Origin: Polyangia bacterium
GTDB lineage: Bacteria; Myxococcota_A; Polyangia; Fen-1088
DNA length: 64,000 nucleotides
Reading direction: 5' to 3'
Assembly (NCBI GenBank): GCA_036268875.1
Contig: DATATI010000020.1
Coordinates: forward strand, 186,001 to 250,000
In this document: piece after piece, positions 1 through 64,000 of the stretch
How the letters are laid out: each line of letters opens with the position of its first letter
Numbering within the stretch: the stretch's first letter is position 1
Notes under the pieces: generated by a model
The model's database searches: none
What the model was told of the DNA's origin: nothing
What the model saw: only the letters and a program-made list of their open reading frames with translations
Program-made: the position numbers and the translations under genes

Positions 1-568
1 GCGGCTGATCGCCGACGTCCCAGGCGTTGTTCTTGTCGCGCGGCGAGAAGTACCGTTCCTTCGAACGGCTGCCTTCTTCGTCGGCGCGCGCCCCGACGAT
101 GACGCCGGTGTACGGCTCGGTGTCGGCGTCGGGCTCGTATTCGCCGGTGACCAGATTCAGGCGCTTGCGCGGCAACGTGCCGTGCAGCGTTCCCTTCAGC
201 GCGTCGCGCTTCAAGATCCCGCAGCAGTCGACCCGCGACAGCTTCTTCGGATCGCCGTCGGGCAGGTGTTGCGTGGCCGGGAAGGTCCGCCCTTCCCGGA
301 TGGCGTCGGCGTCTTGCCCGACGATCATGGTGAGCTTGTATTCCTTGGCCAGCCGATCGCGATAGGCGATCATCTCGGGGATCTTGTAGCTGGTGTCGAT
401 GTGCACCAGCGGGAACGGGATGTGGCCGAAGAACGCCTTGCGCGCCAGCCACAGCAGGACGGTCGAATCCTTGCCGACCGACCAGAGCATGCACAGCCGC
501 TCGAAGTGCCTGAACGCTTCCCGAAAAATGTAGACGCTTTGTTGCTCTAGCTCGCTGAGGTGGTCCAT
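1..568 (-). CDS. cysD: Sulfate adenylyltransferase subunit 2 (CysD), 3' end beyond window
   Basis: This is the small, ATP-pyrophosphatase-type subunit of ATP sulfurylase, which with CysN adenylates sulfate to APS in the cytoplasm. Translating from the ATG at 568 gives 189 codons to the left edge. The PP-loop reads SVGKDS (residues 30-35) and the CysD-like segment [20 protein letters not shown] lies near 159-178. Compared with E. coli CysD as I recall it, the middle (about 85-155) is longer and carries a Cys-Cys pair (C115, C116) in a CCGxxK context more typical of PAPS/APS reductases. It could therefore be a divergent PP-loop sulfurtransferase-type relative, but the C-terminal motif favours CysD. 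It starts 42 bp after the TPR gene on the same strand. CysN would be expected beyond the left edge. Confidence 0.88.
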
Positions 569-610
569 CGAACGGGGGGACTTTACTCTACGATTGCTGG
601 TTTCGCTGGC

Positions 611-2377
611 CTAATTGGGCGCCGCCAAAAGCTCACGCTCGGCGTCGCGCAGCGTCTGCCGCCATTCCTGATCGGCGGGCACCGCGGCCACGGCGCGCCG
701 GTACAGCTTCACCGCATCGCCGATACGGCCCACCCGGCGCAGGTGGTCACCGTAATCGACCAGCGTCTGGTGGCAACCGTCGTGATCGTGGCGCAACGCC
801 GCCTCGAACAGCTCGGTGGCGCGGGTGGTGTTGCCGGCGTGGCCGTGTTCGACGGCGGCCTGGTGCAAGGCCCAATGATCGTCCGGCTCGATGACCAGCG
901 CCTGGTCATACGCCTCGGCGGCGTCGCCGTGACGTTCCATCTCGGCGTAGATGTCGCCCCGAATGGCCGCCAGAAAGAAGGGATCGCCGCCGCGATCGGT
1001 GGCGGTGGTGATGGCCTCCAGCGCTTCCAGCGTGCGTCCTTGTTCCAGCAGCACCTGGGCCAGCTTGGCGAAACCCAGCCCGTACGTCCCGTCGGTGTCC
1101 ACCACCTTGCGAAACGCCGTCTCGGCGCCGCGCAGATCGCTGGCCTCGAGATATGCATCGCCGAGCTCCCGCCAACCCTCGACGAGAAAAGGGTTCAGCA
1201 CGGTCGCCTTGCGGGCAACCTCCAGAGCGTCTTTGTCGCGCGTGGCATTCAGCGCCTCGGCCAGCATCGCCTGGGCGATGCCGAGTTCCGCCACCCGCGG
1301 CTCGTTCAGCGCCGCGCGTGCCTCGCGCACCGCCTGTTCCGCGGTGCCAGCCTCCAGTGACTCGCGCGCCTGGTGCAGGCCCTTGAGCGCCGCTTGCTGG
1401 CTGGGCCCGAAGGTCAGCAAGCGGGCCACGTCGGGATCGTCGGGCACCAGCGCCTTGACGATGCGCAACCCAACCTCGGCCGTCGTCGACGGAGAATCAG
1501 CGCCCATGGCCGCCACCGCTTCCGCGCGCCAGAACGCCGCGGTGGCCGTCGCCGCCGCGCCCAGCACCCGACGGGCCGCCGTCATCCCCGCGGCGTCGCC
1601 CCGCTCGGCCGCCAGCGTGAACACCAGCGCCGCGGCGTCCAGGCGGGCGTCGTCGTCGCGGGTGGCCAGCGGCTCCAGCGACATGGCGTCTTCGAAGGCG
1701 CGTTCGGCGGTGGTCCAGTCGCCGGTGCGCACGGCCCGCATCCCCACGGTCAGCAACAGCGCCGGCGTGGGCGGCACCGCCACCCGCAGCGCCGCCATCA
1801 GTGTCTCGTCAATCTCCGCTTCGCGGCCGGCGCGTTCTTGCAACTCGGCCACGTCCAGCCAGTGGTCGGCCATCCCCGGATCGCGCCGCGCGCGTTCGCG
1901 GGCCAGGGCCAGCGGATCCGATTCGCTGGCCGTGCCGGCGCCGAGCTCGCCGCACAGGACGTGCAGAAAACGCAGGAACGACGTGCCGACGCGATCGACG
2001 CCGCGCTCGCTGACCTCGACCACCGGCCATTCACCGTCGGTGGCGGCGTCGTCCATGTCCAGCGCGTACCGGTGATGCCCGCGTTCCAGCACCGGCCACA
2101 GCCCGGCCGGCCAGGCGTTCGACCGGCTGCTCTCCGGGTCGGGCGAATCACGCCGCCGCTGCGCCTCGGCCACGGTCAGAAGAACGATGTCGTTGCCCAG
2201 CAAACCACCATCATGAGCCGCGACGAAGGCCAGCAGCCCGGGCGGCGGCCGCCGGCCCATCGCGGCCTCCAAGCTGCGCGCGTTGGCCCGTCCGGAGGCG
2301 GGGTGCAGGATGGCCCCGGGCAGGGATGAAATCGCCCTTTCGATTTCACCAAGCAGGGTGTGGGCGGGATCGACCAT
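611..2377 (-). CDS. SUKH (SMI1/KNR4)-like domain protein with TPR repeats
   Basis: This is a 588-residue soluble protein with no signal peptide or membrane segment. Residues 1-150 resemble the SMI1/KNR4 (SUKH) fold: a PPPGLLAFVAAHDGG segment near 45-60, then a long insert and a region rich in Asp, Trp and Gly that ends in a TSFLRFLH helix. The rest is helical. From about 330 to 580 there are several TPR-like units with the expected W/L/G/Y/A/F/A/P spacing, for example near GWRELGDAYLEASDLRGAE. SUKH domains are known from immunity proteins of contact-dependent toxin systems and from regulatory proteins, and TPRs mediate protein contacts. No toxin gene is adjacent. The function is unknown; the SUKH call is by motif impression only. 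Confidence 0.72.
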   Translation of the reverse strand: MVDPAHTLLGEIERAISSLPGAILHPASGRANARSLEAAMGRRPPPGLLAFVAAHDGGLLGNDIVLLTVAEAQRRRDSPDPESSRSNAWPAGLWPVLERGHHRYALDMDDAATDGEWPVVEVSERGVDRVGTSFLRFLHVLCGELGAGTASESDPLALARERARRDPGMADHWLDVAELQERAGREAEIDETLMAALRVAVPPTPALLLTVGMRAVRTGDWTTAERAFEDAMSLEPLATRDDDARLDAAALVFTLAAERGDAAGMTAARRVLGAAATATAAFWRAEAVAAMGADSPSTTAEVGLRIVKALVPDDPDVARLLTFGPSQQAALKGLHQARESLEAGTAEQAVREARAALNEPRVAELGIAQAMLAEALNATRDKDALEVARKATVLNPFLVEGWRELGDAYLEASDLRGAETAFRKVVDTDGTYGLGFAKLAQVLLEQGRTLEALEAITTATDRGGDPFFLAAIRGDIYAEMERHGDAAEAYDQALVIEPDDHWALHQAAVEHGHAGNTTRATELFEAALRHDHDGCHQTLVDYGDHLRRVGRIGDAVKLYRRAVAAVPADQEWRQTLRDAERELLAAPN

Positions 2378-2631
2378 GGGCAGGGTTTAGGACGCCGGCG
2401 ACCGACAAGCAAGCCTGGCTTCACCGTCGGGCCAACGCTATGCGACGGGGTTTTCCACAACAAATGTAGGAGAGGCTCCCCCTCAAGACGCTGTGCCGCA
2501 AAGCGTTTTCAACAATGATTCTCGAAATGTGTATTCTGAGATTCTAAAAACTTCCGCAAATCGGCAAAGACGAGCGAAACTTTAGCGTTCGCTAACGCGC
2601 CAACTGCGGTTGCTCGAAAGGACTGGGACGG
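2378..2631. other. Divergent intergenic region upstream of the NtrC-type regulator
   Basis: This 254-bp gap separates the divergent TPR gene and the sigma-54 activator. Its right part (about 2500-2585) is clearly more A/T-rich than the surrounding DNA and contains three ATTCT direct repeats between 2518 and 2548. It is the likely promoter region for the regulator, but I cannot fix a single -35/-10 pair with confidence. Confidence 0.4.
2582..2595. promoter_or_regulatory. Short inverted repeat (possible operator) before ntrC-type gene
   Basis: The sequence TTAGCG-TT-CGCTAA is a perfect 6-bp inverted repeat with a 2-bp spacer, ending 36 bp before the ATG at 2632. Its position suits an operator or autoregulatory site for the downstream regulator. 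This is inferred from symmetry and position only. Confidence 0.3.
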
Positions 2632-4005
2632 ATGGGCAGAATTCTGCTGTGCGATGACGAGGAATCTCTGTGCCGCAGCCTTGGGCGCATCCTCCGCGCG
2701 GCCGGGCACGAGGTGGTCACGGCTGATGGGCCAGGCGGACACGTGCGCCTGCGCCAGGAACCGTTCGATCTGATTCTCACCGACATTCGCATGCCGGGAT
2801 TCAGCGGCTTCGAGATCCTGGCGGCCGCCCGCTCGCACTCGCCGGGCACGCCGGTGATCGCCATGAGCGGCAGCGCCGAGATCCCCGACGCCGTTCGCGC
2901 CATGCACGCCGGCGCCCGCGATTTTTTGATCAAGCCGTTCGACGTCAAGGCGCTGGAAGAGGCGGTCGCCAACGTTTTGCGACCGGCGCCGCCGACCAGC
3001 CCGGCCGCCGATCCCGTCACCTGGCGTAACAAGCACGCGCCCTGGATGCTGGGCAACGACGCCGCGATGTTGCCGGTGCTGGCGCTGATGTCCCAGGTCG
3101 CCGACACCCGCTGCACGGTTTTGGTCACCGGCGAATCCGGCACCGGCAAGGAGCTGGCGGCGCGTTCGCTGCACGCCGGGTCGGCGCGCGCGGGAAAACC
3201 GTTCGTGCCGGTGAACTGCGCGGCGATCCCGCCGTCGCTGGTGGAAAGCGAACTGTTCGGTCACGCCAAAGGATCGTTCACCGGCGCGACGACCTCGCGC
3301 GTGGGGCGGTTTGCCCAGGCGGACGACGGAACCATCTTTCTCGACGAGATCGGCGAGATGGAGCTCGGCGTGCAGGCCAAGCTGCTGCGCTTGATCCAGG
3401 ACGGCGAGCTTTACCCCGTGGGCGAAGAGACCCCGACCAAGATCGACGTGCGCATCCTGGCCGCCACCAACCGCCAGCTGGAACGCGAGGTGGCCGCCGG
3501 ACGCTTTCGCGCCGACCTGTACTGGCGCCTGAACGTTATCCCGGTGGAGATGCCCAGCCTGCGCACGCGCGGGTCGGACATCATCCCGCTGGCCGAACAT
3601 TTCGTCGGGCGGGCCAACGAACGCCACAAGCGGAATGTGGGCGGTTTTGATCAAACGGCGCTGGGCGCCATGCGTACGTATTCGTGGCCGGGCAACATCC
3701 GCGAGCTGGAAAACGTCGTCGAGCGTCTGGTGATCGTCAAAGGCAGCGGCACATTGACGCTGGCCGATCTGCCGCCGGCCATCCGCAGCCCGCGCGACGT
3801 GACGCCGCTGTCGACGCCAATGCCCGAGCTGCCCAAGGACGGCACCGACCTGCGGGCCATGCTGGAGGCGGTGGAAGAGCGGATGATCGGCGAGGCGCTG
3901 GAGCGCACCGGCGGCAACAAGAACCGCGCCGCCGAGCTTTTGGGATTGAACCGCACCACCCTGGTTGAAAAGCTGCGCCGCAAACGCGTCTCGCCGCAGT
4001 TCTAG
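2632..4005 (+). CDS. NtrC-family sigma-54-dependent response regulator
   Basis: This is a 457-residue cytoplasmic transcription activator that uses ATP hydrolysis to open sigma-54 promoters. The receiver (1-118) keeps acidic D8/D9, phospho-acceptor D51, S79 and K101. The AAA+ domain has Walker A GESGTGKE (167-174), the sigma-54 contact loop GSFTGA (214-219; canonical GAFTGA, so A to S), Walker B FLDEIGEM (236-243) and the WPGNIRELEN segment (352-361). A Fis-type helix-turn-helix occupies about 425-450. An AAGGACTGGGA stretch precedes the ATG. No histidine kinase gene adjoins it, so it is an orphan regulator in this window. Its targets are unknown. Confidence 0.95.
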   Translation: MGRILLCDDEESLCRSLGRILRAAGHEVVTADGPGGHVRLRQEPFDLILTDIRMPGFSGFEILAAARSHSPGTPVIAMSGSAEIPDAVRAMHAGARDFLIKPFDVKALEEAVANVLRPAPPTSPAADPVTWRNKHAPWMLGNDAAMLPVLALMSQVADTRCTVLVTGESGTGKELAARSLHAGSARAGKPFVPVNCAAIPPSLVESELFGHAKGSFTGATTSRVGRFAQADDGTIFLDEIGEMELGVQAKLLRLIQDGELYPVGEETPTKIDVRILAATNRQLEREVAAGRFRADLYWRLNVIPVEMPSLRTRGSDIIPLAEHFVGRANERHKRNVGGFDQTALGAMRTYSWPGNIRELENVVERLVIVKGSGTLTLADLPPAIRSPRDVTPLSTPMPELPKDGTDLRAMLEAVEERMIGEALERTGGNKNRAAELLGLNRTTLVEKLRRKRVSPQF

Positions 4006-4216
4006 CGAACAATTGCCGAAGCAGCCCGAACCCGCTCGGACGTCTTCCTTGACGGTGGACCAAGCGGCGACTTCGTAGTGCCGTAACGGAGGAACGCATC
4101 CACTTCCGCGCTTTCACCGACCACAACCCAAGCGGCCAGTGTCGGCTGCGGAGCGGCCAATGTGAAGATCGACAAAATGTTTCTTACGCCCGCGCCCGGA
4201 ACATACTGAACCAATC
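4006..4216. other. Convergent gap, no gene recognised
   Basis: This 211-bp gap lies between the 3' ends of the sigma-54 activator and the PEBP lipoprotein. An open frame crosses it on the minus strand but shows no recognisable domain or start signal. I see no hairpin with a T-run. Confidence 0.4.
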
Positions 4217-5038
4217 TTACTGACGAGTCTGAGTGACCTGTAGAGTCGCTCGGCCATTCTGCACCATGTTGCTTTGAATCGCAGAATAGACGGTCTCGGG
4301 ATCGGACTGAGGCGTCAGGTTTGGGATTGTGGTCACTTTCAGAGCATAGACGGCAAAGAGATAACTCTGCTGCGCACCGGCGGCTTGAGGACACGGTCCT
4401 TGGTATCCGTTACCAGTGAAACCGTCCAGATTGTTAAGGTGAACTTGTTTAGCCCCTGCCGGTGTTGCCGGCATCGCGACGTGGTCGAGGTTAACCGGAA
4501 GTGACATGACCGACGCAGGGATGTCCCACATGAGCCAATGCTTGGCCGTGTCGCTCGCGCCCTGATGGATCAACGTCATCGCGTAGCTCATAATGCCGGG
4601 CGGGCCTGGCGTCCAGGCGAGCGGGGGCGAGATGTTCATCCCCATCGGGAGATTGCCGGCCTGGGCGCACTTGTACATCAGCGGGATGTTCATCCCGGTG
4701 GTGAAAGCGGTGCTCGTCAATGCGAACGGTCCGGCGGGAACGTCGGGCGCGACCTCGACCGGGGCGTCGAGCGAGCCGACGTCAGTCGCGGCGTCGACGC
4801 TGCCTCCGGTACCAGCAGCGCTGCCACCGGTGCCGGTTTCACCGCCGCTCCCGTGACTGCCCCCGGTGCCGATGCTGCCGCCGCTGCCCGTGGTCGCGCC
4901 ACCCGTGCCGGTGGCGCCTCCTGAACCTGTGACGGTCGCCCCGCCGGTGCCCGAGGATCCGCCGCCGCTGCCACAGCCAAGCGCCAGCAACGGCACCAGG
5001 AAAATCGACAACGGCCGGGAAAAATCGATCGGCCTCAT
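4217..5038 (-). CDS. PEBP-family (YbhB/YbcL, Raf kinase inhibitor-like) lipoprotein
   Basis: This is a secreted lipoprotein of 273 residues from the ATG at 5038. That start is preferred because it places a short basic N-terminus and hydrophobic core directly before the lipobox LALGC; a start 12 codons further upstream is possible. After the Cys comes a tether of about 65 residues made almost only of Gly, Ser, Thr and Ala (repeats of the GTGG/GSGG type), typical of myxobacterial surface lipoproteins. The last 160 residues match the phosphatidylethanolamine-binding-protein family: NISPPLAWTP, KHWLMWDIP and the late GNGYQGPCPQ motif that lines the ligand pocket. The family ligand in bacteria is generally not known. 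It is a single gene. Confidence 0.88.
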   Translation of the reverse strand: MRPIDFSRPLSIFLVPLLALGCGSGGGSSGTGGATVTGSGGATGTGGATTGSGGSIGTGGSHGSGGETGTGGSAAGTGGSVDAATDVGSLDAPVEVAPDVPAGPFALTSTAFTTGMNIPLMYKCAQAGNLPMGMNISPPLAWTPGPPGIMSYAMTLIHQGASDTAKHWLMWDIPASVMSLPVNLDHVAMPATPAGAKQVHLNNLDGFTGNGYQGPCPQAAGAQQSYLFAVYALKVTTIPNLTPQSDPETVYSAIQSNMVQNGRATLQVTQTRQ

Positions 5039-5136
5039 GACCCCGTTATCACCGGAAGGCACGAATGAAGTCAACCGCGGCCCACGGCAAGCGCGGGTCG
5101 CGGCTACCAGCCATCAGCCGATCAGGTCAGGCGCGC

Positions 5137-6333
5137 TCAGGTCAAACGCGGCAGCGCTTCGGCCATGCGGCGGATGCCCTCTTCGACGTTCTTCATCGAC
5201 GTCGCGTAGGACAGCCGCACATAACCAGGCGCATGGAAGGCCGAGCCCGGCACCACCGCCACCTTGGCCGCTTCGATCAAGTACTCGCACAGGGCCAGAT
5301 CGTTTTCGATGGTCTTGCCCTCGGGCGTCTTGCGTCCGATGAACGCCGACAGATCGGGGAAGGCGTAGAACGCGCCTTTCGGTTCGACGCATTTGACGCC
5401 CGGGATCTCGCGCAGGCGGGCGACCATCACCTTGCGGCGCTTGTCGAACTCGACCCGCATTTTCTCCAGTTCGTCGGTCGGTCCTTCGATGGCGGCCTGG
5501 GCGGCGGCTTGCGCGACCGCAGCGGCGTGGGTAGTCGACTGGCCTTGCAGCGTGGCCATCGCTTCGATCACCGGCTTCGGGGCCATGGTGAAACCGACGC
5601 GCCAGCCGGTCATGGCGAACGCCTTGGACACGCCGTCGATGATGATGGTGTGGGCGCGGACCTCGGGGCTGATCGTCGCGGGCTGGAAGAACGTGGCGTC
5701 TCCGTACAGCAACGTGCGGTAGATGTCGTCGGTCATCAGCCAGACGTCTTTGTCGACGGCCAGCTTGGCCAGCCCGCGCAGCGTCGCCTCGTCGTACACC
5801 GCGCCGGTCGGGTTCGACGGCGAGCAGACCAGGATCAAGCGCGTGCGCGGCGTGATCGCCTTCTCGACGTCCTCGACGCGCACCTGGAAGTTGCTCTCGG
5901 CCGAGGTCGGCACGTTGACCGGACGGCCGCCGGCCAGCTTGACGATGTCGTTGTAGCTGACCCACGCCGGCGTCGGAATGATCACCTCGTCGCCCTCGTC
6001 GACCAGCGCGTGGACGGCGTTGAAGATGGATTGCTTGGCGCCAGAGCTGACGATGATCTCGCTGGGATCGATGGTCAATCCGTGGGCTTTGCCCAGCCAG
6101 GTCGCCACCGCCTTGCGCAGCGGCACGGTGCCTTCGACCAGCGTGTACTTGGTGGCGCCGGCGTCCAAGGCCTTTTTCGCCGCCTCCTTGATGTGCACCG
6201 GCGTGTCGAAGTCGGGCTCGCCCGCGCCGAAGCTGACGACGTCGATGCCGGCGGCCTTCAGCTTGGCGGCCTTGGCGGACACGGCCAGCGTTGGAGACGG
6301 TTCAACCACAGAAAGTCTACGCGCAAGCTTCAC
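5137..6333 (-). CDS. Class I PLP-dependent aminotransferase (aspartate/prephenate type)
   Basis: This is a 398-residue fold-type I aminotransferase of the AspB/AAT-Ib group, which moves amino groups between amino acids such as aspartate or prephenate and 2-oxo acids. Family features are SPSNPTGAVY (171-180), the TDDIYRTL segment (201-208), the PLP lysine K237 in SKAFAMTGWRVG and a C-terminal YVRLSYA with the carboxylate-binding Arg. The start is GTG at 6333, which overlaps the coaD stop by 4 bp (GTGA) and has an AAAGGAG ribosome site inside the end of coaD, so translation is probably coupled. The exact substrate cannot be fixed from sequence. It is the last gene of rsmD-coaD-aminotransferase. 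Confidence 0.93.
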   Translation of the reverse strand: MKLARRLSVVEPSPTLAVSAKAAKLKAAGIDVVSFGAGEPDFDTPVHIKEAAKKALDAGATKYTLVEGTVPLRKAVATWLGKAHGLTIDPSEIIVSSGAKQSIFNAVHALVDEGDEVIIPTPAWVSYNDIVKLAGGRPVNVPTSAESNFQVRVEDVEKAITPRTRLILVCSPSNPTGAVYDEATLRGLAKLAVDKDVWLMTDDIYRTLLYGDATFFQPATISPEVRAHTIIIDGVSKAFAMTGWRVGFTMAPKPVIEAMATLQGQSTTHAAAVAQAAAQAAIEGPTDELEKMRVEFDKRRKVMVARLREIPGVKCVEPKGAFYAFPDLSAFIGRKTPEGKTIENDLALCEYLIEAAKVAVVPGSAFHAPGYVRLSYATSMKNVEEGIRRMAEALPRLT

Positions 6334-6833
6334 CGGACAACTCCTTTCAGGATCTTCACCCGCAGAGCGGCGACCACCGCAGGCGGAACCATCCGCGACA
6401 CGTCGCCGCCCATCAGGGCCACTTCTTTTACCAGCGATGAGGATACAAAAAAGCTCTCTTCGCTGGTCATGAGAAAAATCGTCTCCACCTGCGGGGCCAG
6501 ATGCCGGTTCATGTGCGCTTGCTGGAATTCGTACTCGAAATCAGCCAGCGCACGCAGGCCACGGATAACCACGCTGGCCCCGCGGCGGCGCACGTAATCG
6601 ACCAGCAGGCCTTCGAAGGCGTCGACCTCGATGCGCGGGTCGCGGCCAAGAGCATCGGTGATCATCGCCTTGCGTTCGTCGGTCGTGAACAGCGGGGCCT
6701 TGCGCGGATTTTCGGCCAGCGCCACCACCACGTGCCCGAAGATGCCCAGGGCCCGGCGCAGAATATCGGCGTGCCCGTTGGTGATCGGGTCGAAGGTGCC
6801 GGGATAGACCGCCAGGGGTTTGGGGGTGGTCAT
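6330..6833 (-). CDS. coaD: Phosphopantetheine adenylyltransferase
   Basis: This catalyses the penultimate step of CoA synthesis, 4'-phosphopantetheine + ATP to dephospho-CoA, in the cytoplasm. At 167 residues it has the normal length. The nucleotidyltransferase motif YPGTFDPITNGH is at 9-20, and the second signature appears as FVSSSLVKEVA near 127-137 (family ISSTxxR-like). RGLRALADFEYEFQ is also typical. The ATG at 6833 gives the conserved N-terminus. It lies 61 bp downstream of rsmD, the usual neighbour in many bacteria, and overlaps the aminotransferase start. Confidence 0.96.
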   Translation of the reverse strand: MTTPKPLAVYPGTFDPITNGHADILRRALGIFGHVVVALAENPRKAPLFTTDERKAMITDALGRDPRIEVDAFEGLLVDYVRRRGASVVIRGLRALADFEYEFQQAHMNRHLAPQVETIFLMTSEESFFVSSSLVKEVALMGGDVSRMVPPAVVAALRVKILKGVVR

Positions 6834-6894
6834 GCGGAGATGGGCCCTCAGCGAAGGGGTGCGCGCGGAGCGAGGGCGCCTATGGCGGCCGCGG

Positions 6895-7458
6895 TCACGA
6901 GCGCCCGCCGCGGTAAAAGCTGAGCTCGGTGTCGCCGTACTCGCGCCGGTCGGCCAGGAACAAACCGCCGACCGAACCGCTGACGCTGCCCGGGGGCCGG
7001 TGGCGGCGATCGTGTTCGACGACCACGACCGAGCAGGGCACCAATAAATCGTTGGTGCCGAGTTCCGCCAGGACCGCCTCGACCTCCAGACGGTATGGCG
7101 GGTCCAGGAAGACCCACGAAAAATGCAGATGCTGGGCGCCCAGCCGGCGCAGCGCCGTCGCCACGTCGGCGCCGACCACCAGCGCCCGGTCCTCGCATTC
7201 AAGCTCGCGGAGGTTGCGGCGCAGGGCGGACAGCGCATGGGGATCGCGTTCGACGAAGACGGCGCGCGCCGCCCCGCGCGAAAGCGCCTCCAGCCCCAGC
7301 GCGCCCGTGCCGGCGTACAAATCCAAAATCGCGCCATCGGGCGGCGGGCCCAGGATGTTGAACATCGCCTCGCGCACCTTGGCGCCCGTCGGCCGGGTGC
7401 CCGTTCCGCGCGGAGCCACCAGCCGCCGCCCCCTGTCCGACCCGCCGGTCAACCGCAT
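6895..7458 (-). CDS. rsmD: 16S rRNA (guanine(966)-N2)-methyltransferase
   Basis: This is a 187-residue SAM-dependent N2-guanine methyltransferase acting on G966 of 16S rRNA during small-subunit assembly. The SAM-binding motif DLYAGTGALGLEALSRGA is at 46-63 and the catalytic DPPY at 119-122. The N-terminal GSDRGRRLVAPRG and TRPTGAKVREAMFNIL segments are typical of RsmD. It is the first gene of a minus-strand cluster with coaD and an aminotransferase, and is divergent from the HAD phosphatase gene at 7561 with about 100 bp between. Confidence 0.95.
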   Translation of the reverse strand: MRLTGGSDRGRRLVAPRGTGTRPTGAKVREAMFNILGPPPDGAILDLYAGTGALGLEALSRGAARAVFVERDPHALSALRRNLRELECEDRALVVGADVATALRRLGAQHLHFSWVFLDPPYRLEVEAVLAELGTNDLLVPCSVVVVEHDRRHRPPGSVSGSVGGLFLADRREYGDTELSFYRGGRS

Positions 7459-7560
7459 CTCAGGGACATTTCCTACTCTCTTGCGCCTCGGCGGTCAAAT
7501 GGACCGTCGCCGGCGACAACGCCGCAGCGCCTTAAACGATGATAGACTTGGAGGTCGTTC

Positions 7561-8229
7561 ATGCTGCGAGTAGGAGCTTTCTTCGACGTCGATCGGACAT
7601 TAGTCGCGTGCAACACCGGACGGCTGTTTCTCAAGTATCTGCGAGGACGCGGTGAGATCTCGTTCCTGCGCGCGCTGCGGGCCACCGGCTGGATGCTCAA
7701 GTACCACTTCTCGTTGATTGATCTTCAACAGGTAGCGGCCGCGCTGGCTACCCAGATGCACGGCGTTTCAGAGCAAGACTTCGCCGATCGCTGCCGCGGC
7801 TGGGTGGAGGCAGAAATCCTGCCGCTGCTGCTGCCGGCCGCGCTGCGCCAGATCGAACATCACCGCGCGCAAGGCCACCTGCTGCTCATCCTCTCGTCAT
7901 CGCCTACCTACATCACCCGTCCCATCGCCGAGAAGCTGGGCCTGGACGAGACCATCTCTACGCAGCTGGAGGTGGCGGGCGGACAGTTCACCGGCAAGCT
8001 GCTGGGGCCCGCCTGTTACGGCGCCGGCAAGGTCCACTGGGCGGAGAAGATCACCGCCGAACGTGAACTGGATCTACAATCCAGTTTCTTTTACACCGAT
8101 TCGTACAGCGACCTGCCAATGTTGGAGCGGGTCGGTCACAAGGTCATCGTTAACCCGGATCCGCGTTTGCGGCGGACCGCGAAGCAACGGGGGTGGTTGG
8201 TGGAGAACTGGATTGAGGTGCGGGCGTGA
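7561..8229 (+). CDS. HAD-IB family phosphatase (SerB-like)
   Basis: This is a 222-residue cytoplasmic HAD hydrolase of the IB subfamily, which includes phosphoserine phosphatase and related phosphomonoesterases. Motif I is FFDVDRTLV with D9 and D11, motif II is LSSSP near 117, and motif IV is YTDSYSDLPML near 178-188. The central helical cap resembles proteins that recycle small phospho-metabolites or lyso-phospholipids; the substrate is not assignable. Its stop overlaps the nadC start (GTGA), so the two are probably translated together. Confidence 0.88.
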   Translation: MLRVGAFFDVDRTLVACNTGRLFLKYLRGRGEISFLRALRATGWMLKYHFSLIDLQQVAAALATQMHGVSEQDFADRCRGWVEAEILPLLLPAALRQIEHHRAQGHLLLILSSSPTYITRPIAEKLGLDETISTQLEVAGGQFTGKLLGPACYGAGKVHWAEKITAERELDLQSSFFYTDSYSDLPMLERVGHKVIVNPDPRLRRTAKQRGWLVENWIEVRA

Positions 8230-9134
8230 GCGTTTACTCGGCGCCCTGGTACACGCCGGCGGTGCAGCGTCTGCTGGACCTTGCGCTGGAAGAAGACGTC
8301 GGACGCGGCGATGTCACCACCGCCGCGGTGATCGACGAAAGTCAGGAAGCGGAAGCCGACATCATCGCGCGCGAGCGGCTGGTGGTGTGCGGCCTGGGCG
8401 TGGTCGAGGCGGTGTTCATGCGCTTCGACTGGCGCGCCCGCGTCCGCACCAAGGTGGCCGACGGCGATCCGGTGGCGCCGGGAACGCTGGTGGCGACGGT
8501 GCGCGGGCCGGCGGCGGCGCTGTTGGCCGGTGAACGCACGGCCCTCAATTTCATCCAGCGGCTGTCCGGCATCGCCACCTTGACCCAGACCTACGTGGCG
8601 GCGGCGGGCGGCGCCAAGCTGCGCGTCACTGATACACGCAAGACCGTGCCCGGCATGCGCGCCCTGGAGAAATACGCCGTGCGCACCGGGGGCGGCCACA
8701 ACCACCGAGCGGATCTGGCCTCGGGCATCTTGATCAAGGACAACCACATCGCCCTGGTGGGCAGCGTGCGCGAGTGCATCCGCCGGGCGCGCGCCCAGGC
8801 GCCGCACGGCCTGCGCATCGCCGCCGAGGTCGACAACCTGGCCCAGCTGGACGAAGCGATCGAAGCCGGGGCCGAGGTCATTCTGGTCGACAACTTCGCA
8901 GTGCGCGAGATGAGCGAAGCGGTCAAGCGGGTGCGCGAACGCGCGCCGCGCACCATCGTCGAGGCGTCGGGCGGCGTGACGCTGGATCGCATGCGCGAGA
9001 TCAGCAAGACCGGCGTCGACGTGGTCTCGATCGGCGGCCTCACCCACTCGGCGCGGGCGGTGGATCTGTCGCTGGAGATCCGGCCTGTCGAAGACACGCG
9101 CGAAATCCGGTCGAGCGATCGCGAACGCAGTTAG
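8226..9134 (+). CDS. nadC: Nicotinate-nucleotide diphosphorylase (carboxylating)
   Basis: This is quinolinate phosphoribosyltransferase, which converts quinolinate and PRPP to nicotinate mononucleotide, CO2 and PPi in de novo NAD synthesis. It has 302 residues from a GTG start that overlaps the upstream HAD gene. Signatures include ERTALNFIQRLSGIATLT, DTRKTVPGMRALEKYAV, RTGGGHNHRADL and the C-terminal EASGGVTLDRM and GVDVVSIGGLTHS. nadA and nadB are not in the window; nadE lies 44 kb away. Confidence 0.96.
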   Translation: MSVYSAPWYTPAVQRLLDLALEEDVGRGDVTTAAVIDESQEAEADIIARERLVVCGLGVVEAVFMRFDWRARVRTKVADGDPVAPGTLVATVRGPAAALLAGERTALNFIQRLSGIATLTQTYVAAAGGAKLRVTDTRKTVPGMRALEKYAVRTGGGHNHRADLASGILIKDNHIALVGSVRECIRRARAQAPHGLRIAAEVDNLAQLDEAIEAGAEVILVDNFAVREMSEAVKRVRERAPRTIVEASGGVTLDRMREISKTGVDVVSIGGLTHSARAVDLSLEIRPVEDTREIRSSDRERS

Positions 9135-9273
9135 GGCGCAGCGGCAGCCGAGGGGTTGCGCTTTGCAATCAGCGCCTGCCGCGGCGGTCGCAGGTTGAAA
9201 TCCCGCGGTATTCGCCGCCTGGCCGTCGACAGGTCACCCGCGCCTGCCTGGTAGCTTTGTCCGCGAGCAACCG
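9135..9273. other. Intergenic gap between nadC and the broken response regulator
   Basis: A 139-bp spacer. It contains a short TTGC/GCAA inverted repeat near 9156-9168 and a CCTGC/GCAGG repeat further on, without a T-run. No confident promoter was identified. Confidence 0.3.
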
Positions 9274-9765
9274 ATGGCCATCCCGCCCACCGACAGTCCG
9301 CTGCGCGTCCTCATCGTCGACGACGAAAAAAACATTCGCCAGACCCTGAGCGTCTTCCTGGAGAAACTGCACTGCGCGGTGGATCTGGCCGGCAACAGCG
9401 AAGCGGCCATCGTCGCGCTCACCCGCCAGCCGATGGACTTGGTATTTCTGGATCTGCGCCTGGGCACCGAGGGCGGAGAAGAGCTGATCCCGCGTCTTTT
9501 GGCCTTGTCGCCGGCGTTGCCAATTGTGGTCTTCACCGCCTATTCCACGGTGCAGACCGCGGTCGACACCATCAAGCGCGGGGCCTGGGACTATCTCGCC
9601 AAGCCGTACACACCCGAGCAGATCCAGCAGGTGGGTGACCCGCGCCCGCGAGCGGCGCGCCCTGGCGACGCCAAGCTATGGCGGCGTCGGCATCCACACC
9701 GTGCTGAACATCTTTCGGGCCTTTCCCATCAGAAGCGGCTTTGCTGGCTGGGCGCACGATGGTGA
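9274..9765 (+). pseudogene. Response regulator remnant: intact receiver, broken output domain
   Basis: Residues 1-120 form a complete CheY-like receiver: VDDEKN with the acidic pair, VFLDLRLG with the phospho-acceptor Asp, FTAYSTVQTAV with the Thr, and KPY with the Lys. This pattern is typical of NtrC-family regulators. After QIQQV the annotated frame loses similarity to anything and becomes Arg/His-rich. Removing one G from the GGG at 9637-9639 would restore a continuation reading VTRARERRAL, the expected linker, but that frame stops at 9787 without an AAA+ or DNA-binding domain. The gene is therefore frameshifted and also truncated, or this is a sequence or assembly fault. It could still act as a single-domain receiver. 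Confidence 0.7.
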
Positions 9766-9842
9766 TCTTGCCGGCCAAGATACCTAACGACGGTGGGAAC
9801 GGCGCCCGGCCGAGCGGCGCGCGTAGTAGGTTCGCGGGCGAG

Positions 9843-10658
9843 ATGCCATCGCTTGCGCCCTTCACCTCGGCTGCCCTGACCGCCGCGCTCCGGACCCGCT
9901 GGGTGGGGCGGCAGAACGTCGTGCTGGCGGATTGCGCGTCGACGAATGATCTGGCGGCGCTGCAGGCGCGTGGCGGCGCGGGCGAAGGGCTGGTGATCGT
10001 CGCCGATAGGCAGTCGGGGGGGCGCGGGCGGATGGGGCGAGCGTGGCATTCGCCTGCGGGGGAGAATCTTTATTTTTCCATCTTGCTGCGGCCGACGCGG
10101 CCGGCGGTGGAGATTCCGCCGCTGACGTTGCTGGCGGGCGCGGCGCTGGCGCTAGCGCTGACCACCTTCGACATGGCGCCGCGCCTGAAATGGCCCAACG
10201 ATGTGCAGCTGACCGTCACCGACGCAGCCTCGCCGCGCAAGGTGGCTGGCATCCTCACCGAGATGGCCACCGAAGGCGCGCACGTCGCCCACGTGGTGGT
10301 CGGGATCGGCCTCAACGTGAACACGCGCGAATTTCCCTCGGACCTGGCCGACAAAGCGACGTCGCTGGTTCTCGCCCGCGCCGCCGCTGGCGGCGATGAT
10401 CGCCCGCTGGATCGCCTGACGGTTCTGGCCGCAGTGCTGGCCGCCTTCGAAGACGCCTACGAAAAATTCCGCGCCGACGGGCCGCGCGCCGCCGTGGCCC
10501 TGTGGAACCCGCACGCCGCGCTGGGCGCGCGCTGTCGGGTGCGGGTCGAGGGACGCGAGGTGGACGGCGTATCGCTGGGCATCGACGCCGACGGCGCGCT
10601 GCGGGTGCGCGACGATGACGGGCGGGTACACCACGTGGTATCTGGTGAAGTCACATGA
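9843..10658 (+). CDS. birA: Biotin--[acetyl-CoA-carboxylase] ligase, monofunctional
   Basis: This attaches biotin to the carrier domain of acetyl-CoA carboxylase through biotinyl-AMP. From the ATG at 9843 it has 271 residues; an in-frame ATG at 9741 would add 34 low-complexity residues and is less likely. Motifs are DCASTNDLAAL, the biotinyl-AMP loop GGRGRMGRAWHS, KWPNDV with the catalytic Lys, and GIGLNVN, followed by the short C-terminal SH3-like domain. There is no N-terminal helix-turn-helix, so unlike E. coli BirA it should not repress transcription. The stop overlaps the uppP start (ATGA). Confidence 0.94.
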   Translation: MPSLAPFTSAALTAALRTRWVGRQNVVLADCASTNDLAALQARGGAGEGLVIVADRQSGGRGRMGRAWHSPAGENLYFSILLRPTRPAVEIPPLTLLAGAALALALTTFDMAPRLKWPNDVQLTVTDAASPRKVAGILTEMATEGAHVAHVVVGIGLNVNTREFPSDLADKATSLVLARAAAGGDDRPLDRLTVLAAVLAAFEDAYEKFRADGPRAAVALWNPHAALGARCRVRVEGREVDGVSLGIDADGALRVRDDDGRVHHVVSGEVT

Positions 10659-11473
10659 CCTCTTTTGAAGCGGCGGTCCTGGGCCTGGTCCAGGGGATCA
10701 CGGAATTCCTCCCCATCTCGTCCACGGCGCACCTGCGCGTCGTGCCGGCGCTGCTGGGGTGGACTGATCCCGGCGCCGCCTTCACCGCTGTCTTGCAACT
10801 GGGCACCCTGGCCGCCGTAATCGGTTACTTCCTGCGCGAGCTGCTGGCGATGATCGGCGCGGCCCTGGCCGCCGCCCGCGACCCGGCCCGGCGCGACGAT
10901 CCCAATGCCCGCCATCTTTTGTATCTGGTCGTTGGCACCATCCCGGTCGGCATCGCTGGCATCCTGCTCAGACACGCCATCGAAGGGTCGTTCCGCTCGC
11001 TGTGGGTGGTGGCCACGTCGATGATCGTCATCGCGCTGGTGCTGGGGTACGTGGAAAAGTCCGCTCGCCACGAACGCGGCTACGACAGCATCCGAATGCG
11101 CGACGCCGTGATCATCGGGTGCGCGCAGGTGCTGGCGCTGGTGCCGGGCGTCTCGCGCTCGGGCATCACACTGCTGGCGGCGATGGCGCTTGGTCTGCGG
11201 CGGGACGCCGCCGCGCGCTTTTCGTTCTTGCTGTCGGTGCCAGCGGTGGCGGCGGCCGGCATCTTCGAGCTGCCCAAGGTTTTGAAGGCCCACGACATCG
11301 GCGGCGCGCCACTGTTCATCGGCCTCCTGGTGGCGTTCGTGTCGGGCTACGCCAGCATCGCCTGGCTGTTGCGCTTCCTGCGCACGCGCACCACCATGCC
11401 GTTCGTCGTCTACCGCCTGCTGCTGGGCGTCGTGATCCTGGCCCTGCTGTTCTCGGGCCGCGTCGCCGCCTGA
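10655..11473 (+). CDS. uppP: Undecaprenyl-diphosphatase (UppP/BacA)
   Basis: This is an integral inner-membrane phosphatase that recycles undecaprenyl pyrophosphate to the monophosphate carrier for peptidoglycan and O-antigen synthesis. It has 272 residues and about eight membrane helices. The first signature reads QGITEFLPISSTAHLRV (the more common form has SSSGHL) and the second PGVSRSGITL. The ATG overlaps the birA stop. It ends 4 bp before the 3' end of the convergent cysK gene. Confidence 0.95.
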   Translation: MTSFEAAVLGLVQGITEFLPISSTAHLRVVPALLGWTDPGAAFTAVLQLGTLAAVIGYFLRELLAMIGAALAAARDPARRDDPNARHLLYLVVGTIPVGIAGILLRHAIEGSFRSLWVVATSMIVIALVLGYVEKSARHERGYDSIRMRDAVIIGCAQVLALVPGVSRSGITLLAAMALGLRRDAAARFSFLLSVPAVAAAGIFELPKVLKAHDIGGAPLFIGLLVAFVSGYASIAWLLRFLRTRTTMPFVVYRLLLGVVILALLFSGRVAA

Positions 11474-11477
11474 TTTT

Positions 11478-12428
<951 letters not shown>

Positions 12429-12441
12429 GCGGGGTGTCGCC

Positions 12442-12930
12442 TCAGATGAAGTACATTTGCGGCAACACCAGCACGCGCTTGACGCCGGCCGCTTCGGCTC
12501 TGTCGACGAAGTCTTGCAGCGAGACGCTTTCCAGAACGTCGACCAGCCGGGCGATCACGTCGCGCCACACCAGCGCCGGAATATCGTCGTCGCCGGGCAG
12601 ATCGGCGCCGGCGCGGGCCGCCTTCCGCTCGGGCAGCGTCGGGACGCCGTCGAGGGTGAAGAGATCTTCCAGCGCGCCACGCAGGGCGCGCAAGATTTCG
12701 CCCAAACGGATCTCGCCGGCACCGCGGGTCAGCGCGTACCCGCCGCGCGGCCCGCGCTTGGCTTCGACGATACCGGCGCGTTTGAGATCCTGCAGGATCT
12801 GTTCAAGGTATCGGGGCGGGATGCCTTGCCGCTCGGCGATCTCCTTCGCCTGCGTGGCCTGACCACGGCCGTGAAACGCCAAATCGTAAAGAGCGCGCAC
12901 GCCGTACTGGGTCTTGCTGGTCAGCCGCAT
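12442..12930 (-). CDS. Rrf2-family regulator, CymR-like (no Fe-S cysteines)
   Basis: This is a 162-residue DNA-binding regulator. The N-terminus MRLTSKTQYGVRALYDLA, the QGIPPRYLEQILQDLKRAGIV helix-turn-helix and the wing KRGPRGGYAL are clear Rrf2 features. The protein has no cysteine at all, so it cannot bind a cluster as IscR or NsrR do. It therefore resembles CymR, the cysteine-metabolism repressor which in Bacillus works in complex with CysK. Its place between cysA and cysK supports such a role, but regulation here is inferred. C-terminal residues 100-162 have no assigned domain. Confidence 0.9.
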   Translation of the reverse strand: MRLTSKTQYGVRALYDLAFHGRGQATQAKEIAERQGIPPRYLEQILQDLKRAGIVEAKRGPRGGYALTRGAGEIRLGEILRALRGALEDLFTLDGVPTLPERKAARAGADLPGDDDIPALVWRDVIARLVDVLESVSLQDFVDRAEAAGVKRVLVLPQMYFI

Positions 12931-12960
12931 GGTGAAGCCGTCGTCCAGTCAGTCATGGCG

Positions 12961-14034
12961 TCAAATCGAGTAATCCTCGACGAAAATTTTGGCCTCGCGC
13001 AGGTTGGCCATCACCAGATCGCCCTCGCTGATGCCCAGCGATTCCACCTCGGTCTTGGGCATCTCGACGGTCATCGGCCCACCGTCAGCCAGCCGCAGCG
13101 ACAGCTTGATGGTGCCACCCAGCCGGGCCAGCCGTTCGACGCGGGCCACCGACACCTCGGGTGCGTCGTCGCCGGCCTTGGTCAGGCCCACGTCGTGCGG
13201 CCGCACGAAGGCCTGAACCGCTGTCCCGTTGGGCGCCGACGTCTGCGCGCCCGCGTCCATCGGCGCGGCGAACGCCCCGACGGAAACGCGGCCGTCCAGC
13301 ATGCGACCGTGCAAGACGTTGGCCCCACCGACGAACGAGGCCACGAATGGCGTGGCCGGGTGATCGTAGACGTCGCTGGGCGCGCCGGCCTGGGCCACGC
13401 GGCCTTCGTGCATGACAACCACGTGGTCGGAGACCTCCATCGCTTCTTCTTGATCGTGGGTCACCAGCAACGTGGTGAGGTTGCGCTTTTGATGAAACGT
13501 GCGCAGCCAGTCGCGCAGCTCGACCCGCACCTGGGCGTCCAGCGCGCCGAACGGTTCGTCCAGCAACAGCACCTTCGGTTCGATGGCCAGCGCGCGCGCA
13601 AAGGCCACCCGCTGGCGCTGGCCGCCGGACAGCTGCGATGGGTAGCGTTCACCGAGGCCCTCCAGCTGCACCAGCGACAGCAGGTCGTCGACCTTGCGCT
13701 TGACGTCGGGTTTGGGCGTGCGGCGCACCTTCAAGCCGAAGGCGATGTTGCGGCGCACGTTCATGTGCTTGAACAAGGCGTAGCTTTGAAAAACGAAACC
13801 GACGCCGCGCTTTTGCGCCGGCACCGCCGTCTGCTCCTGTTCGCCGAACATGACCGCACCGTCGTCGGGTTGCTCGAGACCCGCCACCACCCGCAGCACG
13901 GTCGACTTTCCCGAGCCCGACGGGCCCAAGAGCGTGGTGATGCCGCCCGACGGCGCCGTGAACGAGACGTCGGCCACCGCGGGCGTTCCGCGCACGGTGA
14001 ATCGCTTGGTCAGGTTGCGGACGACGACGCTCAT
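12961..14034 (-). CDS. cysA: Sulfate/thiosulfate ABC transporter ATP-binding protein (CysA-like)
   Basis: This 357-residue ABC ATPase drives uptake across the inner membrane. Walker A GPSGSGKST is at 37-45, Q-loop FVFQSYALFKHMNV near 80-93, signature LSGGQRQRVAFARAL and Walker B VLLLDEPFGALD, with a C-terminal TOBE-like domain (about 240-357). The ALFKHMNV and FGALDAQVR segments are CysA-like. The ATG at 14034 overlaps the sirC stop by 4 bp (ATGA). No cysT/cysW permease or sulfate-binding protein is in the window, so its partners must lie elsewhere, or its substrate may be another anion. Confidence 0.88.
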   Translation of the reverse strand: MSVVVRNLTKRFTVRGTPAVADVSFTAPSGGITTLLGPSGSGKSTVLRVVAGLEQPDDGAVMFGEQEQTAVPAQKRGVGFVFQSYALFKHMNVRRNIAFGLKVRRTPKPDVKRKVDDLLSLVQLEGLGERYPSQLSGGQRQRVAFARALAIEPKVLLLDEPFGALDAQVRVELRDWLRTFHQKRNLTTLLVTHDQEEAMEVSDHVVVMHEGRVAQAGAPSDVYDHPATPFVASFVGGANVLHGRMLDGRVSVGAFAAPMDAGAQTSAPNGTAVQAFVRPHDVGLTKAGDDAPEVSVARVERLARLGGTIKLSLRLADGGPMTVEMPKTEVESLGISEGDLVMANLREAKIFVEDYSI

Positions 14035-14639
14035 GCCTTGCGCTCGTAAAGCCGATTGATCGCGGCCAGCAGCAGCGGCCGGCGATCGCCCTGCGGCACA
14101 CCGTCCGCACGCCACCCCGGGCGCAATGCGCGCGCCTCGGAGACCCAGGCTTGCATCTCGTCTTCTGCGGGCAGCAACGCTTCCAGTCCTTCCCGCATCA
14201 GGCCCGCCAGCGCGGGCGCCGCACCGTCCGTGGACACCGCAACGGTCACGCCGGCTCGCCGAACGACACCAGCACCGTAGGCCGACGCCGCTTCCGGATC
14301 GTCGACGGCAATAACAAAAAGGCGGCGCGCCTCCGCTGCCGCCGCGACCTGACGATTAACCTCCGGCGTTGCCGCCGCCACCACCAACCAAGCCCCATCC
14401 AAATCGTCAGGCCGAAACGGCCGCGCCGCCACCACCAACCCCTTCGTATCCCTCACCCGTTCAAGAATGTCTTGCCGCAGCTCCGGGGCGACCACCAAGA
14501 CTTCCGCACCTGCCCCCGTTAACCCACCCATCTTGGCGGCCGCCACCGGCCCGCCACCCACCAACACCACCCTGCGTCCGGCAACCTTCAAAAACACTGG
14601 CAAGAGCGCCGCTGATTCTTTTTCGCCGCTGCCCGCCAA
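14031..14639 (-). CDS. Precorrin-2 dehydrogenase / sirohydrochlorin ferrochelatase (SirC/CysG-N)
   Basis: This is a 202-residue protein matching the N-terminal part of CysG and yeast Met8: NAD-dependent oxidation of precorrin-2 followed by iron insertion gives siroheme, the cofactor of sulfite reductase. The Rossmann motif VVLVGGGPVAAAK is at about 24-36, and AVSTDGAAPALAGLMREGLE is a family segment. The best start is a TTG at 14639 because no ATG or GTG precedes the Rossmann fold and an AAAAAGG ribosome site lies 11-17 bp upstream. It is followed directly by cysA, consistent with a sulfate-reduction role. Confidence 0.88.
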   Translation of the reverse strand: MAGSGEKESAALLPVFLKVAGRRVVLVGGGPVAAAKMGGLTGAGAEVLVVAPELRQDILERVRDTKGLVVAARPFRPDDLDGAWLVVAAATPEVNRQVAAAAEARRLFVIAVDDPEAASAYGAGVVRRAGVTVAVSTDGAAPALAGLMREGLEALLPAEDEMQAWVSEARALRPGWRADGVPQGDRRPLLLAAINRLYERKA

Positions 14640-14819
14640 TGTTGTCTACCTTTTTACCGTAGTATCTTTCGCTCCCCGTTTTGCCTGGTCGGCCTCGCTC
14701 TCGCGCTGTCGACGAAGGGCAAACTACGGCACTGCGGCTCACCTGTCAAGATCGCGAATGGATAATTTCCGACCATTTCAGTGTACTATTATTTCTTCCC
14801 TGAACGCGCTATCAGGCGG
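14640..14819. other. Leader region between cysH and sirC
   Basis: This 180-bp region is notably A/T-rich for the window, especially at 14760-14800 and 14641-14670. It holds a sigma-70-like promoter facing sirC and a CTAC-N9-GTAG arrangement at 14646-14662 that overlaps the sirC ribosome site. A regulator site is plausible but unproven. Confidence 0.4.
14721..14749 (-). promoter_or_regulatory. Sigma-70-like promoter for sirC-cysA
   Basis: On the minus strand a perfect -35 TTGACA (14749-14744) is followed after 17 bp by TAGTTT (14726-14721). Transcription would begin near 14714, leaving a leader of about 75 nt before the TTG start of sirC. The call rests on consensus and spacing alone. Confidence 0.45.
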
Positions 14820-15536
14820 CTAGCGAACGGGGTGCAGCCCACACTCTTTATATTCGGGATCTTCCCACCACCAGCGCCCGGCGCGCGGGTGTTCACCGGG
14901 CTTGATGGCGCGGGTGCAAGGCGCGCAGCCGATCGACGGATAGCCCTGGTCATGCAGCGGATGAATGGGGACCTTGTTGGCGACCGCGTAGGCGCGCACC
15001 TGGCCCATTGACCACGCGATAAGCGGGTTCACCTTCGCGATGCCGCCGTGGCCTTGATCGAATTCGATCGCCGGGGTCTCGGTTCGAGTCACCGATTGTT
15101 CGCGGCGCAATCCCGTGACCCAGGCGTCCAGCCCCGCCAGCACCCGACCAAGCGGCTCGACCTTGCGAATGCCGCAGCATTCGTGGCGGTTGTCCAGCGA
15201 CTCGCGAAAGCTGTACAGGCCCTTGGCGCGCTCCAGTTTTTCCACCGCCGCCCGCTCGGGAAACTGCCATTCGATCGCCAGGCCGTATTTTCCGATCACC
15301 CGCTCGGCGGTCAGGTACGTCTCCTCGGGCAGGCGGCCGGTGTCCAGGGCGAACACCCGTACCGCGCGGTTGACCTTGAACGCCATGTCGATGACCACGC
15401 AGTCCTCGATGGAAAAACTGGAGGCCACCGCCAGGCCGGCGCCGAAGCGCTCGACCGCCCACGCCACCACCGCGTGCGGATCGCCGCCGGTGAGGCGCGC
15501 CGCGGCCGATTCGATCTCGCTGGGACTCGGTTTCAT
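14820..15536 (-). CDS. cysH: Adenylyl-sulfate (APS) reductase, 4Fe-4S type
   Basis: This is a 238-residue cytoplasmic reductase that converts APS (or PAPS) to sulfite with thioredoxin. The PP-loop is modified to SSFSIEDC. Cluster ligands are the pair C120-C121 in ECCGIRK and the pair C204/C207 in GCAPCTRAI; the catalytic Cys is C232 in KECGLH. The two-pair cysteine pattern marks the 4Fe-4S APS reductase group rather than the cluster-free PAPS reductase of E. coli. It is consistent with the absence of an APS kinase here. It is divergent from the permease gene with 86 bp between. Confidence 0.95.
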   Translation of the reverse strand: MKPSPSEIESAAARLTGGDPHAVVAWAVERFGAGLAVASSFSIEDCVVIDMAFKVNRAVRVFALDTGRLPEETYLTAERVIGKYGLAIEWQFPERAAVEKLERAKGLYSFRESLDNRHECCGIRKVEPLGRVLAGLDAWVTGLRREQSVTRTETPAIEFDQGHGGIAKVNPLIAWSMGQVRAYAVANKVPIHPLHDQGYPSIGCAPCTRAIKPGEHPRAGRWWWEDPEYKECGLHPVR

Positions 15537-15622
15537 GAACCCCGCATTTTAGCAGCCGATGCGAAAATAGCCCTCGCTTCAGGCCACAATCGGCCAAGCG
15601 TTCTGGTGTATATCTCGCGCCC

Positions 15623-16975
15623 ATGGCAGACGGGCAGACTGCGACCCAGCCGCAACGACTGAAGCGCGCGCTGACCCTGCGCGACCTGATCCTGTACGGG
15701 ATCATCGTCATCCAGCCGGTGGCGCCGATGTCCGTGTTCGGCGTGCTCAGCGAGCGCGGCAACGGACACGTGGTCACCACCATCTTGATTGCCATGGTGG
15801 CGATGCTGCTGACCGCGTTCAGCTACGGTCGGATGGCCCGCGCTTATCCCAGCGCCGGGTCGGCCTTCACTTACGTCGGCCAGGAGATTCACCCGGCCTT
15901 GGGTTACGCCACCGGCTGGAGCATGGCCATGGATTACATGCTGAACCCGATGATCTGCATCATCTGGTGCAGCAAGGCGGCGATGAACTTCGCCCCCGGC
16001 GTTCCCTACTGGGCGTTCGTGCTGTTCTTCTTCGCGCTGTTCACCGGGATGAACCTGCGCGGAATCCGCACCTCGGCGCGCTTGAACACCGGCATGGCCA
16101 TCGGCATGGGCGTGGTGATCGTCATCTTCTTCATCGCGGCGGCGCGCTATATCGCCGGTGTCCCGCACGATCAGGGCTTCTTCACGCGGCCGTTTTACGA
16201 TCCGCACACGTTCAACGTGAGCTCCGTGCTGGGCGGAACGTCCATCGCCGTGCTGACGTACATCGGCTTTGACGGCATCTCGACGCTGTCAGAGGAAGCA
16301 GAGAACCCGCGGCGCAACATCTTGCTGGCCACCGTATTGACCTGCTTGGCCATCGGCATCCTGTCGGCGGTCCAGGTTTACCTGGCCCAGTTGATCTGGC
16401 CGGCGTCGGAGAAGTTTCCCGACGTCGACACGGCGTTCGTGCACGTCGCCGGACGCGCCGCCGGTCAGTGGTTCTTCGTGGTCATCAACCTGACGCTGCT
16501 GGTGGCCAACATCGGTTCGGGCATGGGCGCTCAGCTGGGCGCCGCCCGTCTGCTGTACGGCATGGGCCGCAGCAACGCCCTGCCGCCAAAGTTCTTCGCC
16601 GCCATCGATCCGAAGACGCACATCCCACGCAACAACGTCCTGTTCGTCGGCGTCATCGCCGTGCTGGGCGCGTTCGTGCTGTCGTACGGCCTGGGCGCCG
16701 AGCTGCTGAATTTCGGGGCCTTGATCGCCTTCATGGGTGTCAACCTGGCGGCGTTCGTCCGCTATTACCTGCGCGAGACGGACAAGAAGCTCATCAACCT
16801 GTTTCCGCCTTTGGCCGGTTTTCTGATCTGCGCGTTGCTGTGGATCAACCTGTCGCGCCTGGCGATGATGGCCGGCGCCATCTGGTTGGCGGTCGGCATC
16901 GCGTTCGGCGCCTGGAAGACCCGCGGCTTCAAGGGGGACCTGGTCAGCTTCGAGATCCCGCCCGACGACGTTTGA
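15623..16975 (+). CDS. APC-family amino acid/polyamine permease
   Basis: This is an inner-membrane secondary transporter of 450 residues with about twelve membrane helices. It carries APC-family features: the first helix with LRDLILYGIIVIQPVAPMSVFG, YPSAGSAFTYV and a GFDGISTLSEEAENPRRNI loop near 215-235, all reminiscent of PuuP-like putrescine or amino acid importers. The substrate cannot be assigned. It is a single gene, convergent with the Ogt-AlkA gene, with only 6 bp between the stop codons. Confidence 0.9.
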   Translation: MADGQTATQPQRLKRALTLRDLILYGIIVIQPVAPMSVFGVLSERGNGHVVTTILIAMVAMLLTAFSYGRMARAYPSAGSAFTYVGQEIHPALGYATGWSMAMDYMLNPMICIIWCSKAAMNFAPGVPYWAFVLFFFALFTGMNLRGIRTSARLNTGMAIGMGVVIVIFFIAAARYIAGVPHDQGFFTRPFYDPHTFNVSSVLGGTSIAVLTYIGFDGISTLSEEAENPRRNILLATVLTCLAIGILSAVQVYLAQLIWPASEKFPDVDTAFVHVAGRAAGQWFFVVINLTLLVANIGSGMGAQLGAARLLYGMGRSNALPPKFFAAIDPKTHIPRNNVLFVGVIAVLGAFVLSYGLGAELLNFGALIAFMGVNLAAFVRYYLRETDKKLINLFPPLAGFLICALLWINLSRLAMMAGAIWLAVGIAFGAWKTRGFKGDLVSFEIPPDDV

Positions 16976-16981
16976 AGGGTC

Positions 16982-18199
16982 TCAGCCCTTCCCCACGTCC
17001 AGCGCGCGCCACAGATACCAGCTGGCCACCGAACGGTACGGCTTCCAGCGCGCGCCGTGTTTTTGCAGCTGCTCGCGCGTCGGCAGCGCGCGCTTCTTGA
17101 AAGCGACGGCATAACCCTTGCGCACGCCATAGTCGTCAGCGGGCAACACGTCCGGGCGGCCCAGGCGAAACATCAGCAGCATCTCGGCGGTCCAGCGGCC
17201 GATCCCGCGCACGCCGGTCAGGCTTTCGATGATCGCCTCGTCGTCCATCTGGTGCACGTCGTCCAGCGTGGGCAGCGCGCCGTCTTTCGTGCGATGGGCC
17301 AGATCGCGCAGCGACAGCAGCTTGGAACGCGACAGGCCGGCGCCGCGCAATTTCTCGTCTGAGGCGCGCAGGATCTGCTGCGGCGTCGGACCTTCGTGCA
17401 CGCGCGGAAACAACGCCCGCACCCGCGCGTAGATGGTCGCCGCCGCCTTGCCGGACAGTTGCTGGTAGACGATCGCTTGCGCCAGGGCAGCGAAGATGCT
17501 GGCGGTGTGATCGCGCTGCATGGCGAACGGCCCGACCCGGTCGATGAGGCGCCCCAAGCTCGGATCGGCGGCGCGCAGGTGAGTCACTGCGGCGACGGTG
17601 TCGAAGGCGAACGGAGGCGGCGGTTCGGCCAAGACAATCGGCCCGCCGGCGACGCCGGTGCTTTTGCCGCGGGCGGCGTGCGCCGATTCGATGGCCAGCA
17701 TGCGCAGCTTGGTGGTGATGCCGCCGGCGGCGGAAAATCCGCCCACTTTTCCGCCGGCCGCCAGCACGCGGTGGCAAGGCACGACGACGGCGAACGGGTT
17801 GCGACCCAGGGCCTGCCCCACCGCCCGCGACCCACCCGGCGAACCGGCCTGGGCGGCGATCGCGCCGTACGAGACGGTGGTCCCCGGCGGCAACGCGCGC
17901 GCCGCCTGGTAGACCCGTCGGTGAAACGGCGGCACGGCATCCATGTCAAGGACGATGGCCGACAGATCGCTCCGCTCGCCGCCCAACAAGGCGGCGATGC
18001 GATCGATCGCTACCTTCACCGCGACAGGCGGCAGCGCCTCTTTCGTGTCGGGAAATCGCTGCTGCATCCGGGCCCGCGTCGCCGACTCGCGCCCCTCGGG
18101 CAGGTTCACACCGACGATGCCGCGCGCCCCCCAGGCGATGGCGCAACGACCGATCGCCGTATCGAACAACGCGAAGCCATCCTTGTTCACGGCGCGCAA
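16982..18199 (-). CDS. Ogt-AlkA fusion: O6-alkylguanine alkyltransferase + 3-methyladenine glycosylase II
   Basis: This is a single 405-residue reading frame with two DNA-alkylation repair activities. Residues 1-175 are an Ogt/MGMT domain: GTTVSYGAIAAQAGSPGGSRAVG, then the active-site VVPCHRV (acceptor C142) and GGFSAAGG. Residues 195-405 are an AlkA-type HhH-GPD glycosylase: QAIVYQQLSGKAA, the helix-hairpin-helix LTGVRGIGRWTAEM (327-340), the catalytic Asp in LPADDYGVRKG (D356) and a C-terminal RWKPYRSVASWYLW. A linker of about 25 residues joins them. All catalytic residues are present, so both halves should be active. The start lies 33 bp from that of the divergent prmC. Confidence 0.94.
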   Translation of the reverse strand: MRAVNKDGFALFDTAIGRCAIAWGARGIVGVNLPEGRESATRARMQQRFPDTKEALPPVAVKVAIDRIAALLGGERSDLSAIVLDMDAVPPFHRRVYQAARALPPGTTVSYGAIAAQAGSPGGSRAVGQALGRNPFAVVVPCHRVLAAGGKVGGFSAAGGITTKLRMLAIESAHAARGKSTGVAGGPIVLAEPPPPFAFDTVAAVTHLRAADPSLGRLIDRVGPFAMQRDHTASIFAALAQAIVYQQLSGKAAATIYARVRALFPRVHEGPTPQQILRASDEKLRGAGLSRSKLLSLRDLAHRTKDGALPTLDDVHQMDDEAIIESLTGVRGIGRWTAEMLLMFRLGRPDVLPADDYGVRKGYAVAFKKRALPTREQLQKHGARWKPYRSVASWYLWRALDVGKG

Positions 18200-18232
18200 A
18201 TGCTAGCACTCCTTGTGTAGACTGACCGACAC

Positions 18233-19150
18233 TTGGCTGTTCCTTCATCGCCTGCCCCTGCCGTGCCCGCGCGCTGGACCGTTCTCGACGTGATCCGCTG
18301 GACCACCTCGCGCTTCGAAGAGCGCAGCCTGGACACGCCCCGCCTGGACGCCGAGCTTCTGGCCGCGCACGCGTTGAACCTCGAGCGCGTGCAGCTTTAC
18401 GTGCAGCACGATCGGCCGCTGCTACCGGCCGAACTGACCACCCTGCGCGGACTGGTCAAGCGCCGACAGGCCGGCGAGTCGGTGGCGTACATCCTGGGCA
18501 AAAAAGAATTCTTCGGCCTGGCGTTCACAGTCGACAAACGCGTACTGGTCCCGCGCCCCGACACCGAGACGCTGGTCGACGAGGCGCTGGCCTTCCTGCG
18601 CGCCGCCACCACCGAACCCGCCGCTGAATCGACGCACGAACGCCCGCCATTGAAAGTCGCCGACGTCGGCACCGGCTCCGGTGCCATCGCCGTCGCCATC
18701 GCCAAGCACAGCACCGGCGCCTGGGTGGCGGCCACCGACGTGTCCGCCGACGCGCTGGCGGTGGCGCGCCAGAACGCCGAACACCACGGCGTGCAGGTGA
18801 CCTTCGCGCAGGGCGATCTGGATGCGGCGCTTTCGCCGCTGGCGCCGCTGGATCTGATCGTCGCCAACCTGCCGTACGTTCCCAGCGCCGCCATCGCCAC
18901 GCTGGCGCCGGAGGTGCGCGCCGAACCGGCGCTGGCCCTCGACGGCGGGCCCGATGGGCTGACCCTGGTGCGCCGGTTGATCAACGCCGCGCCGTCGCTG
19001 CTGAACCCGGGTGGCGGCCTGGCGCTCGAGATCGGCGCCGGTCAGGCCGCCGACACCGCGGCCCTGATGGAAGCGGCTGGCTTCGTCGAGATCCGACGGC
19101 GGCGCGATCTCGGCCAGATCGACCGCGTGGTCTCGGGGCGGCGGCCGTGA
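18233..19150 (+). CDS. prmC: Peptide chain release factor N5-glutamine methyltransferase
   Basis: This methylates the GGQ glutamine of release factors RF1 and RF2 using SAM. It has 305 residues from a TTG at 18233; a GTG at 18263 is an alternative start. The helical N-terminal domain is followed by VPRPDTETLVDEAL, the SAM motif VADVGTGSGAIAVAIA (142-157) and the substrate motif NLPY (212-215), a variant of the usual NPPY. The stop overlaps the flippase start by 4 bp (GTGA). Confidence 0.93.
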   Translation: MAVPSSPAPAVPARWTVLDVIRWTTSRFEERSLDTPRLDAELLAAHALNLERVQLYVQHDRPLLPAELTTLRGLVKRRQAGESVAYILGKKEFFGLAFTVDKRVLVPRPDTETLVDEALAFLRAATTEPAAESTHERPPLKVADVGTGSGAIAVAIAKHSTGAWVAATDVSADALAVARQNAEHHGVQVTFAQGDLDAALSPLAPLDLIVANLPYVPSAAIATLAPEVRAEPALALDGGPDGLTLVRRLINAAPSLLNPGGGLALEIGAGQAADTAALMEAAGFVEIRRRRDLGQIDRVVSGRRP

Positions 19151-20661
19151 CCGACGCGCAATCCCAGACCGCCAGCCCGGCGGCGGGCCAAGAAGCGGCG
19201 GTGGTGGCCGGGCGCGGGGCGCTGTTCATCGGGTTCGCCAAGGTCTACTTCATGATCAGTGGTTTTCTGCAGCAGGTGCTGCTGACCCGCCTGATCGGCC
19301 TCCGTGAGTTCGGCGCCTTCGGGGTGGTGAACAACGTCATCTCGATCGTGAACAATACGGTCGTGCAAGCCACCATCCAGTCGATCTCGAAGTTCACCGC
19401 CGAGGACGACCACCGCGCCGGTGCCGTCCAACGCGCGGGCCTCAAAATTCAACTGGGTGTCGGGGCGGCGCTGGGCCTGGCGTTCTTCGTCGGCGCGCCC
19501 TGGCTGGCGGCGTTCGAAAAAGCGCCCAGCTACGCCAACTATTTCCGCATCGCCGCCGCCATCCCGTTTCTGTATTCGCTGTACGCCGTCTTCGTCGGCT
19601 CGGCCAACGGCTTGCGGCGCTTTCGCGTACAGGCGGGGTTCGACGTCAGCTTCTCGACGGCAAAAACCATCTTGCTGCTGGGCGCGGCGCTGCTGTGGAG
19701 GGTGACCGGCGCCTTCTTCGGGTTCGTCGCGGCCGCGGTGTTCATCTTGATCGTCGCTTCGCGGGTGATGCGGCTGCCGGCACCGACGGACGCGCCGGCC
19801 TTCCCCGCGCGTCGCCTCGGGCGGTACATGCTGGCGGTGGTGACGTACGGCTTGCTGCTGAACGTGGCGCTGAACTACGACCAGCCGCTGCTGCACCATT
19901 TTGCCGGCACCGTCGACGCCCAGGCGGCGGGCGTGGTGGCGGCGCACTATCAGGCGCTGCGCACCCTGGCCTTGTTGCCCTATCAAGCGCTGCTGGTCAT
20001 CACCTTCGTGATCTTTCCGCTGGTGTCGCGTTCGACCTTCTCCCAGGACCGCGAGGCGACGCGCGCCTACGTCACCCAGACCCTGCGTTATGCGCTGATC
20101 CTGGCGGTGGGGATGGGTCTTGCGCTGGCGGCGCGGCCGGGCGCGCTGCTGGGGATCCTGTACAAACCCGAATACGGCGACGGCGCGTCGGCATTGCCGA
20201 TGCTGGTGGCGGGTGAGTGTTGCCTGGCCATGCTCAGCGTCTCGTGCGCGATCTTGAACGCCGCCGGAAAAACCACGGCGACGTTGATCTTGATGGCGCT
20301 GACGGTCGCGGTGGGTGGCGGCGCGGCGGCGGTGATGGTGCCGGCCGCGCAACCGGGACAGCCGATGCTGCTGGCCGCAGCGCTGGCCACCACCCTGGGC
20401 AACGCCGTCGGCTTCGCCGCGGCCATCATCTATCTGCGTCGGCAGCTGGGCGGCAGTCCGCCGCTGCGCACGCTGGCGCGGGTGGCCCTGGCCATCGGCG
20501 TGGTGGTGCTGCTGGGGCGACTCATTCCCGCGCACGGCAAGCTGCTGGGCCTGGCCGCGACGGTGGCGCTGGCCGGGATCTATGTCGCGCTGCTGGTGTT
20601 CACCGGCGAGTTCGGCCCCGAAGATCGGGCGAAATTCGCCAGAATTTTGCGTCGGCGCTGA
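19147..20661 (+). CDS. Polysaccharide (Wzx/MOP-type) flippase family membrane protein
   Basis: This is a 504-residue polytopic protein with 12-14 predicted membrane helices, from a GTG that overlaps the prmC stop. The GALFIGFAKVYFMISGF N-terminal helix, the FGAFGVVNNVISIVNN loop and the repeated pattern of long helices fit the MOP superfamily of lipid-linked oligosaccharide flippases (Wzx, MurJ relatives). No glycosyltransferases adjoin it, so the cargo is unknown. The link to prmC by overlap is unusual, and co-expression rather than common function is likely. Confidence 0.8.
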   Translation: MTDAQSQTASPAAGQEAAVVAGRGALFIGFAKVYFMISGFLQQVLLTRLIGLREFGAFGVVNNVISIVNNTVVQATIQSISKFTAEDDHRAGAVQRAGLKIQLGVGAALGLAFFVGAPWLAAFEKAPSYANYFRIAAAIPFLYSLYAVFVGSANGLRRFRVQAGFDVSFSTAKTILLLGAALLWRVTGAFFGFVAAAVFILIVASRVMRLPAPTDAPAFPARRLGRYMLAVVTYGLLLNVALNYDQPLLHHFAGTVDAQAAGVVAAHYQALRTLALLPYQALLVITFVIFPLVSRSTFSQDREATRAYVTQTLRYALILAVGMGLALAARPGALLGILYKPEYGDGASALPMLVAGECCLAMLSVSCAILNAAGKTTATLILMALTVAVGGGAAAVMVPAAQPGQPMLLAAALATTLGNAVGFAAAIIYLRRQLGGSPPLRTLARVALAIGVVVLLGRLIPAHGKLLGLAATVALAGIYVALLVFTGEFGPEDRAKFARILRRR

Positions 20662-20687
20662 GGCGGGCTTACCGTCGTAGCGTGAGC

Positions 20688-21140
20688 ATGCGCGCACGCC
20701 TTTGCTGGTTGACGGCGGTGATCGCCACCGTGGCGGTCGGTTGTCTGGCCCCGCAGCAACGGCGCGAGGAGAACCTGACCAAGGCCGCGCAGGACTACAA
20801 CAACGAGCTGCGCTGGGGCCGCTATGAACACCTGTCGACGTATCTGTCGAAGGACGAATCGCAGGCGTTGGCGGTGCGCAGCCGCGATCTCGGCGACGAC
20901 TTCAGCATCGCGGACAACGAAATGACGCTGGTGCAGTTTGTCCCCGGTTCGGAGAAGGCCACCGTGGTCACCGAGGTGGCCTGGTTCAACCAGCGGCGCG
21001 CCCTGCTGAACAAGTCGACCATCGAACAACACTGGGAGTGGAGCGACGGCCAGTGGCGACTGGCCGATCAGAAACGGATTCACGGCGCGCGGTTCCCACT
21101 GGTGCCCGAGCCGCTGGCGAAAGCGCCGGCGGCACCGTGA
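20688..21140 (+). CDS. Small conserved lipoprotein, function unknown
   Basis: This is a 150-residue exported protein. The N-terminus MRARLCWLTAVIATVAVGC is a lipoprotein signal with lipobox VAVGC. The mature part is mixed helix and strand, with an LSKDESQALAV segment, a beta-rich VTEVAWFNQRRALLNKSTIEQHWEW stretch and a Pro/Ala-rich tail. The strand pattern recalls small NTF2-like or ARM-like envelope proteins, but I do not recognise a named family. An in-frame GTG at 20682 is an alternative start. It follows the flippase by 26 bp, probably in the same transcript. Confidence 0.75.
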   Translation: MRARLCWLTAVIATVAVGCLAPQQRREENLTKAAQDYNNELRWGRYEHLSTYLSKDESQALAVRSRDLGDDFSIADNEMTLVQFVPGSEKATVVTEVAWFNQRRALLNKSTIEQHWEWSDGQWRLADQKRIHGARFPLVPEPLAKAPAAP

Positions 21141-21153
21141 GACCGAAAAAGCT

Positions 21154-22683
21154 CTAGCGCGGAGCCGCCGCCGGTGACATCGGCGCCGACTGCCCCGACG
21201 ATCGCTTGGCCAGCAACGCCGCGACCGTGGCCCCCAGCAGCACCACACCGATGGCCACGCCGATGACAAAGCTACGCGCCGCGCGATTGCCGGACTGCTG
21301 CCGCACGATGGTCGGCACGTTGGTCGCCGACGGTTCCAGCACGCTGGCCAAAGTTTCCGGGCCCGGCGTGGGGCCGGTGACGGACGGGCTGGGCGGCAGC
21401 GGCGAATCGTCCATCGGCGGGGGCGGCGGCACCGGCAATCTCTGCGACGGTCGTCGGGTCTGTCGCGCTTGCGCCGCTTGCGAGGCGATCGTTGGCTGCT
21501 CCTTCATCGTTTGCCGGTCTTCCAGCAGCTCGGGCACCTCGTGCAGGCCGATCACCGGCGTCATGCGCTCGGTCGACCAAGCGCGCGGGTCGATGAAATC
21601 GCCGGTGGCATTTTCAAAGGGCGAGGCATCGGACGGCGACAGATCGTCCTCCGACAGCGGCTGGGCGCCGGTGTCTTCGAAGTCGACCGAGGTGAACTTG
21701 ACGATCTCGTCCTGCAGCAGCGTGTTGATGATGCTGCCGGATTTTTTCGCCTCGCCCGACTGGGCGTTCATGTCGTCCAGGCACTGGCGCACCAGCTCCG
21801 CGATGTCGCGCGAGATGACCTTCAGGCCGCGCGAGTAACTGTAGTGCGCCAGCGCGTCTTGAAGATCGAGCGCGCTTTGATAGCGATCCTCGGGCCGCCG
21901 GGCCAGCGACTTTCTGACGATATCTTCCAGCTCGGGCTCGACCTGGGGGTTCTGCGCCTTGAGCGGCGGGATCTTGGCGTTACGCACCAGCTCGACGGTC
22001 TGGTAGTCGGTCTCGCCGTAGAAGAGACGCTTGCCGGTGAGCATCTCGTAAAGAAGGATCCCGACGGCGAAGATGTCGGCGCGGTGATCGACCTCCTCGC
22101 CGCGCGCCGCCTCGGGCGACAGATAGCTCATCTTGCCTTTGACCACGCCGGGGTCGGTGTTCTCGAGCTGGCTGGTGGCCTTGGCCAAACCGAAGTCCAC
22201 CACCTTGACCTCACCCTGTTTCGAGATGAGGACGTTGGGCGGCGAGATGTCGCGGTGAACGATCCCCAGCGGTTTGCCCGTGTCGGGGTTCAAAAGCTCG
22301 TGCGCGTAGGAGAGGCCCTTGCACATCTCCATGATGATGTAGAGCGTGTGGGCGATGGGAATGCGGCGGCCGATACGCCGGCGCCACTCCATCAACGACT
22401 TGAGGTGCACGCCATCGACGTACTCCATGACGATGAAGTAGGTGTCGTCGGCGTGGCCGATGTCGAATACCTGGACGATGTTGGCGTGCTGGAGGGCCAG
22501 CGACAGCCGCGCCTCGTCCAGGAACATGGCGACGAACTTCTTGTTCTTGGTCAGGTTCGGAAGAATTCGCTTGATGGCGATGTTCTTCTTGAACCCCTGC
22601 AGCGACTCGGCGACGCCGCGGAAAACCTCGGCCATGCCACCGGCTGCAACACGCTCGGTGATGCGATATCGACTGTCCGCCAT
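21154..22683 (-). CDS. Eukaryote-like Ser/Thr protein kinase with C-terminal membrane anchor
   Basis: This is a 509-residue kinase. The catalytic domain (1-290) has a divergent glycine loop VAAGGMAEVFRG, the ATP-binding K38 in IAIKRIL, catalytic HRDISPPNVL (H143-R144-D145) and DFG at 163-165. The HRD loop has Ser where most kinases have Lys, a feature seen in many myxobacterial kinases. Residues 290-470 are an acidic, Pro-rich linker, and a single membrane helix lies near 472-495, so the kinase faces the cytoplasm with a short external tail. The ligand and targets are unknown. It is convergent with the small lipoprotein gene. Confidence 0.93.
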   Translation of the reverse strand: MADSRYRITERVAAGGMAEVFRGVAESLQGFKKNIAIKRILPNLTKNKKFVAMFLDEARLSLALQHANIVQVFDIGHADDTYFIVMEYVDGVHLKSLMEWRRRIGRRIPIAHTLYIIMEMCKGLSYAHELLNPDTGKPLGIVHRDISPPNVLISKQGEVKVVDFGLAKATSQLENTDPGVVKGKMSYLSPEAARGEEVDHRADIFAVGILLYEMLTGKRLFYGETDYQTVELVRNAKIPPLKAQNPQVEPELEDIVRKSLARRPEDRYQSALDLQDALAHYSYSRGLKVISRDIAELVRQCLDDMNAQSGEAKKSGSIINTLLQDEIVKFTSVDFEDTGAQPLSEDDLSPSDASPFENATGDFIDPRAWSTERMTPVIGLHEVPELLEDRQTMKEQPTIASQAAQARQTRRPSQRLPVPPPPPMDDSPLPPSPSVTGPTPGPETLASVLEPSATNVPTIVRQQSGNRAARSFVIGVAIGVVLLGATVAALLAKRSSGQSAPMSPAAAPR

Positions 22684-22778
22684 CGTTTCACCGGCTCCGC
22701 GCCCGGAAAACTATAACAGAACGCGTGGAAGTGGTAGGCCCGCGAGCAGGACACCGCCCGGCGCGTCGCGAGCGCGGG

Positions 22779-23234
22779 TCAGTCTTCGAGGCCGGTCGGC
22801 ATCTTGGCGTCGCCGTCGCCGCCTGGGCCAACGTCGCCCAGTTCCGCCATGCCGCCGCCGCGGCCAGCCTGTTCGGCGGCCTGCTCCTCGCGCTCGCTCT
22901 GCTCCTTGCAGTCAATGCACAAGGTCGTCACCGGCCGGGCCAGGAGGCGCCGGAACGAGATGGACTCGCCGCAGTCCTCGCAGATGTCGATCTCGTTTTT
23001 CCCCAGACGCAGCAGCTGCTTGTTGATCTTGTTCAGCAGGAACTTCTCGCGGTCGTGCAGACGCATCTCGGTCGAGAAAATTTCCTCTTCCATCGACTCG
23101 TCGATGGAATCGCGACCGATGTTGCGCTCGTGGTTCATCGAGTAGGTCAGCGCGTTCTGGCTGGTGCGGGCCAGGCGCTTCTGCTCGTCCTCCAAAACCG
23201 TCCTGATCTGGGCCTTTTCCTTCTCAGTCAGCAT
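22779..23234 (-). CDS. DksA/TraR-family zinc-finger protein
   Basis: This is a 151-residue RNA-polymerase-binding regulator of the DksA type. A coiled-coil N-terminus carries a DSIDES segment (42-47) that aligns with the DxxDxA tip of DksA with the last Ala changed to Ser. Zinc ligands are C85, C88, C106 and C109 in ICEDCGE and LCIDCKE. A Gly/Glu-rich tail of about 40 residues follows, longer than in E. coli DksA. It would be expected to modulate transcription, possibly with ppGpp. It lies 134 bp downstream of clpX on the same strand. Confidence 0.9.
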   Translation of the reverse strand: MLTEKEKAQIRTVLEDEQKRLARTSQNALTYSMNHERNIGRDSIDESMEEEIFSTEMRLHDREKFLLNKINKQLLRLGKNEIDICEDCGESISFRRLLARPVTTLCIDCKEQSEREEQAAEQAGRGGGMAELGDVGPGGDGDAKMPTGLED

Positions 23235-23368
23235 GGTGATTTGCCCTTGGCCCTTTCGTTATTCGGTGGTGAAACAGACTGGCGGACAGACGGATGACCC
23301 GCAGGGGTTGGCACACGTTCGAAGTGTCGACGCTCGGGCGCCGCAACTTTAGTCCGGTCCGGAGATTT

Positions 23369-24574
<1,206 letters not shown>

Positions 24575-24738
24575 TGCTGTCCAGTATTGCACCGGGACCG
24601 CGGGACGCCAAGCGGTCGGCGACGGTTTTCCGCGCCAGCGCGCGGCGCGCCAGATTTGCGGCGCGCGCGCCTCTTGCTTTTTTCCATTTTTGGGCCCCGG
24701 TTGTGGCGTTTCCGGTCGCGGGATAGTGTACCGCGCAC

Positions 24739-25440
24739 ATGAGAGCCCTGGTCGTGACGTCCAACCCTGGAACGGCGGTGTCCGAACCAGACTCACCCGC
24801 CTCGGCGCTGAACGAGCTCGGATGCGAAGTGGTGGCCGTCGGATACGACGTCGATCAATTGCCTGAAGACATCGAGCTCACGCGGCCGTCTGTGGTGGTG
24901 GTGGACGCCGGGGCGCACCTCGAAGTCGGCCGCGCCGCCATCCGCCGCGTGCGCGAGGTGGGTTCGCTGGCCGACGTGCCGGTGCTCCTGTGCGTGGAGG
25001 TCTCGCGTCTGGCCGGTCTGGATCCGGAGGCGGGCGCCGATGACTTCGTGCTGGCCCCGGTGGTCGGGCCCGAGCTCTACGCCCGCATTCGCCAGCTTGA
25101 TTGGCGCATGTCGTCCTTTCGCGCCGCCGGCCGCATCAAGATCGGCGACCTGGTGATCGACGCCGTCGCTGTCGAGGCGTCGTTCCGTGGCCGCCCGCTG
25201 AAGCTGCCGCGCCAGGAATTCCAGCTGCTGAAATTTCTGGCCGAGCGTCCTGGGCGCGTCTTCAGCCGCGAGCAACTGCTGTCGCGGGTGTGGGGCTATC
25301 GCTATGCCGGCGGCACCCGCACCGTCGACATTCACGTCCGCCGCCTGCGCGCCAAGCTGGGCCCCGGCAGCGTGATGATCGAGACCGTGCGCCACGTCGG
25401 CTACAAGCTGCGGGCGCCTGGCACGCCCGCCATCACCTGA
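24739..25440 (+). CDS. OmpR/PhoB-type winged-helix regulator with degenerate receiver
   Basis: This is a 233-residue protein. The C-terminal half (130-228) is a clear OmpR-type winged helix: [34 protein letters not shown] and [16 protein letters not shown]. The N-terminal half has receiver-like length and pattern and keeps a candidate phospho-acceptor D56 in VVVVDAG, but lacks the acidic pair (TSN at 7-9) and the conserved Lys (A106). Classical phosphorylation is therefore unlikely and it may act constitutively or sense another signal. It is divergent from clpX with 164 bp between, and convergent with the DUF3108-like gene. Confidence 0.9.
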
Positions 25441-25452
25441 GACGATCGTCGA

Positions 25453-26325
25453 TCAGGGCGCGCGGGGCGTGCGCGTGGCCTCGACCAGCTGAATGACGAC
25501 ATCGGCGATCCCGATGGGCATGGTCAGGCGCAGCGGAACGCGCGCGTCGTCGTCGGACAGCCACACGGCGAAGGTGCGGCGCGGGCGATCGTCGGCGTCG
25601 CGCCCGTCGTAATAGATGGGATCGGCGCGGCCGTCGACACGCACGGTGGCGACGCGGCCGTCAGTCTCGGGCAGTGTTTGCCGGCCGACCGCGGTCAGCG
25701 TCACGCGCCACAGCGCCTGTCCGTCGAGGATCTGCAGGACCACCGGCTGGCCGACCACCGGCGGCGCCGCGCGCAGGCGCATCAACAAACCCACCGGATC
25801 CATCGTCGGTGTCGCCGCCGAGAACACCACCTGCTTGGTCGACGGCGGCGCGCCTGGTTTCTGGCGCGCCAGGCGCAAGACGCCGGCCTGCGGCTGATCG
25901 ATGGTGTCGGTGACGTCGTCGCCGCCGGTGCGGATCATGGTCCAGCGCCGGGCGCCCAGCGTCGCCGGATCGAACTCCGCGTCGACGCTCTTTTCGCTGC
26001 GGCCAAGGCCAAGGATGCTGCCTTCGCCGCGGCCGGCGACTTTGATCAACCGTCGCCCGCCCTCGGTGCGTTCATCGGCGATCGACAGACGCAGTTGGCC
26101 GATTGATCCGATCGCACCGTAACTGACGCGGTACACGGCCTCCTCGCGCAGGGCCAGCGGCGCCGGCAGCGCTGGCAAGAACGAAAGGCGGCGAAACAGG
26201 GTGGTGTGCAGGGCCAGGCGAACCGTCTCCGGCGCCACCAGTGGCGGGTGCTGCCGCGACCATCGCCATTCGGCGGACAACCACGGCGGATGGGCCAACG
26301 CCAGCAGAAACCAGATCGCCGACAT
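25453..26325 (-). CDS. DUF3108-like exported protein
   Basis: This is a 290-residue protein from the ATG at 26325. The N-terminus MSAIWFLLALAHPP is hydrophobic and may serve as a signal or anchor. The body is beta-rich, with REEAVYRVSYGAIGSIGQLRLSI, SEKSVDAEFDPATL and a late YYDGRDADDRPRRTFAVWLSDD segment, matching the periplasmic DUF3108 family that is often encoded near cell-envelope genes. No enzymatic role is established for the family. It is divergent from pdxA with 73 bp between starts. Confidence 0.75.
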   Translation of the reverse strand: MSAIWFLLALAHPPWLSAEWRWSRQHPPLVAPETVRLALHTTLFRRLSFLPALPAPLALREEAVYRVSYGAIGSIGQLRLSIADERTEGGRRLIKVAGRGEGSILGLGRSEKSVDAEFDPATLGARRWTMIRTGGDDVTDTIDQPQAGVLRLARQKPGAPPSTKQVVFSAATPTMDPVGLLMRLRAAPPVVGQPVVLQILDGQALWRVTLTAVGRQTLPETDGRVATVRVDGRADPIYYDGRDADDRPRRTFAVWLSDDDARVPLRLTMPIGIADVVIQLVEATRTPRAP

Positions 26326-26398
26326 ACGGATTGGACGCCGCCCGCGGCGAATATCGTCACCGCGCAGCCACCTCGGAAACCGCGTCGTATGATGGAGC

Positions 26399-27361
26399 GT
26401 GCACCAGATCGGAATTTCGCTGGGCGATCCGGCGGGCATCGGACCGGAGGTGGTGGTTCGCGCCCTGGCCGACCGGCCCAAGCTGGACGCGGTGGTCTTT
26501 GGCGATCGGGGAATCTTGGACCGGGCGGCCGCCGCGATTGGCCTGGCGGCGCTGGCGTCTCATCAGATGGTTGCGGTGACCAACCTCGGCGATGGCGCGG
26601 TGGTGGCCGGCCAGCCCAGCGACGCTTCGGGCCAGGCGCAGCTTGCTTATCTCACCGCCGCCACCAACGCGGCGCTGGCCGGGCAGATCGCCGCGCTGGT
26701 GACGGCGCCGATCTCCAAGGCCTGGATCGCCCGCGCCGGTTTTGAGTTTCCCGGCCACACCGAGTATCTGGCCGCCCGGGCTGGCGTCGCCGACTTCGCC
26801 ATGATGCTAGCGGGACCCAAGCTGCGCGTCACCGTCGCCACCACGCACGTCGCCTTGCGCGATGTTCCGCGTCTGCTGACGCCCGAGCAGATCGCCACCG
26901 CCGTGGTGCTCACCGCGCAGGCGCTGCACGACGCGTTCGGATTAGCGGTGCCGCGCGTGGCGGTGGCCGGTCTGAACCCGCACGCCGGCGAAGAAGGACG
27001 CTTCGGCGATGAAGAGGCGCGCCTGGTGACGCCGGCGCTGGCCCTGGCCCGACAACACCTGGCCGCTCGCCACCTGCCCGCCGACGTCAGCGGCCCGCAC
27101 GTGCCGGACGTGGTCTTTCGCCAGGCGGCGACGGGCCGGTTCGATGCGGTGGTGGCGCTGTACCACGACCAGGGGCTGATCCCGGTCAAGCTGCTGCACT
27201 TTGACGACGCGGTGAACGTCACCTTGGGCCTGCCGTTCGTGCGCACGTCGCCGGACCACGGCACCGCCTACGACATCGCCGGGCGGGGGATCGCCCGCGC
27301 CGATAGTTTTCTCGCCGCGCTGGATCTGGCGGCGCGTTTGACCGGTTTGCCGCGTCGCTGA
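26399..27361 (+). CDS. pdxA: 4-hydroxythreonine-4-phosphate dehydrogenase
   Basis: This oxidises 4-phosphohydroxy-threonine in the DXP-dependent route to pyridoxal phosphate. It has 320 residues from a GTG at 26399. The N-terminal SLGDPAGIGPEVV motif, the metal-binding histidines in ATTHVALRDV, in GLNPHAGE and in VALYHDQGLIPVK, and the closing RTSPDHGTAYDIAGRG are diagnostic. The ribosome site is very close to the start (GGAG at 26394-26397). Confidence 0.96.
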   Translation: MHQIGISLGDPAGIGPEVVVRALADRPKLDAVVFGDRGILDRAAAAIGLAALASHQMVAVTNLGDGAVVAGQPSDASGQAQLAYLTAATNAALAGQIAALVTAPISKAWIARAGFEFPGHTEYLAARAGVADFAMMLAGPKLRVTVATTHVALRDVPRLLTPEQIATAVVLTAQALHDAFGLAVPRVAVAGLNPHAGEEGRFGDEEARLVTPALALARQHLAARHLPADVSGPHVPDVVFRQAATGRFDAVVALYHDQGLIPVKLLHFDDAVNVTLGLPFVRTSPDHGTAYDIAGRGIARADSFLAALDLAARLTGLPRR

Positions 27362-27393
27362 GTCGCCGACGAGGGGGCGCTGGCGTCGGCGTC

Positions 27394-27412
27394 TGTTGTC
27401 TGAAAAACAACA
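27394..27412. other. Small inverted repeat after pdxA
   Basis: TGTTGT and ACAACA flank a 7-nt loop (CTGAAAA), about 33 bp after the pdxA stop. Without a T-run it is at most a weak terminator. It could instead be part of the uvrA upstream region, which occupies 27362-27556. Confidence 0.25.
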
Positions 27413-27556
27413 CGCCCGGCCCTGTCGCACTCGACTTTACTTGCAGGGAGCTGTGGTACTGTGTCGTTGGTGGACTATCCGTCCGCTCGCTGTCCTCTCC
27501 CCTGGAGGCGGGCGCGCACGGAGGGTCCACCGGCGGCAAAAAGGGCGCGGACAACC

Positions 27557-30403
27557 ATGAGCAAGATCGTCATCAAGGGGGCCCGGGAGCACAACCTCAA
27601 GAATGTCGATGTGGAGATCCCACGCGACAAGCTGGTGGTGCTGACCGGCCTTTCGGGCTCGGGAAAGTCATCCCTGGCCTTCGATACGATCTATGCCGAG
27701 GGCCAGCGCCGCTATGTCGAATCGCTGTCGGCGTATGCGCGCCAGTTTCTGGATCAGATGCGCAAGCCCGACATCGATTCGATCGAAGGGCTGTCGCCGG
27801 CGATCTCAATCGAACAGAAGTCCGGGTCGCGCAACCCGCGTTCGACCGTCGGCACCATCACGGAGATTTACGACTACCTGCGGCTGCTCTGGGCGCGCAT
27901 CGGCAAGGTCTATTGTTATCAGTGCGGGGAGCCGATCGCCTCGCAGACCATCCAGCAGATGGTCGATCAGATCCTGGGTCTGCCGGAGGGCGCGCGCTTC
28001 TCCGTGCTGGCGCCGGTGGTGCGCGACCGCAAGGGCGATTTCACCAGCGAGCTTTCCAAGCTGCGCCAGGACGGGTTCGTGCGCGCCAACATCGACGGCG
28101 ATCTCTTCGAACTGTCTGATCCACCCAAGCTGGACAAGGCGAAGAAGCACACCATCGAGGTGTTCGTCGATCGGCTGGTGCGCAAGGACGGCATCCGCCA
28201 GCGCCTGACCGATTCGGTCGAACTGGCGGCCAAGCTGGCCGGCGGGGTGGTGAAGATCTCGCCTTTGGAAGGCGAGGATCTGGTCTTCTCCGAGAAGTTC
28301 GCCTGCTCGACCTGCGGCATCAGCTATCCGGAGATCACGCCGCGCTTGTTCTCGTTCAACAACCCGGCCGGCGCCTGCCCGGCCTGCGACGGCATCGGGG
28401 CGAAGATGTTCTTCGATCCCGATCTCATCGTCCCCAACGAAGAGCTGTCGTTGAAAGAAGGGGCCATCGAGCCGTGGGAGCGGCGCAACAGCGCCTTCTT
28501 TCACCAGATGCTGGATTCGGTGTCGGCGCACTTCGAGATCGACCAGTACATGACGTGGGGCAAGCTGCCGCAGAAGACCCGCGATTTGATCCTTGGTGGT
28601 TCGGGCACTGACGAGATCGAATTTTCCTTCGAGAAGAACGGCCGCAAACACACCTACAAAAAAGAGTTCGAGGGCGTGCTGGCCAACCTGCAGCGCCGGT
28701 TCGACGAATACGAGCGCCGCCGCCGCGAGCAAGGCCGCACCAGCGAGCAAGACTTCGAAGCCATCTACGACGAGTTTCACCGTTATATGTCGCAGACGGT
28801 CTGCGAGGACTGCCAGGGCACGCGCCTGCGCCAGGAGGCCCGCCACGTCAAGGTGGGCGACAAGAGCATCACCGAGATGACCGCGCTGACCATCCGCGAG
28901 GCGCACGCCTTCATGGGCGGCCTGACCCTGTCGCCGCGCCAGAAAGAGATCGCCGGACGGATCCTGCGCGAGTCGGGCGATCGATTGTCGTTCCTGATCA
29001 AAGTCGGTTTGGATTACCTGTCGCTGGATCGCACGGCGGCCACGCTGTCGGGCGGCGAGTCGCAGCGCATCCGGCTGGCCACGCAGATCGGCAGCTCGCT
29101 GATGGGCGTGCTGTACATCCTGGACGAGCCGTCGATCGGCCTGCACCAGCGCGACAACGCCCGGTTGCTGGAGGCGCTGAAGCGCCTGCGCGATCTCGGC
29201 AACACCGTGCTGGTGGTCGAGCACGACGAAGACACCATCCGCGCCGCCGACCACGTCATCGACATGGGTCCCAAGGCCGGCGTGCTGGGCGGGCGCATCG
29301 TCGCCTCCGGCTCGCCAGAGGACATCGAGGGCAACACGCAGTCGCTGACCGGCGCGTATTTGTCGGGGCGCAAGCGCATCGAGGTGCCCAAGCACCGGCG
29401 CCAGTCAGCCAATCGCAACATCACCTTGCGGCGCGCGCGCGGCCACAACCTGCGCGATCTCACGGTGTCGTTTCCCATCGGCGTTTTGACCTGCGTGACC
29501 GGCGTGTCGGGCTCGGGAAAATCGACGCTGGTGATCGACACCTTGCTGCGCGCGCTGGCGCACAAGCTGCACGGAGCGAAGACGGCCATCGAACCCAACG
29601 ACGGCATCGAAGGGCTGCAGCACGTCGACAAGGTCATCGACATCGATCAGGCGCCCATCGGCCGCACGCCGCGCTCGAATCCGTCGACGTACACCGGCGT
29701 CTTCACGCACATCCGCGATCTGTTCGCCAACCTGCCCGAATCGAAGGCGCGCGGGTACAAGCCAGGCCGCTATTCGTTCAACGTCAAAGGCGGCCGCTGC
29801 GAGGCTTGCCAGGGCGACGGCATCCTGCGCATCGAGATGCACTTTCTGCCCGACGTGTACATCGAGTGCGAGGCCTGCGGCGGGCGGCGATACAACCGCG
29901 AGACGCTGGAGGTGCGCTATCGCCAGGCCAGCATCGCCGACGTGCTGGACATGACCGTGGCCCAGGCCTGCGAGTTTTTGGAGAACATCCCCAAGGTCCG
30001 GCAAAAGCTGGACACCCTGCGCGAGGTGGGCCTGAGCTACATCAAGCTGGGACAGTCGGCGACCACTCTGTCGGGCGGCGAGGCCCAGCGCGTGAAGCTG
30101 TCCAAAGAGCTGGCCAAGAAATCCAGCGGCCGGACGGTCTATATCTTGGACGAGCCGACCACGGGCCTGCACTTTGCCGACATCGCGCAGTTGCTGTCGG
30201 TGTTGAACCGGCTGGTCGACGCCGGCAACACGGTGATCGTCATCGAGCACAATCTGGACGTCATCAAGACCGCTGATTGGGTCATCGACCTCGGCCCCGA
30301 GGGCGGACCGGGCGGCGGGCAAGCGATCGCCCAGGGAACACCGGAAGACGTGTCCCGCGTGGCGGCCAGCTACACCGGCCAGTTCTTGCGCAAGGTGCTT
30401 TAG
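27557..30403 (+). CDS. uvrA: Excinuclease ABC subunit A
   Basis: This is the damage-recognition ATPase of nucleotide excision repair, 948 residues from the ATG at 27557. The upstream in-frame ATG/GTG region gives low-complexity sequence and is rejected. It has both Walker A motifs (GLSGSGKSS near residue 32 and GVSGSGKST in the second half), both ABC signatures ([16 protein letters not shown] and [16 protein letters not shown]), the CxxC pairs of the zinc modules and the [11 protein letters not shown] start. uvrB and uvrC are not here. A 195-bp leader precedes it. Confidence 0.97.
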
Positions 30404-30416
30404 GCGCGCAACCGGC

Positions 30417-31499
30417 TCAAGCGGCGCCGCCCTCGAACGACTGACGGACGGTGGGCTCGCGCATGCGCCAGATGCGGCCGTCGAGCAGGAAGTGGTGCAG
30501 GTTGATGGAGGTGATCACCGTGGCGCTGACGACGGCGGCGTCACCCAGGAAACCGCCGGCGATGGCGAACAGCCCGGGGTTGATCAAAAGCCCCAGCAGC
30601 AACACCGTCCCGACGTAGATGGCGAAACCGCGCGCGTCGCCGGCGCCGCCACCATTTCGGGCTTGCCTTTCTTTGTCGTGGTGCCAGCCGGTCAGGGCCA
30701 GGTACTGCAAACCGTGAAAGACCGGCACCAGCATGATGTTGAAGAAGGGACTCCACAGTGCCCAGCCGAACCACAGCGTCTGGGTCAACACCACGGCGTA
30801 GGTCAGCGCCGGCAGCGGCGCTCCCTGCCGGCGGCGGCGCACGCCCACCACCGCCAACGCGACAAAGCTGACCACCAGCGCGCCCACGCCGACGCCCAGC
30901 GCCCAGATCGGCAACGACACACCGGACGAAAAAGTCTGGCGCGCCAGCTGATAGGCCGGATTGCGCGCCGAAGCGTCGACCCGCAAAAGGCCCAGCAGCG
31001 ACAGCAACCACGACACGTGCAGCGGCACCGACAAGAGCCGCTTGTCCGTCGGCGACAGGCGCGCGCCCTGGCGCAGCGGATAGACCATCGCCACGCCCAG
31101 CGTCTGTCCCGAGTAGTGGTAGCCCGACCAGACGACGTAAACCAGAAAGTACGCTGGCGCCACGGTGGTCGGAAAACGCAGCGCCGCCACCGCGATCGCC
31201 AGCAGCGCAAGAGGCACCGCGATGGTGACCAGCGGGTGCGCCCGCACGATCGCCGCCCGGCTGTACGCGCGCCGGTAGGTCGCCGCATAGTGCGGACCGA
31301 CGACCAAGATAGACAGCGACGTCGCCAGCAGCGCCGCGGTCGTGGGGTGGCCGCCGGCGATCAGGATCAGGAAGACCGCCGACACCAGCAGTGTCACGCC
31401 CGGCCCCAGCAACAAAAAATCCCAACCCGGTCCCAGCAAGAACGAACGTCGCGCGGTGGCGGTCGGCGCGGGCGCTGGCCGCGGCGCAGAGACAGGCAC
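30417..31499 (-). CDS. Polytopic membrane protein with conserved histidines, unknown
   Basis: This is a 360-residue inner-membrane protein with eight to nine predicted helices and short loops. Histidines sit in or near helix ends: H70 in VVGPHYAATYRR, H128 in WSGYHYSG, H262 in VFHGLQY, H273-H274, and H335-H336 followed by D340 in LHHFLLDGRIWRM. This clustering recalls membrane metal enzymes such as desaturase- or Brp/Blh-type proteins, but I cannot assign it to either. It is convergent with uvrA (13 bp) and divergent from the glycosyltransferase pair. Function not assigned. Confidence 0.75.
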   Translation of the reverse strand: MPVSAPRPAPAPTATARRSFLLGPGWDFLLLGPGVTLLVSAVFLILIAGGHPTTAALLATSLSILVVGPHYAATYRRAYSRAAIVRAHPLVTIAVPLALLAIAVAALRFPTTVAPAYFLVYVVWSGYHYSGQTLGVAMVYPLRQGARLSPTDKRLLSVPLHVSWLLSLLGLLRVDASARNPAYQLARQTFSSGVSLPIWALGVGVGALVVSFVALAVVGVRRRRQGAPLPALTYAVVLTQTLWFGWALWSPFFNIMLVPVFHGLQYLALTGWHHDKERQARNGGGAGDARGFAIYVGTVLLLGLLINPGLFAIAGGFLGDAAVVSATVITSINLHHFLLDGRIWRMREPTVRQSFEGGAA

Positions 31500-31619
31500 T
31501 GAAGACGGCGCGTGAATGTCTCATTGTAGTCGCCGCCGCGACCGCCGACCAACGGCGTGCGCGATGAGCAACGCTTTTCCTGTGAGATACTGCCGGACGA
31601 TGAACCAGATCCGGCCACC

Positions 31620-33713
31620 ATGTCCGCGCCGGAGGTGACGGTCCGCCTGGCGTGCGCGCTGGCCTTGCTGGCGGCCGTCGGCTGGTGCGGCTACGGATGC
31701 GCGGCGCGCTTGCTGCCCGACGCTGCGCTGTCGGCGCGGGCCGCCGGCAGCGTGGTGGGCGCGCTGTGGTTGCTGGCGATGACCTTTCGTTTGCTGGCGG
31801 CGCTGCGACTTTTTTTCCTCCCGGCGGCTCTGCTGCTGTGGGCGGGCCTGGCCACGGCGGCGATTTTTGCCGGCACCGGCCCGAACCTGGTTCGTCACGC
31901 GCGCCACGATTCCCGCCTGGCGCGGGCGGCGATGATCGATCCGTCGCTGGCAGCGGCGCGGCCGTGGATGCTCATCGGCGCGCTGCTGTTGACGCTGCGG
32001 GTGGCGCGCGGGCTGGCCACGCCGCCCCTTGGCTATGACAGCCTGCTTTACCATTTATTCAAACCCGGCCAGTGGGTGGCCGCGGGCGCCTTCTTCGACC
32101 AACCGGCGCCCGACTGGTGGTCGTTCTTGCGGGCGTATCCGATTGGCGCCGAGCTGCTGTGGGCGTGGGCGATGTTGCCGTTGCACGGCGATGGGCTGAT
32201 CGCGGCGGCGGGCGCGCTGGTGTGGCTGGGATGTTTCGGGGCCGGGTACGGGGCGGCGCGCGCGCTGGGTGCCGCGCGCGTGACGGCGTTGACGGCGGCG
32301 GCGGCGATCGGCTTTTTGCCCGCGGTGATCGCTTACACCACCGCCGCGTATGCCGACCCGACGCTGCTGCTGGCGTTCCTGCTGTCGGCGCTGTTTATTG
32401 CTCGCACGTGCCGCGATCGGCGCCCGGGTGACGCCCTGCTGGCGGCGGCGGCGCTGGGCTTCTTGGCGTCGGTCAAGCACACCGGCCTGGTGTTGGGCGT
32501 GGTCGGATTCGTGGTTGTCGTCGCCGACGTGGTGCGCTGGCCGCGCTCGGTTCGGGCGCGCGCGCGGCTGCTGGCGGCGATCGTTGTGGTCGCGCTGGCA
32601 GTGGCGGCGCCCGACTATTTGCGTCTCTGGGCCCAGTACGGATCGCCGCTGTACCCGCTCGGCGGCCGCAACGCCGAGCTCGGCGCGCTGTTCTCGGGCA
32701 CGATCTTGCCGCCCGCGCTGACCGGCTTCGACGCGGCGGCGTTCTGCCGCGAGCTTTGGTGGGGGCCGCGTGGCCTTGGTTGGCTGGCGCCGCTGATCGT
32801 CGTCCTGGCGGTGTCGGCGACGATCCGCTTGCTGCGCCGGCGAGCCAACCTGGCCACGGCGGCATTCTTGCTGGCGACGATGTGGATGCCGGTGGCGCTG
32901 GCGGCGCCCGGCTATCGAGCGCTGCTGACGTTCTGGATCTACAGCACCTCGCGTTTCCTGGTTCCCTTCCTGGCGGCGGCGATCCTGCTGGTGGCGGCGG
33001 CCGGCGGGCGCTGGGCGGCGCGGGTGCTGGCCGCATCGTTCGTCGTCGATTTGATCTTCGCGCTGCCGCGCGGCTGGGGCGATGTCGATCGCGCCGCGAC
33101 GGGCGGCGTGCTGGTCGCGCTGCTGTCCGTCGTGGCGGGGCTGGCGCTGGCGTGGTGGCTGGGGCAGCGGGTGCGTCCACCGCGATCGGCGCTGACCGTC
33201 GGCGCTGGCCTGCTGGCCGCGCTGGCGGTGGTCGGTCCGTGGTGGAACCAGCAGCGCGCCGCCGATCGGTATCGCGTCTACGAAGAAGCGGCGGCAGGCG
33301 CGGTTTTCGACGTGCACCCGGCGCGCCTGCCGGACTGGCCGCTGTGGAAGAGCGTCGACGACGAAACCCCGCACGTCGTCGCCGCCACCGCCGGCTGGAA
33401 CGGCGTCGGGCACAACTGGGCACGCTATCCGTTGCTGGGGACGCGCCTGCAAAATCAGGTTTTCTACGTGCCGCCCACCCACGACGGCACGGTGATCGAC
33501 ACGCGCGACGCGGAGGCGCTGGCCGCCGCCGCCGATGAACAGCGCTGGCTGGAACGACTGCAGCTGCTGGGCGTCGATCGGGTGGTCGATCTTGGCGCGG
33601 CGCCGATCGAGGCGCGCTGGATGGCCGCCAACCCGGACCGCTTTCAACCCATTGCCGAAGGCAGCGGCGGCGTCGGGCGGGCCTATCGTTTCGTCACCCC
33701 GCCGGCGCCATGA
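31620..33713 (+). CDS. GT39-like membrane glycosyltransferase
   Basis: This is a 697-residue protein with many membrane helices (about ten to twelve). An upstream in-frame GTG at 31557 is possible; the ATG at 31620 is preferred because it leads directly into the first helix. Features of the PMT/GT39 fold are YDSLLYHLFKPGQWVAAG near 140-157 and a long loop with Asp residues. A soluble C-terminal domain follows (about 560-697) with WARYPLLGTRLQNQVFY. Such enzymes use polyprenyl-phosphate sugars. The substrate is unknown. The stop overlaps the start of the next gene (ATGA). Confidence 0.7.
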   Translation: MSAPEVTVRLACALALLAAVGWCGYGCAARLLPDAALSARAAGSVVGALWLLAMTFRLLAALRLFFLPAALLLWAGLATAAIFAGTGPNLVRHARHDSRLARAAMIDPSLAAARPWMLIGALLLTLRVARGLATPPLGYDSLLYHLFKPGQWVAAGAFFDQPAPDWWSFLRAYPIGAELLWAWAMLPLHGDGLIAAAGALVWLGCFGAGYGAARALGAARVTALTAAAAIGFLPAVIAYTTAAYADPTLLLAFLLSALFIARTCRDRRPGDALLAAAALGFLASVKHTGLVLGVVGFVVVVADVVRWPRSVRARARLLAAIVVVALAVAAPDYLRLWAQYGSPLYPLGGRNAELGALFSGTILPPALTGFDAAAFCRELWWGPRGLGWLAPLIVVLAVSATIRLLRRRANLATAAFLLATMWMPVALAAPGYRALLTFWIYSTSRFLVPFLAAAILLVAAAGGRWAARVLAASFVVDLIFALPRGWGDVDRAATGGVLVALLSVVAGLALAWWLGQRVRPPRSALTVGAGLLAALAVVGPWWNQQRAADRYRVYEEAAAGAVFDVHPARLPDWPLWKSVDDETPHVVAATAGWNGVGHNWARYPLLGTRLQNQVFYVPPTHDGTVIDTRDAEALAAAADEQRWLERLQLLGVDRVVDLGAAPIEARWMAANPDRFQPIAEGSGGVGRAYRFVTPPAP

Positions 33714-34945
33714 CCAGGCAGCGTCGGATCGTCGTCGGGTTGGTGGCGCTGGCCGCCGCATCCGCCGGCGCCGTGCCGCTGCTGAACGCGATCGACGGCG
33801 CGCGCGGCCCGATCGATTTTGCCCGCGACTTCACCGCGGCGCGCGCTCTGGCACACGGCGATCGCCGCTACGCCATCGATGCCGAACGCCACAACCGCGA
33901 AGCCGCCGCGGCCGAGACACCGACGGTGCCGCTGCACGGCGGGCCGTATTTGCCGCACCCGCCGCCGGCCACGGTGGCGCTGCTGCCGCTGGCGCCGCTT
34001 TCATTTGGCGCGGCCAGCGCGCTGTGGCTGCTGCTGTCGCTGGCCGCGCTGGTGTCTCTGGCGCGGGTTCTTGCTGATCTGTTGTGGCCGCAGGCGCGCG
34101 CGGCGGTGGCGCGAACGGCGGCACTGACCGGCGCATTGTTGCTGTGGCCGCCCGTCCTGCACAATTTCGAGAAAGGGCAGTGGTCGATCGTTTTGGCCGC
34201 CCTGACCGCGTTGGCCTGGCGCACTCGCGCGGCCGGACGATCGGCAGGCGCCGGCGTCTTGGTCGGCGTGGCTGCCAGCTTGAAAGTGATGCCCGGCAGC
34301 GTGGTCGCTTTCTTCGTCGCGCGGGACCGCCGAGCCGCGGTCGCCGCCTTCGTTGCGATGGTGGTTATGGTGATGGCGACGCTGCCGCTGACCGGCGTTT
34401 CGCCGTGGCTCACCTTCGTCGAACAAAGCGGCGCCAACGTCCGCGCTCTCGAGACCTGGTACGCAAACACGGCGTCGCTGCACGGCCTCTGGGCGCGGCT
34501 GTTCGTCGGTGGCGCGTATGCGCAGCCACTGATGGCCGCGCCGCTGCTGGGGCGCGCGCTGCAATCGGCCACCATCGCCACCCTGCTGGCCGTCGCGCTG
34601 ACGGTCACCGTCCGTTACTGCCGCTTTCGTTCGCCCACCGGCGAAGCCGATCGCGCGCTGTTCGCCCTGTGGGCGACGCTGGCCGTGCTGCTGAACCCCC
34701 TCGCCTGGGCGCACACCGTGGTGCTGCTGGCGCTGCCGATCGCGCTGCTGTTCAGCGACGGAGATTCCCTGGCGCTGGGCGGGGCGCTGGTGCTGCTGTC
34801 GATCCCGAAGGAGACGTTGTACAGCCTGGCCGGCGCGCCCCCGGTGGCGGCTGGGCGCGCGTGGCTGTTGTCGCTGCACGCGGTGGGCGCGTTGATCGTA
34901 TTTGGCCTGGCGGCCAGGCGGGCGCGCGGTGGTCGCGATGATTGA
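33710..34945 (+). CDS. GT87-like (DUF2029) membrane mannosyltransferase
   Basis: This is a 411-residue polytopic protein. The N-terminal DFARDFTAARALAHGDRRYAI loop carries an Asp in the position expected for the polyprenyl-phosphate-mannose-using GT87 family. HPPPATVALLPLAPL and the helix ending with LKVMPG are also typical of that family. It overlaps the preceding GT39-like gene by 4 bp, so the two enzymes probably act on the same surface glycan or glycolipid. No other glycan gene is adjacent. Confidence 0.78.
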   Translation: MTRQRRIVVGLVALAAASAGAVPLLNAIDGARGPIDFARDFTAARALAHGDRRYAIDAERHNREAAAAETPTVPLHGGPYLPHPPPATVALLPLAPLSFGAASALWLLLSLAALVSLARVLADLLWPQARAAVARTAALTGALLLWPPVLHNFEKGQWSIVLAALTALAWRTRAAGRSAGAGVLVGVAASLKVMPGSVVAFFVARDRRAAVAAFVAMVVMVMATLPLTGVSPWLTFVEQSGANVRALETWYANTASLHGLWARLFVGGAYAQPLMAAPLLGRALQSATIATLLAVALTVTVRYCRFRSPTGEADRALFALWATLAVLLNPLAWAHTVVLLALPIALLFSDGDSLALGGALVLLSIPKETLYSLAGAPPVAAGRAWLLSLHAVGALIVFGLAARRARGGRDD

Positions 34946-34977
34946 ACGAAAGTGGTCGATGCGGCGACAGTACAGGC

Positions 34978-35727
34978 ATGCGCCTCTTCACTTGTGGGTT
35001 GATGATCATCGCCGGGCCGCTGGCCGCCGGGCCCATCGGCCTGGCGGCGGCCGCCGGTGAAGCCGGGCCGCCGCTGCTGGTGGCGGTCGAGGCCGAGCCG
35101 GGCTTCGACCTGGACGCCCAGGAGATCCGCAAAGCGATCGGCGCCGAGCTGGGCCGAAAAATCGTCTCGCCCACCGAGGACGAACGCGACCTGTTGGCGG
35201 CGCTGCGCGCACAAGCGCTGGACGCCCTGGCGCGGGTCTTCGATCGGTGGCACCAGCGGGTGCGGGTGCTGGCGCGCCGCCTCTTGGGGGACGAGGCAGC
35301 CGCCGAGGACGTCGTTCAAGAAGTGTTCACGTCGTTGCCGCGCGCGGTCCGTCGGTTTCGCGGCGAGGTCGGGCTGCAAGCGTTCGTGCTGGCCATCGCC
35401 GTCAAGCGCGCGCGCCATCATCGCCGGGCGGCGTTTCGCCGGCGCCGGGCCCTGGCCCGACTTGATCAGCAACTGATGGTCGCCGCCGCCGGCGGCTCCA
35501 CGCCGGAGCGCGACTTTTACCGCATGCAATTGGGTGAACGGCTGGCCCTGGCCCTGGATCGCTTGCCGCACGCCCAGCGCGTGTCGTTCGTCCTGTGCGA
35601 GGTTGAAGGCCTGACGGCGGGCGAGGCGGCGGCGATCGTCGACGTGCCCGAACCGACTGTCCGCACGCGCCTTTTTCACGCGCGAAAAAAGCTGCGCGAT
35701 CTGCTGACCCCGGAGCGGGCCGAATGA
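34978..35727 (+). CDS. Chimeric ECF-type sigma factor with secretory N-terminal segment
   Basis: From the ATG at 34978 the frame encodes 249 residues. Residues 1-27 look like a Sec signal peptide (MRLFTCGLMIIAGPLAAG, then Ala-rich), and 28-65 like the start of a secreted domain (LLVAVEAEPGFDLDAQEIRKAIGAELG). From about 68 the sequence becomes an ECF sigma factor: region 2 at 85-150 (RLLGDEAAAEDVVQEVFTSL) and region 4 at 185-243 (PEPTVRTRLFHARKKLRDLL). A sigma factor should not be exported. Either an internal start is used (a TTG at 35194 is in frame, with a weak ribosome site) or two genes have been fused. The stop overlaps the following TPR gene (ATGA). Confidence 0.75.
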   Translation: MRLFTCGLMIIAGPLAAGPIGLAAAAGEAGPPLLVAVEAEPGFDLDAQEIRKAIGAELGRKIVSPTEDERDLLAALRAQALDALARVFDRWHQRVRVLARRLLGDEAAAEDVVQEVFTSLPRAVRRFRGEVGLQAFVLAIAVKRARHHRRAAFRRRRALARLDQQLMVAAAGGSTPERDFYRMQLGERLALALDRLPHAQRVSFVLCEVEGLTAGEAAAIVDVPEPTVRTRLFHARKKLRDLLTPERAE

Positions 35728-36362
35728 AGACCGACGACGGCGCCCTGTCGGCGAGCGTGCGCAGCTTCCGGCGTGCGACCGGCGCGGCCACCGACGGCCG
35801 CGCGACGCGCGCACGGGTGCTGGCCGCGGCAGCCGCCAGCGGCAGGCGACGCGCCATTGTTCGTCGCTTGTCGATCGGCGTGACGATCGGGATCGTGATC
35901 GCCCTGTCGGGGTCGGCGGCCTGGACCGCTATTGGTCAGTGGCTTTCGCGCCCGCGACCGGTGGCAATCGGCGAACCAGCGCGCGCGGCGCGCGCCGATT
36001 CATCCGCGCTGGCGGTCGTGGCGCCCATGGTCGTCTCGCCCGGGACCTCCGAGCACCCGAAAATTTTTCCCGCGGCCATCCCCCCGACGGACGACGGCGA
36101 GGCCCGCGACTATGGCCGGGCTCATCAGGCCCATTTCGAGGCGGACGATCCCCGCGCCGCGCTGGCTCTGTGGAACGTCTACCTTCGCCGCTACCCGCAG
36201 GGCGCGTTCGTCCCCGAGGCGCGTTTCAACCGGGCGCTGTGCTTGCTGCGCCTTGATCATCGTGACGCCGCCGCCCAGGCGCTGCGCCCTTTCGCCGCCG
36301 GCGCTTTTGACGGGTATCGAACGCGGGAGGCGCGCACGCTGCTGGACTGGATCGGACGGTGA
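35724..36362 (+). CDS. Membrane-anchored TPR protein, candidate sigma-factor partner
   Basis: This is a 212-residue protein with a basic cytoplasmic N-terminus (1-50), one membrane helix (about 50-72) and a periplasmic C-terminus. Residues 125-205 form TPR-like repeats with the pattern of outer-membrane assembly and cell-division proteins (RAALALWNVYLRRYPQGAF and ARFNRALCLLRLDHRDAA). Its ATG overlaps the sigma-factor stop, as is usual for sigma/anti-sigma pairs, so it is a candidate membrane regulator of the sigma factor. No anti-sigma zinc-finger motif is visible. Confidence 0.75.
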   Translation: MKTDDGALSASVRSFRRATGAATDGRATRARVLAAAAASGRRRAIVRRLSIGVTIGIVIALSGSAAWTAIGQWLSRPRPVAIGEPARAARADSSALAVVAPMVVSPGTSEHPKIFPAAIPPTDDGEARDYGRAHQAHFEADDPRAALALWNVYLRRYPQGAFVPEARFNRALCLLRLDHRDAAAQALRPFAAGAFDGYRTREARTLLDWIGR

Positions 36363-36378
36363 CCGCACGTTCCAGCGC

Positions 36379-36729
36379 CTACCGTTCGTTCGGCACCGAC
36401 GGCGGTGGCAACTCGGCGCGGTCAGACTGAGCGCGGGCGGGGCCGCTGTACAGCATCTGGCCGCGGGCGGCTTCGTCTTGCTTGGGGGCCAGGTTCTGGC
36501 GATAGGTCTTGGAGACGATGGCCGCCTCCTGCGAATCCAGGCCCTGCTGCGTGCGCTGGGCGGTCATCGCCGCGCTGGGGTTGGCCACCTGGCGCGAGAA
36601 GGCCTCGCGATAGGCGCGGCCGTTGGATTCGGTCAGCTTCGACCGATCGCAGGCCGCGCCGCCCGACGCGAGCGCGCCCAAAAAAACGACCAGAACGGCG
36701 GGTGCCAACCTATTTTTTGTCGACGTCAT
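36379..36729 (-). CDS. Small lipoprotein at the end of the Tad locus
   Basis: This is a 116-residue exported protein. The signal peptide ends in lipobox GGAAC (about residues 23-27) and the mature part is short and Gln/Ala/Ser-rich with no known domain. The ATG overlaps the tadD stop by 4 bp, so it belongs to the Tad transcript and may be a secretin pilotin or accessory lipoprotein. That role is inferred from position only. Confidence 0.7.
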   Translation of the reverse strand: MTSTKNRLAPAVLVVFLGALASGGAACDRSKLTESNGRAYREAFSRQVANPSAAMTAQRTQQGLDSQEAAIVSKTYRQNLAPKQDEAARGQMLYSGPARAQSDRAELPPPSVPNER

Positions 36730-37541
36730 TGGCTGACCTCTTTCTTCGTCGGCGTGGCAGCCAACTCGGGCGGCAGGTCCTTGCCCAGCAGTTCGGCAGT
36801 GTGGACCAGGTTGATGTGCACCTTGACCGACGACGGATCCAACCGCGCCGCTTCGCTGTACATGTCGAAAGCATTCTTCAGATCGCCGTGGCGTTCGTAT
36901 GCGAAGCCGAGGTTGTTCCTCGATTCGGCCGGCGAGCCGCCCATGTCGAACTCGTGCGAGGCGCGCCGGAAGTCGCCGCGCGCGGCCAGGGCGAAACCGA
37001 GGTTGGTGCGCAGGCGGCGGTTGGTCGGGGTGAGACGCGTGGCCTGCGAATAGAACTGGATGGCGTCCTGGAATTTGCCGCGCAAAAACAGGGAAAAACC
37101 CAGGTTATTCAGATAGGCGGCGTTGTTCGGATCGCGCGCGACGGCGGCCCGGTGCTCTTTTTCGGCGTCCAGGGGGCGCTGCTCGACGTCGTACAGGATC
37201 CCCAGCGCCGCGTGCGCTTCCGCCGAGCGATCGTCGAGCTGGATCGCTTGCAGCAGATCGGCCTCCGCCTCGGCGGTCAGGCCCTGTTCGCGGTAGATGG
37301 TGCCGCGCAGGACCAGCACCTCGGCGTCGTCGGGACGGGTGCGGTGCAATTCGTCGGCATAGGCGAAGGCGGCCGGCCACTGCTGGCGCGCCACCAGCTC
37401 GCGGGCCAGGTTGCGGCGCGCGACGTAGGTGTCGCCGCGCAGGCTGCCTTCCTGGTGGACGCAACCACCAGCCAGCGCCGGCAGCGCCGCCCCGAGCACC
37501 AACATCAGCGCCGACGCCAGCGCGGTTTCGTTTCGTTTCAT
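36726..37541 (-). CDS. tadD: TadD-like TPR lipoprotein of the pilus locus
   Basis: This is a 271-residue lipoprotein: an N-terminal signal with lipobox LAGGC (residues about 23-27), then tetratricopeptide repeats across 45-240 (for example NNAAYLNNLGFSLFLRG and ESRNNLGFAYERHGD). TadD proteins are outer-membrane TPR lipoproteins needed for Flp pilus assembly. The ATG at 37541 overlaps the stop of tadC by 4 bp and gives the complete signal peptide. It is convergent with the sigma/TPR pair beyond the small lipoprotein. Confidence 0.85.
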   Translation of the reverse strand: MKRNETALASALMLVLGAALPALAGGCVHQEGSLRGDTYVARRNLARELVARQQWPAAFAYADELHRTRPDDAEVLVLRGTIYREQGLTAEAEADLLQAIQLDDRSAEAHAALGILYDVEQRPLDAEKEHRAAVARDPNNAAYLNNLGFSLFLRGKFQDAIQFYSQATRLTPTNRRLRTNLGFALAARGDFRRASHEFDMGGSPAESRNNLGFAYERHGDLKNAFDMYSEAARLDPSSVKVHINLVHTAELLGKDLPPELAATPTKKEVSQ

Positions 37542-38488
37542 GGTGTGCCTCCGAACGCTTGTTTGATCATCACCACCGCCGGGCCCATCACCACCGCGAT
37601 CAGCGACGGCAAGATGCAGAGCACCAGCGGAATCGTCATCTTCACCGAGACCATGGCGGCCTTTTCCTCGGCCCGCTGCATGCGTTTGACCCGCATGCCG
37701 TCCGAGTGCACGCGCAGCGCCCGCGCCACGCTGGTGCCGAAGATGTCGGTCTGGATCAGCATGGCGGCCAGGGCGCGCAGATCTTCCACGCCGGTCCGTT
37801 CGGCCAGGCGGCGAAACGAATCGGCGCGCGGGATGCCGGCCTGCACTTCCAGAAACGTCTGGTTCAATTCCAGCGCCAGCACCGGCGCGGCCAGCGTCAT
37901 CTCTTCCGACACGCGGGCCATCGCGGCGTCCAGGCCCAGGCCGGCCTCCACGCACGTCACCAGCAGATCCATGGCGTCGGGCAGGGCGCGCTCCAAGTCC
38001 TGCTGCCGCTCTTTGATCTTGCTGTTCAGGATCAGGTTCGGGATCCAGAAGGCCAGTCCGCACAGCCACACGGCGATCACCACGTCGACGGGAAAGGCCA
38101 GCGGCCTGGTGAGGTGACTGTTGAACTGAAGAAAAAAAGCCGGCAACAGGGGCGCGAGAAGGATCTTCAGGCCAAGAAAAATCTCCAGCGCCCGTTCGCC
38201 CTGATAGCCAGCGCGGATCATGTCCAGCCGCGCGCGCGACAATTCGGCGGCCTCGCTGGGACGAGCCAGCTTTGACAGCCGGCGCAACAACTTGGAAAAA
38301 GCAGCAGACACATCACCGCCATCGGCCAGGGCAGGTGCGCCATTCGCCTCGTCACTCATTCGATCGCCGCCGCGCACAAGGCGTTCGACGACGCGATTCC
38401 GCCGGGTAAAAAGCGAACGCAAACCCAGCGCAACCGCGATCACGAAGACCATGCTCGCCACACCCGCGACGAGCAGATCAATGTTCAT
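37538..38488 (-). CDS. tadC: Tad pilus inner-membrane platform protein TadC
   Basis: This is a 316-residue type II secretion F (GspF)-domain membrane protein. Membrane helices lie at the N-terminus, near 110-150 and at the C-terminus. The soluble core has ERALPDAMDLLVTCVEAGLGLDAAMARV, the conserved GspF segment, and ending helices with PLVLCILPSLIAVVMGPA. It works with TadB as the assembly platform on which the ATPase TadA acts. The ATG at 38488 is used, since an earlier in-frame start would overlap tadB and lacks a ribosome site. Confidence 0.92.
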   Translation of the reverse strand: MNIDLLVAGVASMVFVIAVALGLRSLFTRRNRVVERLVRGGDRMSDEANGAPALADGGDVSAAFSKLLRRLSKLARPSEAAELSRARLDMIRAGYQGERALEIFLGLKILLAPLLPAFFLQFNSHLTRPLAFPVDVVIAVWLCGLAFWIPNLILNSKIKERQQDLERALPDAMDLLVTCVEAGLGLDAAMARVSEEMTLAAPVLALELNQTFLEVQAGIPRADSFRRLAERTGVEDLRALAAMLIQTDIFGTSVARALRVHSDGMRVKRMQRAEEKAAMVSVKMTIPLVLCILPSLIAVVMGPAVVMIKQAFGGTP

Positions 38489-38502
38489 ACCAGCGCCGCC
38501 CT

Positions 38503-39465
38503 TCACACTGTCACCTTGGCCATGCGACGCATCCAAAGAAAGCCCAAGAACCAACTGGCAACGGCGTACCCCAGAACCATGTTGCCCAGTTTTTCGGTGA
38601 TCAGCAGGCGGGCGTACGGCGCGTTGGTGGCGGCGATGAAGATGCCGGTGAGGATCGGCAGCGCACCCAGGATGTAGCTGGACATGCGGCCCTCGGCGGT
38701 CAGCGTGTTCAGCTTGCCGTAAAAGCGATAACGCTGGCGAACGGTGTCGGCGATCTTCTCGATGATCTCGACCAGGTTGCCGCCGGTCTCTTTCTGCACG
38801 ATCACCGAGACAGCAAAGATCTTGAGGTCGCGGTTGCTGGGCGCGCGCTTGGTCATCTGAGCGACGGCCTTCTCGAACGGCAGGCCCAGGTTCTGTTCCT
38901 CGAAGGCGCGGGCAAATTCCACGCTGATGGGCGGGGCCATCTCGTTGGCCACCATCTTGAACGCACTGCCGAGGGCGTGTCCGGCGCGCAGCGAGCGGGC
39001 CATCATGTCCAGGGCGTCGGGCAGCTGCTCGGTGAGCTTGCGGCTACGGCGCTCGCGCTTCATCACCGTCAACATGTACGGCAACGGCAGGCCCATCGGC
39101 ACCAGGGCCAGCGCCACCAGCGGGCCGCCACCAATGATCAAGCCCAAAGCGAACACCACCAGCGCGCACAAGGCGCAATAGCCGAGCAAGCGGCCGACGG
39201 TGATGCCGGCCTCGGCCTGCTCCAGCAATTCCTCCAGGTGCCGCGAAAGTGACCAGCCGCGCAGAAGCTCGTCGAGGACGCGGTTGCTGGAGAGCTTGCC
39301 CTCGCGCAGAAGGCCGCTCGAGGCCGCGGTCCCCGAGCCCAGGGAGCGCAGGCGGCGCTTGAGCTCGTCCGCCTGGCGGTCTCGGATGAACCGCACCGTC
39401 GCTGCGATCGCCTCAGCAAAGGCAATCAACATCACGCTGACGAGGACGACTAGGACGATATGCAT
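38503..39465 (-). CDS. tadB: Tad pilus inner-membrane platform protein TadB
   Basis: This is a 320-residue GspF-type protein with N-terminal and central membrane helices. The core segment TEQLPDALDMMARSLRAGHALGSAFKMVANE is diagnostic, followed by VQKETGGNLVEIIEKIADTVRQR. It is a paralogue of TadC and probably forms a heteromeric platform with it. It lies 2 bp downstream of tadA and 14 bp upstream of tadC, so it is clearly part of one operon. Confidence 0.93.
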   Translation of the reverse strand: MHIVLVVLVSVMLIAFAEAIAATVRFIRDRQADELKRRLRSLGSGTAASSGLLREGKLSSNRVLDELLRGWSLSRHLEELLEQAEAGITVGRLLGYCALCALVVFALGLIIGGGPLVALALVPMGLPLPYMLTVMKRERRSRKLTEQLPDALDMMARSLRAGHALGSAFKMVANEMAPPISVEFARAFEEQNLGLPFEKAVAQMTKRAPSNRDLKIFAVSVIVQKETGGNLVEIIEKIADTVRQRYRFYGKLNTLTAEGRMSSYILGALPILTGIFIAATNAPYARLLITEKLGNMVLGYAVASWFLGFLWMRRMAKVTV

Positions 39466-39467
39466 GC

Positions 39468-40877
39468 TCAGATCGCCGCCATGTGCGGGCGAAGAACCTC
39501 TGCCACATTGATCCCGTAGCGTTCGATCCGCTCCATCACCTTCGGCCGCACCCCCAGAGAGCGGAACTCGCCCACCACTTTTCCGTCGGCGTCGATCCCG
39601 CGCTGGTCAAAACGAAACAGCTCTTGCGAGGTGATCACCGCGCCTTCCATGCCGATGATCTCGGAGATGCTGGTGATGCGGCGCTTGCCGTCCAGGCCGC
39701 GGGTCAGCTGGATGATCACGTTCAGCGCGCGCGAGATGGTCTGCCGCACCAGCGCCTCGGACATCTGGATGCCGCCCATGCCGACCATCGCCTCGATGCG
39801 CGACAGAGCGTCGCGCGGGGTGTTGGCGTGCACGGTGGTCATCGAGCCTTCGTGGCCGGTGTTCATCGCCTGCAGCATGTCCAGCACCTCGCCGCCGCGG
39901 CACTCGCCGATGATGATGCGGTCGGGGCGCATGCGCAGGGCGTTCTTCACCAGATCACGGGCGATGATCTCGCCACGGCCTTCGATGTTCGGCGGGCGCG
40001 TCTCCAAACGCACCACGTGGCGCTGCTGCAGTTGCAGTTCGGCGGCGTCTTCGATGGTCACCACCCGTTCGCCCTCGGGGATGAACGACGACAGGGCGTT
40101 CAGCATGGTGGTCTTGCCGGTGCCGGTGCCGCCGCTGATGAGGCAGTTCAGCTTGGCTTTCACGCAAGCGCCCAGGAAGGCCACCATGTCGACGGTGGCG
40201 CTGCCGATGGTGACGATGTCCTTCACGCGCAGCGGTTTGCCGCCAAAACGCCGGATCGACATCACCGGCCCGTCGATGGACAAGGGCGGGATGATGGCGT
40301 TGACGCGCGAGCCGTCGGGCAGGCGGGCGTCGGCCATGGGCGATGAATCGTCGACGCGGCGGCCGACGCGCGAGACGATGCGATTTATGATCTGGGTCAG
40401 GTGGTCATTGTCGCGAAAACGAACCGCGGTCAGCTCCAGCTTTCCACGCCGTTCGATGTAGACGGTGTTGAACGTGTTCACCAGGATGTCGGAGATGGTG
40501 GTGTCGCGCAGCAGCGGCTCCAGCGGACCAAGGCCGGTGACTTCATCGAGAAGCTCTTCGACCATCTGATCGCGCTCGGTGCGATTCAGCGGCAGCTCGC
40601 TGCCGGCCAGCAACCCGGCCAGGATCGACCGCAGCTCGTCCAGCAGCTGCTCGCGCGGCAGCTGATCGATGGTCTTGAGATCCAGCTTTTCGATCAGCTT
40701 CTGGTGCAGCTCGTGCTTGAGATTCTGGTAAGCATCGACGGTGATCCCGCCGTGCTGCGAGCGCGGGTCGGACAGCGTCGACAGCCCGGCGGCCGGCGTG
40801 TTCAGGCGCGGCGTTTGCCCGGCAGCGCTCGCTCCACCCGGGCCGTGGCCTTGGCGCAGGCGATCACGCAGTCCCAT
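39468..40877 (-). CDS. tadA: Tad pilus assembly ATPase TadA (CpaF)
   Basis: This is a 469-residue secretion ATPase that powers extension, and probably retraction, of the Flp pilus. Walker [10 protein letters not shown] is at 249-257. Walker B, the Asp box ([10 protein letters not shown]) and the His box ([13 protein letters not shown]) follow. The start at 40877 is preferred over the upstream ATG at 40898 because an AAGAAGG ribosome site lies just before it; the gene then overlaps the end of the cpaE-like gene by 14 bp. Confidence 0.95.
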
Positions 40878-42036
40878 CGGCCACCTTCTTGTTGCCAAAG
40901 ATGGTTCCCAAGATGCTGGGCCGGCGCACGCGCTCTTTGCGCTCTCCCGACAGCAACGGCACCAGCTCGTCGATGTCCTGGGTCAGGCGGGCGCGCGGCG
41001 CCACGTCGCCGAGCAGCATGCCGCGGTTGATGGCGTCGATGACCGAGACGAAGTCGTTGCTGATGGTGTGGGCCACCGGCATCTTCAGCGTCTCGGCGAT
41101 CACCTCCATGGTGATCTTTGACGACTTCTGAAAGCGGTTCAGCACCAGCTTGATCTTGGTCTCGTCGTAGCCGAGGCGGGTGAACAGATCCAGGCAGCGC
41201 TGGCCGTTGCGCACCGCTGGAACGTCCTGGGTCATCACCATCAGCAAGAACTGGCTGGCGTCCAGGGCGGCCAGCGAGATCTCGTCGAAGCCGCGCACGC
41301 CATCGATGATGGTCTTCTCGTAATTTTTCCGGAGAAACTGGATCAACCCCACGATGTCGGTGGCCTTGACCTGATCGGCCTCCTCCATCTTTCCGCTCTG
41401 GGCCAGCACGTTCACGCCCGACGAGTGCTTGGTCATCGACGAATCCAGCAGGTCGCGATCCAGGCGGGTCATGTTCGACACCACGTCGCTGATCGAATAG
41501 CCGCCGGTGACGTCCATGAATGAATGCACGTCGCCGAGGTGCAGATTCAGATCGACCAGGCACACGCGCATTCCCTTCTTGGCCATCGAGCCGGCCAGGT
41601 TGGTGGCAATGGTGGTGGTACCGACGCCACCCTTGGCCCCGAAGCAGGTGATCACGGTGCCCAGGCCGTCCGCGTGCTCGGCGCTCTTCGCTTGCGAGCG
41701 GACGGCCACGCGCAGCTCTTCGTGGTCGCTCTCCAGCACGAACTCGCGGGCGCCGGCGCGCATGGCCCGCAGGATGAGCTCGGGATCCTTCGTCGGGCTG
41801 ACCACGATGACCACCCCACCCGAAGCGGTGATGTTGTGGATCAAACCGAATCGCTGCGGCGTCTGGGGGCTGATCGCCACCAGGGCGGTGTTCGACCGCA
41901 GGCGCCGCATCTCGTCGGGCACGAGCTCGGCGGGAACGTTGAGACGGGTCAGGTTGGCCACGTCCTTGAGCGCCTTGCGCAGATCTGCTTCCTGCGCGTC
42001 GGTCGCTCCCAGCAGCAGGACACTTGGTTTTTGCAT
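40864..42036 (-). CDS. cpaE: CpaE/TadZ-family ParA-like ATPase
   Basis: This is a 390-residue protein with an atypical receiver-like N-terminal domain (1-125; no canonical phospho-acceptor pattern) and a MinD/ParA ATPase domain. The ATPase has a deviant Walker A KGGVGTTT (about 135-142), then [14 protein letters not shown] and a late region [25 protein letters not shown]. CpaE/TadZ localises the pilus machine at the pole or a membrane site. It is encoded between the secretin and TadA. Confidence 0.93.
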
Positions 42037-42054
42037 GACGTCTTTTCGCCTTCC

Positions 42055-43596
42055 CTAACGAATGAATCCCAGCTCGCCGGTGGGTCCGCGACCGGCGCGG
42101 GCCTCGAATGTGGGGTGCGTGTCGGCCGAGGCGTGCGGCGCCGTTCCCTTGCCGGGTGCCGTCGGCGATCCGGGCGCGGCGGCCGGCGCGGCCTCGACCG
42201 GCGGCTCCGGCTTGGCGCGCATGCCGCTGCCCTCGCTGCCCAGCAAGAACAGCTCGAAGTCGTTGGGGTCGTTCAGCTCGTCGTCGGTGGGCAGGGGCGG
42301 CACCTCGTGCGGGGCCAGCGGCTTGGTCAGGCGCGCAGTGATCACCACCAGCAGCTCGGATTCGTCCCGCTGGTAGGCAACCGAGCGGAACAGCGCGCCC
42401 AGCACCGGCAGATCCCCCAAGAGCGGAATCTTGTCGATCTGCGAGCGCACCTTGTTCGACAGCAGGCCGGCGATGGCGAAGCTTTGCCCGTCGGACAGGC
42501 GCACGGTGGTCTCGCTTTGCCGGGAGATCAACCCAGGGATGGAGAAGCCGCTGACCGTCACTGACCGCGACGGATCCACGTCGCTGACCTCGGTCTGCAG
42601 CTTCAAATGCAGCGTTCCCGCACCGATCACCGTGGGGACAAAGTTCAGGATGATGCCGAATTTTTTCCACTGCACCGAGATGGCGCCCAGGCCCGTGGCC
42701 ATCGGAATGGGGAACTCGCCGCCGGCCAGGAACTTGGCCTCTTGCCCGGACATCGCCACCAGGGTCGGCTCGGCCAGCGTCTTGGCCAGCCCTGACGATT
42801 CCAGCATCGACAGCATGGCGCTGAAGGGGAACGTCGGCAGCCCGGAGAAAAACAGGGAGAACGCGCTGCCCGCGGCGGCCGGCGCAATGGCCGGCAGGTT
42901 GCCGCCCGTGCCGGGGACGGTGAGGAACTGTCCGGCGGAGGTGCCCGACGCGGTCACGCCGCCGACGAAGCGCCCGGCGGCGTCGGTGTGAAACAAGTTG
43001 AGGCCCATCTCGCGCAGGGCCTTGCGCGAGACCTCGGCGAACTTCACCTCCAGCTGCACTTGCTGGTTGCCGGCCACCCGGATCAGGTTGGCCACCTTCT
43101 CGGCGTGCAACTGGGCCACCTCGGCGGCGCGCTCGGGCACGCGCACGTCGGAGGCCTCGCCCGACAGCACCACCAGATCGCCGGCGGCGGACACGGTGAT
43201 GTGCTCGTCGGGGAAAAGATCCTTCAGTTGGCGGCGCAGGCCGTCCAGGTTGCGCGCCACCGTCAGCGCCAGCACCAGCGGCTCGTCGCGTTTGTTCCAC
43301 AAGGTGAGATCAGTCGACCCCACCCCGCGCGCGGTCATCAGAAGCTGCGTCGGCGTGATCACCTTCAGATCGGCGACCTTGGGATCAGCGACGGAGACGC
43401 GGCCGATGGCTTCGGACAGAACCAGCAGGCGGTTCTGGCCGACTTCCAGGGCCAGCGACTTGGCGGCGCCGACCTCGCGGTCGACGCGGAGCTGCGGCAC
43501 GTTGCTGAGCTCGGAGGCCGGCGCCTGCCGCCCTGACGTCAGAACCAGCGCGCCCAGCAGCGCAGAAAACAGCGGACCTCGGCGATAGAAAATCAT
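42055..43596 (-). CDS. cpaC: Tad pilus outer-membrane secretin (CpaC/RcpA)
   Basis: This is a 513-residue secretin that forms the outer-membrane channel for the Flp pilus. A Sec signal peptide of about 28 residues is followed by an N-terminal BON/N0-like region (35-190). The secretin core is about 220-440, with the family segment SRQSETTVRLSDGQSFAIAGL and the IPLLGDLPVLGALFRS motif. A Pro/Gly/Ala-rich tail ends the protein. It lies 6 bp downstream of cpaB. Confidence 0.94.
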   Translation of the reverse strand: MIFYRRGPLFSALLGALVLTSGRQAPASELSNVPQLRVDREVGAAKSLALEVGQNRLLVLSEAIGRVSVADPKVADLKVITPTQLLMTARGVGSTDLTLWNKRDEPLVLALTVARNLDGLRRQLKDLFPDEHITVSAAGDLVVLSGEASDVRVPERAAEVAQLHAEKVANLIRVAGNQQVQLEVKFAEVSRKALREMGLNLFHTDAAGRFVGGVTASGTSAGQFLTVPGTGGNLPAIAPAAAGSAFSLFFSGLPTFPFSAMLSMLESSGLAKTLAEPTLVAMSGQEAKFLAGGEFPIPMATGLGAISVQWKKFGIILNFVPTVIGAGTLHLKLQTEVSDVDPSRSVTVSGFSIPGLISRQSETTVRLSDGQSFAIAGLLSNKVRSQIDKIPLLGDLPVLGALFRSVAYQRDESELLVVITARLTKPLAPHEVPPLPTDDELNDPNDFELFLLGSEGSGMRAKPEPPVEAAPAAAPGSPTAPGKGTAPHASADTHPTFEARAGRGPTGELGFIR

Positions 43597-43602
43597 GGCT
43601 TC

Positions 43603-44586
43603 CTACTTTTTCTCCTTGGCGTCGAACTTCCGCTCTTCGAAGCGATCGCCGCGCAAGATCTCCACCACGTCGCGGTGGTGGCCGGCGTTCGGATCGGGGG
43701 CGGGCGCGTGGTGCACGACGCTGTGTCCGCGGTGCGACGGGATGATCGGCGGGGCAGCCGGCGCGGCGGCCACCACTGGCGGCGTCGCCTCGACCGGATG
43801 GGCGCCGTCGGCCAGCAAACCCGACGGGAAAACCCCTTCGGTGGCCACTTCCTTATTGTCCGTCCAGCTGCGCAGGGTCAGAAGCAGGCGGCCTTCGGCG
43901 CCGGCCAGGGCCAGCTTTTCCGACTCTTCCGGATTGACCAGCAGCGTGGCCACGGTCACCGGGTTGGCCTGGTTGCGGTTGCGATCGTCCGAATCGATCT
44001 CCTTGCCCACCGCCAGCACCTTCACGTTCTGCAGGATGACCTTCGACGTCGACTCGGCGTCGGGCGGGCGCGAGGGGCGGATGGTGACGATGACGTCGAC
44101 GCGATCCTCGGAGTGAATGAAGCCGGCCACACCGACCACGTCGTCGACGCGCACGGCGACGGCGCGCATGTTCGGGGGGATCAGCGCCGCCAGGCCGTTG
44201 CCGGCGTCCTTCGCCGCCAGCTTGCCGGGCAGGATGGGCTCGCCTTCCAGCACGCGCGAGATGACGATGCGATCGACAATGTCCTTGAGATCGTGCAGCG
44301 CCCCAGGCGGCGCGTTGTTCGCCGGCCAATCGACCAGCTTGACCTGCTCGGCCTTCAGCTTGGTGGCCAGCGGCAGATCCGCGACCGCGACGGCGATCTT
44401 CACCATCGGCGTCGACGTCGTCACCGGCCGGTGATCGAGATAGCGGGTGATCATGAGCGCGGCCATCAGGCCGGCCACGATGGTCACCAACCAGAACACC
44501 GCCGCCCGCGCGCCCGAGCGACGGGTGCCGCTCTCGGCGGCGCGCCGCAGGCGGCTGGCGTTTCCAAGCGGATCATTCGCGGCCAC
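43603..44586 (-). CDS. cpaB: Flp pilus assembly protein CpaB (RcpC)
   Basis: This is a 327-residue protein with a cytoplasmic N-terminus, one membrane helix (about 28-48) and a periplasmic SAF domain (about 65-130: AVADLPLATKLKAEQVKLVDWP). The RcpC/CpaB family region follows, with LIPPNMRAVAVRVDDVVGVAGFIHSEDRVDVIVT. CpaB is thought to link the pilus machine with the secretin. The tail has a His/Pro-rich stretch. The gene is separated from the prepilin-peptidase gene by 39 bp. Confidence 0.92.
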   Translation of the reverse strand: MAANDPLGNASRLRRAAESGTRRSGARAAVFWLVTIVAGLMAALMITRYLDHRPVTTSTPMVKIAVAVADLPLATKLKAEQVKLVDWPANNAPPGALHDLKDIVDRIVISRVLEGEPILPGKLAAKDAGNGLAALIPPNMRAVAVRVDDVVGVAGFIHSEDRVDVIVTIRPSRPPDAESTSKVILQNVKVLAVGKEIDSDDRNRNQANPVTVATLLVNPEESEKLALAGAEGRLLLTLRSWTDNKEVATEGVFPSGLLADGAHPVEATPPVVAAAPAAPPIIPSHRGHSVVHHAPAPDPNAGHHRDVVEILRGDRFEERKFDAKEKK

Positions 44587-44625
44587 GGTAGCTCCTGTCT
44601 TTGAAAGTGGTGAAGGGCGGCAGCA

Positions 44626-45156
44626 TCACGAACCCCACGGGGCCAAAAGCGCCAGCGCGCCGCCGACCGCCACGGCGACTCCGTACGGCACCGACACGCG
44701 CGCGCCACCAGCCACCGCGCCACCACGGCTGATGGTCGGCAGCTCTTGCACCAGCGCCGCGCCGATCAGATTGCCGTTCATTTCGCGACGAGCGGCGCGC
44801 CCCGACAGCGCATAGCAAGCGGCCGCCACCACCCCACCGGCCAGCGCCGTGCCAAGCGCGAAGGGCAGCCAGCGCCCAAGCCCGATCCAGATCGCCACCG
44901 CCGCCGCCAACTTCACGTCGCCACCGCCGATCCCGCCGGCCAGCCACGGGCGATAGAGCACAGCGATGGATAAGATTCCCGAGGCCATTCCCGAAAGGAC
45001 AGCCAGGCTTCCATGGTCACACCACTGCACGCCGAGGCCCAGCGTGGCCACTGCCGCCGCCAGCGAGTTGGGGATCTTGCGCTTGGCCAGATCCCACACC
45101 GCGGCAGCGCCGAGGCAGATTCCCAGCGGCAGAAGATGGATCGCCGGGATGGTCAT
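44626..45156 (-). CDS. cpaA: Prepilin peptidase (CpaA/TadV, A24 family)
   Basis: This is a 176-residue integral membrane aspartic peptidase that cleaves the leader from the Flp prepilin. It has about six helices. The catalytic Asps are D22 in VWDLAKRKIPN and D80 in GGGDVK, both present. It lacks the N-methylase domain of type IV PilD, as expected for TadV/CpaA. It lies 28 bp downstream of flp. Confidence 0.9.
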   Translation of the reverse strand: MTIPAIHLLPLGICLGAAAVWDLAKRKIPNSLAAAVATLGLGVQWCDHGSLAVLSGMASGILSIAVLYRPWLAGGIGGGDVKLAAAVAIWIGLGRWLPFALGTALAGGVVAAACYALSGRAARREMNGNLIGAALVQELPTISRGGAVAGGARVSVPYGVAVAVGGALALLAPWGS

Positions 45157-45184
45157 GAGCGTCTTTTTGCCCGGCGATTGCCAG

Positions 45185-45349
45185 CTAAGGCATCGCGCCG
45201 CTGACGGTGGTGAATGCCTTGTTCACCTTGCCGCCCAACGTGAACACGACGACGATGATCAGACCGGCGATGGCGGCCACGATCAGGCCGTACTCGACGG
45301 CGGTCGCGCCATCTTGATCCTTGAACAGCTTCTTCAGGTTGGTGAGCAT
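45185..45349 (-). CDS. flp: Flp-type pilin subunit
   Basis: This is a 54-residue prepilin, the major subunit of the Tad pilus. A basic leader (MLTNLKKLFKDQDG) ends with the processing Gly at 14. The Glu-Tyr pair of the Flp family is at 19-20 (ATAVEYGLIV). One hydrophobic helix then spans 21-38. A strong GGAGAAGG ribosome site precedes the ATG at 45349. It is the first gene of the minus-strand Tad transcript, so its promoter lies in 45350-45601. The processing site matches what the adjacent CpaA peptidase should cut. Confidence 0.93.
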   Translation of the reverse strand: MLTNLKKLFKDQDGATAVEYGLIVAAIAGLIIVVVFTLGGKVNKAFTTVSGAMP

Positions 45350-45601
45350 CGATCCTTCTCCTTGTTGTCCAGGCTGCGTTCGCCGTTCGCTTCGGCCTTT
45401 TCCGAAAGACGCCCGGCGCCGTTTTCGTGCGTTGCAAAGGAGGACATCGACCGATGGCCCTCGCCGCTTGAGGTGGGCACGCGCAATGCTCTAACCGGCG
45501 ACCACGACGACGACCAGATCGGCGACAAAAGTGCGTCTGGGCAAAGAAACCGGCGTTCTGAACTAATGATATGGCGATCTCCGCCGAGAAATAGGGGCGG
45601 G
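45350..45601. other. Divergent region between the Tad locus and a lipoprotein operon
   Basis: This 252-bp region should hold the Tad promoter on the minus strand and a promoter for 45602-48366 on the plus strand. It contains one sigma-54-like element on the plus strand, described separately. No convincing minus-strand -35/-10 pair is evident. Confidence 0.45.
45475..45489 (+). promoter_or_regulatory. Sigma-54-like promoter element
   Basis: GGGCACGCGCAATGC closely fits the sigma-54 consensus TGGCACG-N4-TTGC, with the invariant GG and GC ten bases apart (45476-45477 and 45488-45489). Transcription would begin near 45501, leaving a leader of about 100 nt before the lipoprotein start at 45602. 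The call is by pattern only. Confidence 0.4.
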
Positions 45602-46354
45602 ATGACATTACGGGGCGCGCTATCGGTTCTGACCTTGGGGATGCCGCTGTTCACGATGGCGGCCGGGTGCGATCTGCCCCCGCATCAGTTCTTCATCGTG
45701 CAGGACCAAATCCCTCAAGCAGGCTGTCTGATCGGCGTCGACCCCGCCGTCTATCGCGGCCAGGGCGTGCTGGACGTCGGGCTGGTCTCGGACAGCACGA
45801 CGGAGGGCTACTCGGCCTTTCCGCTGGTGAAGAATGATCTGCCGGCTCCGGCCGCCAACGAGACCGCGCCGAACCGCATCGAGCTGAAAGGGTTCGACGT
45901 CGACGTCGTGGCCATCGGCACGCTGCCGGCCAACACCGACGCGCTTCTGAAGTCGCTGGACGGCACCGACATGATGCACTTTCGCCAGCCCTGGTCGGGC
46001 GTCATCGATCCGGGTGGCGGCCTGAAGGCGGCGCGCGTCTCCGTCATCACCGCCGAGCTGGCCCGCCGCATTCGCGACACCGGCGATCTGCGCGCCAAAG
46101 GATCCTTCTTTCAGCTGGGCGCACGCATCCGGGTCGCCGGCGATCGCTCGGGGGCCGTCGAATCCGATCCGTTCCTGTTTCCCATCCGCGTCTGCGACGG
46201 CTGTCTCATCGGCCAGGTTGAAAGCTGCCCGCTGTCCGCGACGCCCGCCAACGCCGGCAACGTCTGCAATGTCGCGCAGGACGACGTCGTCGATTGCTGC
46301 ACCACCGGCACCACGCTGACCTGCCCGGCCCAGGTGGCCACGGCCGCGCCGTGA
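45602..46354 (+). CDS. Exported lipoprotein, unknown, first gene of a pair
   Basis: This is a 250-residue protein. The signal peptide ends in lipobox MAAGC (about 18-22). The mature part is beta-rich with eight or more Cys, clustered near the C-terminus (VCDGCLIG, ESCPL, VDCCTTGTT), suggesting a disulfide-bonded extracellular domain. No family is recognised. The ATG at 45602 has a G-rich ribosome site. It overlaps the following large lipoprotein gene by 4 bp (GTGA), and may be read from the sigma-54-like element upstream. Confidence 0.75.
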   Translation: MTLRGALSVLTLGMPLFTMAAGCDLPPHQFFIVQDQIPQAGCLIGVDPAVYRGQGVLDVGLVSDSTTEGYSAFPLVKNDLPAPAANETAPNRIELKGFDVDVVAIGTLPANTDALLKSLDGTDMMHFRQPWSGVIDPGGGLKAARVSVITAELARRIRDTGDLRAKGSFFQLGARIRVAGDRSGAVESDPFLFPIRVCDGCLIGQVESCPLSATPANAGNVCNVAQDDVVDCCTTGTTLTCPAQVATAAP

Positions 46355-48366
46355 ACGCCGCTGCACTGATTCGCGCCGGCGGACGAACGGCGCCGGCTGC
46401 GCTGCTGCTGGCGCTGGTGGCGTGCGGCGACAAGACCACGCCGAATCCCTTTCAAACCGCCGAACCCGGCGACGGCAGCGCCCTGCCCGACGGCTTCACC
46501 TTCGGCGACAGCGGCGGCTCGTCGCCGACGAGCAATGATCCCAGCGTGATGATCACCATCGTCACGCCCACCGCCGAGGCTATCCTGGTTTCCACCGCCA
46601 CCGTCGACGTGCGCGCCACCGTGGCCGTCGCCGCCGGCAGCAACGCCAGCGCGATCATCGATCCGCAGTCGGTGCGCGCCACCGTGGTCGCCATCACCAG
46701 CGGCAGCGCGATGGTGGACGCGCTTTCGCCGGTGCCGCTGGTGGTGATGGCCGTCGGCGACTTTCGCGGCAAGCTGAGCCTGACCAACTTGCCGTCGGGC
46801 GATTACGGCCTGCGCGTTGACGCCGCCACCACCGCCGGCGCCAAGGCCAGCGCGCAGATCGCCATCCACGTCGATGGCGGCCCGACCATCACCGTGCTGT
46901 CGCCGACGGTGAACGGCCATTACAAAGGCATCCTGTCGATCGAAGCGGTGATCGATTCGACGCCCTACGCCCCGACCACCGCGCCCATCGACGCCACCGT
47001 GGGCGGCGTCCCGGTCTCGCTGACCGCGGTCGGCACCAGCACCACGTTTCGCGGCACCATCGATTTTCACCAGCCGAACCCGCCGCTGACCGGCCCGCAA
47101 CTTTTGATCATCGCCGCCAAGAACGCCCGCGGCACCCGCAGCGAAAGCCGCACCACCTTCGTCGTCGACGAGAGCGGCCCCACGATCACCAACACCACGC
47201 CCGCACCCGGCGACGTGGTGGGCGGAGTCATCAAGATCAAGGCCAGCATCGAAGACGACGCCGGCGTCTTGCCGTCGTCGGTGATCGTCCTTATCGGCAA
47301 CGACACCGACACCAAGTTCGAACTGCCGCTGGCCGAAGAAGGCAACGGCTTCTACAGCATCCTGTTCGATACCGCCAAGCTGACCGCCTGTGACCTGGGT
47401 GCGCCGCAGACCGGCCTTTGCATGGTGTTCCCGACACTGTCGTTCCGTGCCGCCGATCTGCTTGGCAACGAGACCACCGTCGCCTACGAGATCGGCATCG
47501 ACAACCGGCCGCCGCTTCTGGATCTGGATCCGCCGACGGTGCGCGACAGCAAGCTGGACATGGGCCTGCGCTGCTCGTGGCCGTTCGATCCACTCGGCAA
47601 TAACGCCCTCATCGGCGACATGCCGGCGGACGGCTGCACGGTCTCGCAGGTGTTCGATCTGCGGGCGCGCGTGGAAGACACCGGCAACGTGGCCGGCGGT
47701 CTCAAGAAGGCGCCCCTGGCCGGACTGAACCCGGACACCGTGGCGGTCTACATCCTGGACGACACCAGCCAGGCACTGACCGTGGACAGCAACGGCGACG
47801 GCATCTGCGACGCCATCAATCCCACGCTGGTGCCGACGACCAGCCCGCCCACGCAGAACAACCAGGTCTTGAAGGTGCGCCTGTCGCCGGTGAAGCCAGC
47901 GGGCGGCGCCGACTACACCGCCGACCCGTCGCTGCCGGGCGCGCTGGCCTGCGGGCAGGGGCTGGCCACCGATCCGCCGCTGCCTCTCTGCACGGTCAGC
48001 CAGCCGACCATCGTCATCAGCTACGCCGGCGGCGAGAGCGCCATCTGGAGCGTGGATCCGATCAACGCCGCCTACTGCGAGGGCGGCGCGTTCGACACCT
48101 TCGCCAACAACATCGGCGAAGGCTGGGCCTGCATCGCCGTCGCCGCCACCGACAACAACGGCAACACCGGCGTGTCGGCCCCGCTGCGCGTGTGGGTAAG
48201 CTACAACCAGGACGGAGCCCACTGCCCGGCGCCGCCGCCCAGCGCCAGCGCGCCGCCCGATTGCACCGGCCGCTTTGACCAGGCGGCGGGAACGGTGACC
48301 GCCACGCCGTGCGCCTCGCGCCGCTTTGCTCCCGGCGAGATCTGTTTCCAGGGAGATTGCCACTGA
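46351..48366 (+). CDS. Large Ig-like exported lipoprotein, unknown
   Basis: This is a 671-residue surface lipoprotein from a GTG at 46351 that overlaps the previous stop. The lipobox is LVACGDK. The mature part is a series of beta-sandwich-like domains with the bacterial Ig-like pattern (SGPTITNTTPAPGDVVGG; DNRPPLLDLDPP), each starting with a Pro-rich linker. Several Cys occur late (LACGQG, YCEGGAF, HCPAPPP, FQGDCH). It probably contacts a surface polymer, but no ligand or enzyme motif is visible. It is convergent with no gene; an ABC exporter follows after 87 bp. Confidence 0.75.
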   Translation: MNAAALIRAGGRTAPAALLLALVACGDKTTPNPFQTAEPGDGSALPDGFTFGDSGGSSPTSNDPSVMITIVTPTAEAILVSTATVDVRATVAVAAGSNASAIIDPQSVRATVVAITSGSAMVDALSPVPLVVMAVGDFRGKLSLTNLPSGDYGLRVDAATTAGAKASAQIAIHVDGGPTITVLSPTVNGHYKGILSIEAVIDSTPYAPTTAPIDATVGGVPVSLTAVGTSTTFRGTIDFHQPNPPLTGPQLLIIAAKNARGTRSESRTTFVVDESGPTITNTTPAPGDVVGGVIKIKASIEDDAGVLPSSVIVLIGNDTDTKFELPLAEEGNGFYSILFDTAKLTACDLGAPQTGLCMVFPTLSFRAADLLGNETTVAYEIGIDNRPPLLDLDPPTVRDSKLDMGLRCSWPFDPLGNNALIGDMPADGCTVSQVFDLRARVEDTGNVAGGLKKAPLAGLNPDTVAVYILDDTSQALTVDSNGDGICDAINPTLVPTTSPPTQNNQVLKVRLSPVKPAGGADYTADPSLPGALACGQGLATDPPLPLCTVSQPTIVISYAGGESAIWSVDPINAAYCEGGAFDTFANNIGEGWACIAVAATDNNGNTGVSAPLRVWVSYNQDGAHCPAPPPSASAPPDCTGRFDQAAGTVTATPCASRRFAPGEICFQGDCH

Positions 48367-48453
48367 CCAAGCGGCGCGCGCCCGCGCGGCCGCGCAGCGA
48401 CGGAAGGCGGGAGCGCGGGCAAGCGAGCCTCCTGCTATGGTGAGGACCGCTTC

Positions 48454-49203
48454 ATGAACGGGCCCGCCGTCGTCATCGACAGCCTCCGCAAGGTGTTCGG
48501 CGCGACCGCCGCTGTGGACGGCTTGTCGCTGACCGTGGACGCCGGCGAGATCTACGGCTTGCTGGGCGCGAACGGCGCCGGCAAGACCACCACCTTGCGC
48601 GTGCTGGCCGGCATCCTGACCCCCAGCGCCGGTCGCGCGGTCATAGGCGGCATCGACGTCGCCGAGCGACCGCAGGCGGCGCAGCGCAAGCTGGGTTTTC
48701 TGACCGGCACCACCGGCCTTTACGCCCGCCTGACCGCGCGCGAGCTCTTGATGTACTTCGGACGGCTGCACGGCCTTTCCCGAGAAACAGTGAACGAACG
48801 GACGGCGGTGGTGGCGCGGGCGCTGGATCTGGGCGCCATTTTGGATCGGCGCTGCGAAGGTTTGTCGACCGGCCTGCGCCAGCGGGTGTCGATCGCCCGC
48901 GCCGTCCTGCACGATCCGCCGGTCCTGATCCTGGACGAGCCGACGGTGGGCCTGGACGTGCTGGCCTCGCGTTTTCTGCGCGATTTCGTCCGTGCCGAGC
49001 GCGACCGGGGCAAGGCGGTGATCTTCTCGACGCACTACCTGGCCGAGGCCGAGCTGCTGTGCGATCGGATCGGGCTTTTGCACCAGGGACGCCTGCTGCG
49101 CGAAGGAACGCCGGCGGCCTTGCGCGCCGAGGCCGGCGACGCCGCCAGCCTGGAAGAGGCGTTCCTGCGCCTGGTCGAAGCGCTGGAGGCGCGCCGGTCG
49201 TGA
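48454..49203 (+). CDS. ABC exporter ATP-binding protein (NatA-like)
   Basis: This is a 249-residue ABC ATPase of the ABC-2/NatA type. Walker A GANGAGKTT is at about 37-45, signature LSTGLRQRVSIARAVLHDPP, Walker B LILDEPTVGLD and the H-loop ending FSTHYLAEAE. It has no fused membrane segment. Its stop overlaps the start of the permease gene (GTGA), so both subunits are made together. The exported substrate is unknown; sodium (as in NatAB) is one possibility. Confidence 0.92.
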   Translation: MNGPAVVIDSLRKVFGATAAVDGLSLTVDAGEIYGLLGANGAGKTTTLRVLAGILTPSAGRAVIGGIDVAERPQAAQRKLGFLTGTTGLYARLTARELLMYFGRLHGLSRETVNERTAVVARALDLGAILDRRCEGLSTGLRQRVSIARAVLHDPPVLILDEPTVGLDVLASRFLRDFVRAERDRGKAVIFSTHYLAEAELLCDRIGLLHQGRLLREGTPAALRAEAGDAASLEEAFLRLVEALEARRS

Positions 49204-51242
49204 ACGCCCGCACCATCGGCCTGGTCTACGCCAAGGAGATGCGCGAGACGCTGCGTGATCGGCGCACGCTGATGGTGGTGGCCCTGGTCCCGCTGGTGGT
49301 GTATCCGCTGGTGTCGCTGATCCTGGCCCAGGCCATCTCCGGCAAGGAAGCGCGCGGCGAGGCCACGCCGTCACGGGTGGCGGTGGCGATCACCTCTCCC
49401 GGCGGCGGCGACGAAGCCGCGTTGCTGCGCAGCCTGCACGCTGACGGCAAACAGTTCGCCGTCGCCGCCAGCGGGTCAGTGGCCGACGTCGAGGCCGCAA
49501 GGATAGACGCGTTGATCGAAGTCCTGCCGCCGCCCGCCGCGGCCGCCGGCAGCGCGGCCCAAATGTCCAAACCGGCCGCCTCTTTACGTTTGGTTTACGA
49601 CGAGACCCGGGAGGCCTCGATCCGGGCCCGCGACCGCCTGGAACATCTCGTCAGCGGTCTTCTGCCCAGCACCTGCGCCCCCCGCTTTGCCGTGCAGAAC
49701 AGCAGCGTGGCCCCGAAATCGAAAGTGGGCGGGTACATCCTGTCCAAGATCTTGCCGCTGGTGGTGGTGGTGATCGTCATGCTGGGCGCGTTTTATCCCG
49801 CCATCGACATCACCGCCGGCGAACGCGAGCGCGGCACGCTGGAGACCATCCTGTCGTCGCCGGTGGATCGCCTGGATCTTCTGTGTGGCAAGGTCCTGGC
49901 GGTGGCCACGGTGGCGGCGGTGACCGGCATGCTGAACATCGCTTCGATGTCGCTGACCATGCTGGAGGGCATGCACCTCATGGGCGGCAAGGAGGCCATC
50001 GGCGCGACCATTCCCTGGACCCGCGCCGGGGCCACCCTGCTGATGGTGATCCCGTCGGCGTTCCTGTTCGCGTCGGTGATGATCGCCATCGGCGCGATGG
50101 CCCGGGGGTTCAAGGAAGCGCAGAACCTTCTCACCCCGGTCTATTTTCTGTGCTTCACCCCGGCGCTGATCGCCGGCCTGGGCGACTATCAACTGCACGG
50201 CGCGGTGGCGTTGATCCCGGCGGTGAACGTCACCTTGCTGGCGCGCGATCTGGTGCTGGGGCAAGCCCACGTCGGCAGCGCGCTGACCGTGGTGGTGGCG
50301 ACCCTGTTTTACGGCTGGCTGGCGCTGACGTTGGCGGCGCGCCTCTACGATTCGGAACGGCTGCTCTACGCCGACGAAGGCTCGCTGTCGCTGTCGGCGT
50401 GGCTGCGGCGGCTGCTTTTCGATCGGGAACCGGCGGCGCCCGGCGGCGGCCCGATGCCGACACCGGCCCCACCCACCCAGAACGCCGGCCACGCGGCGGC
50501 GGTGTTCGGCATCGCCTTCGTCTTGCTGTTCTTCGTTTTCATCCCGCTGCAAAAGCGTTCGCTGGTGGCGGGCCTGGCCATCTCCGAATGGGTCGGGATG
50601 CTGGGTTTGGTGGTGGTCTATGCACGGGTGGTGGCGATCCCGCTGCGCGACGTCCTGGTGCTGCGGCGTCCGTCACCGCGAGCACTGGCCGGGGCGGCGC
50701 TGATCGGTGTGTCAGCCTGGGCGGTGGTGGGCACGCTGGCCAACTGGATCGCCCCCGCCCCCACCGAAGTGATCGAGGAGCTGCGCAAGGCGGTGGTCCC
50801 CGACGATCAGTCGCGCGGCATCTTCGCCACCTTGCTGCTGATGGCGGTGACGCCGGCGGTGTGCGAGGAGGCGCTGTTCCGCGGACCCATCCTGCGGGGA
50901 CTGGCGGCGCGCTTTTCGCCCCTGGCGTCGGCGGTGATGACCGGCTTGCTGTTCGGCCTTTATCACGTCGACGTCTGGCGCCTGCTGCCCACCGGGGTTC
51001 TGGGCGTGATCCTGTCGCTGGTGGCGCTGGAGAGCGAATCGATCCTGCCGTCGATGCTGACCCACGCCCTGAACAACGCCTGCCTTATTGTGCTTGCCCA
51101 CCTACATTGGGACGACGCCGCGACCAACCTGAAGGGGCCGGCCCAGGCGGGGCTGTTCGTGCTGGCGACGCTGGTGCTGGCGCTGGGCGCCGTGCTGGTG
51201 CGACGGTCCGGGCCTTACGCCGCAACAGGACGACCATTGTAG
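49200..51242 (+). CDS. ABC-2 permease (NatB-like) fused to CPBP intramembrane protease
   Basis: This is a single 680-residue frame from a GTG at 49200. Residues 1-420 are a NatB-like permease: one helix near 22-45, an extracytoplasmic domain (45-175), then five to six helices beginning with the PLVVVVIVMLGAFYPAIDITAGERERGTLETILSSPV segment. A linker rich in Pro leads to helices from 435. Residues 500-640 are a CPBP/CAAX-type metalloprotease: CEEALFRG (E556-E557), FGLYH (H589) and HALNN (H622, N625). All expected metal ligands are present. It is translationally coupled to the NatA-like ATPase. Confidence 0.93.
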   Translation: MNARTIGLVYAKEMRETLRDRRTLMVVALVPLVVYPLVSLILAQAISGKEARGEATPSRVAVAITSPGGGDEAALLRSLHADGKQFAVAASGSVADVEAARIDALIEVLPPPAAAAGSAAQMSKPAASLRLVYDETREASIRARDRLEHLVSGLLPSTCAPRFAVQNSSVAPKSKVGGYILSKILPLVVVVIVMLGAFYPAIDITAGERERGTLETILSSPVDRLDLLCGKVLAVATVAAVTGMLNIASMSLTMLEGMHLMGGKEAIGATIPWTRAGATLLMVIPSAFLFASVMIAIGAMARGFKEAQNLLTPVYFLCFTPALIAGLGDYQLHGAVALIPAVNVTLLARDLVLGQAHVGSALTVVVATLFYGWLALTLAARLYDSERLLYADEGSLSLSAWLRRLLFDREPAAPGGGPMPTPAPPTQNAGHAAAVFGIAFVLLFFVFIPLQKRSLVAGLAISEWVGMLGLVVVYARVVAIPLRDVLVLRRPSPRALAGAALIGVSAWAVVGTLANWIAPAPTEVIEELRKAVVPDDQSRGIFATLLLMAVTPAVCEEALFRGPILRGLAARFSPLASAVMTGLLFGLYHVDVWRLLPTGVLGVILSLVALESESILPSMLTHALNNACLIVLAHLHWDDAATNLKGPAQAGLFVLATLVLALGAVLVRRSGPYAATGRPL

Positions 51243-51305
51243 CCCAGTTCACACAGATTTCCTTGTTTGGAGCGGCGTTGATTGCTAGAAGGGCCCGAGG
51301 GAACT

Positions 51306-52001
51306 ATGGGAACTGCTGACGAAAAACGCGCGTTGGGCCTGCTGCGAAAATGCGACGTTCTCGCCGACATCTCGATGGAGATCTTGCAGCAGTTGATCCC
51401 CAACGTGAAGGTCGGAACCTTCCGTCCCCGCCAGGTGATCTACTTGCCCGGCGACCGCGCGCAAGGTGTGCACTTCCTGTCGTCGGGACGGATCAAGATC
51501 TCCAAGGTCACCCGCGATGGCAAGGAGCTGACCCTGGCCTATCGATCGGAAGGTGACTTCTTCGGCGAGCCCTGCCTGCTGGAAGGCGGCCCGCGCGAGG
51601 AGATGGCCGAAGCGATGGATCCGTCGTTGACCGTCGAGGTTGATCGCGAGCTTCTGGATCAGCTGCTGCGCACCAACGGGTTAGCCGCCTATCGGTTTTT
51701 GCGCGCGCTGATCGCCCGCCGCAAAGATCTGGAGACGCGCGTCGAGCAGCTCATCTTCAAAGACGTCGGCTCGAAGCTGGCCGAGCTGCTGCTGACCTTG
51801 GGCGTGGAACACGGCATCGCCGATCAACGGGGCACCGTGGTCGGATTGAAGATCACCCACCAGGAAATGGCCAACCTCATCGGGTCGACGCGCGAGACGG
51901 TGTCTTTGACGCTGTCACAGTTCAAGCGCAAAGGTTTGATCCAGACCGAAGGACGGAAGGTCATCCTCGCCGACCCCGAAGGCCTCCGCGCGATCGCGTA
52001 G
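51306..52001 (+). CDS. Crp/Fnr-family transcription regulator
   Basis: This is a 231-residue protein with a cyclic-nucleotide-binding-type beta roll (about 15-125; GTFRPRQVIYLPGDRAQGVHFLSSGRIKIS) and a winged helix (150-225; ITHQEMANLIGSTRETVSLTLSQFKRKGLI). The effector-binding residues are not those of E. coli CRP and there is no Fe-S cysteine cluster, so the signal is unknown. The ATG at 51306 has a GAGGGA ribosome site. It follows the ABC-CPBP gene by 63 bp. Confidence 0.92.
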   Translation: MGTADEKRALGLLRKCDVLADISMEILQQLIPNVKVGTFRPRQVIYLPGDRAQGVHFLSSGRIKISKVTRDGKELTLAYRSEGDFFGEPCLLEGGPREEMAEAMDPSLTVEVDRELLDQLLRTNGLAAYRFLRALIARRKDLETRVEQLIFKDVGSKLAELLLTLGVEHGIADQRGTVVGLKITHQEMANLIGSTRETVSLTLSQFKRKGLIQTEGRKVILADPEGLRAIA

Positions 52002-52175
52002 CGCTTTTTCTCGAACGACCGATCGCTCCTCGGATCTTTCTTTTAGACACAACGCCAGAGCGAGCGAAGCGAGCGGGTTTGTCGACGGCAGGAGCGGCTT
52101 TGCCGCGCCGGCGCGCCTGAGCCCGATCCGTGGGGATCCGTGGGCGGCTGGTGGGGGCCCGCACAGGCCCCCCGC
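52002..52175. other. Convergent region with a GC hairpin
   Basis: This 174-bp gap lies between two gene 3' ends. The only structure I see is the hairpin at 52153-52172, listed separately. Short direct repeats (for example GGGATCCGTGG) lie beside it. Confidence 0.35.
52153..52172. terminator. GC-rich hairpin between convergent genes (candidate terminator)
   Basis: A perfect 7-bp stem GGGGGCC/GGCCCCC with a 6-nt loop (CGCACA) lies a few bases from the stop of the 5'-nucleotidase-like gene and about 150 bp from that of the Crp gene. There is no T-run, so its function as a terminator is uncertain. Confidence 0.35.
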
Positions 52176-53687
52176 CTACCGTTCGTGGGGCATGCGGTCG
52201 CGGGGGCCGCGGAAGTATTGCATCGGAGAATAGAAGCGGAAGTTCGAGACGCGGCTGGTGTAGACGCAGGCGTAGGCTTCGACCTGTTCGCCGAATTTGC
52301 TGATCTCGTAGCCTTCACGGAACAGCGGGCCCCAGTACGGGTTGAACACGTCGTCGATGGCGTCTTCGACCTGATGGTGCTGCACGGTGGCCGCGCGCAG
52401 CTCCTTGCGCAGGCGCTCGATCTCGTCTTTCACGGCCTTTTTGGCGGCTTTCAGCGACGCGGCGTCGCCGTCGTGGTCGCTCAGCTTTTGCAACGACCGC
52501 ATGGCGCTCTGGCGTTCGTTCAACTCGGCGTCGAGGTGCACAAGCTGGCTGTCCAGATGGCCAAGCTGGGTCAGGTCCTTGCGCTGGTGATCGTACGTCG
52601 CCACCTCGTGCTCCAGCTCTTGCAGCACCATCGCGGTTCGCCAGTTGGATGACTTTCGCGAGCGCAGCATGTCGCCGTAGATGTGGTCGCCGACGAACAG
52701 CACGCGATCGCCGCTGGCCCGGGCGCGCACCTGGAACTCTTTGAGGTTGCCGCCCGAATAGACCCGCCCGCGCACAAACGGCCCGGTCGACCTTTGCACC
52801 AGCGGCAACCCCTCGGCGTCGAGATCGACGAACGGCCGCGCCTCGGTGAAAAACTCCGGTTTTCCGGCGCTGACCACCACCACGTCAAAATAGTTTCGCC
52901 ACGACGGATACGCCGCCAGCGTGCCGTCCAGCAGATAGCCCATCAGCCGCGCCGTGTAGTCCCACGCCGAATTGGTCAGCAGAAAAAGCCGCTTTCCCGA
53001 GGAACGAAACTTGTGCAGCGTCTCGGCCAGCGCCGGATCGCGGACGATGTACTCGGACAATCGGTCGCTGACGATGGTCTTGATCGAGCCGTCTCGGTGG
53101 GCCAGGTCGATGCACTCGCGGATGTGTTCCCACAGCGTGTTGTAGTCGGGCTTGGCCGGAACCGCGGTGCGATCGAAATAATCGACCAGGCAGCCGTACA
53201 GGACCGCCTCGGGCAGCGCGAACAGCGAATCGATCCAGGCGTAGCGCCGGTTGGACAGACGGGTGCGCTCGCTCTGGTACAGCTCGGACACCTTGGCTCT
53301 GTCGATCGGCGAAAGCCCGTGGCGCGCGCGGCCCGGAAAACCGTAGCGATCGGGTTTGAAGATGTTGCCGTTCTCCCGATCGACGACCAGCCCGCGAATG
53401 GCCAGCATCGGATCGTACGTCAAGGCGCGGATGGCCGCCGGATAACCCTTGGCGCTGATCAGCTTGTCCAACGTGGCGCGCATGGACAGCTCTTCGATGC
53501 GGGCCTGGTTGTACAGGGCCAGCGTGTAATCCATGTCGAAGCCCACCATCTCGATGCGATCGAGGCGGAGGTTGCGGTTCACGTAGACGCGGTTTGCACG
53601 CGGGACATCAAGCGGACGCGTGACGGAACGAATCACATCGGTCGAAAGCGACGGCGCGATCGCGGTCGCCTCAGCGGCGCTGGCCAT
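52176..53687 (-). CDS. HAD-IG purine 5'-nucleotidase-like protein
   Basis: This is a 503-residue cytoplasmic protein of the HAD subfamily that includes eukaryotic cytosolic purine 5'-nucleotidase (NT5C2). Motif I FDMDYTLA has the nucleophile D51 and D53; motif II reads LLTNSAWDYTA and motif IV FVGDHIYGDM. A helical coiled segment (about 375-440) with many charged residues is inserted before the C-terminus, as in this family. It would dephosphorylate nucleoside monophosphates such as IMP or GMP, though the substrate is inferred. It is divergent from nadE with 61 bp between starts. Confidence 0.88.
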   Translation of the reverse strand: MASAAEATAIAPSLSTDVIRSVTRPLDVPRANRVYVNRNLRLDRIEMVGFDMDYTLALYNQARIEELSMRATLDKLISAKGYPAAIRALTYDPMLAIRGLVVDRENGNIFKPDRYGFPGRARHGLSPIDRAKVSELYQSERTRLSNRRYAWIDSLFALPEAVLYGCLVDYFDRTAVPAKPDYNTLWEHIRECIDLAHRDGSIKTIVSDRLSEYIVRDPALAETLHKFRSSGKRLFLLTNSAWDYTARLMGYLLDGTLAAYPSWRNYFDVVVVSAGKPEFFTEARPFVDLDAEGLPLVQRSTGPFVRGRVYSGGNLKEFQVRARASGDRVLFVGDHIYGDMLRSRKSSNWRTAMVLQELEHEVATYDHQRKDLTQLGHLDSQLVHLDAELNERQSAMRSLQKLSDHDGDAASLKAAKKAVKDEIERLRKELRAATVQHHQVEDAIDDVFNPYWGPLFREGYEISKFGEQVEAYACVYTSRVSNFRFYSPMQYFRGPRDRMPHER

Positions 53688-53748
53688 TTTCCTTTATTTT
53701 ATCACGGGGGATCCGGCGGCGCCGGGTCGGTTCAGGTAAAGTCCAGAC

Positions 53749-55437
53749 GTGCTCGTCGCGTTGGGACAAATCAATCCGACCATCGGCGACTTCGCAGGAA
53801 ACTTGCGCCTGATCGAAGCGGCCCTCGACACGGCGACGGCGCGCGGCGCGGAGCTGTTGGTGTTGCCCGAGCTGGCGTTGTGCGGGTATCCACCCAAAGA
53901 TCTGCTGGAACGGCCGGCGTTCTTGGATGCGGCGACCGCGGCGCTGCGCACGCTGGCGGCGCGCGTGGCCGAAAAGCAAACCCACACGGCGGTGCTGGTG
54001 GGTTTTCCCGAACCGCTGGCCGACGTGGTCGACGGCCGCCGGGTGGCCAACGCCGCGGCGCTGATTGACGGCGGGCAGATCATCTCGACCACCCGCAAGG
54101 CGTTGCTGCCGACGTACGACGTGTTCGACGAATGGCGCTACTTCGTTCCCGCCAGCATCATCTCGGCCACCCCGTTTCGCGGCCGGCGCCTGGGAATTTC
54201 CATCTGCGAGGACATCTGGAACGACGCTGATTTTTGGCCGCAGCGTTTGTATCGCAGTGATCCCATCGAGGCGCTGGTGGCCGACGGCGCGGAGATCATC
54301 ATCAACGTCTCGGCCTCGCCGTACACCATCGACAAGCGCCACCTGCGCCCGCGCATGCTGGCGGCCACGGCGCGGCGCTGGAAGCGTCCACTCATCTACG
54401 TCAATCAGGTGGGCGGCCAGGACGATCTGATCTTCGACGGCGCCAGCCTGGTGTGCGACGCCAACGGCACGGTCATCGCCCGCGCCGCCGAGCACGCCGC
54501 GGATCTGATCTTCTGCGATCTGGCCACGCAGGTCGGCGACTGCAAGCCATTCCAAGAATCCGATCTGCTCTCGGCGCTGGACGCGCTGACGCTGGGCACG
54601 CGCGACTACGCCCGGCGCTGCGGGTTTTCGCAGGCGCTGCTCGGTCTGTCGGGGGGCATCGACTCGGCGCTGGTGGCCTGCATCGCGGCGCGCGCGCTGG
54701 GGCCGCACAACGTTCTGGGCGTGGCCATGCCATCGCGCTATTCATCGCCGGGATCATCGGCCGACGCGGCGGCGCTGGCGGCAAACCTGGGCATCGAGCA
54801 CACGGTGATCTCCATCGAGCCGATGTTCGCCGCCTACATGGAATCGCTGGCACCGGCCTTCGCCGCCTTCGCCACGCCCGGCGAGAGCAGCGCCGCTGCC
54901 GGGGACGCCACCACGCTGGCGCACGAGAATCTGCAAGCGCGCGTGCGCGGCGCGATGCTAATGGCGCTGTCGAACCGTCACGGCAAGCTGCTGCTGACCA
55001 CCGGCAACAAAAGCGAGCTGGCCACCGGATACTGCACGCTGTACGGCGACATGGCCGGCGGCCTGGCGGTGATAAGCGATGCCCCGAAGACGCTGGTCTA
55101 CAAGCTGGCCTACGCCATCAACGCCGGCGGCGCCGTCATCCCGGAGTCGACCATGACCAAGGCGCCGTCCGCCGAGCTGCGACCTGATCAAACCGATCAA
55201 GATTCGTTGCCGCCGTATGATCTTCTGGATCGCATCCTGGACGCGCATCTGGAATACGGGCTGGATGCCCGGGCGCTGGTGGCCGCGGGGTACGACGCGG
55301 CGGTGGTGGCGGATGTTTTGCGCCGCGTGCGCCTCAGCGAATACAAACGCCGGCAGATGCCGCCCGGCTTGAAGATCACCGGCAAGGCGTTCGGCCCAGG
55401 CCGGCGGTTTCCCATCGCCCAGGCCTTTCGCGGCTAG
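53749..55437 (+). CDS. nadE: NAD+ synthase, glutamine-hydrolysing
   Basis: This is a 562-residue enzyme that amidates deamido-NAD using ammonia from glutamine. Residues 1-270 are a nitrilase-like glutaminase with the catalytic Glu (LVLPELALCGY), Lys (TTRKALLPTYDVF) and Cys (GISICEDIWND). From about 285 the PP-loop SGGIDSALV begins the synthase domain, followed by TGNKSELATGYCTLYGDMAGG. The start is a GTG at 53749. It completes NAD synthesis begun by nadC. Confidence 0.95.
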   Translation: MLVALGQINPTIGDFAGNLRLIEAALDTATARGAELLVLPELALCGYPPKDLLERPAFLDAATAALRTLAARVAEKQTHTAVLVGFPEPLADVVDGRRVANAAALIDGGQIISTTRKALLPTYDVFDEWRYFVPASIISATPFRGRRLGISICEDIWNDADFWPQRLYRSDPIEALVADGAEIIINVSASPYTIDKRHLRPRMLAATARRWKRPLIYVNQVGGQDDLIFDGASLVCDANGTVIARAAEHAADLIFCDLATQVGDCKPFQESDLLSALDALTLGTRDYARRCGFSQALLGLSGGIDSALVACIAARALGPHNVLGVAMPSRYSSPGSSADAAALAANLGIEHTVISIEPMFAAYMESLAPAFAAFATPGESSAAAGDATTLAHENLQARVRGAMLMALSNRHGKLLLTTGNKSELATGYCTLYGDMAGGLAVISDAPKTLVYKLAYAINAGGAVIPESTMTKAPSAELRPDQTDQDSLPPYDLLDRILDAHLEYGLDARALVAAGYDAAVVADVLRRVRLSEYKRRQMPPGLKITGKAFGPGRRFPIAQAFRG

Positions 55438-55526
55438 AAAGGTCCCTCGGCGCCGACGCGCCGGCTTGACTGGCGGGCCAATGCTTGTATGTTCCGCGGC
55501 CGGTTTTCGCAACAGCGAGGAGACAC

Positions 55527-56591
55527 ATGCGCGCAGTCATCGCCGTATTGCCAGGGGATGGAATCGGACCGGAAGTGGTCGCCGAGGCGATCAAGGTCCT
55601 GGACGCGATCGGCGCCAAGTTCGGGCACGAATTCGTGCGCCGCGAGGCCTTGATCGGCGGCTGCGCCATCGACCAGACCGGCAGCGCGCTGCCGGCCGAG
55701 ACCCTCGAGCTCTGCCGCGGCGCTGACGCCGTTCTGCTGGGCGCGGTGGGCGGTCCCAAGTGGGACGACCCGCGCGCCAAGGTTCGCCCCGAACAAGGGC
55801 TGCTGGCCATTCGCAAGGGACTTGGCCTTTACGCCAACCTGCGGCCGGTGACGGTGAACCAAAAGCTCCTGCGCGCATCGCCCCTGCGGCCGGAGCTTCT
55901 GGCCGGTGTCGATCTGGTCGTCGTGCGCGAGCTGACCGGCGGCATCTACTTCGGCGAAAAGCTCCGCGACAAGGATCGCGCCGTCGACACCTGCGTCTAC
56001 ACCGAGGGCGAGGTCGAACGCATCGTGCGCGCCGCCGGCAAGCTGGCCCGTGGCCGCCGCAAGAAGCTGACCTCCGTCGACAAGGCCAACGTCCTCGAGA
56101 CGTCGCGCCTGTGGCGTGAAGTCACCGAGCGCGTGGTGAAGGCAGAGTTTCCCGACCTGACCCTGTCGAACATGCTGGTCGACGCCTGCGCCATGCACCT
56201 CATCCGCAAGCCAGCCGACTTTGACGTCATCGTCACCGAGAACATGTTCGGCGACATCCTCACCGACGAAGCGTCGATGCTGGCCGGATCGATGGGCATG
56301 CTGCCGTCGGCGTCGCTGGGCGACGGCACGCGCGGCCTTTACGAACCGATTCACGGCTCGGCGCCGGATATCGCCGGCAAGGGCGTGGCCAACCCGTACG
56401 CCACCATCCTCAGCGTCGCCATGCTGCTGCGCCATTCGCTGAACCTGACCAAGGAAGCAGCCGCCGTCGAGGCGGCGGTGGCGGGCGCCATCGATCGCGG
56501 CGTCCTGCCGGGCGACATCGCCGCCGCCGGGGGCGTCACCGCGGCCTCCACCGCGCAGGCGGGCGCGGCGGTGTTAAGCGCGCTGGCGTAG
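55527..56591 (+). CDS. leuB: 3-isopropylmalate dehydrogenase
   Basis: This NAD-dependent oxidative decarboxylase makes the leucine precursor 2-oxoisocaproate. It has 354 residues from the ATG at 55527, which has a GAGGAG ribosome site. [13 protein letters not shown], the Arg pair (GLYANLRPV and [14 protein letters not shown]), the metal-binding [16 protein letters not shown] and the NAD-site [15 protein letters not shown] are all present. leuA, leuC and leuD do not adjoin it. Confidence 0.96.
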
Positions 56592-56602
56592 GCGATCGTT
56601 TT

Positions 56603-57772
56603 TCAGCGGCGGCGCAGCGATTCGTAGACCGCCGCCACGCGCGCGGCGATGGCGCCAGCGTCGAACGCTTGCGCGCGCTGCTTTCCGTTTTCGCCCAGGC
56701 GGGCGCGCATGACCGGATCGTCGGCCAGGCGCGAAATCTTCGCGGCGAAGTCGTCGGCGTCGCCGGGCCGCGCGAACAGCCCGCAGCGATCGCCTTCGAT
56801 CAATTCGGGCAGCGCGCCTTCGTCGGTGACCACGGCCGGGCGGCCGGCGGCCAGCGCTTCGCCGACGACGCGGCCGAACCCTTCGTGGCGCGACGGCAGC
56901 ACGAAAACATCCAGCGCGGCCATCACCGCCGGCATGTCACGCCGGGCGCCGGCAAAGCACAACCGATCGGACAGGCCGACCTCGCCGGCCAGCGCTCGCA
57001 CCCGCGCGAAATACTCCTCCTCGACGGGCATCTCGGCCACGCCCACCACGGCGAAGCGGGCCTGTGGCCGCGCGCGCGCCACGACGGCGCAGGCGCGCAC
57101 GAAGGTCTCGACGTCCTTGCGCGGGTGAATGCGCCCGACGGTGCCGATCAGCAACTGCCCGGGCGCCGCGCCCAACTCGGCGCGCACGCGGGCCGTGGCC
57201 GCCGCATCGCCCGCCGCGCTGGCCGCCGCGAACGCCGCGATCTCGATCGGGTTATAGATGACCTGCACCTTCGGATTGCCGGCGGCGCCGAAGATGGCGG
57301 CGGCGGTGGCGTGCGAAATACAAAACACCTGCGCCGACAACCCCAGCCACAGCCGGGTCAGCGCCGCGAACACCGCGCGCGGTTCGGCCAGCGTGTTGCC
57401 GCGATAGTGCAGGATGTGCGGGATGCGCAGCGCCTGCGCGGCGAGCGCGCCGTCCAGCACCACCTCCATGTTGCTGTGAATCAGCGACGCCTGCACCTGC
57501 CGGGCGATGCGCGCCACCGCCACCGCGCCCCGCCCCAGCTGCAGCGGCAGCCGGGCCATCTCGGCTGGCGCCAGTTGCCGGTGCAAGATCGTCAGCGGCG
57601 CGAAGTGCACCGTCGCGCCCAGCGCTCCATAGCGCGGCACCGCCGGCCCGTCGGCGGGCAGCACGACGTGCGGTTCGATCCCCAACGGCACCAGCCGCCC
57701 CAGGAGCGCCAGCAGGCTTTCGTCCGGTCCGCTGACCTGCTGCGAGAAGGGGTTGACGTAGACGATGCGCAT
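56603..57772 (-). CDS. GT4-family glycosyltransferase
   Basis: This is a 389-residue GT-B fold enzyme. The C-terminal half has IGTVGRIHPRKDVETFVRA and the nucleotide-sugar motif LPSRHEGFGRVVGEALAAG with the conserved Glu pattern EGFGxxxxE. The N-terminus carries the MRIVYVNPFSQQVSGPDESLL loop. It probably transfers a hexose in surface-polysaccharide synthesis; donor and acceptor are unknown. It lies 30 bp downstream of another glycosyltransferase. Confidence 0.9.
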   Translation of the reverse strand: MRIVYVNPFSQQVSGPDESLLALLGRLVPLGIEPHVVLPADGPAVPRYGALGATVHFAPLTILHRQLAPAEMARLPLQLGRGAVAVARIARQVQASLIHSNMEVVLDGALAAQALRIPHILHYRGNTLAEPRAVFAALTRLWLGLSAQVFCISHATAAAIFGAAGNPKVQVIYNPIEIAAFAAASAAGDAAATARVRAELGAAPGQLLIGTVGRIHPRKDVETFVRACAVVARARPQARFAVVGVAEMPVEEEYFARVRALAGEVGLSDRLCFAGARRDMPAVMAALDVFVLPSRHEGFGRVVGEALAAGRPAVVTDEGALPELIEGDRCGLFARPGDADDFAAKISRLADDPVMRARLGENGKQRAQAFDAGAIAARVAAVYESLRRR

Positions 57773-57802
57773 GAAAAATTCCGCTCGACGCCGCCGGCCG
57801 CG

Positions 57803-58933
57803 CTAGGGCGCCAGCACCGCGCGACGAAAGGCATCGCCGGTGGTGTGGTTGTTCATGTATTTGACGGCGAAGCGAAAGGCCGCCTCGGCGCGCGCCTGCA
57901 GATCGGCGGTCGTGCTGGCCGCCAGCGTCTGCACCGCCGCGCGCGTCGACGCTTCGTCGGCGGCCAGCAAACCCCAGCCGCCCTCGGCGGCCAGCTCGGC
58001 CACGCCATCGTCGGGCGGCGCGATGACCAGCACCGGACGGCCCACCGACAGATACTCGCGCAGCTTGGTCGGCCACGCGACCTGCAGCGGGGCCCGATCA
58101 CGCGCCTCGGGATCAAGCGCCGCCACCACGCAGGTGGCGCCGGCCACCTCGGCCGCCACCGCCTCCGACGGCACCGATTTCACCGACCAGCGCGCCGGAT
58201 CAAGTCCCATCGCCGCGATGGCGTTCGGCTTCATGTGCGTCAGCAGCCGCAGCTCGATCTCGGGCGCCAGCTCGGCCACCGCGCGCTGCAACCAGGCCAG
58301 CGCCTTGCCCTGCGCCTGGTAGACCCAGCCGACGAACAGCAGCGAACGTCTCCCCTCCGGCAACGGCACCGGGCCGGTGGAATCGATGTTGATCAGCGGC
58401 GGCAACAGCTCGACCTCGGCGGCGGCGCCCTGCGCCCGCATCCACTCGGCCATGCGCGGCGAAAGCGCGAAGCAGCGCGACGCCCGGCCCAGCGCTTGTC
58501 GCCGCCACGTCCCGAGCGCGCCTTGTAGAAACGCGCCCGCGCCCCAGAACGTCGACGCGTGCAGATCGATGCCGTACACCCACAGATCGGCGCCGGTGGC
58601 GCGCGCCCAGCGCTCGGCGATGATCATCGTCGGGTCCAGCGTGGCGACGATGCGCCGCACGTTGGGCAGCAGACGGGACAGCACCGACGGCCCCAGGTAC
58701 CGCGTCGCCGCCATCACCGCCGCCATCACCGCCGATTCCGACGCGCGGCTGGGCTGGCGTGGCACCGGCAGCGGCAACCGAACGCGCCCGCCCCACCGTT
58801 CGCCGCCGATCCCCACCAGCGCCAGTTTTTCTTCGGGCAGATCGCCGAACAGCTCGCGCAGGATGATGGTGTAACCGTCGCGGCCAGGCGGAAGGTTGTG
58901 CGCCAACAACGCCACCGTCTGCGATTCCCACAT
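57803..58933 (-). CDS. Glycosyltransferase, GT-B type
   Basis: This is a 376-residue protein from the ATG at 58933. The C-terminal half shows LLFVGWVYQAQGKALAWLQ and YLSVGRPVLVIAPPDDGVAELA, typical of GT-B enzymes that bind nucleotide sugars. The N-terminal half (HNLPPGRDGYTIILRELFG) is less conserved. It has no signal peptide. With the following GT4 gene it forms a small glycan pair whose product is unknown. Confidence 0.82.
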   Translation of the reverse strand: MWESQTVALLAHNLPPGRDGYTIILRELFGDLPEEKLALVGIGGERWGGRVRLPLPVPRQPSRASESAVMAAVMAATRYLGPSVLSRLLPNVRRIVATLDPTMIIAERWARATGADLWVYGIDLHASTFWGAGAFLQGALGTWRRQALGRASRCFALSPRMAEWMRAQGAAAEVELLPPLINIDSTGPVPLPEGRRSLLFVGWVYQAQGKALAWLQRAVAELAPEIELRLLTHMKPNAIAAMGLDPARWSVKSVPSEAVAAEVAGATCVVAALDPEARDRAPLQVAWPTKLREYLSVGRPVLVIAPPDDGVAELAAEGGWGLLAADEASTRAAVQTLAASTTADLQARAEAAFRFAVKYMNNHTTGDAFRRAVLAP

Positions 58934-58990
58934 GCCGGCGCGCAATCTAGCAGAGCGCGCCAAGCAAGCGCCATCGCCGTCCCGGCGGCG

Positions 58991-59566
58991 TTACGCGTTC
59001 AGCAACGGTCGCACGTCGACGAAGGCCATGCCGGCACGGCGGGCGGCTTCCAGGCCAAGGTCGGTGTCTTCGTAAACGGTGCAGGCCGCCGCTGACACGC
59101 CCAGGCGGCGGGCCGCTTCCAGAAACACGTCGGGCTCGGGCTTGTGGCGGGTGGTGTCCTCGGCGGCGACGACGGCCTGGAACCAGTCGGCGATCTGGAT
59201 GATGCCCAGCGTTCGTTCGACCAGGTGCCGCCGCCCACCCGAGGCGATGGCCATGGCGCCGTGGCTGCGGCAGGCCCGAGCGATGTCCACCACCTTTTGA
59301 ATGGGACGAATGACCCCGGGACGCGACAGCTGATCGATGAAGGCCTGTTCTTTTTCCAGGGCTATCGCCTGCGGATCGACGGTAATCCCGGCTTCGCCCA
59401 CCAGCAGCTCGGCGATCTTGCGGGTGGGGACGCCACCCAGCGAATAGAAGCGGTCCTCCGGAAACGTCAGGCCATAGCGAGCGGCGATGCCGGTCCAGGC
59501 GGCGAAGTGCGCCGGCATGGTGTCGGCCAGCGTGCCGTCGAGATCGAAGATGAAACCCTTTTTCAT
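58991..59566 (-). CDS. HAD phosphatase, beta-phosphoglucomutase-like
   Basis: This is a 191-residue HAD hydrolase of subclass IA. Motif I FDLDGTLADT has D8 and D10. Motif II is the ASGGRR region, motif III is K in RHKPEPDVFLEAARRLG, and motif IV is VYEDTDLGLEAARRAGM. A small helical cap occupies about 15-85. The closest relatives I recall are YqaB-like sugar phosphatases and beta-phosphoglucomutases. Position suggests sugar-phosphate turnover beside the glycosyltransferases, but it may be independent. Confidence 0.86.
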   Translation of the reverse strand: MKKGFIFDLDGTLADTMPAHFAAWTGIAARYGLTFPEDRFYSLGGVPTRKIAELLVGEAGITVDPQAIALEKEQAFIDQLSRPGVIRPIQKVVDIARACRSHGAMAIASGGRRHLVERTLGIIQIADWFQAVVAAEDTTRHKPEPDVFLEAARRLGVSAAACTVYEDTDLGLEAARRAGMAFVDVRPLLNA

Positions 59567-59645
59567 GGCGGACGAGGGCCACTCTGCGAAGGTCAGCCGC
59601 CGTAAGTCAAGAGGGGCGCGGAAAGATCAATTAGACTGAGGCCGC

Positions 59646-61151
59646 ATGTCCACCTGCCCGACCTGCCAGACCGAATACCCGGCCGGAGTGACGGTGTGCC
59701 CGAAGGACGGTACAGCGACGGACGGGCCAGCGCTGGATATGCCAGCGGCGGCGGCGGAACCGCGCGCGACCGCGCTGGCAACCGCCGCGGCGCCGGCCGC
59801 GGCAACGCGAACGCCGACGCCGGAGTCATTCGATCCGTTGCTGGGATCGACGCTGGCCGGGCGCTACCTGATCATCCGCCGCATCGGCGAGGGCGGGATG
59901 GGTGCGGTCTACGAAGCCAAGCACACCCTCATCGGCAAGCGCATCGCCGTGAAGGTGCTGCTGGAAAAATTCCACGCCAAGAGCGACTTCGTCGCCCGCC
60001 TGCTGCAGGAGGCGCGGCTGGCCAGCTCCATCGGCCACGAGAACATCGTCGACGTCACCGACTTTGGCACCACCGACGACGGACGATCGTTCGTGATCAT
60101 GGAATTTCTCGACGGCGAACCGCTGGCCCAGCTGGTGATGCGCGACGCGCCCCTGCCGGTCGAGCGCAGCCTGCGCATCGGCCGCCAGGTGGCCAGCGCG
60201 CTGGGCGCCGCGCATGCCAAAGGAATCTTTCACCGCGACGTCAAACCGGAGAACGTCTACCTGGTCAAACGCGGCGACGCCGACTTCGTGAAGGTGGTGG
60301 ACTTCGGCATCTCCAAGGCGGTCAAGCAAGGCGGTGATGAAGGACCTGAGACCTATCGTCTGACCCACACCGGCCTCTTGCTGGGGACGCCGCTTTACAT
60401 GTCGCCCGAGCAGGCGCGCGGCGAAGAAGATCTCGACCACCGCGTGGACATCTGGGCACTGGGCGTATTGCTCTATGAATGCCTGACCGGCGAGGTCCCG
60501 TTCCACGCCAACAATTACCTCGGCATCATCTCGCAGGTGCTGACCCACCAGGCCACGCCGCCGTCGCGCCTGCGCCCCGAGCTGGGCATCCCCACCGCGG
60601 TGGAGACGGTGGTGATGCGGGCGATGGAAAAAGATCGCAGCAAACGCTATCGGGCCATGGGCGACCTCGAACGCGATCTGGAACGACTGCTGGCCGGCGA
60701 TCAGAACGTGGGCTTGCCGGATCCTTCGGTGGCGACGCAAGCGCCGCTGTCGGCGCTGGAGACCGGCCCCAGCCGCTGGCACCTGGGCCTGGCGGCGATC
60801 GTCGCGCTGGTGGTGGGGCTGGCCTTCGCGCTGTCGCGCTCGCCGGCGGAGAAACTGCACGCCATCAACGCGGCGGCGGTGGGCGCGCCGGCGGCGCCGG
60901 CACCAGCGTCCGGACCGACGGCGGGCGGCTTGTTGCCGGCGGAAGCGCCATCGATCATCGCCACTCACCCACTCGCGGCGGTCGCCGCGGGTGCGCGGCC
61001 AAACTCCAAGGCAGCACGCCCGGCGCAGCGGCGCGGCCCGCACCCCGATCGCAAGGCGGGCGGCGCCGACAGCCCGGCCGCCGAGCCGTCGGAATCGGCC
61101 CGCCGGGGCGTCCTGCCCTCCGGCTCGCGCGAGGCTTATCCCGATCAGTAG
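59646..61151 (+). CDS. Ser/Thr protein kinase with N-terminal zinc-ribbon and membrane helix
   Basis: This is a 501-residue kinase. Residues 1-22 form a zinc-ribbon-like motif (CPTC near the start and CPKDG at 18-22). After an Ala/Pro-rich linker comes the kinase domain (73-345): glycine loop GEGGMGAVYEAKH (81-93), K103, HRDVKPENV (H196-D198) and DFG (219-221), all canonical. One membrane helix lies near 382-402, with a Pro/Ala-rich external tail. The adjacent PEGA/TPR protein gene begins 26 bp downstream, suggesting a functional pair. Confidence 0.93.
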   Translation: MSTCPTCQTEYPAGVTVCPKDGTATDGPALDMPAAAAEPRATALATAAAPAAATRTPTPESFDPLLGSTLAGRYLIIRRIGEGGMGAVYEAKHTLIGKRIAVKVLLEKFHAKSDFVARLLQEARLASSIGHENIVDVTDFGTTDDGRSFVIMEFLDGEPLAQLVMRDAPLPVERSLRIGRQVASALGAAHAKGIFHRDVKPENVYLVKRGDADFVKVVDFGISKAVKQGGDEGPETYRLTHTGLLLGTPLYMSPEQARGEEDLDHRVDIWALGVLLYECLTGEVPFHANNYLGIISQVLTHQATPPSRLRPELGIPTAVETVVMRAMEKDRSKRYRAMGDLERDLERLLAGDQNVGLPDPSVATQAPLSALETGPSRWHLGLAAIVALVVGLAFALSRSPAEKLHAINAAAVGAPAAPAPASGPTAGGLLPAEAPSIIATHPLAAVAAGARPNSKAARPAQRRGPHPDRKAGGADSPAAEPSESARRGVLPSGSREAYPDQ

Positions 61152-61176
61152 CGCGTCGCCGACGACTTGCTATTGT

Positions 61177-63057
61177 GTGGCACCTTTGATCTCCGCGTCC
61201 ACCGTCGCGCGCCTGTCCGCTCTCGGCATCAGCCTGCTTGTCTGTCTGTGCGTCGTGATGACAGTGCCCGCGCCGGCGCGCGCCGCCGACGACGCCACCG
61301 CCGCCGCGCGCTCGCACTACGAGATCGGACTGCGCTTGTTCGACGCCCGCCAGCACGATCAAGCGCTGCTGGAATTTCGCGCCGCCAACGACCTCAAGCC
61401 GCGCCCGGCGGCGCTGTTCATGATGGCCCAGTGCGAATACCTGATCGGCCAGCTCAAGGCGGCGCGCACGCACTACGAACAGTACGCCAAGGAAAATCCC
61501 GACGGTGAATTCGTCGAACTGGCCAAGGACCGCATCGAGAGCATCGACAAGCGCGCCTCGACCTTCGTCATCAACACCGTCCCCGACGACGTCAGCGTGC
61601 GCATCGCTTCAGAGACCACGCCCAGTCTGCCACCCGTCACCGGCCAGGCGCCGAACAACTTCTCGGTCCCGCGCGGCCGCTACCGCATCACCGTCTCGAA
61701 GGCCAACTTCCTGCAGCAGTCGCGGGTGGTGGACATCGATCTGGCCGACACCAAGCCGCTGTTCTTCAAGCTGGACCCCATCCCGGCGCGCCTGGAGATC
61801 GAAACCTCGCCGGCCGGCGCCACTCTTTACGTGAACGGCAACCGCGCCCGCAACCCGTATCGCCAGGACGTGGTGCCCGGTCACTATGAACTGTTCGTCG
61901 AGGCGCAGGACCGCGATAGCCGGACCGTCGAGTTCACCCTGAACCCGGGCGAGCGCCTGCTGCTCACCGACGGTCAACGCCTGCAGCTGCAATACGTGCA
62001 GCGCTCGGGACGGCCCGAGCTGATCGGCGCCTCGGCCGTTTTGTTGGGCTTCGTGGGCGCCGCCGCCGTCGCCGCCGCCATCGGCAAGCAACTGGAAGAT
62101 CCGTCGGTGTCGGCGCTGCTGCTCACCGGCGGCGGGGCGCTGACCGGCACCGTGGCCGGCGCCCTGGCCGGCAGCGTGTTGGTGCCGACGTACATCCCCG
62201 ACAACCGCGCGCTGTTCATCATCGGCGCCATGTGGATCGGCGCCGCCGAAGGCGCCGGCGCAGGAATTTCCATCGAACAAACCGCGGCATCCGACGACAA
62301 CAGTGACGGCACGTGCCCCGGTTGCCGGTCAGCCCTTGGTGAACGGCTGCGCGCCGCTTTCTTCGGCAGCTTGCCGGGCCTGGCGTTGGGGATCACCTCG
62401 GGCGCGTTGCTGTCATCGCACGCGCCGACGTACGGACGGGTGTCGTTGATCCAGAGCGCGGCGTTGGGGGGAATCCTGGCTGGCGGGTTGGCGGCGGTGG
62501 CGTTGAAGTGGAAACCGTACGGCGCGGATTGGGAACAGCAGATCACCACGCGCGCACCCGAACCAAAGTCCCCATGCGCAACTCCTGTGGGCCGGGATCC
62601 GAGCAACCAAGATCAGTATCGCTGCCCCGAGCGCAGCATTCTCGATCTCACGCTGCCCTCGCTGATCGGGTTGAACGTGGGCCTTGGTGCCGGCCTGCTG
62701 GGCGCGTACTTGCCCGATCAAGATCAATACGGGCCCAGCTGGACGCGCGTGCTGCTGGTTGATCTGGCCACCATCGCCGGCACGCTGGGCGGTGGGATCG
62801 CCGGCTGCATCGCCGTAAAAAATTGCCTCAGCGGATACCCGACCGACGACGCCCGCGCCGCCTCGGCGGTGGCGGCGCTCAGCGGCGGCGTCCTGGGCTT
62901 CGTGATCGGCGCGGTGGTCACGCGCAACACCGACAAGGGCATGACCGATCCAGGCACGACCAGCGCGTCCGGCCCCAGCGCCACCCTGACTCTCATTCCC
63001 GCGCCGCAACCACAAGGCGGCACGGTCCCGATGATCACGGCAATCGGAACGTATTAG
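61177..63057 (+). CDS. TPR and PEGA domain membrane protein
   Basis: This is a 626-residue envelope protein from a GTG at 61177, chosen because it gives a clean signal peptide ending APARA-ADD. Residues 45-115 are TPR-like (HYEIGLRLFDARQHDQALLEFRAANDLKPRPAALF). PEGA-type beta domains follow (about 125-270; RLEIETSPAGATLYVNGNRARNPY). The rest (280-600) is rich in Gly and Ala with about ten hydrophobic stretches (for example GALTGTVAGALAGSVLV). It follows the Ser/Thr kinase closely, as is common in myxobacteria. The function is unknown. Confidence 0.82.
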   Translation: MAPLISASTVARLSALGISLLVCLCVVMTVPAPARAADDATAAARSHYEIGLRLFDARQHDQALLEFRAANDLKPRPAALFMMAQCEYLIGQLKAARTHYEQYAKENPDGEFVELAKDRIESIDKRASTFVINTVPDDVSVRIASETTPSLPPVTGQAPNNFSVPRGRYRITVSKANFLQQSRVVDIDLADTKPLFFKLDPIPARLEIETSPAGATLYVNGNRARNPYRQDVVPGHYELFVEAQDRDSRTVEFTLNPGERLLLTDGQRLQLQYVQRSGRPELIGASAVLLGFVGAAAVAAAIGKQLEDPSVSALLLTGGGALTGTVAGALAGSVLVPTYIPDNRALFIIGAMWIGAAEGAGAGISIEQTAASDDNSDGTCPGCRSALGERLRAAFFGSLPGLALGITSGALLSSHAPTYGRVSLIQSAALGGILAGGLAAVALKWKPYGADWEQQITTRAPEPKSPCATPVGRDPSNQDQYRCPERSILDLTLPSLIGLNVGLGAGLLGAYLPDQDQYGPSWTRVLLVDLATIAGTLGGGIAGCIAVKNCLSGYPTDDARAASAVAALSGGVLGFVIGAVVTRNTDKGMTDPGTTSASGPSATLTLIPAPQPQGGTVPMITAIGTY

Positions 63058-63075
63058 CGCGCCGAGGCCGCTCGA

Positions 63076-64000
63076 CTAAACCGCGAAGCCCAGCGCCGTC
63101 AGCTCTGCTTCCAGCCGATCGAGCTCGCGCCGAACCGCGGTGGGCGCTGGGCCACCCGTGACGACCCGCGCGGCGACAGCGCGCGCCGGATCCAGCGCCT
63201 CCAGCACCAACGGCGTCAAGCTGGGCTCGACGGCGCGTAGCTCGTCGGCGCCGAGCGCGCGCAACGAGACCTTGCGCTGCTCGGCCAGCTTCACCAAGCG
63301 ACCGACCACCTCGTGCGCGGTTCGAAAAGGCATCCCGCGCCGGACCATCTCCTCGGCCAGATCGGTCGCGCCCAGCGCCGGATCGCCGGCTGCCTCGCGC
63401 ATGCGCTCGGTGTTGAATTCCAGGCCGGCCACCAGCCCGGGCATCACCGACAGTGACAGTCGGGCGGTTTCCACCGCGTCGTAAAGCGGCTCCTGTGACT
63501 CTTGCAGATCTTTGTTGTAGGCCAGCGGCAGACCCTTGCTGATGGTCAGCAACGCCACCAGATCGCCGATCACCCGCGCCGGCTTGGCGCGCAGAAGCTC
63601 GGCGATGTCCGGGTTGCGTTTCTGTGGCATCAGCGAGCTGCCCGAGCAATAACCTTCGCCAAGCCGCACGAACCCGAACTCCGTCGTCGACCACAGGACC
63701 AGCTCTTCACCGAAACGCGACAGGTGTACGCCGATCAGCGCACAGGCAAAAGTCAGCTCGGCGGCAAAGTCGCGATCGGAGACGGCGTCCAGGCTGTTGT
63801 GCGTGGGCTCGTCGAAGCCCAGCTCTTTCGTGGTGCGCGCGCGATCGATCGGCAACCCGGTCGCCGCCAGCGCGCCCGATCCCAGCGGCGACTGCCCCGC
63901 CCGGCGCGCGCCGTCCAGCAGCCGCCCGCGATCGCGCCCCAACATTTCGGCATACGCCAGCAGATGGTGGCCCAGGGTCACCGCCTGCGCGCGCTGCAGG
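63076..64000 (-). CDS. argH: Argininosuccinate lyase, 5' part beyond window
   Basis: The C-terminal 308 or so residues of this enzyme are present; the coding frame runs off the right edge. It cleaves argininosuccinate to arginine and fumarate. The signature GSSLMPQKRNPDIAELLRAK, the helix MTLGHHLLAYAEMLGRD and LPLAYNKDLQESQEPLYDAV are diagnostic of the fumarase/aspartase superfamily ArgH branch. An in-frame ATG at 63981 is internal, since codons upstream of it (LQRAQAVT) still match the family. Confidence 0.95.
   Translation of the reverse strand, partial: LQRAQAVTLGHHLLAYAEMLGRDRGRLLDGARRAGQSPLGSGALAATGLPIDRARTTKELGFDEPTHNSLDAVSDRDFAAELTFACALIGVHLSRFGEELVLWSTTEFGFVRLGEGYCSGSSLMPQKRNPDIAELLRAKPARVIGDLVALLTISKGLPLAYNKDLQESQEPLYDAVETARLSLSVMPGLVAGLEFNTERMREAAGDPALGATDLAEEMVRRGMPFRTAHEVVGRLVKLAEQRKVSLRALGADELRAVEPSLTPLVLEALDPARAVAARVVTGGPAPTAVRRELDRLEAELTALGFAV

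Follow-up and report, generated by a model that had tools for sequence, protein, structure and literature searches.

Two kinds of protein that combine parts of alkylation repair, Ada-Ogt and AdaA-AlkA fusions, are established (PMC1839093). A further arrangement, AGTendoV of Ferroplasma acidarmanus, joins an alkyltransferase to endonuclease V, and both activities are reported (PMC10779285, citing Kanugula et al. 2005). A limited search of the open-access literature yielded no description of an alkyltransferase paired with an HhH-GPD glycosylase. The parts and the idea of fusing them are known, and the pairing of Ogt with a Mag1-type glycosylase is new as far as the open-access papers searched tell. 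Such a pairing is encoded in the window, by which we mean the whole 64,000-nucleotide stretch of Polyangia DNA that was analysed.

One reading frame with two intact repair domains

The frame (16982-18199, minus strand) comprises 405 codons with zero internal stops. Its features are given below in window coordinates.

16982..18199, minus strand: gene for the Ogt-AlkA2 (Mag1-type) fusion protein, 405 aa, TTG start
18209..18214, minus strand: AAGGAG ribosome-binding site, recognized by sequence, 9 nt upstream of the TTG start at 18199
17672..18175, minus strand: alkyltransferase half, residues 9-176 (Pfam 91-172; residues 9-90 by phmmer to the Ada/Ogt N-terminal subdomain)
17762..17779, minus strand: PCHRV active site, residues 141-145, with the acceptor cysteine C142 at 17774-17776
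17594..17671, minus strand: linker, residues 177-202, with low model confidence at 180-192 and a length that differs among relatives
17000..17593, minus strand: HhH-GPD glycosylase half of Mag1/AlkA2 type, residues 203-400 (Pfam, sequence and fold matches)
17174..17215, minus strand: helix-hairpin-helix (HhH) motif, residues 329-342, sequence GVRGIGRWTAEMLL
17132..17134, minus strand: D356, the catalytic aspartate, in PADD, aligned to residue 170 of Mag1 (3s6i)

The N-terminal half matches PF01035 over residues 91-172 (2.4e-28; 98.2 bits against a curated Pfam cut-off of 27), and residues 9-174 can be aligned to Ada and Ogt, with an N-terminal subdomain too diverged for its own Pfam model. The Ogt/AGT residue set is present (Y111, R125, N134, C142, H143, R144 and E171); a tryptophan instead of the acceptor cysteine would mark an ATL. 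On both family score and residues, this half is the intact O6-alkylguanine alkyltransferase with C142 in PCHRV that a preliminary description had proposed. The C-terminal half matches PF00730 (HhH-GPD) over residues 242-385 (6.9e-14; 52.5 bits against a curated Pfam cut-off of 26.2). Pfam searches of the fusion protein gave no match to the Ada zinc-binding domain PF02805 or the AraC-type HTH PF12833, nor to AlkA_N (PF06029), which the AdaA-AlkA protein of the same genome does match.

By sequence, the best solved relative of the glycosylase half is Schizosaccharomyces pombe Mag1 (3s6i, 1.4e-38), followed by a Bacillus halodurans glycosylase, S. pombe Mag2 and Deinococcus AlkA; the alkyltransferase half matches Ada (1sfe, 1.8e-20). 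A structure model built from 35 sequences has a mean pLDDT of 80.5, with values above 90 over most of the glycosylase half and below 50 in the linker at 180-192. Its pTM is 0.55 and the alkyltransferase half is weaker, so the relative placement of the domains is not fixed by the model. The top Foldseek match is again 3s6i (TM 0.84 by target length, 2.3 Å, 37% identity), and the alkyltransferase half matches Ada 1sfe with a TM of 0.66. Because AlkA_N is missing and both the sequence and the predicted fold agree best with 3s6i, the glycosylase half is assigned to the Mag1/AlkA2 kind and not to E. coli AlkA proper. The label AlkA-type used previously thus stands as regards an intact HhH-GPD domain with D356, and is better narrowed to Mag1/AlkA2. 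The HhH motif is likewise present as described, two residues downstream of the proposed 327-340, and the linker of about 25 residues agrees with the low-confidence segment at 177-202.

Conservation was assessed in a set of 54 fused frames, some of which are one gene retrieved by two routes. Residues Y111, N134, P141, C142, R144, K164 and E171 of the alkyltransferase half and W336 and D356 of the glycosylase half occur in 54 of 54 frames, and D356 is also invariant in the 35-sequence alignment. Q246-Q247 is missing solely in two cut-back relatives described below, and R125 and H143 are substituted once each. In close pairs dN is smaller than dS in both halves, as judged by a simple counting method that on GC-rich codons serves as a rough guide. 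The two single substitutions are R125Q in one fusion (L129:1202-2509, minus strand) and H143Q, giving PCQRV, in another (L130:1498-3480, minus strand).

A frameshift or overlooked stop between the halves is ruled out by the single uninterrupted frame, in keeping with the preliminary description. An assembly chimera is ruled out by one-frame relatives, about 66-68% identical over both halves, whose chromosomes are complete or nearly so. The proposal that a single protein holds two intact repair domains is borne out by family, structure and residue evidence alike, and these data show an intact, conserved, two-domain protein in which both active sites are present.

Distribution and history of the fusion

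Among 318 sampled Polyangia genomes, at least 50, the window's own among them, show a single match over both halves; the 50 were counted by hand from the search table. Further matches in two pieces prove to be one frame when inspected (L008, L013, L026, L150 and L151). Four of the 50 rows flag a stop inside the stretch, and the two inspected, G280 and G266, are open through both halves. Carriers include complete Sorangium-group chromosomes, among them that of Sorangium cellulosum So0157-2 (L023, 67% identical). The fusion is therefore common in the class and not peculiar to the window's genome. Elsewhere in the phylum, matches over both halves occur in G825 and G789 (63%) and in G920 (37%).

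The two parts are encoded separately in some genomes of the class (G264 and G231). G517 and G440, which appear fused in the search table, were rejected because stop codons separate the parts. Upstream of the match in single glycosylases of the class, we found no leftover alkyltransferase tail of the sort that would mark a split fusion. Plasmid sampling returned 97 records with one half and none with both, and none covers 80% of the query. The arrangement had been called uncommon, which fits the sampled bacteria as a whole, as judged by the matches elsewhere in the phylum and these plasmid records, but not this class. As to whether it is both widespread and already characterised, the former is true within the class; the open-access literature, as noted above, holds no description that we found.

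In two trees, both halves of the window protein group among Sorangium-group fusions, a like placement that is expected if the halves travel together. A single clade made up of the class's fused rows is rejected for the alkyltransferase half (p-AU 0.016) and for the glycosylase half (4e-5), and single genes are nested among fused ones in both trees. The join has therefore been broken or made more than once, and a single origin of all class fusions as a clade is rejected by a test to which splitting and repeated joining look the same.

These free trees suggest, and do not establish, lateral entry into the window's genome. The specific proposal that the gene was acquired from a Sorangium-like relative falls somewhat short of an even chance in our judgement. 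For each half, the closest rows are Sorangium-group fusions (family group f11; 67-72% identical), the full fusion is missing from most of the window's own family, and the 63% identical fusion in G825 and G789 lies in another class. However, a tree constrained to unite the window protein with the cut-back fusions of its own family scored higher and is not rejected (p-AU 0.63).

Fusions are also found in more distant bacteria, in both orders. Among Oscillospiraceae, one single frame places Ogt first and then the glycosylase (L044), and two others encode glycosylase-Ogt proteins of 386 and 383 aa (L192 and L193, respectively). In the Tidjanibacter family, 8 of 200 genomes encode a glycosylase-Ogt fusion. 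Because the halves of all these proteins are placed apart from the class halves in both trees, their fusions look independent of those in the class.

Several Oscillospiraceae carry the two genes side by side. In one case, adjoining genes overlap by 4 nt (L194, plus strand, 425-982 and 979-1596); in another, Ogt and glycosylase genes overlap in the opposite order (L195:478-1634, minus strand); and in a third, the two genes are in frame with a lone TAA between them (L173:1447-2610, minus strand). Such adjacent, overlapping or one-stop gene pairs are likely precursors of a fusion, and the last arrangement possibly represents the state just before or just after one. Separately, on a Verrucomicrobia contig (L034), an Ogt frame and a single Mag1-type glycosylase lie on opposite strands (3259-4269, minus strand, and 5001-5600, plus strand) with about 0.7 kb between them.

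Proposed function and competing readings

We propose, with a probability of roughly 0.8, that the sequence and the structure model describe a stand-alone bifunctional DNA alkylation repair protein. In this reading, the N-terminal half would act as a suicide alkyltransferase that flips out O6-alkylguanine (or O4-alkylthymine) and accepts its alkyl group on C142, a reaction that each molecule can carry out a single time. The second half would be a monofunctional glycosylase of Mag1/AlkA2 type, in which the HhH motif grips the DNA backbone while D356 aids in cutting the N-glycosidic bond that holds 3-methyladenine or a related N-alkylpurine; the resulting abasic site would then pass to base excision repair. 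A single chain would thereby bring direct reversal and base excision, at a ratio of 1:1, to the mixture of lesions that arises from one methylating agent. The intact frame, both domains, the active-site residues, the predicted Mag1-like fold of the glycosylase half, the retention of the fusion across the class and the fusions of both orders elsewhere are observations, whereas the two activities, the substrate range, the independence of the fusions and any advantage of joining the halves are inferred.

The window neighbours are unrelated to the fusion gene, which stands alone with no regulator of its own: its stop lies 6 bp from the end of an amino-acid permease gene, and its start 33 bp from the divergent prmC. 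On another contig of the same genome (G000 contig C74), an AdaA-AlkA gene (L152:1281-2900, plus strand) is followed by an overlapping Ogt gene (L002:1261-1821, plus strand). The former encodes an Ada zinc domain, an HTH, AlkA_N and a weak HhH-GPD domain, and the latter encodes both Ogt subdomains. This pair looks like an inducible adaptive-response system. Given the missing regulator and the separate, apparently inducible pair, constitutive expression of the fusion gene is probable, and it would then serve as an extra constitutive copy of both activities.

That the protein couples reversal of O6-alkylguanine with removal of 3-methyladenine is plausible and is favoured by the apparently repeated fusion in both orders, which points to a benefit from coupling direct reversal with base excision of alkyl damage. 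The fusion may also be neutral, as separated parts and nested single genes indicate that the join is not essential. According to a mainly neutral or dosage-based explanation, which comes close to an even chance, neighbouring genes simply lost a stop, and the halves work as if alone, in equal amounts and with no mechanistic coupling. The Oscillospiraceae series is what this would produce: the two genes occur next to each other in either order, overlapping by 4 nt, parted by a single in-frame stop or fully fused in both orders; the nesting of single genes and the rejection of strict single-origin inheritance (p-AU 0.016 and 4e-5) agree with it as well. However, although the linker has diverged, at least nine family groups of the class retain the joined state, and neutral joining alone explains the recurrence of both orders less well.

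A different division of labour is raised by two same-family fusions (L012:216-1196, minus strand, and L015:1027-2418, plus strand) that have lost about 86 glycosylase residues (230-315) in frame. In both, the alkyltransferase is followed by the linker and the opening helices of the glycosylase, and the sequence resumes ahead of the HhH motif, so that this motif, D356 and the C-terminal helices are retained. About a third of the glycosylase half is gone, and Pfam no longer detects HhH-GPD. The gap is common to two genomes 68-76% alike, and an assembly error is therefore unlikely. In the window model, residues 230-315 comprise helices 235-245, 250-262, 273-278, 281-286 and 291-305, including the invariant QQ, and form one block of the two-part HhH-GPD fold. 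Because the pocket of HhH-GPD enzymes sits between the two parts of the fold, loss of excision is expected, and base excision has probably been lost in these two proteins.

From these relatives it might be argued that the glycosylase half partly helps the alkyltransferase to bind DNA (or that the help runs the other way), with base excision secondary. What the cut-back proteins keep fits this idea, and their remnant is still constrained: a crude method applied to one pair gives it a dN of 0.136 and a dS of 0.371, compared with 0.251 and 0.479 in the alkyltransferase half. However, the whole glycosylase, including QQ and D356, is retained in the window protein and in almost every other fusion, and we regard the idea as quite improbable for the protein at hand. 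It is also unlikely, if slightly less so, that the join was selected several times because a single DNA scan would serve both lesion classes, and that the glycosylase of one genus was then reduced to a DNA-binding remnant serving the alkyltransferase.

If both halves work, as the bifunctional reading holds, one chain would unite a suicide protein that acts once with an enzyme that turns over many times, which raises the question of the fate of the glycosylase after the alkyltransferase is spent. The likely Oscillospiraceae precursors offer a natural series for testing the benefit of coupling.

Comparison with known repair proteins

The glycosylase half resembles S. pombe Mag1 and bacterial AlkA2 (PDB 3s6i, 2h56 and 2yg8) in fold, length, HhH motif, the correspondence of D356 to Mag1 D170 and the lack of AlkA_N. 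Those proteins are single-domain, whereas the window protein has an alkyltransferase ahead of the glycosylase. E. coli AlkA proper differs in carrying AlkA_N before HhH-GPD. The alkyltransferase half shares PCHRV, R125, N134, Y111, E171 and fold with the C-terminal alkyltransferases of Ogt and Ada (PDB 1sfe and 4wxc), which, unlike the window protein, are single or tied to the Ada regulatory domain. Ada and AdaA-AlkA, the latter also encoded elsewhere in the window's genome, likewise join parts of alkylation repair. In contrast to them, the window protein has neither an Ada zinc-binding nor an AraC-type domain, and two repair enzymes are joined to each other. AGTendoV also links an alkyltransferase to a base-repair enzyme, the partner being endonuclease V there and an HhH-GPD glycosylase here.
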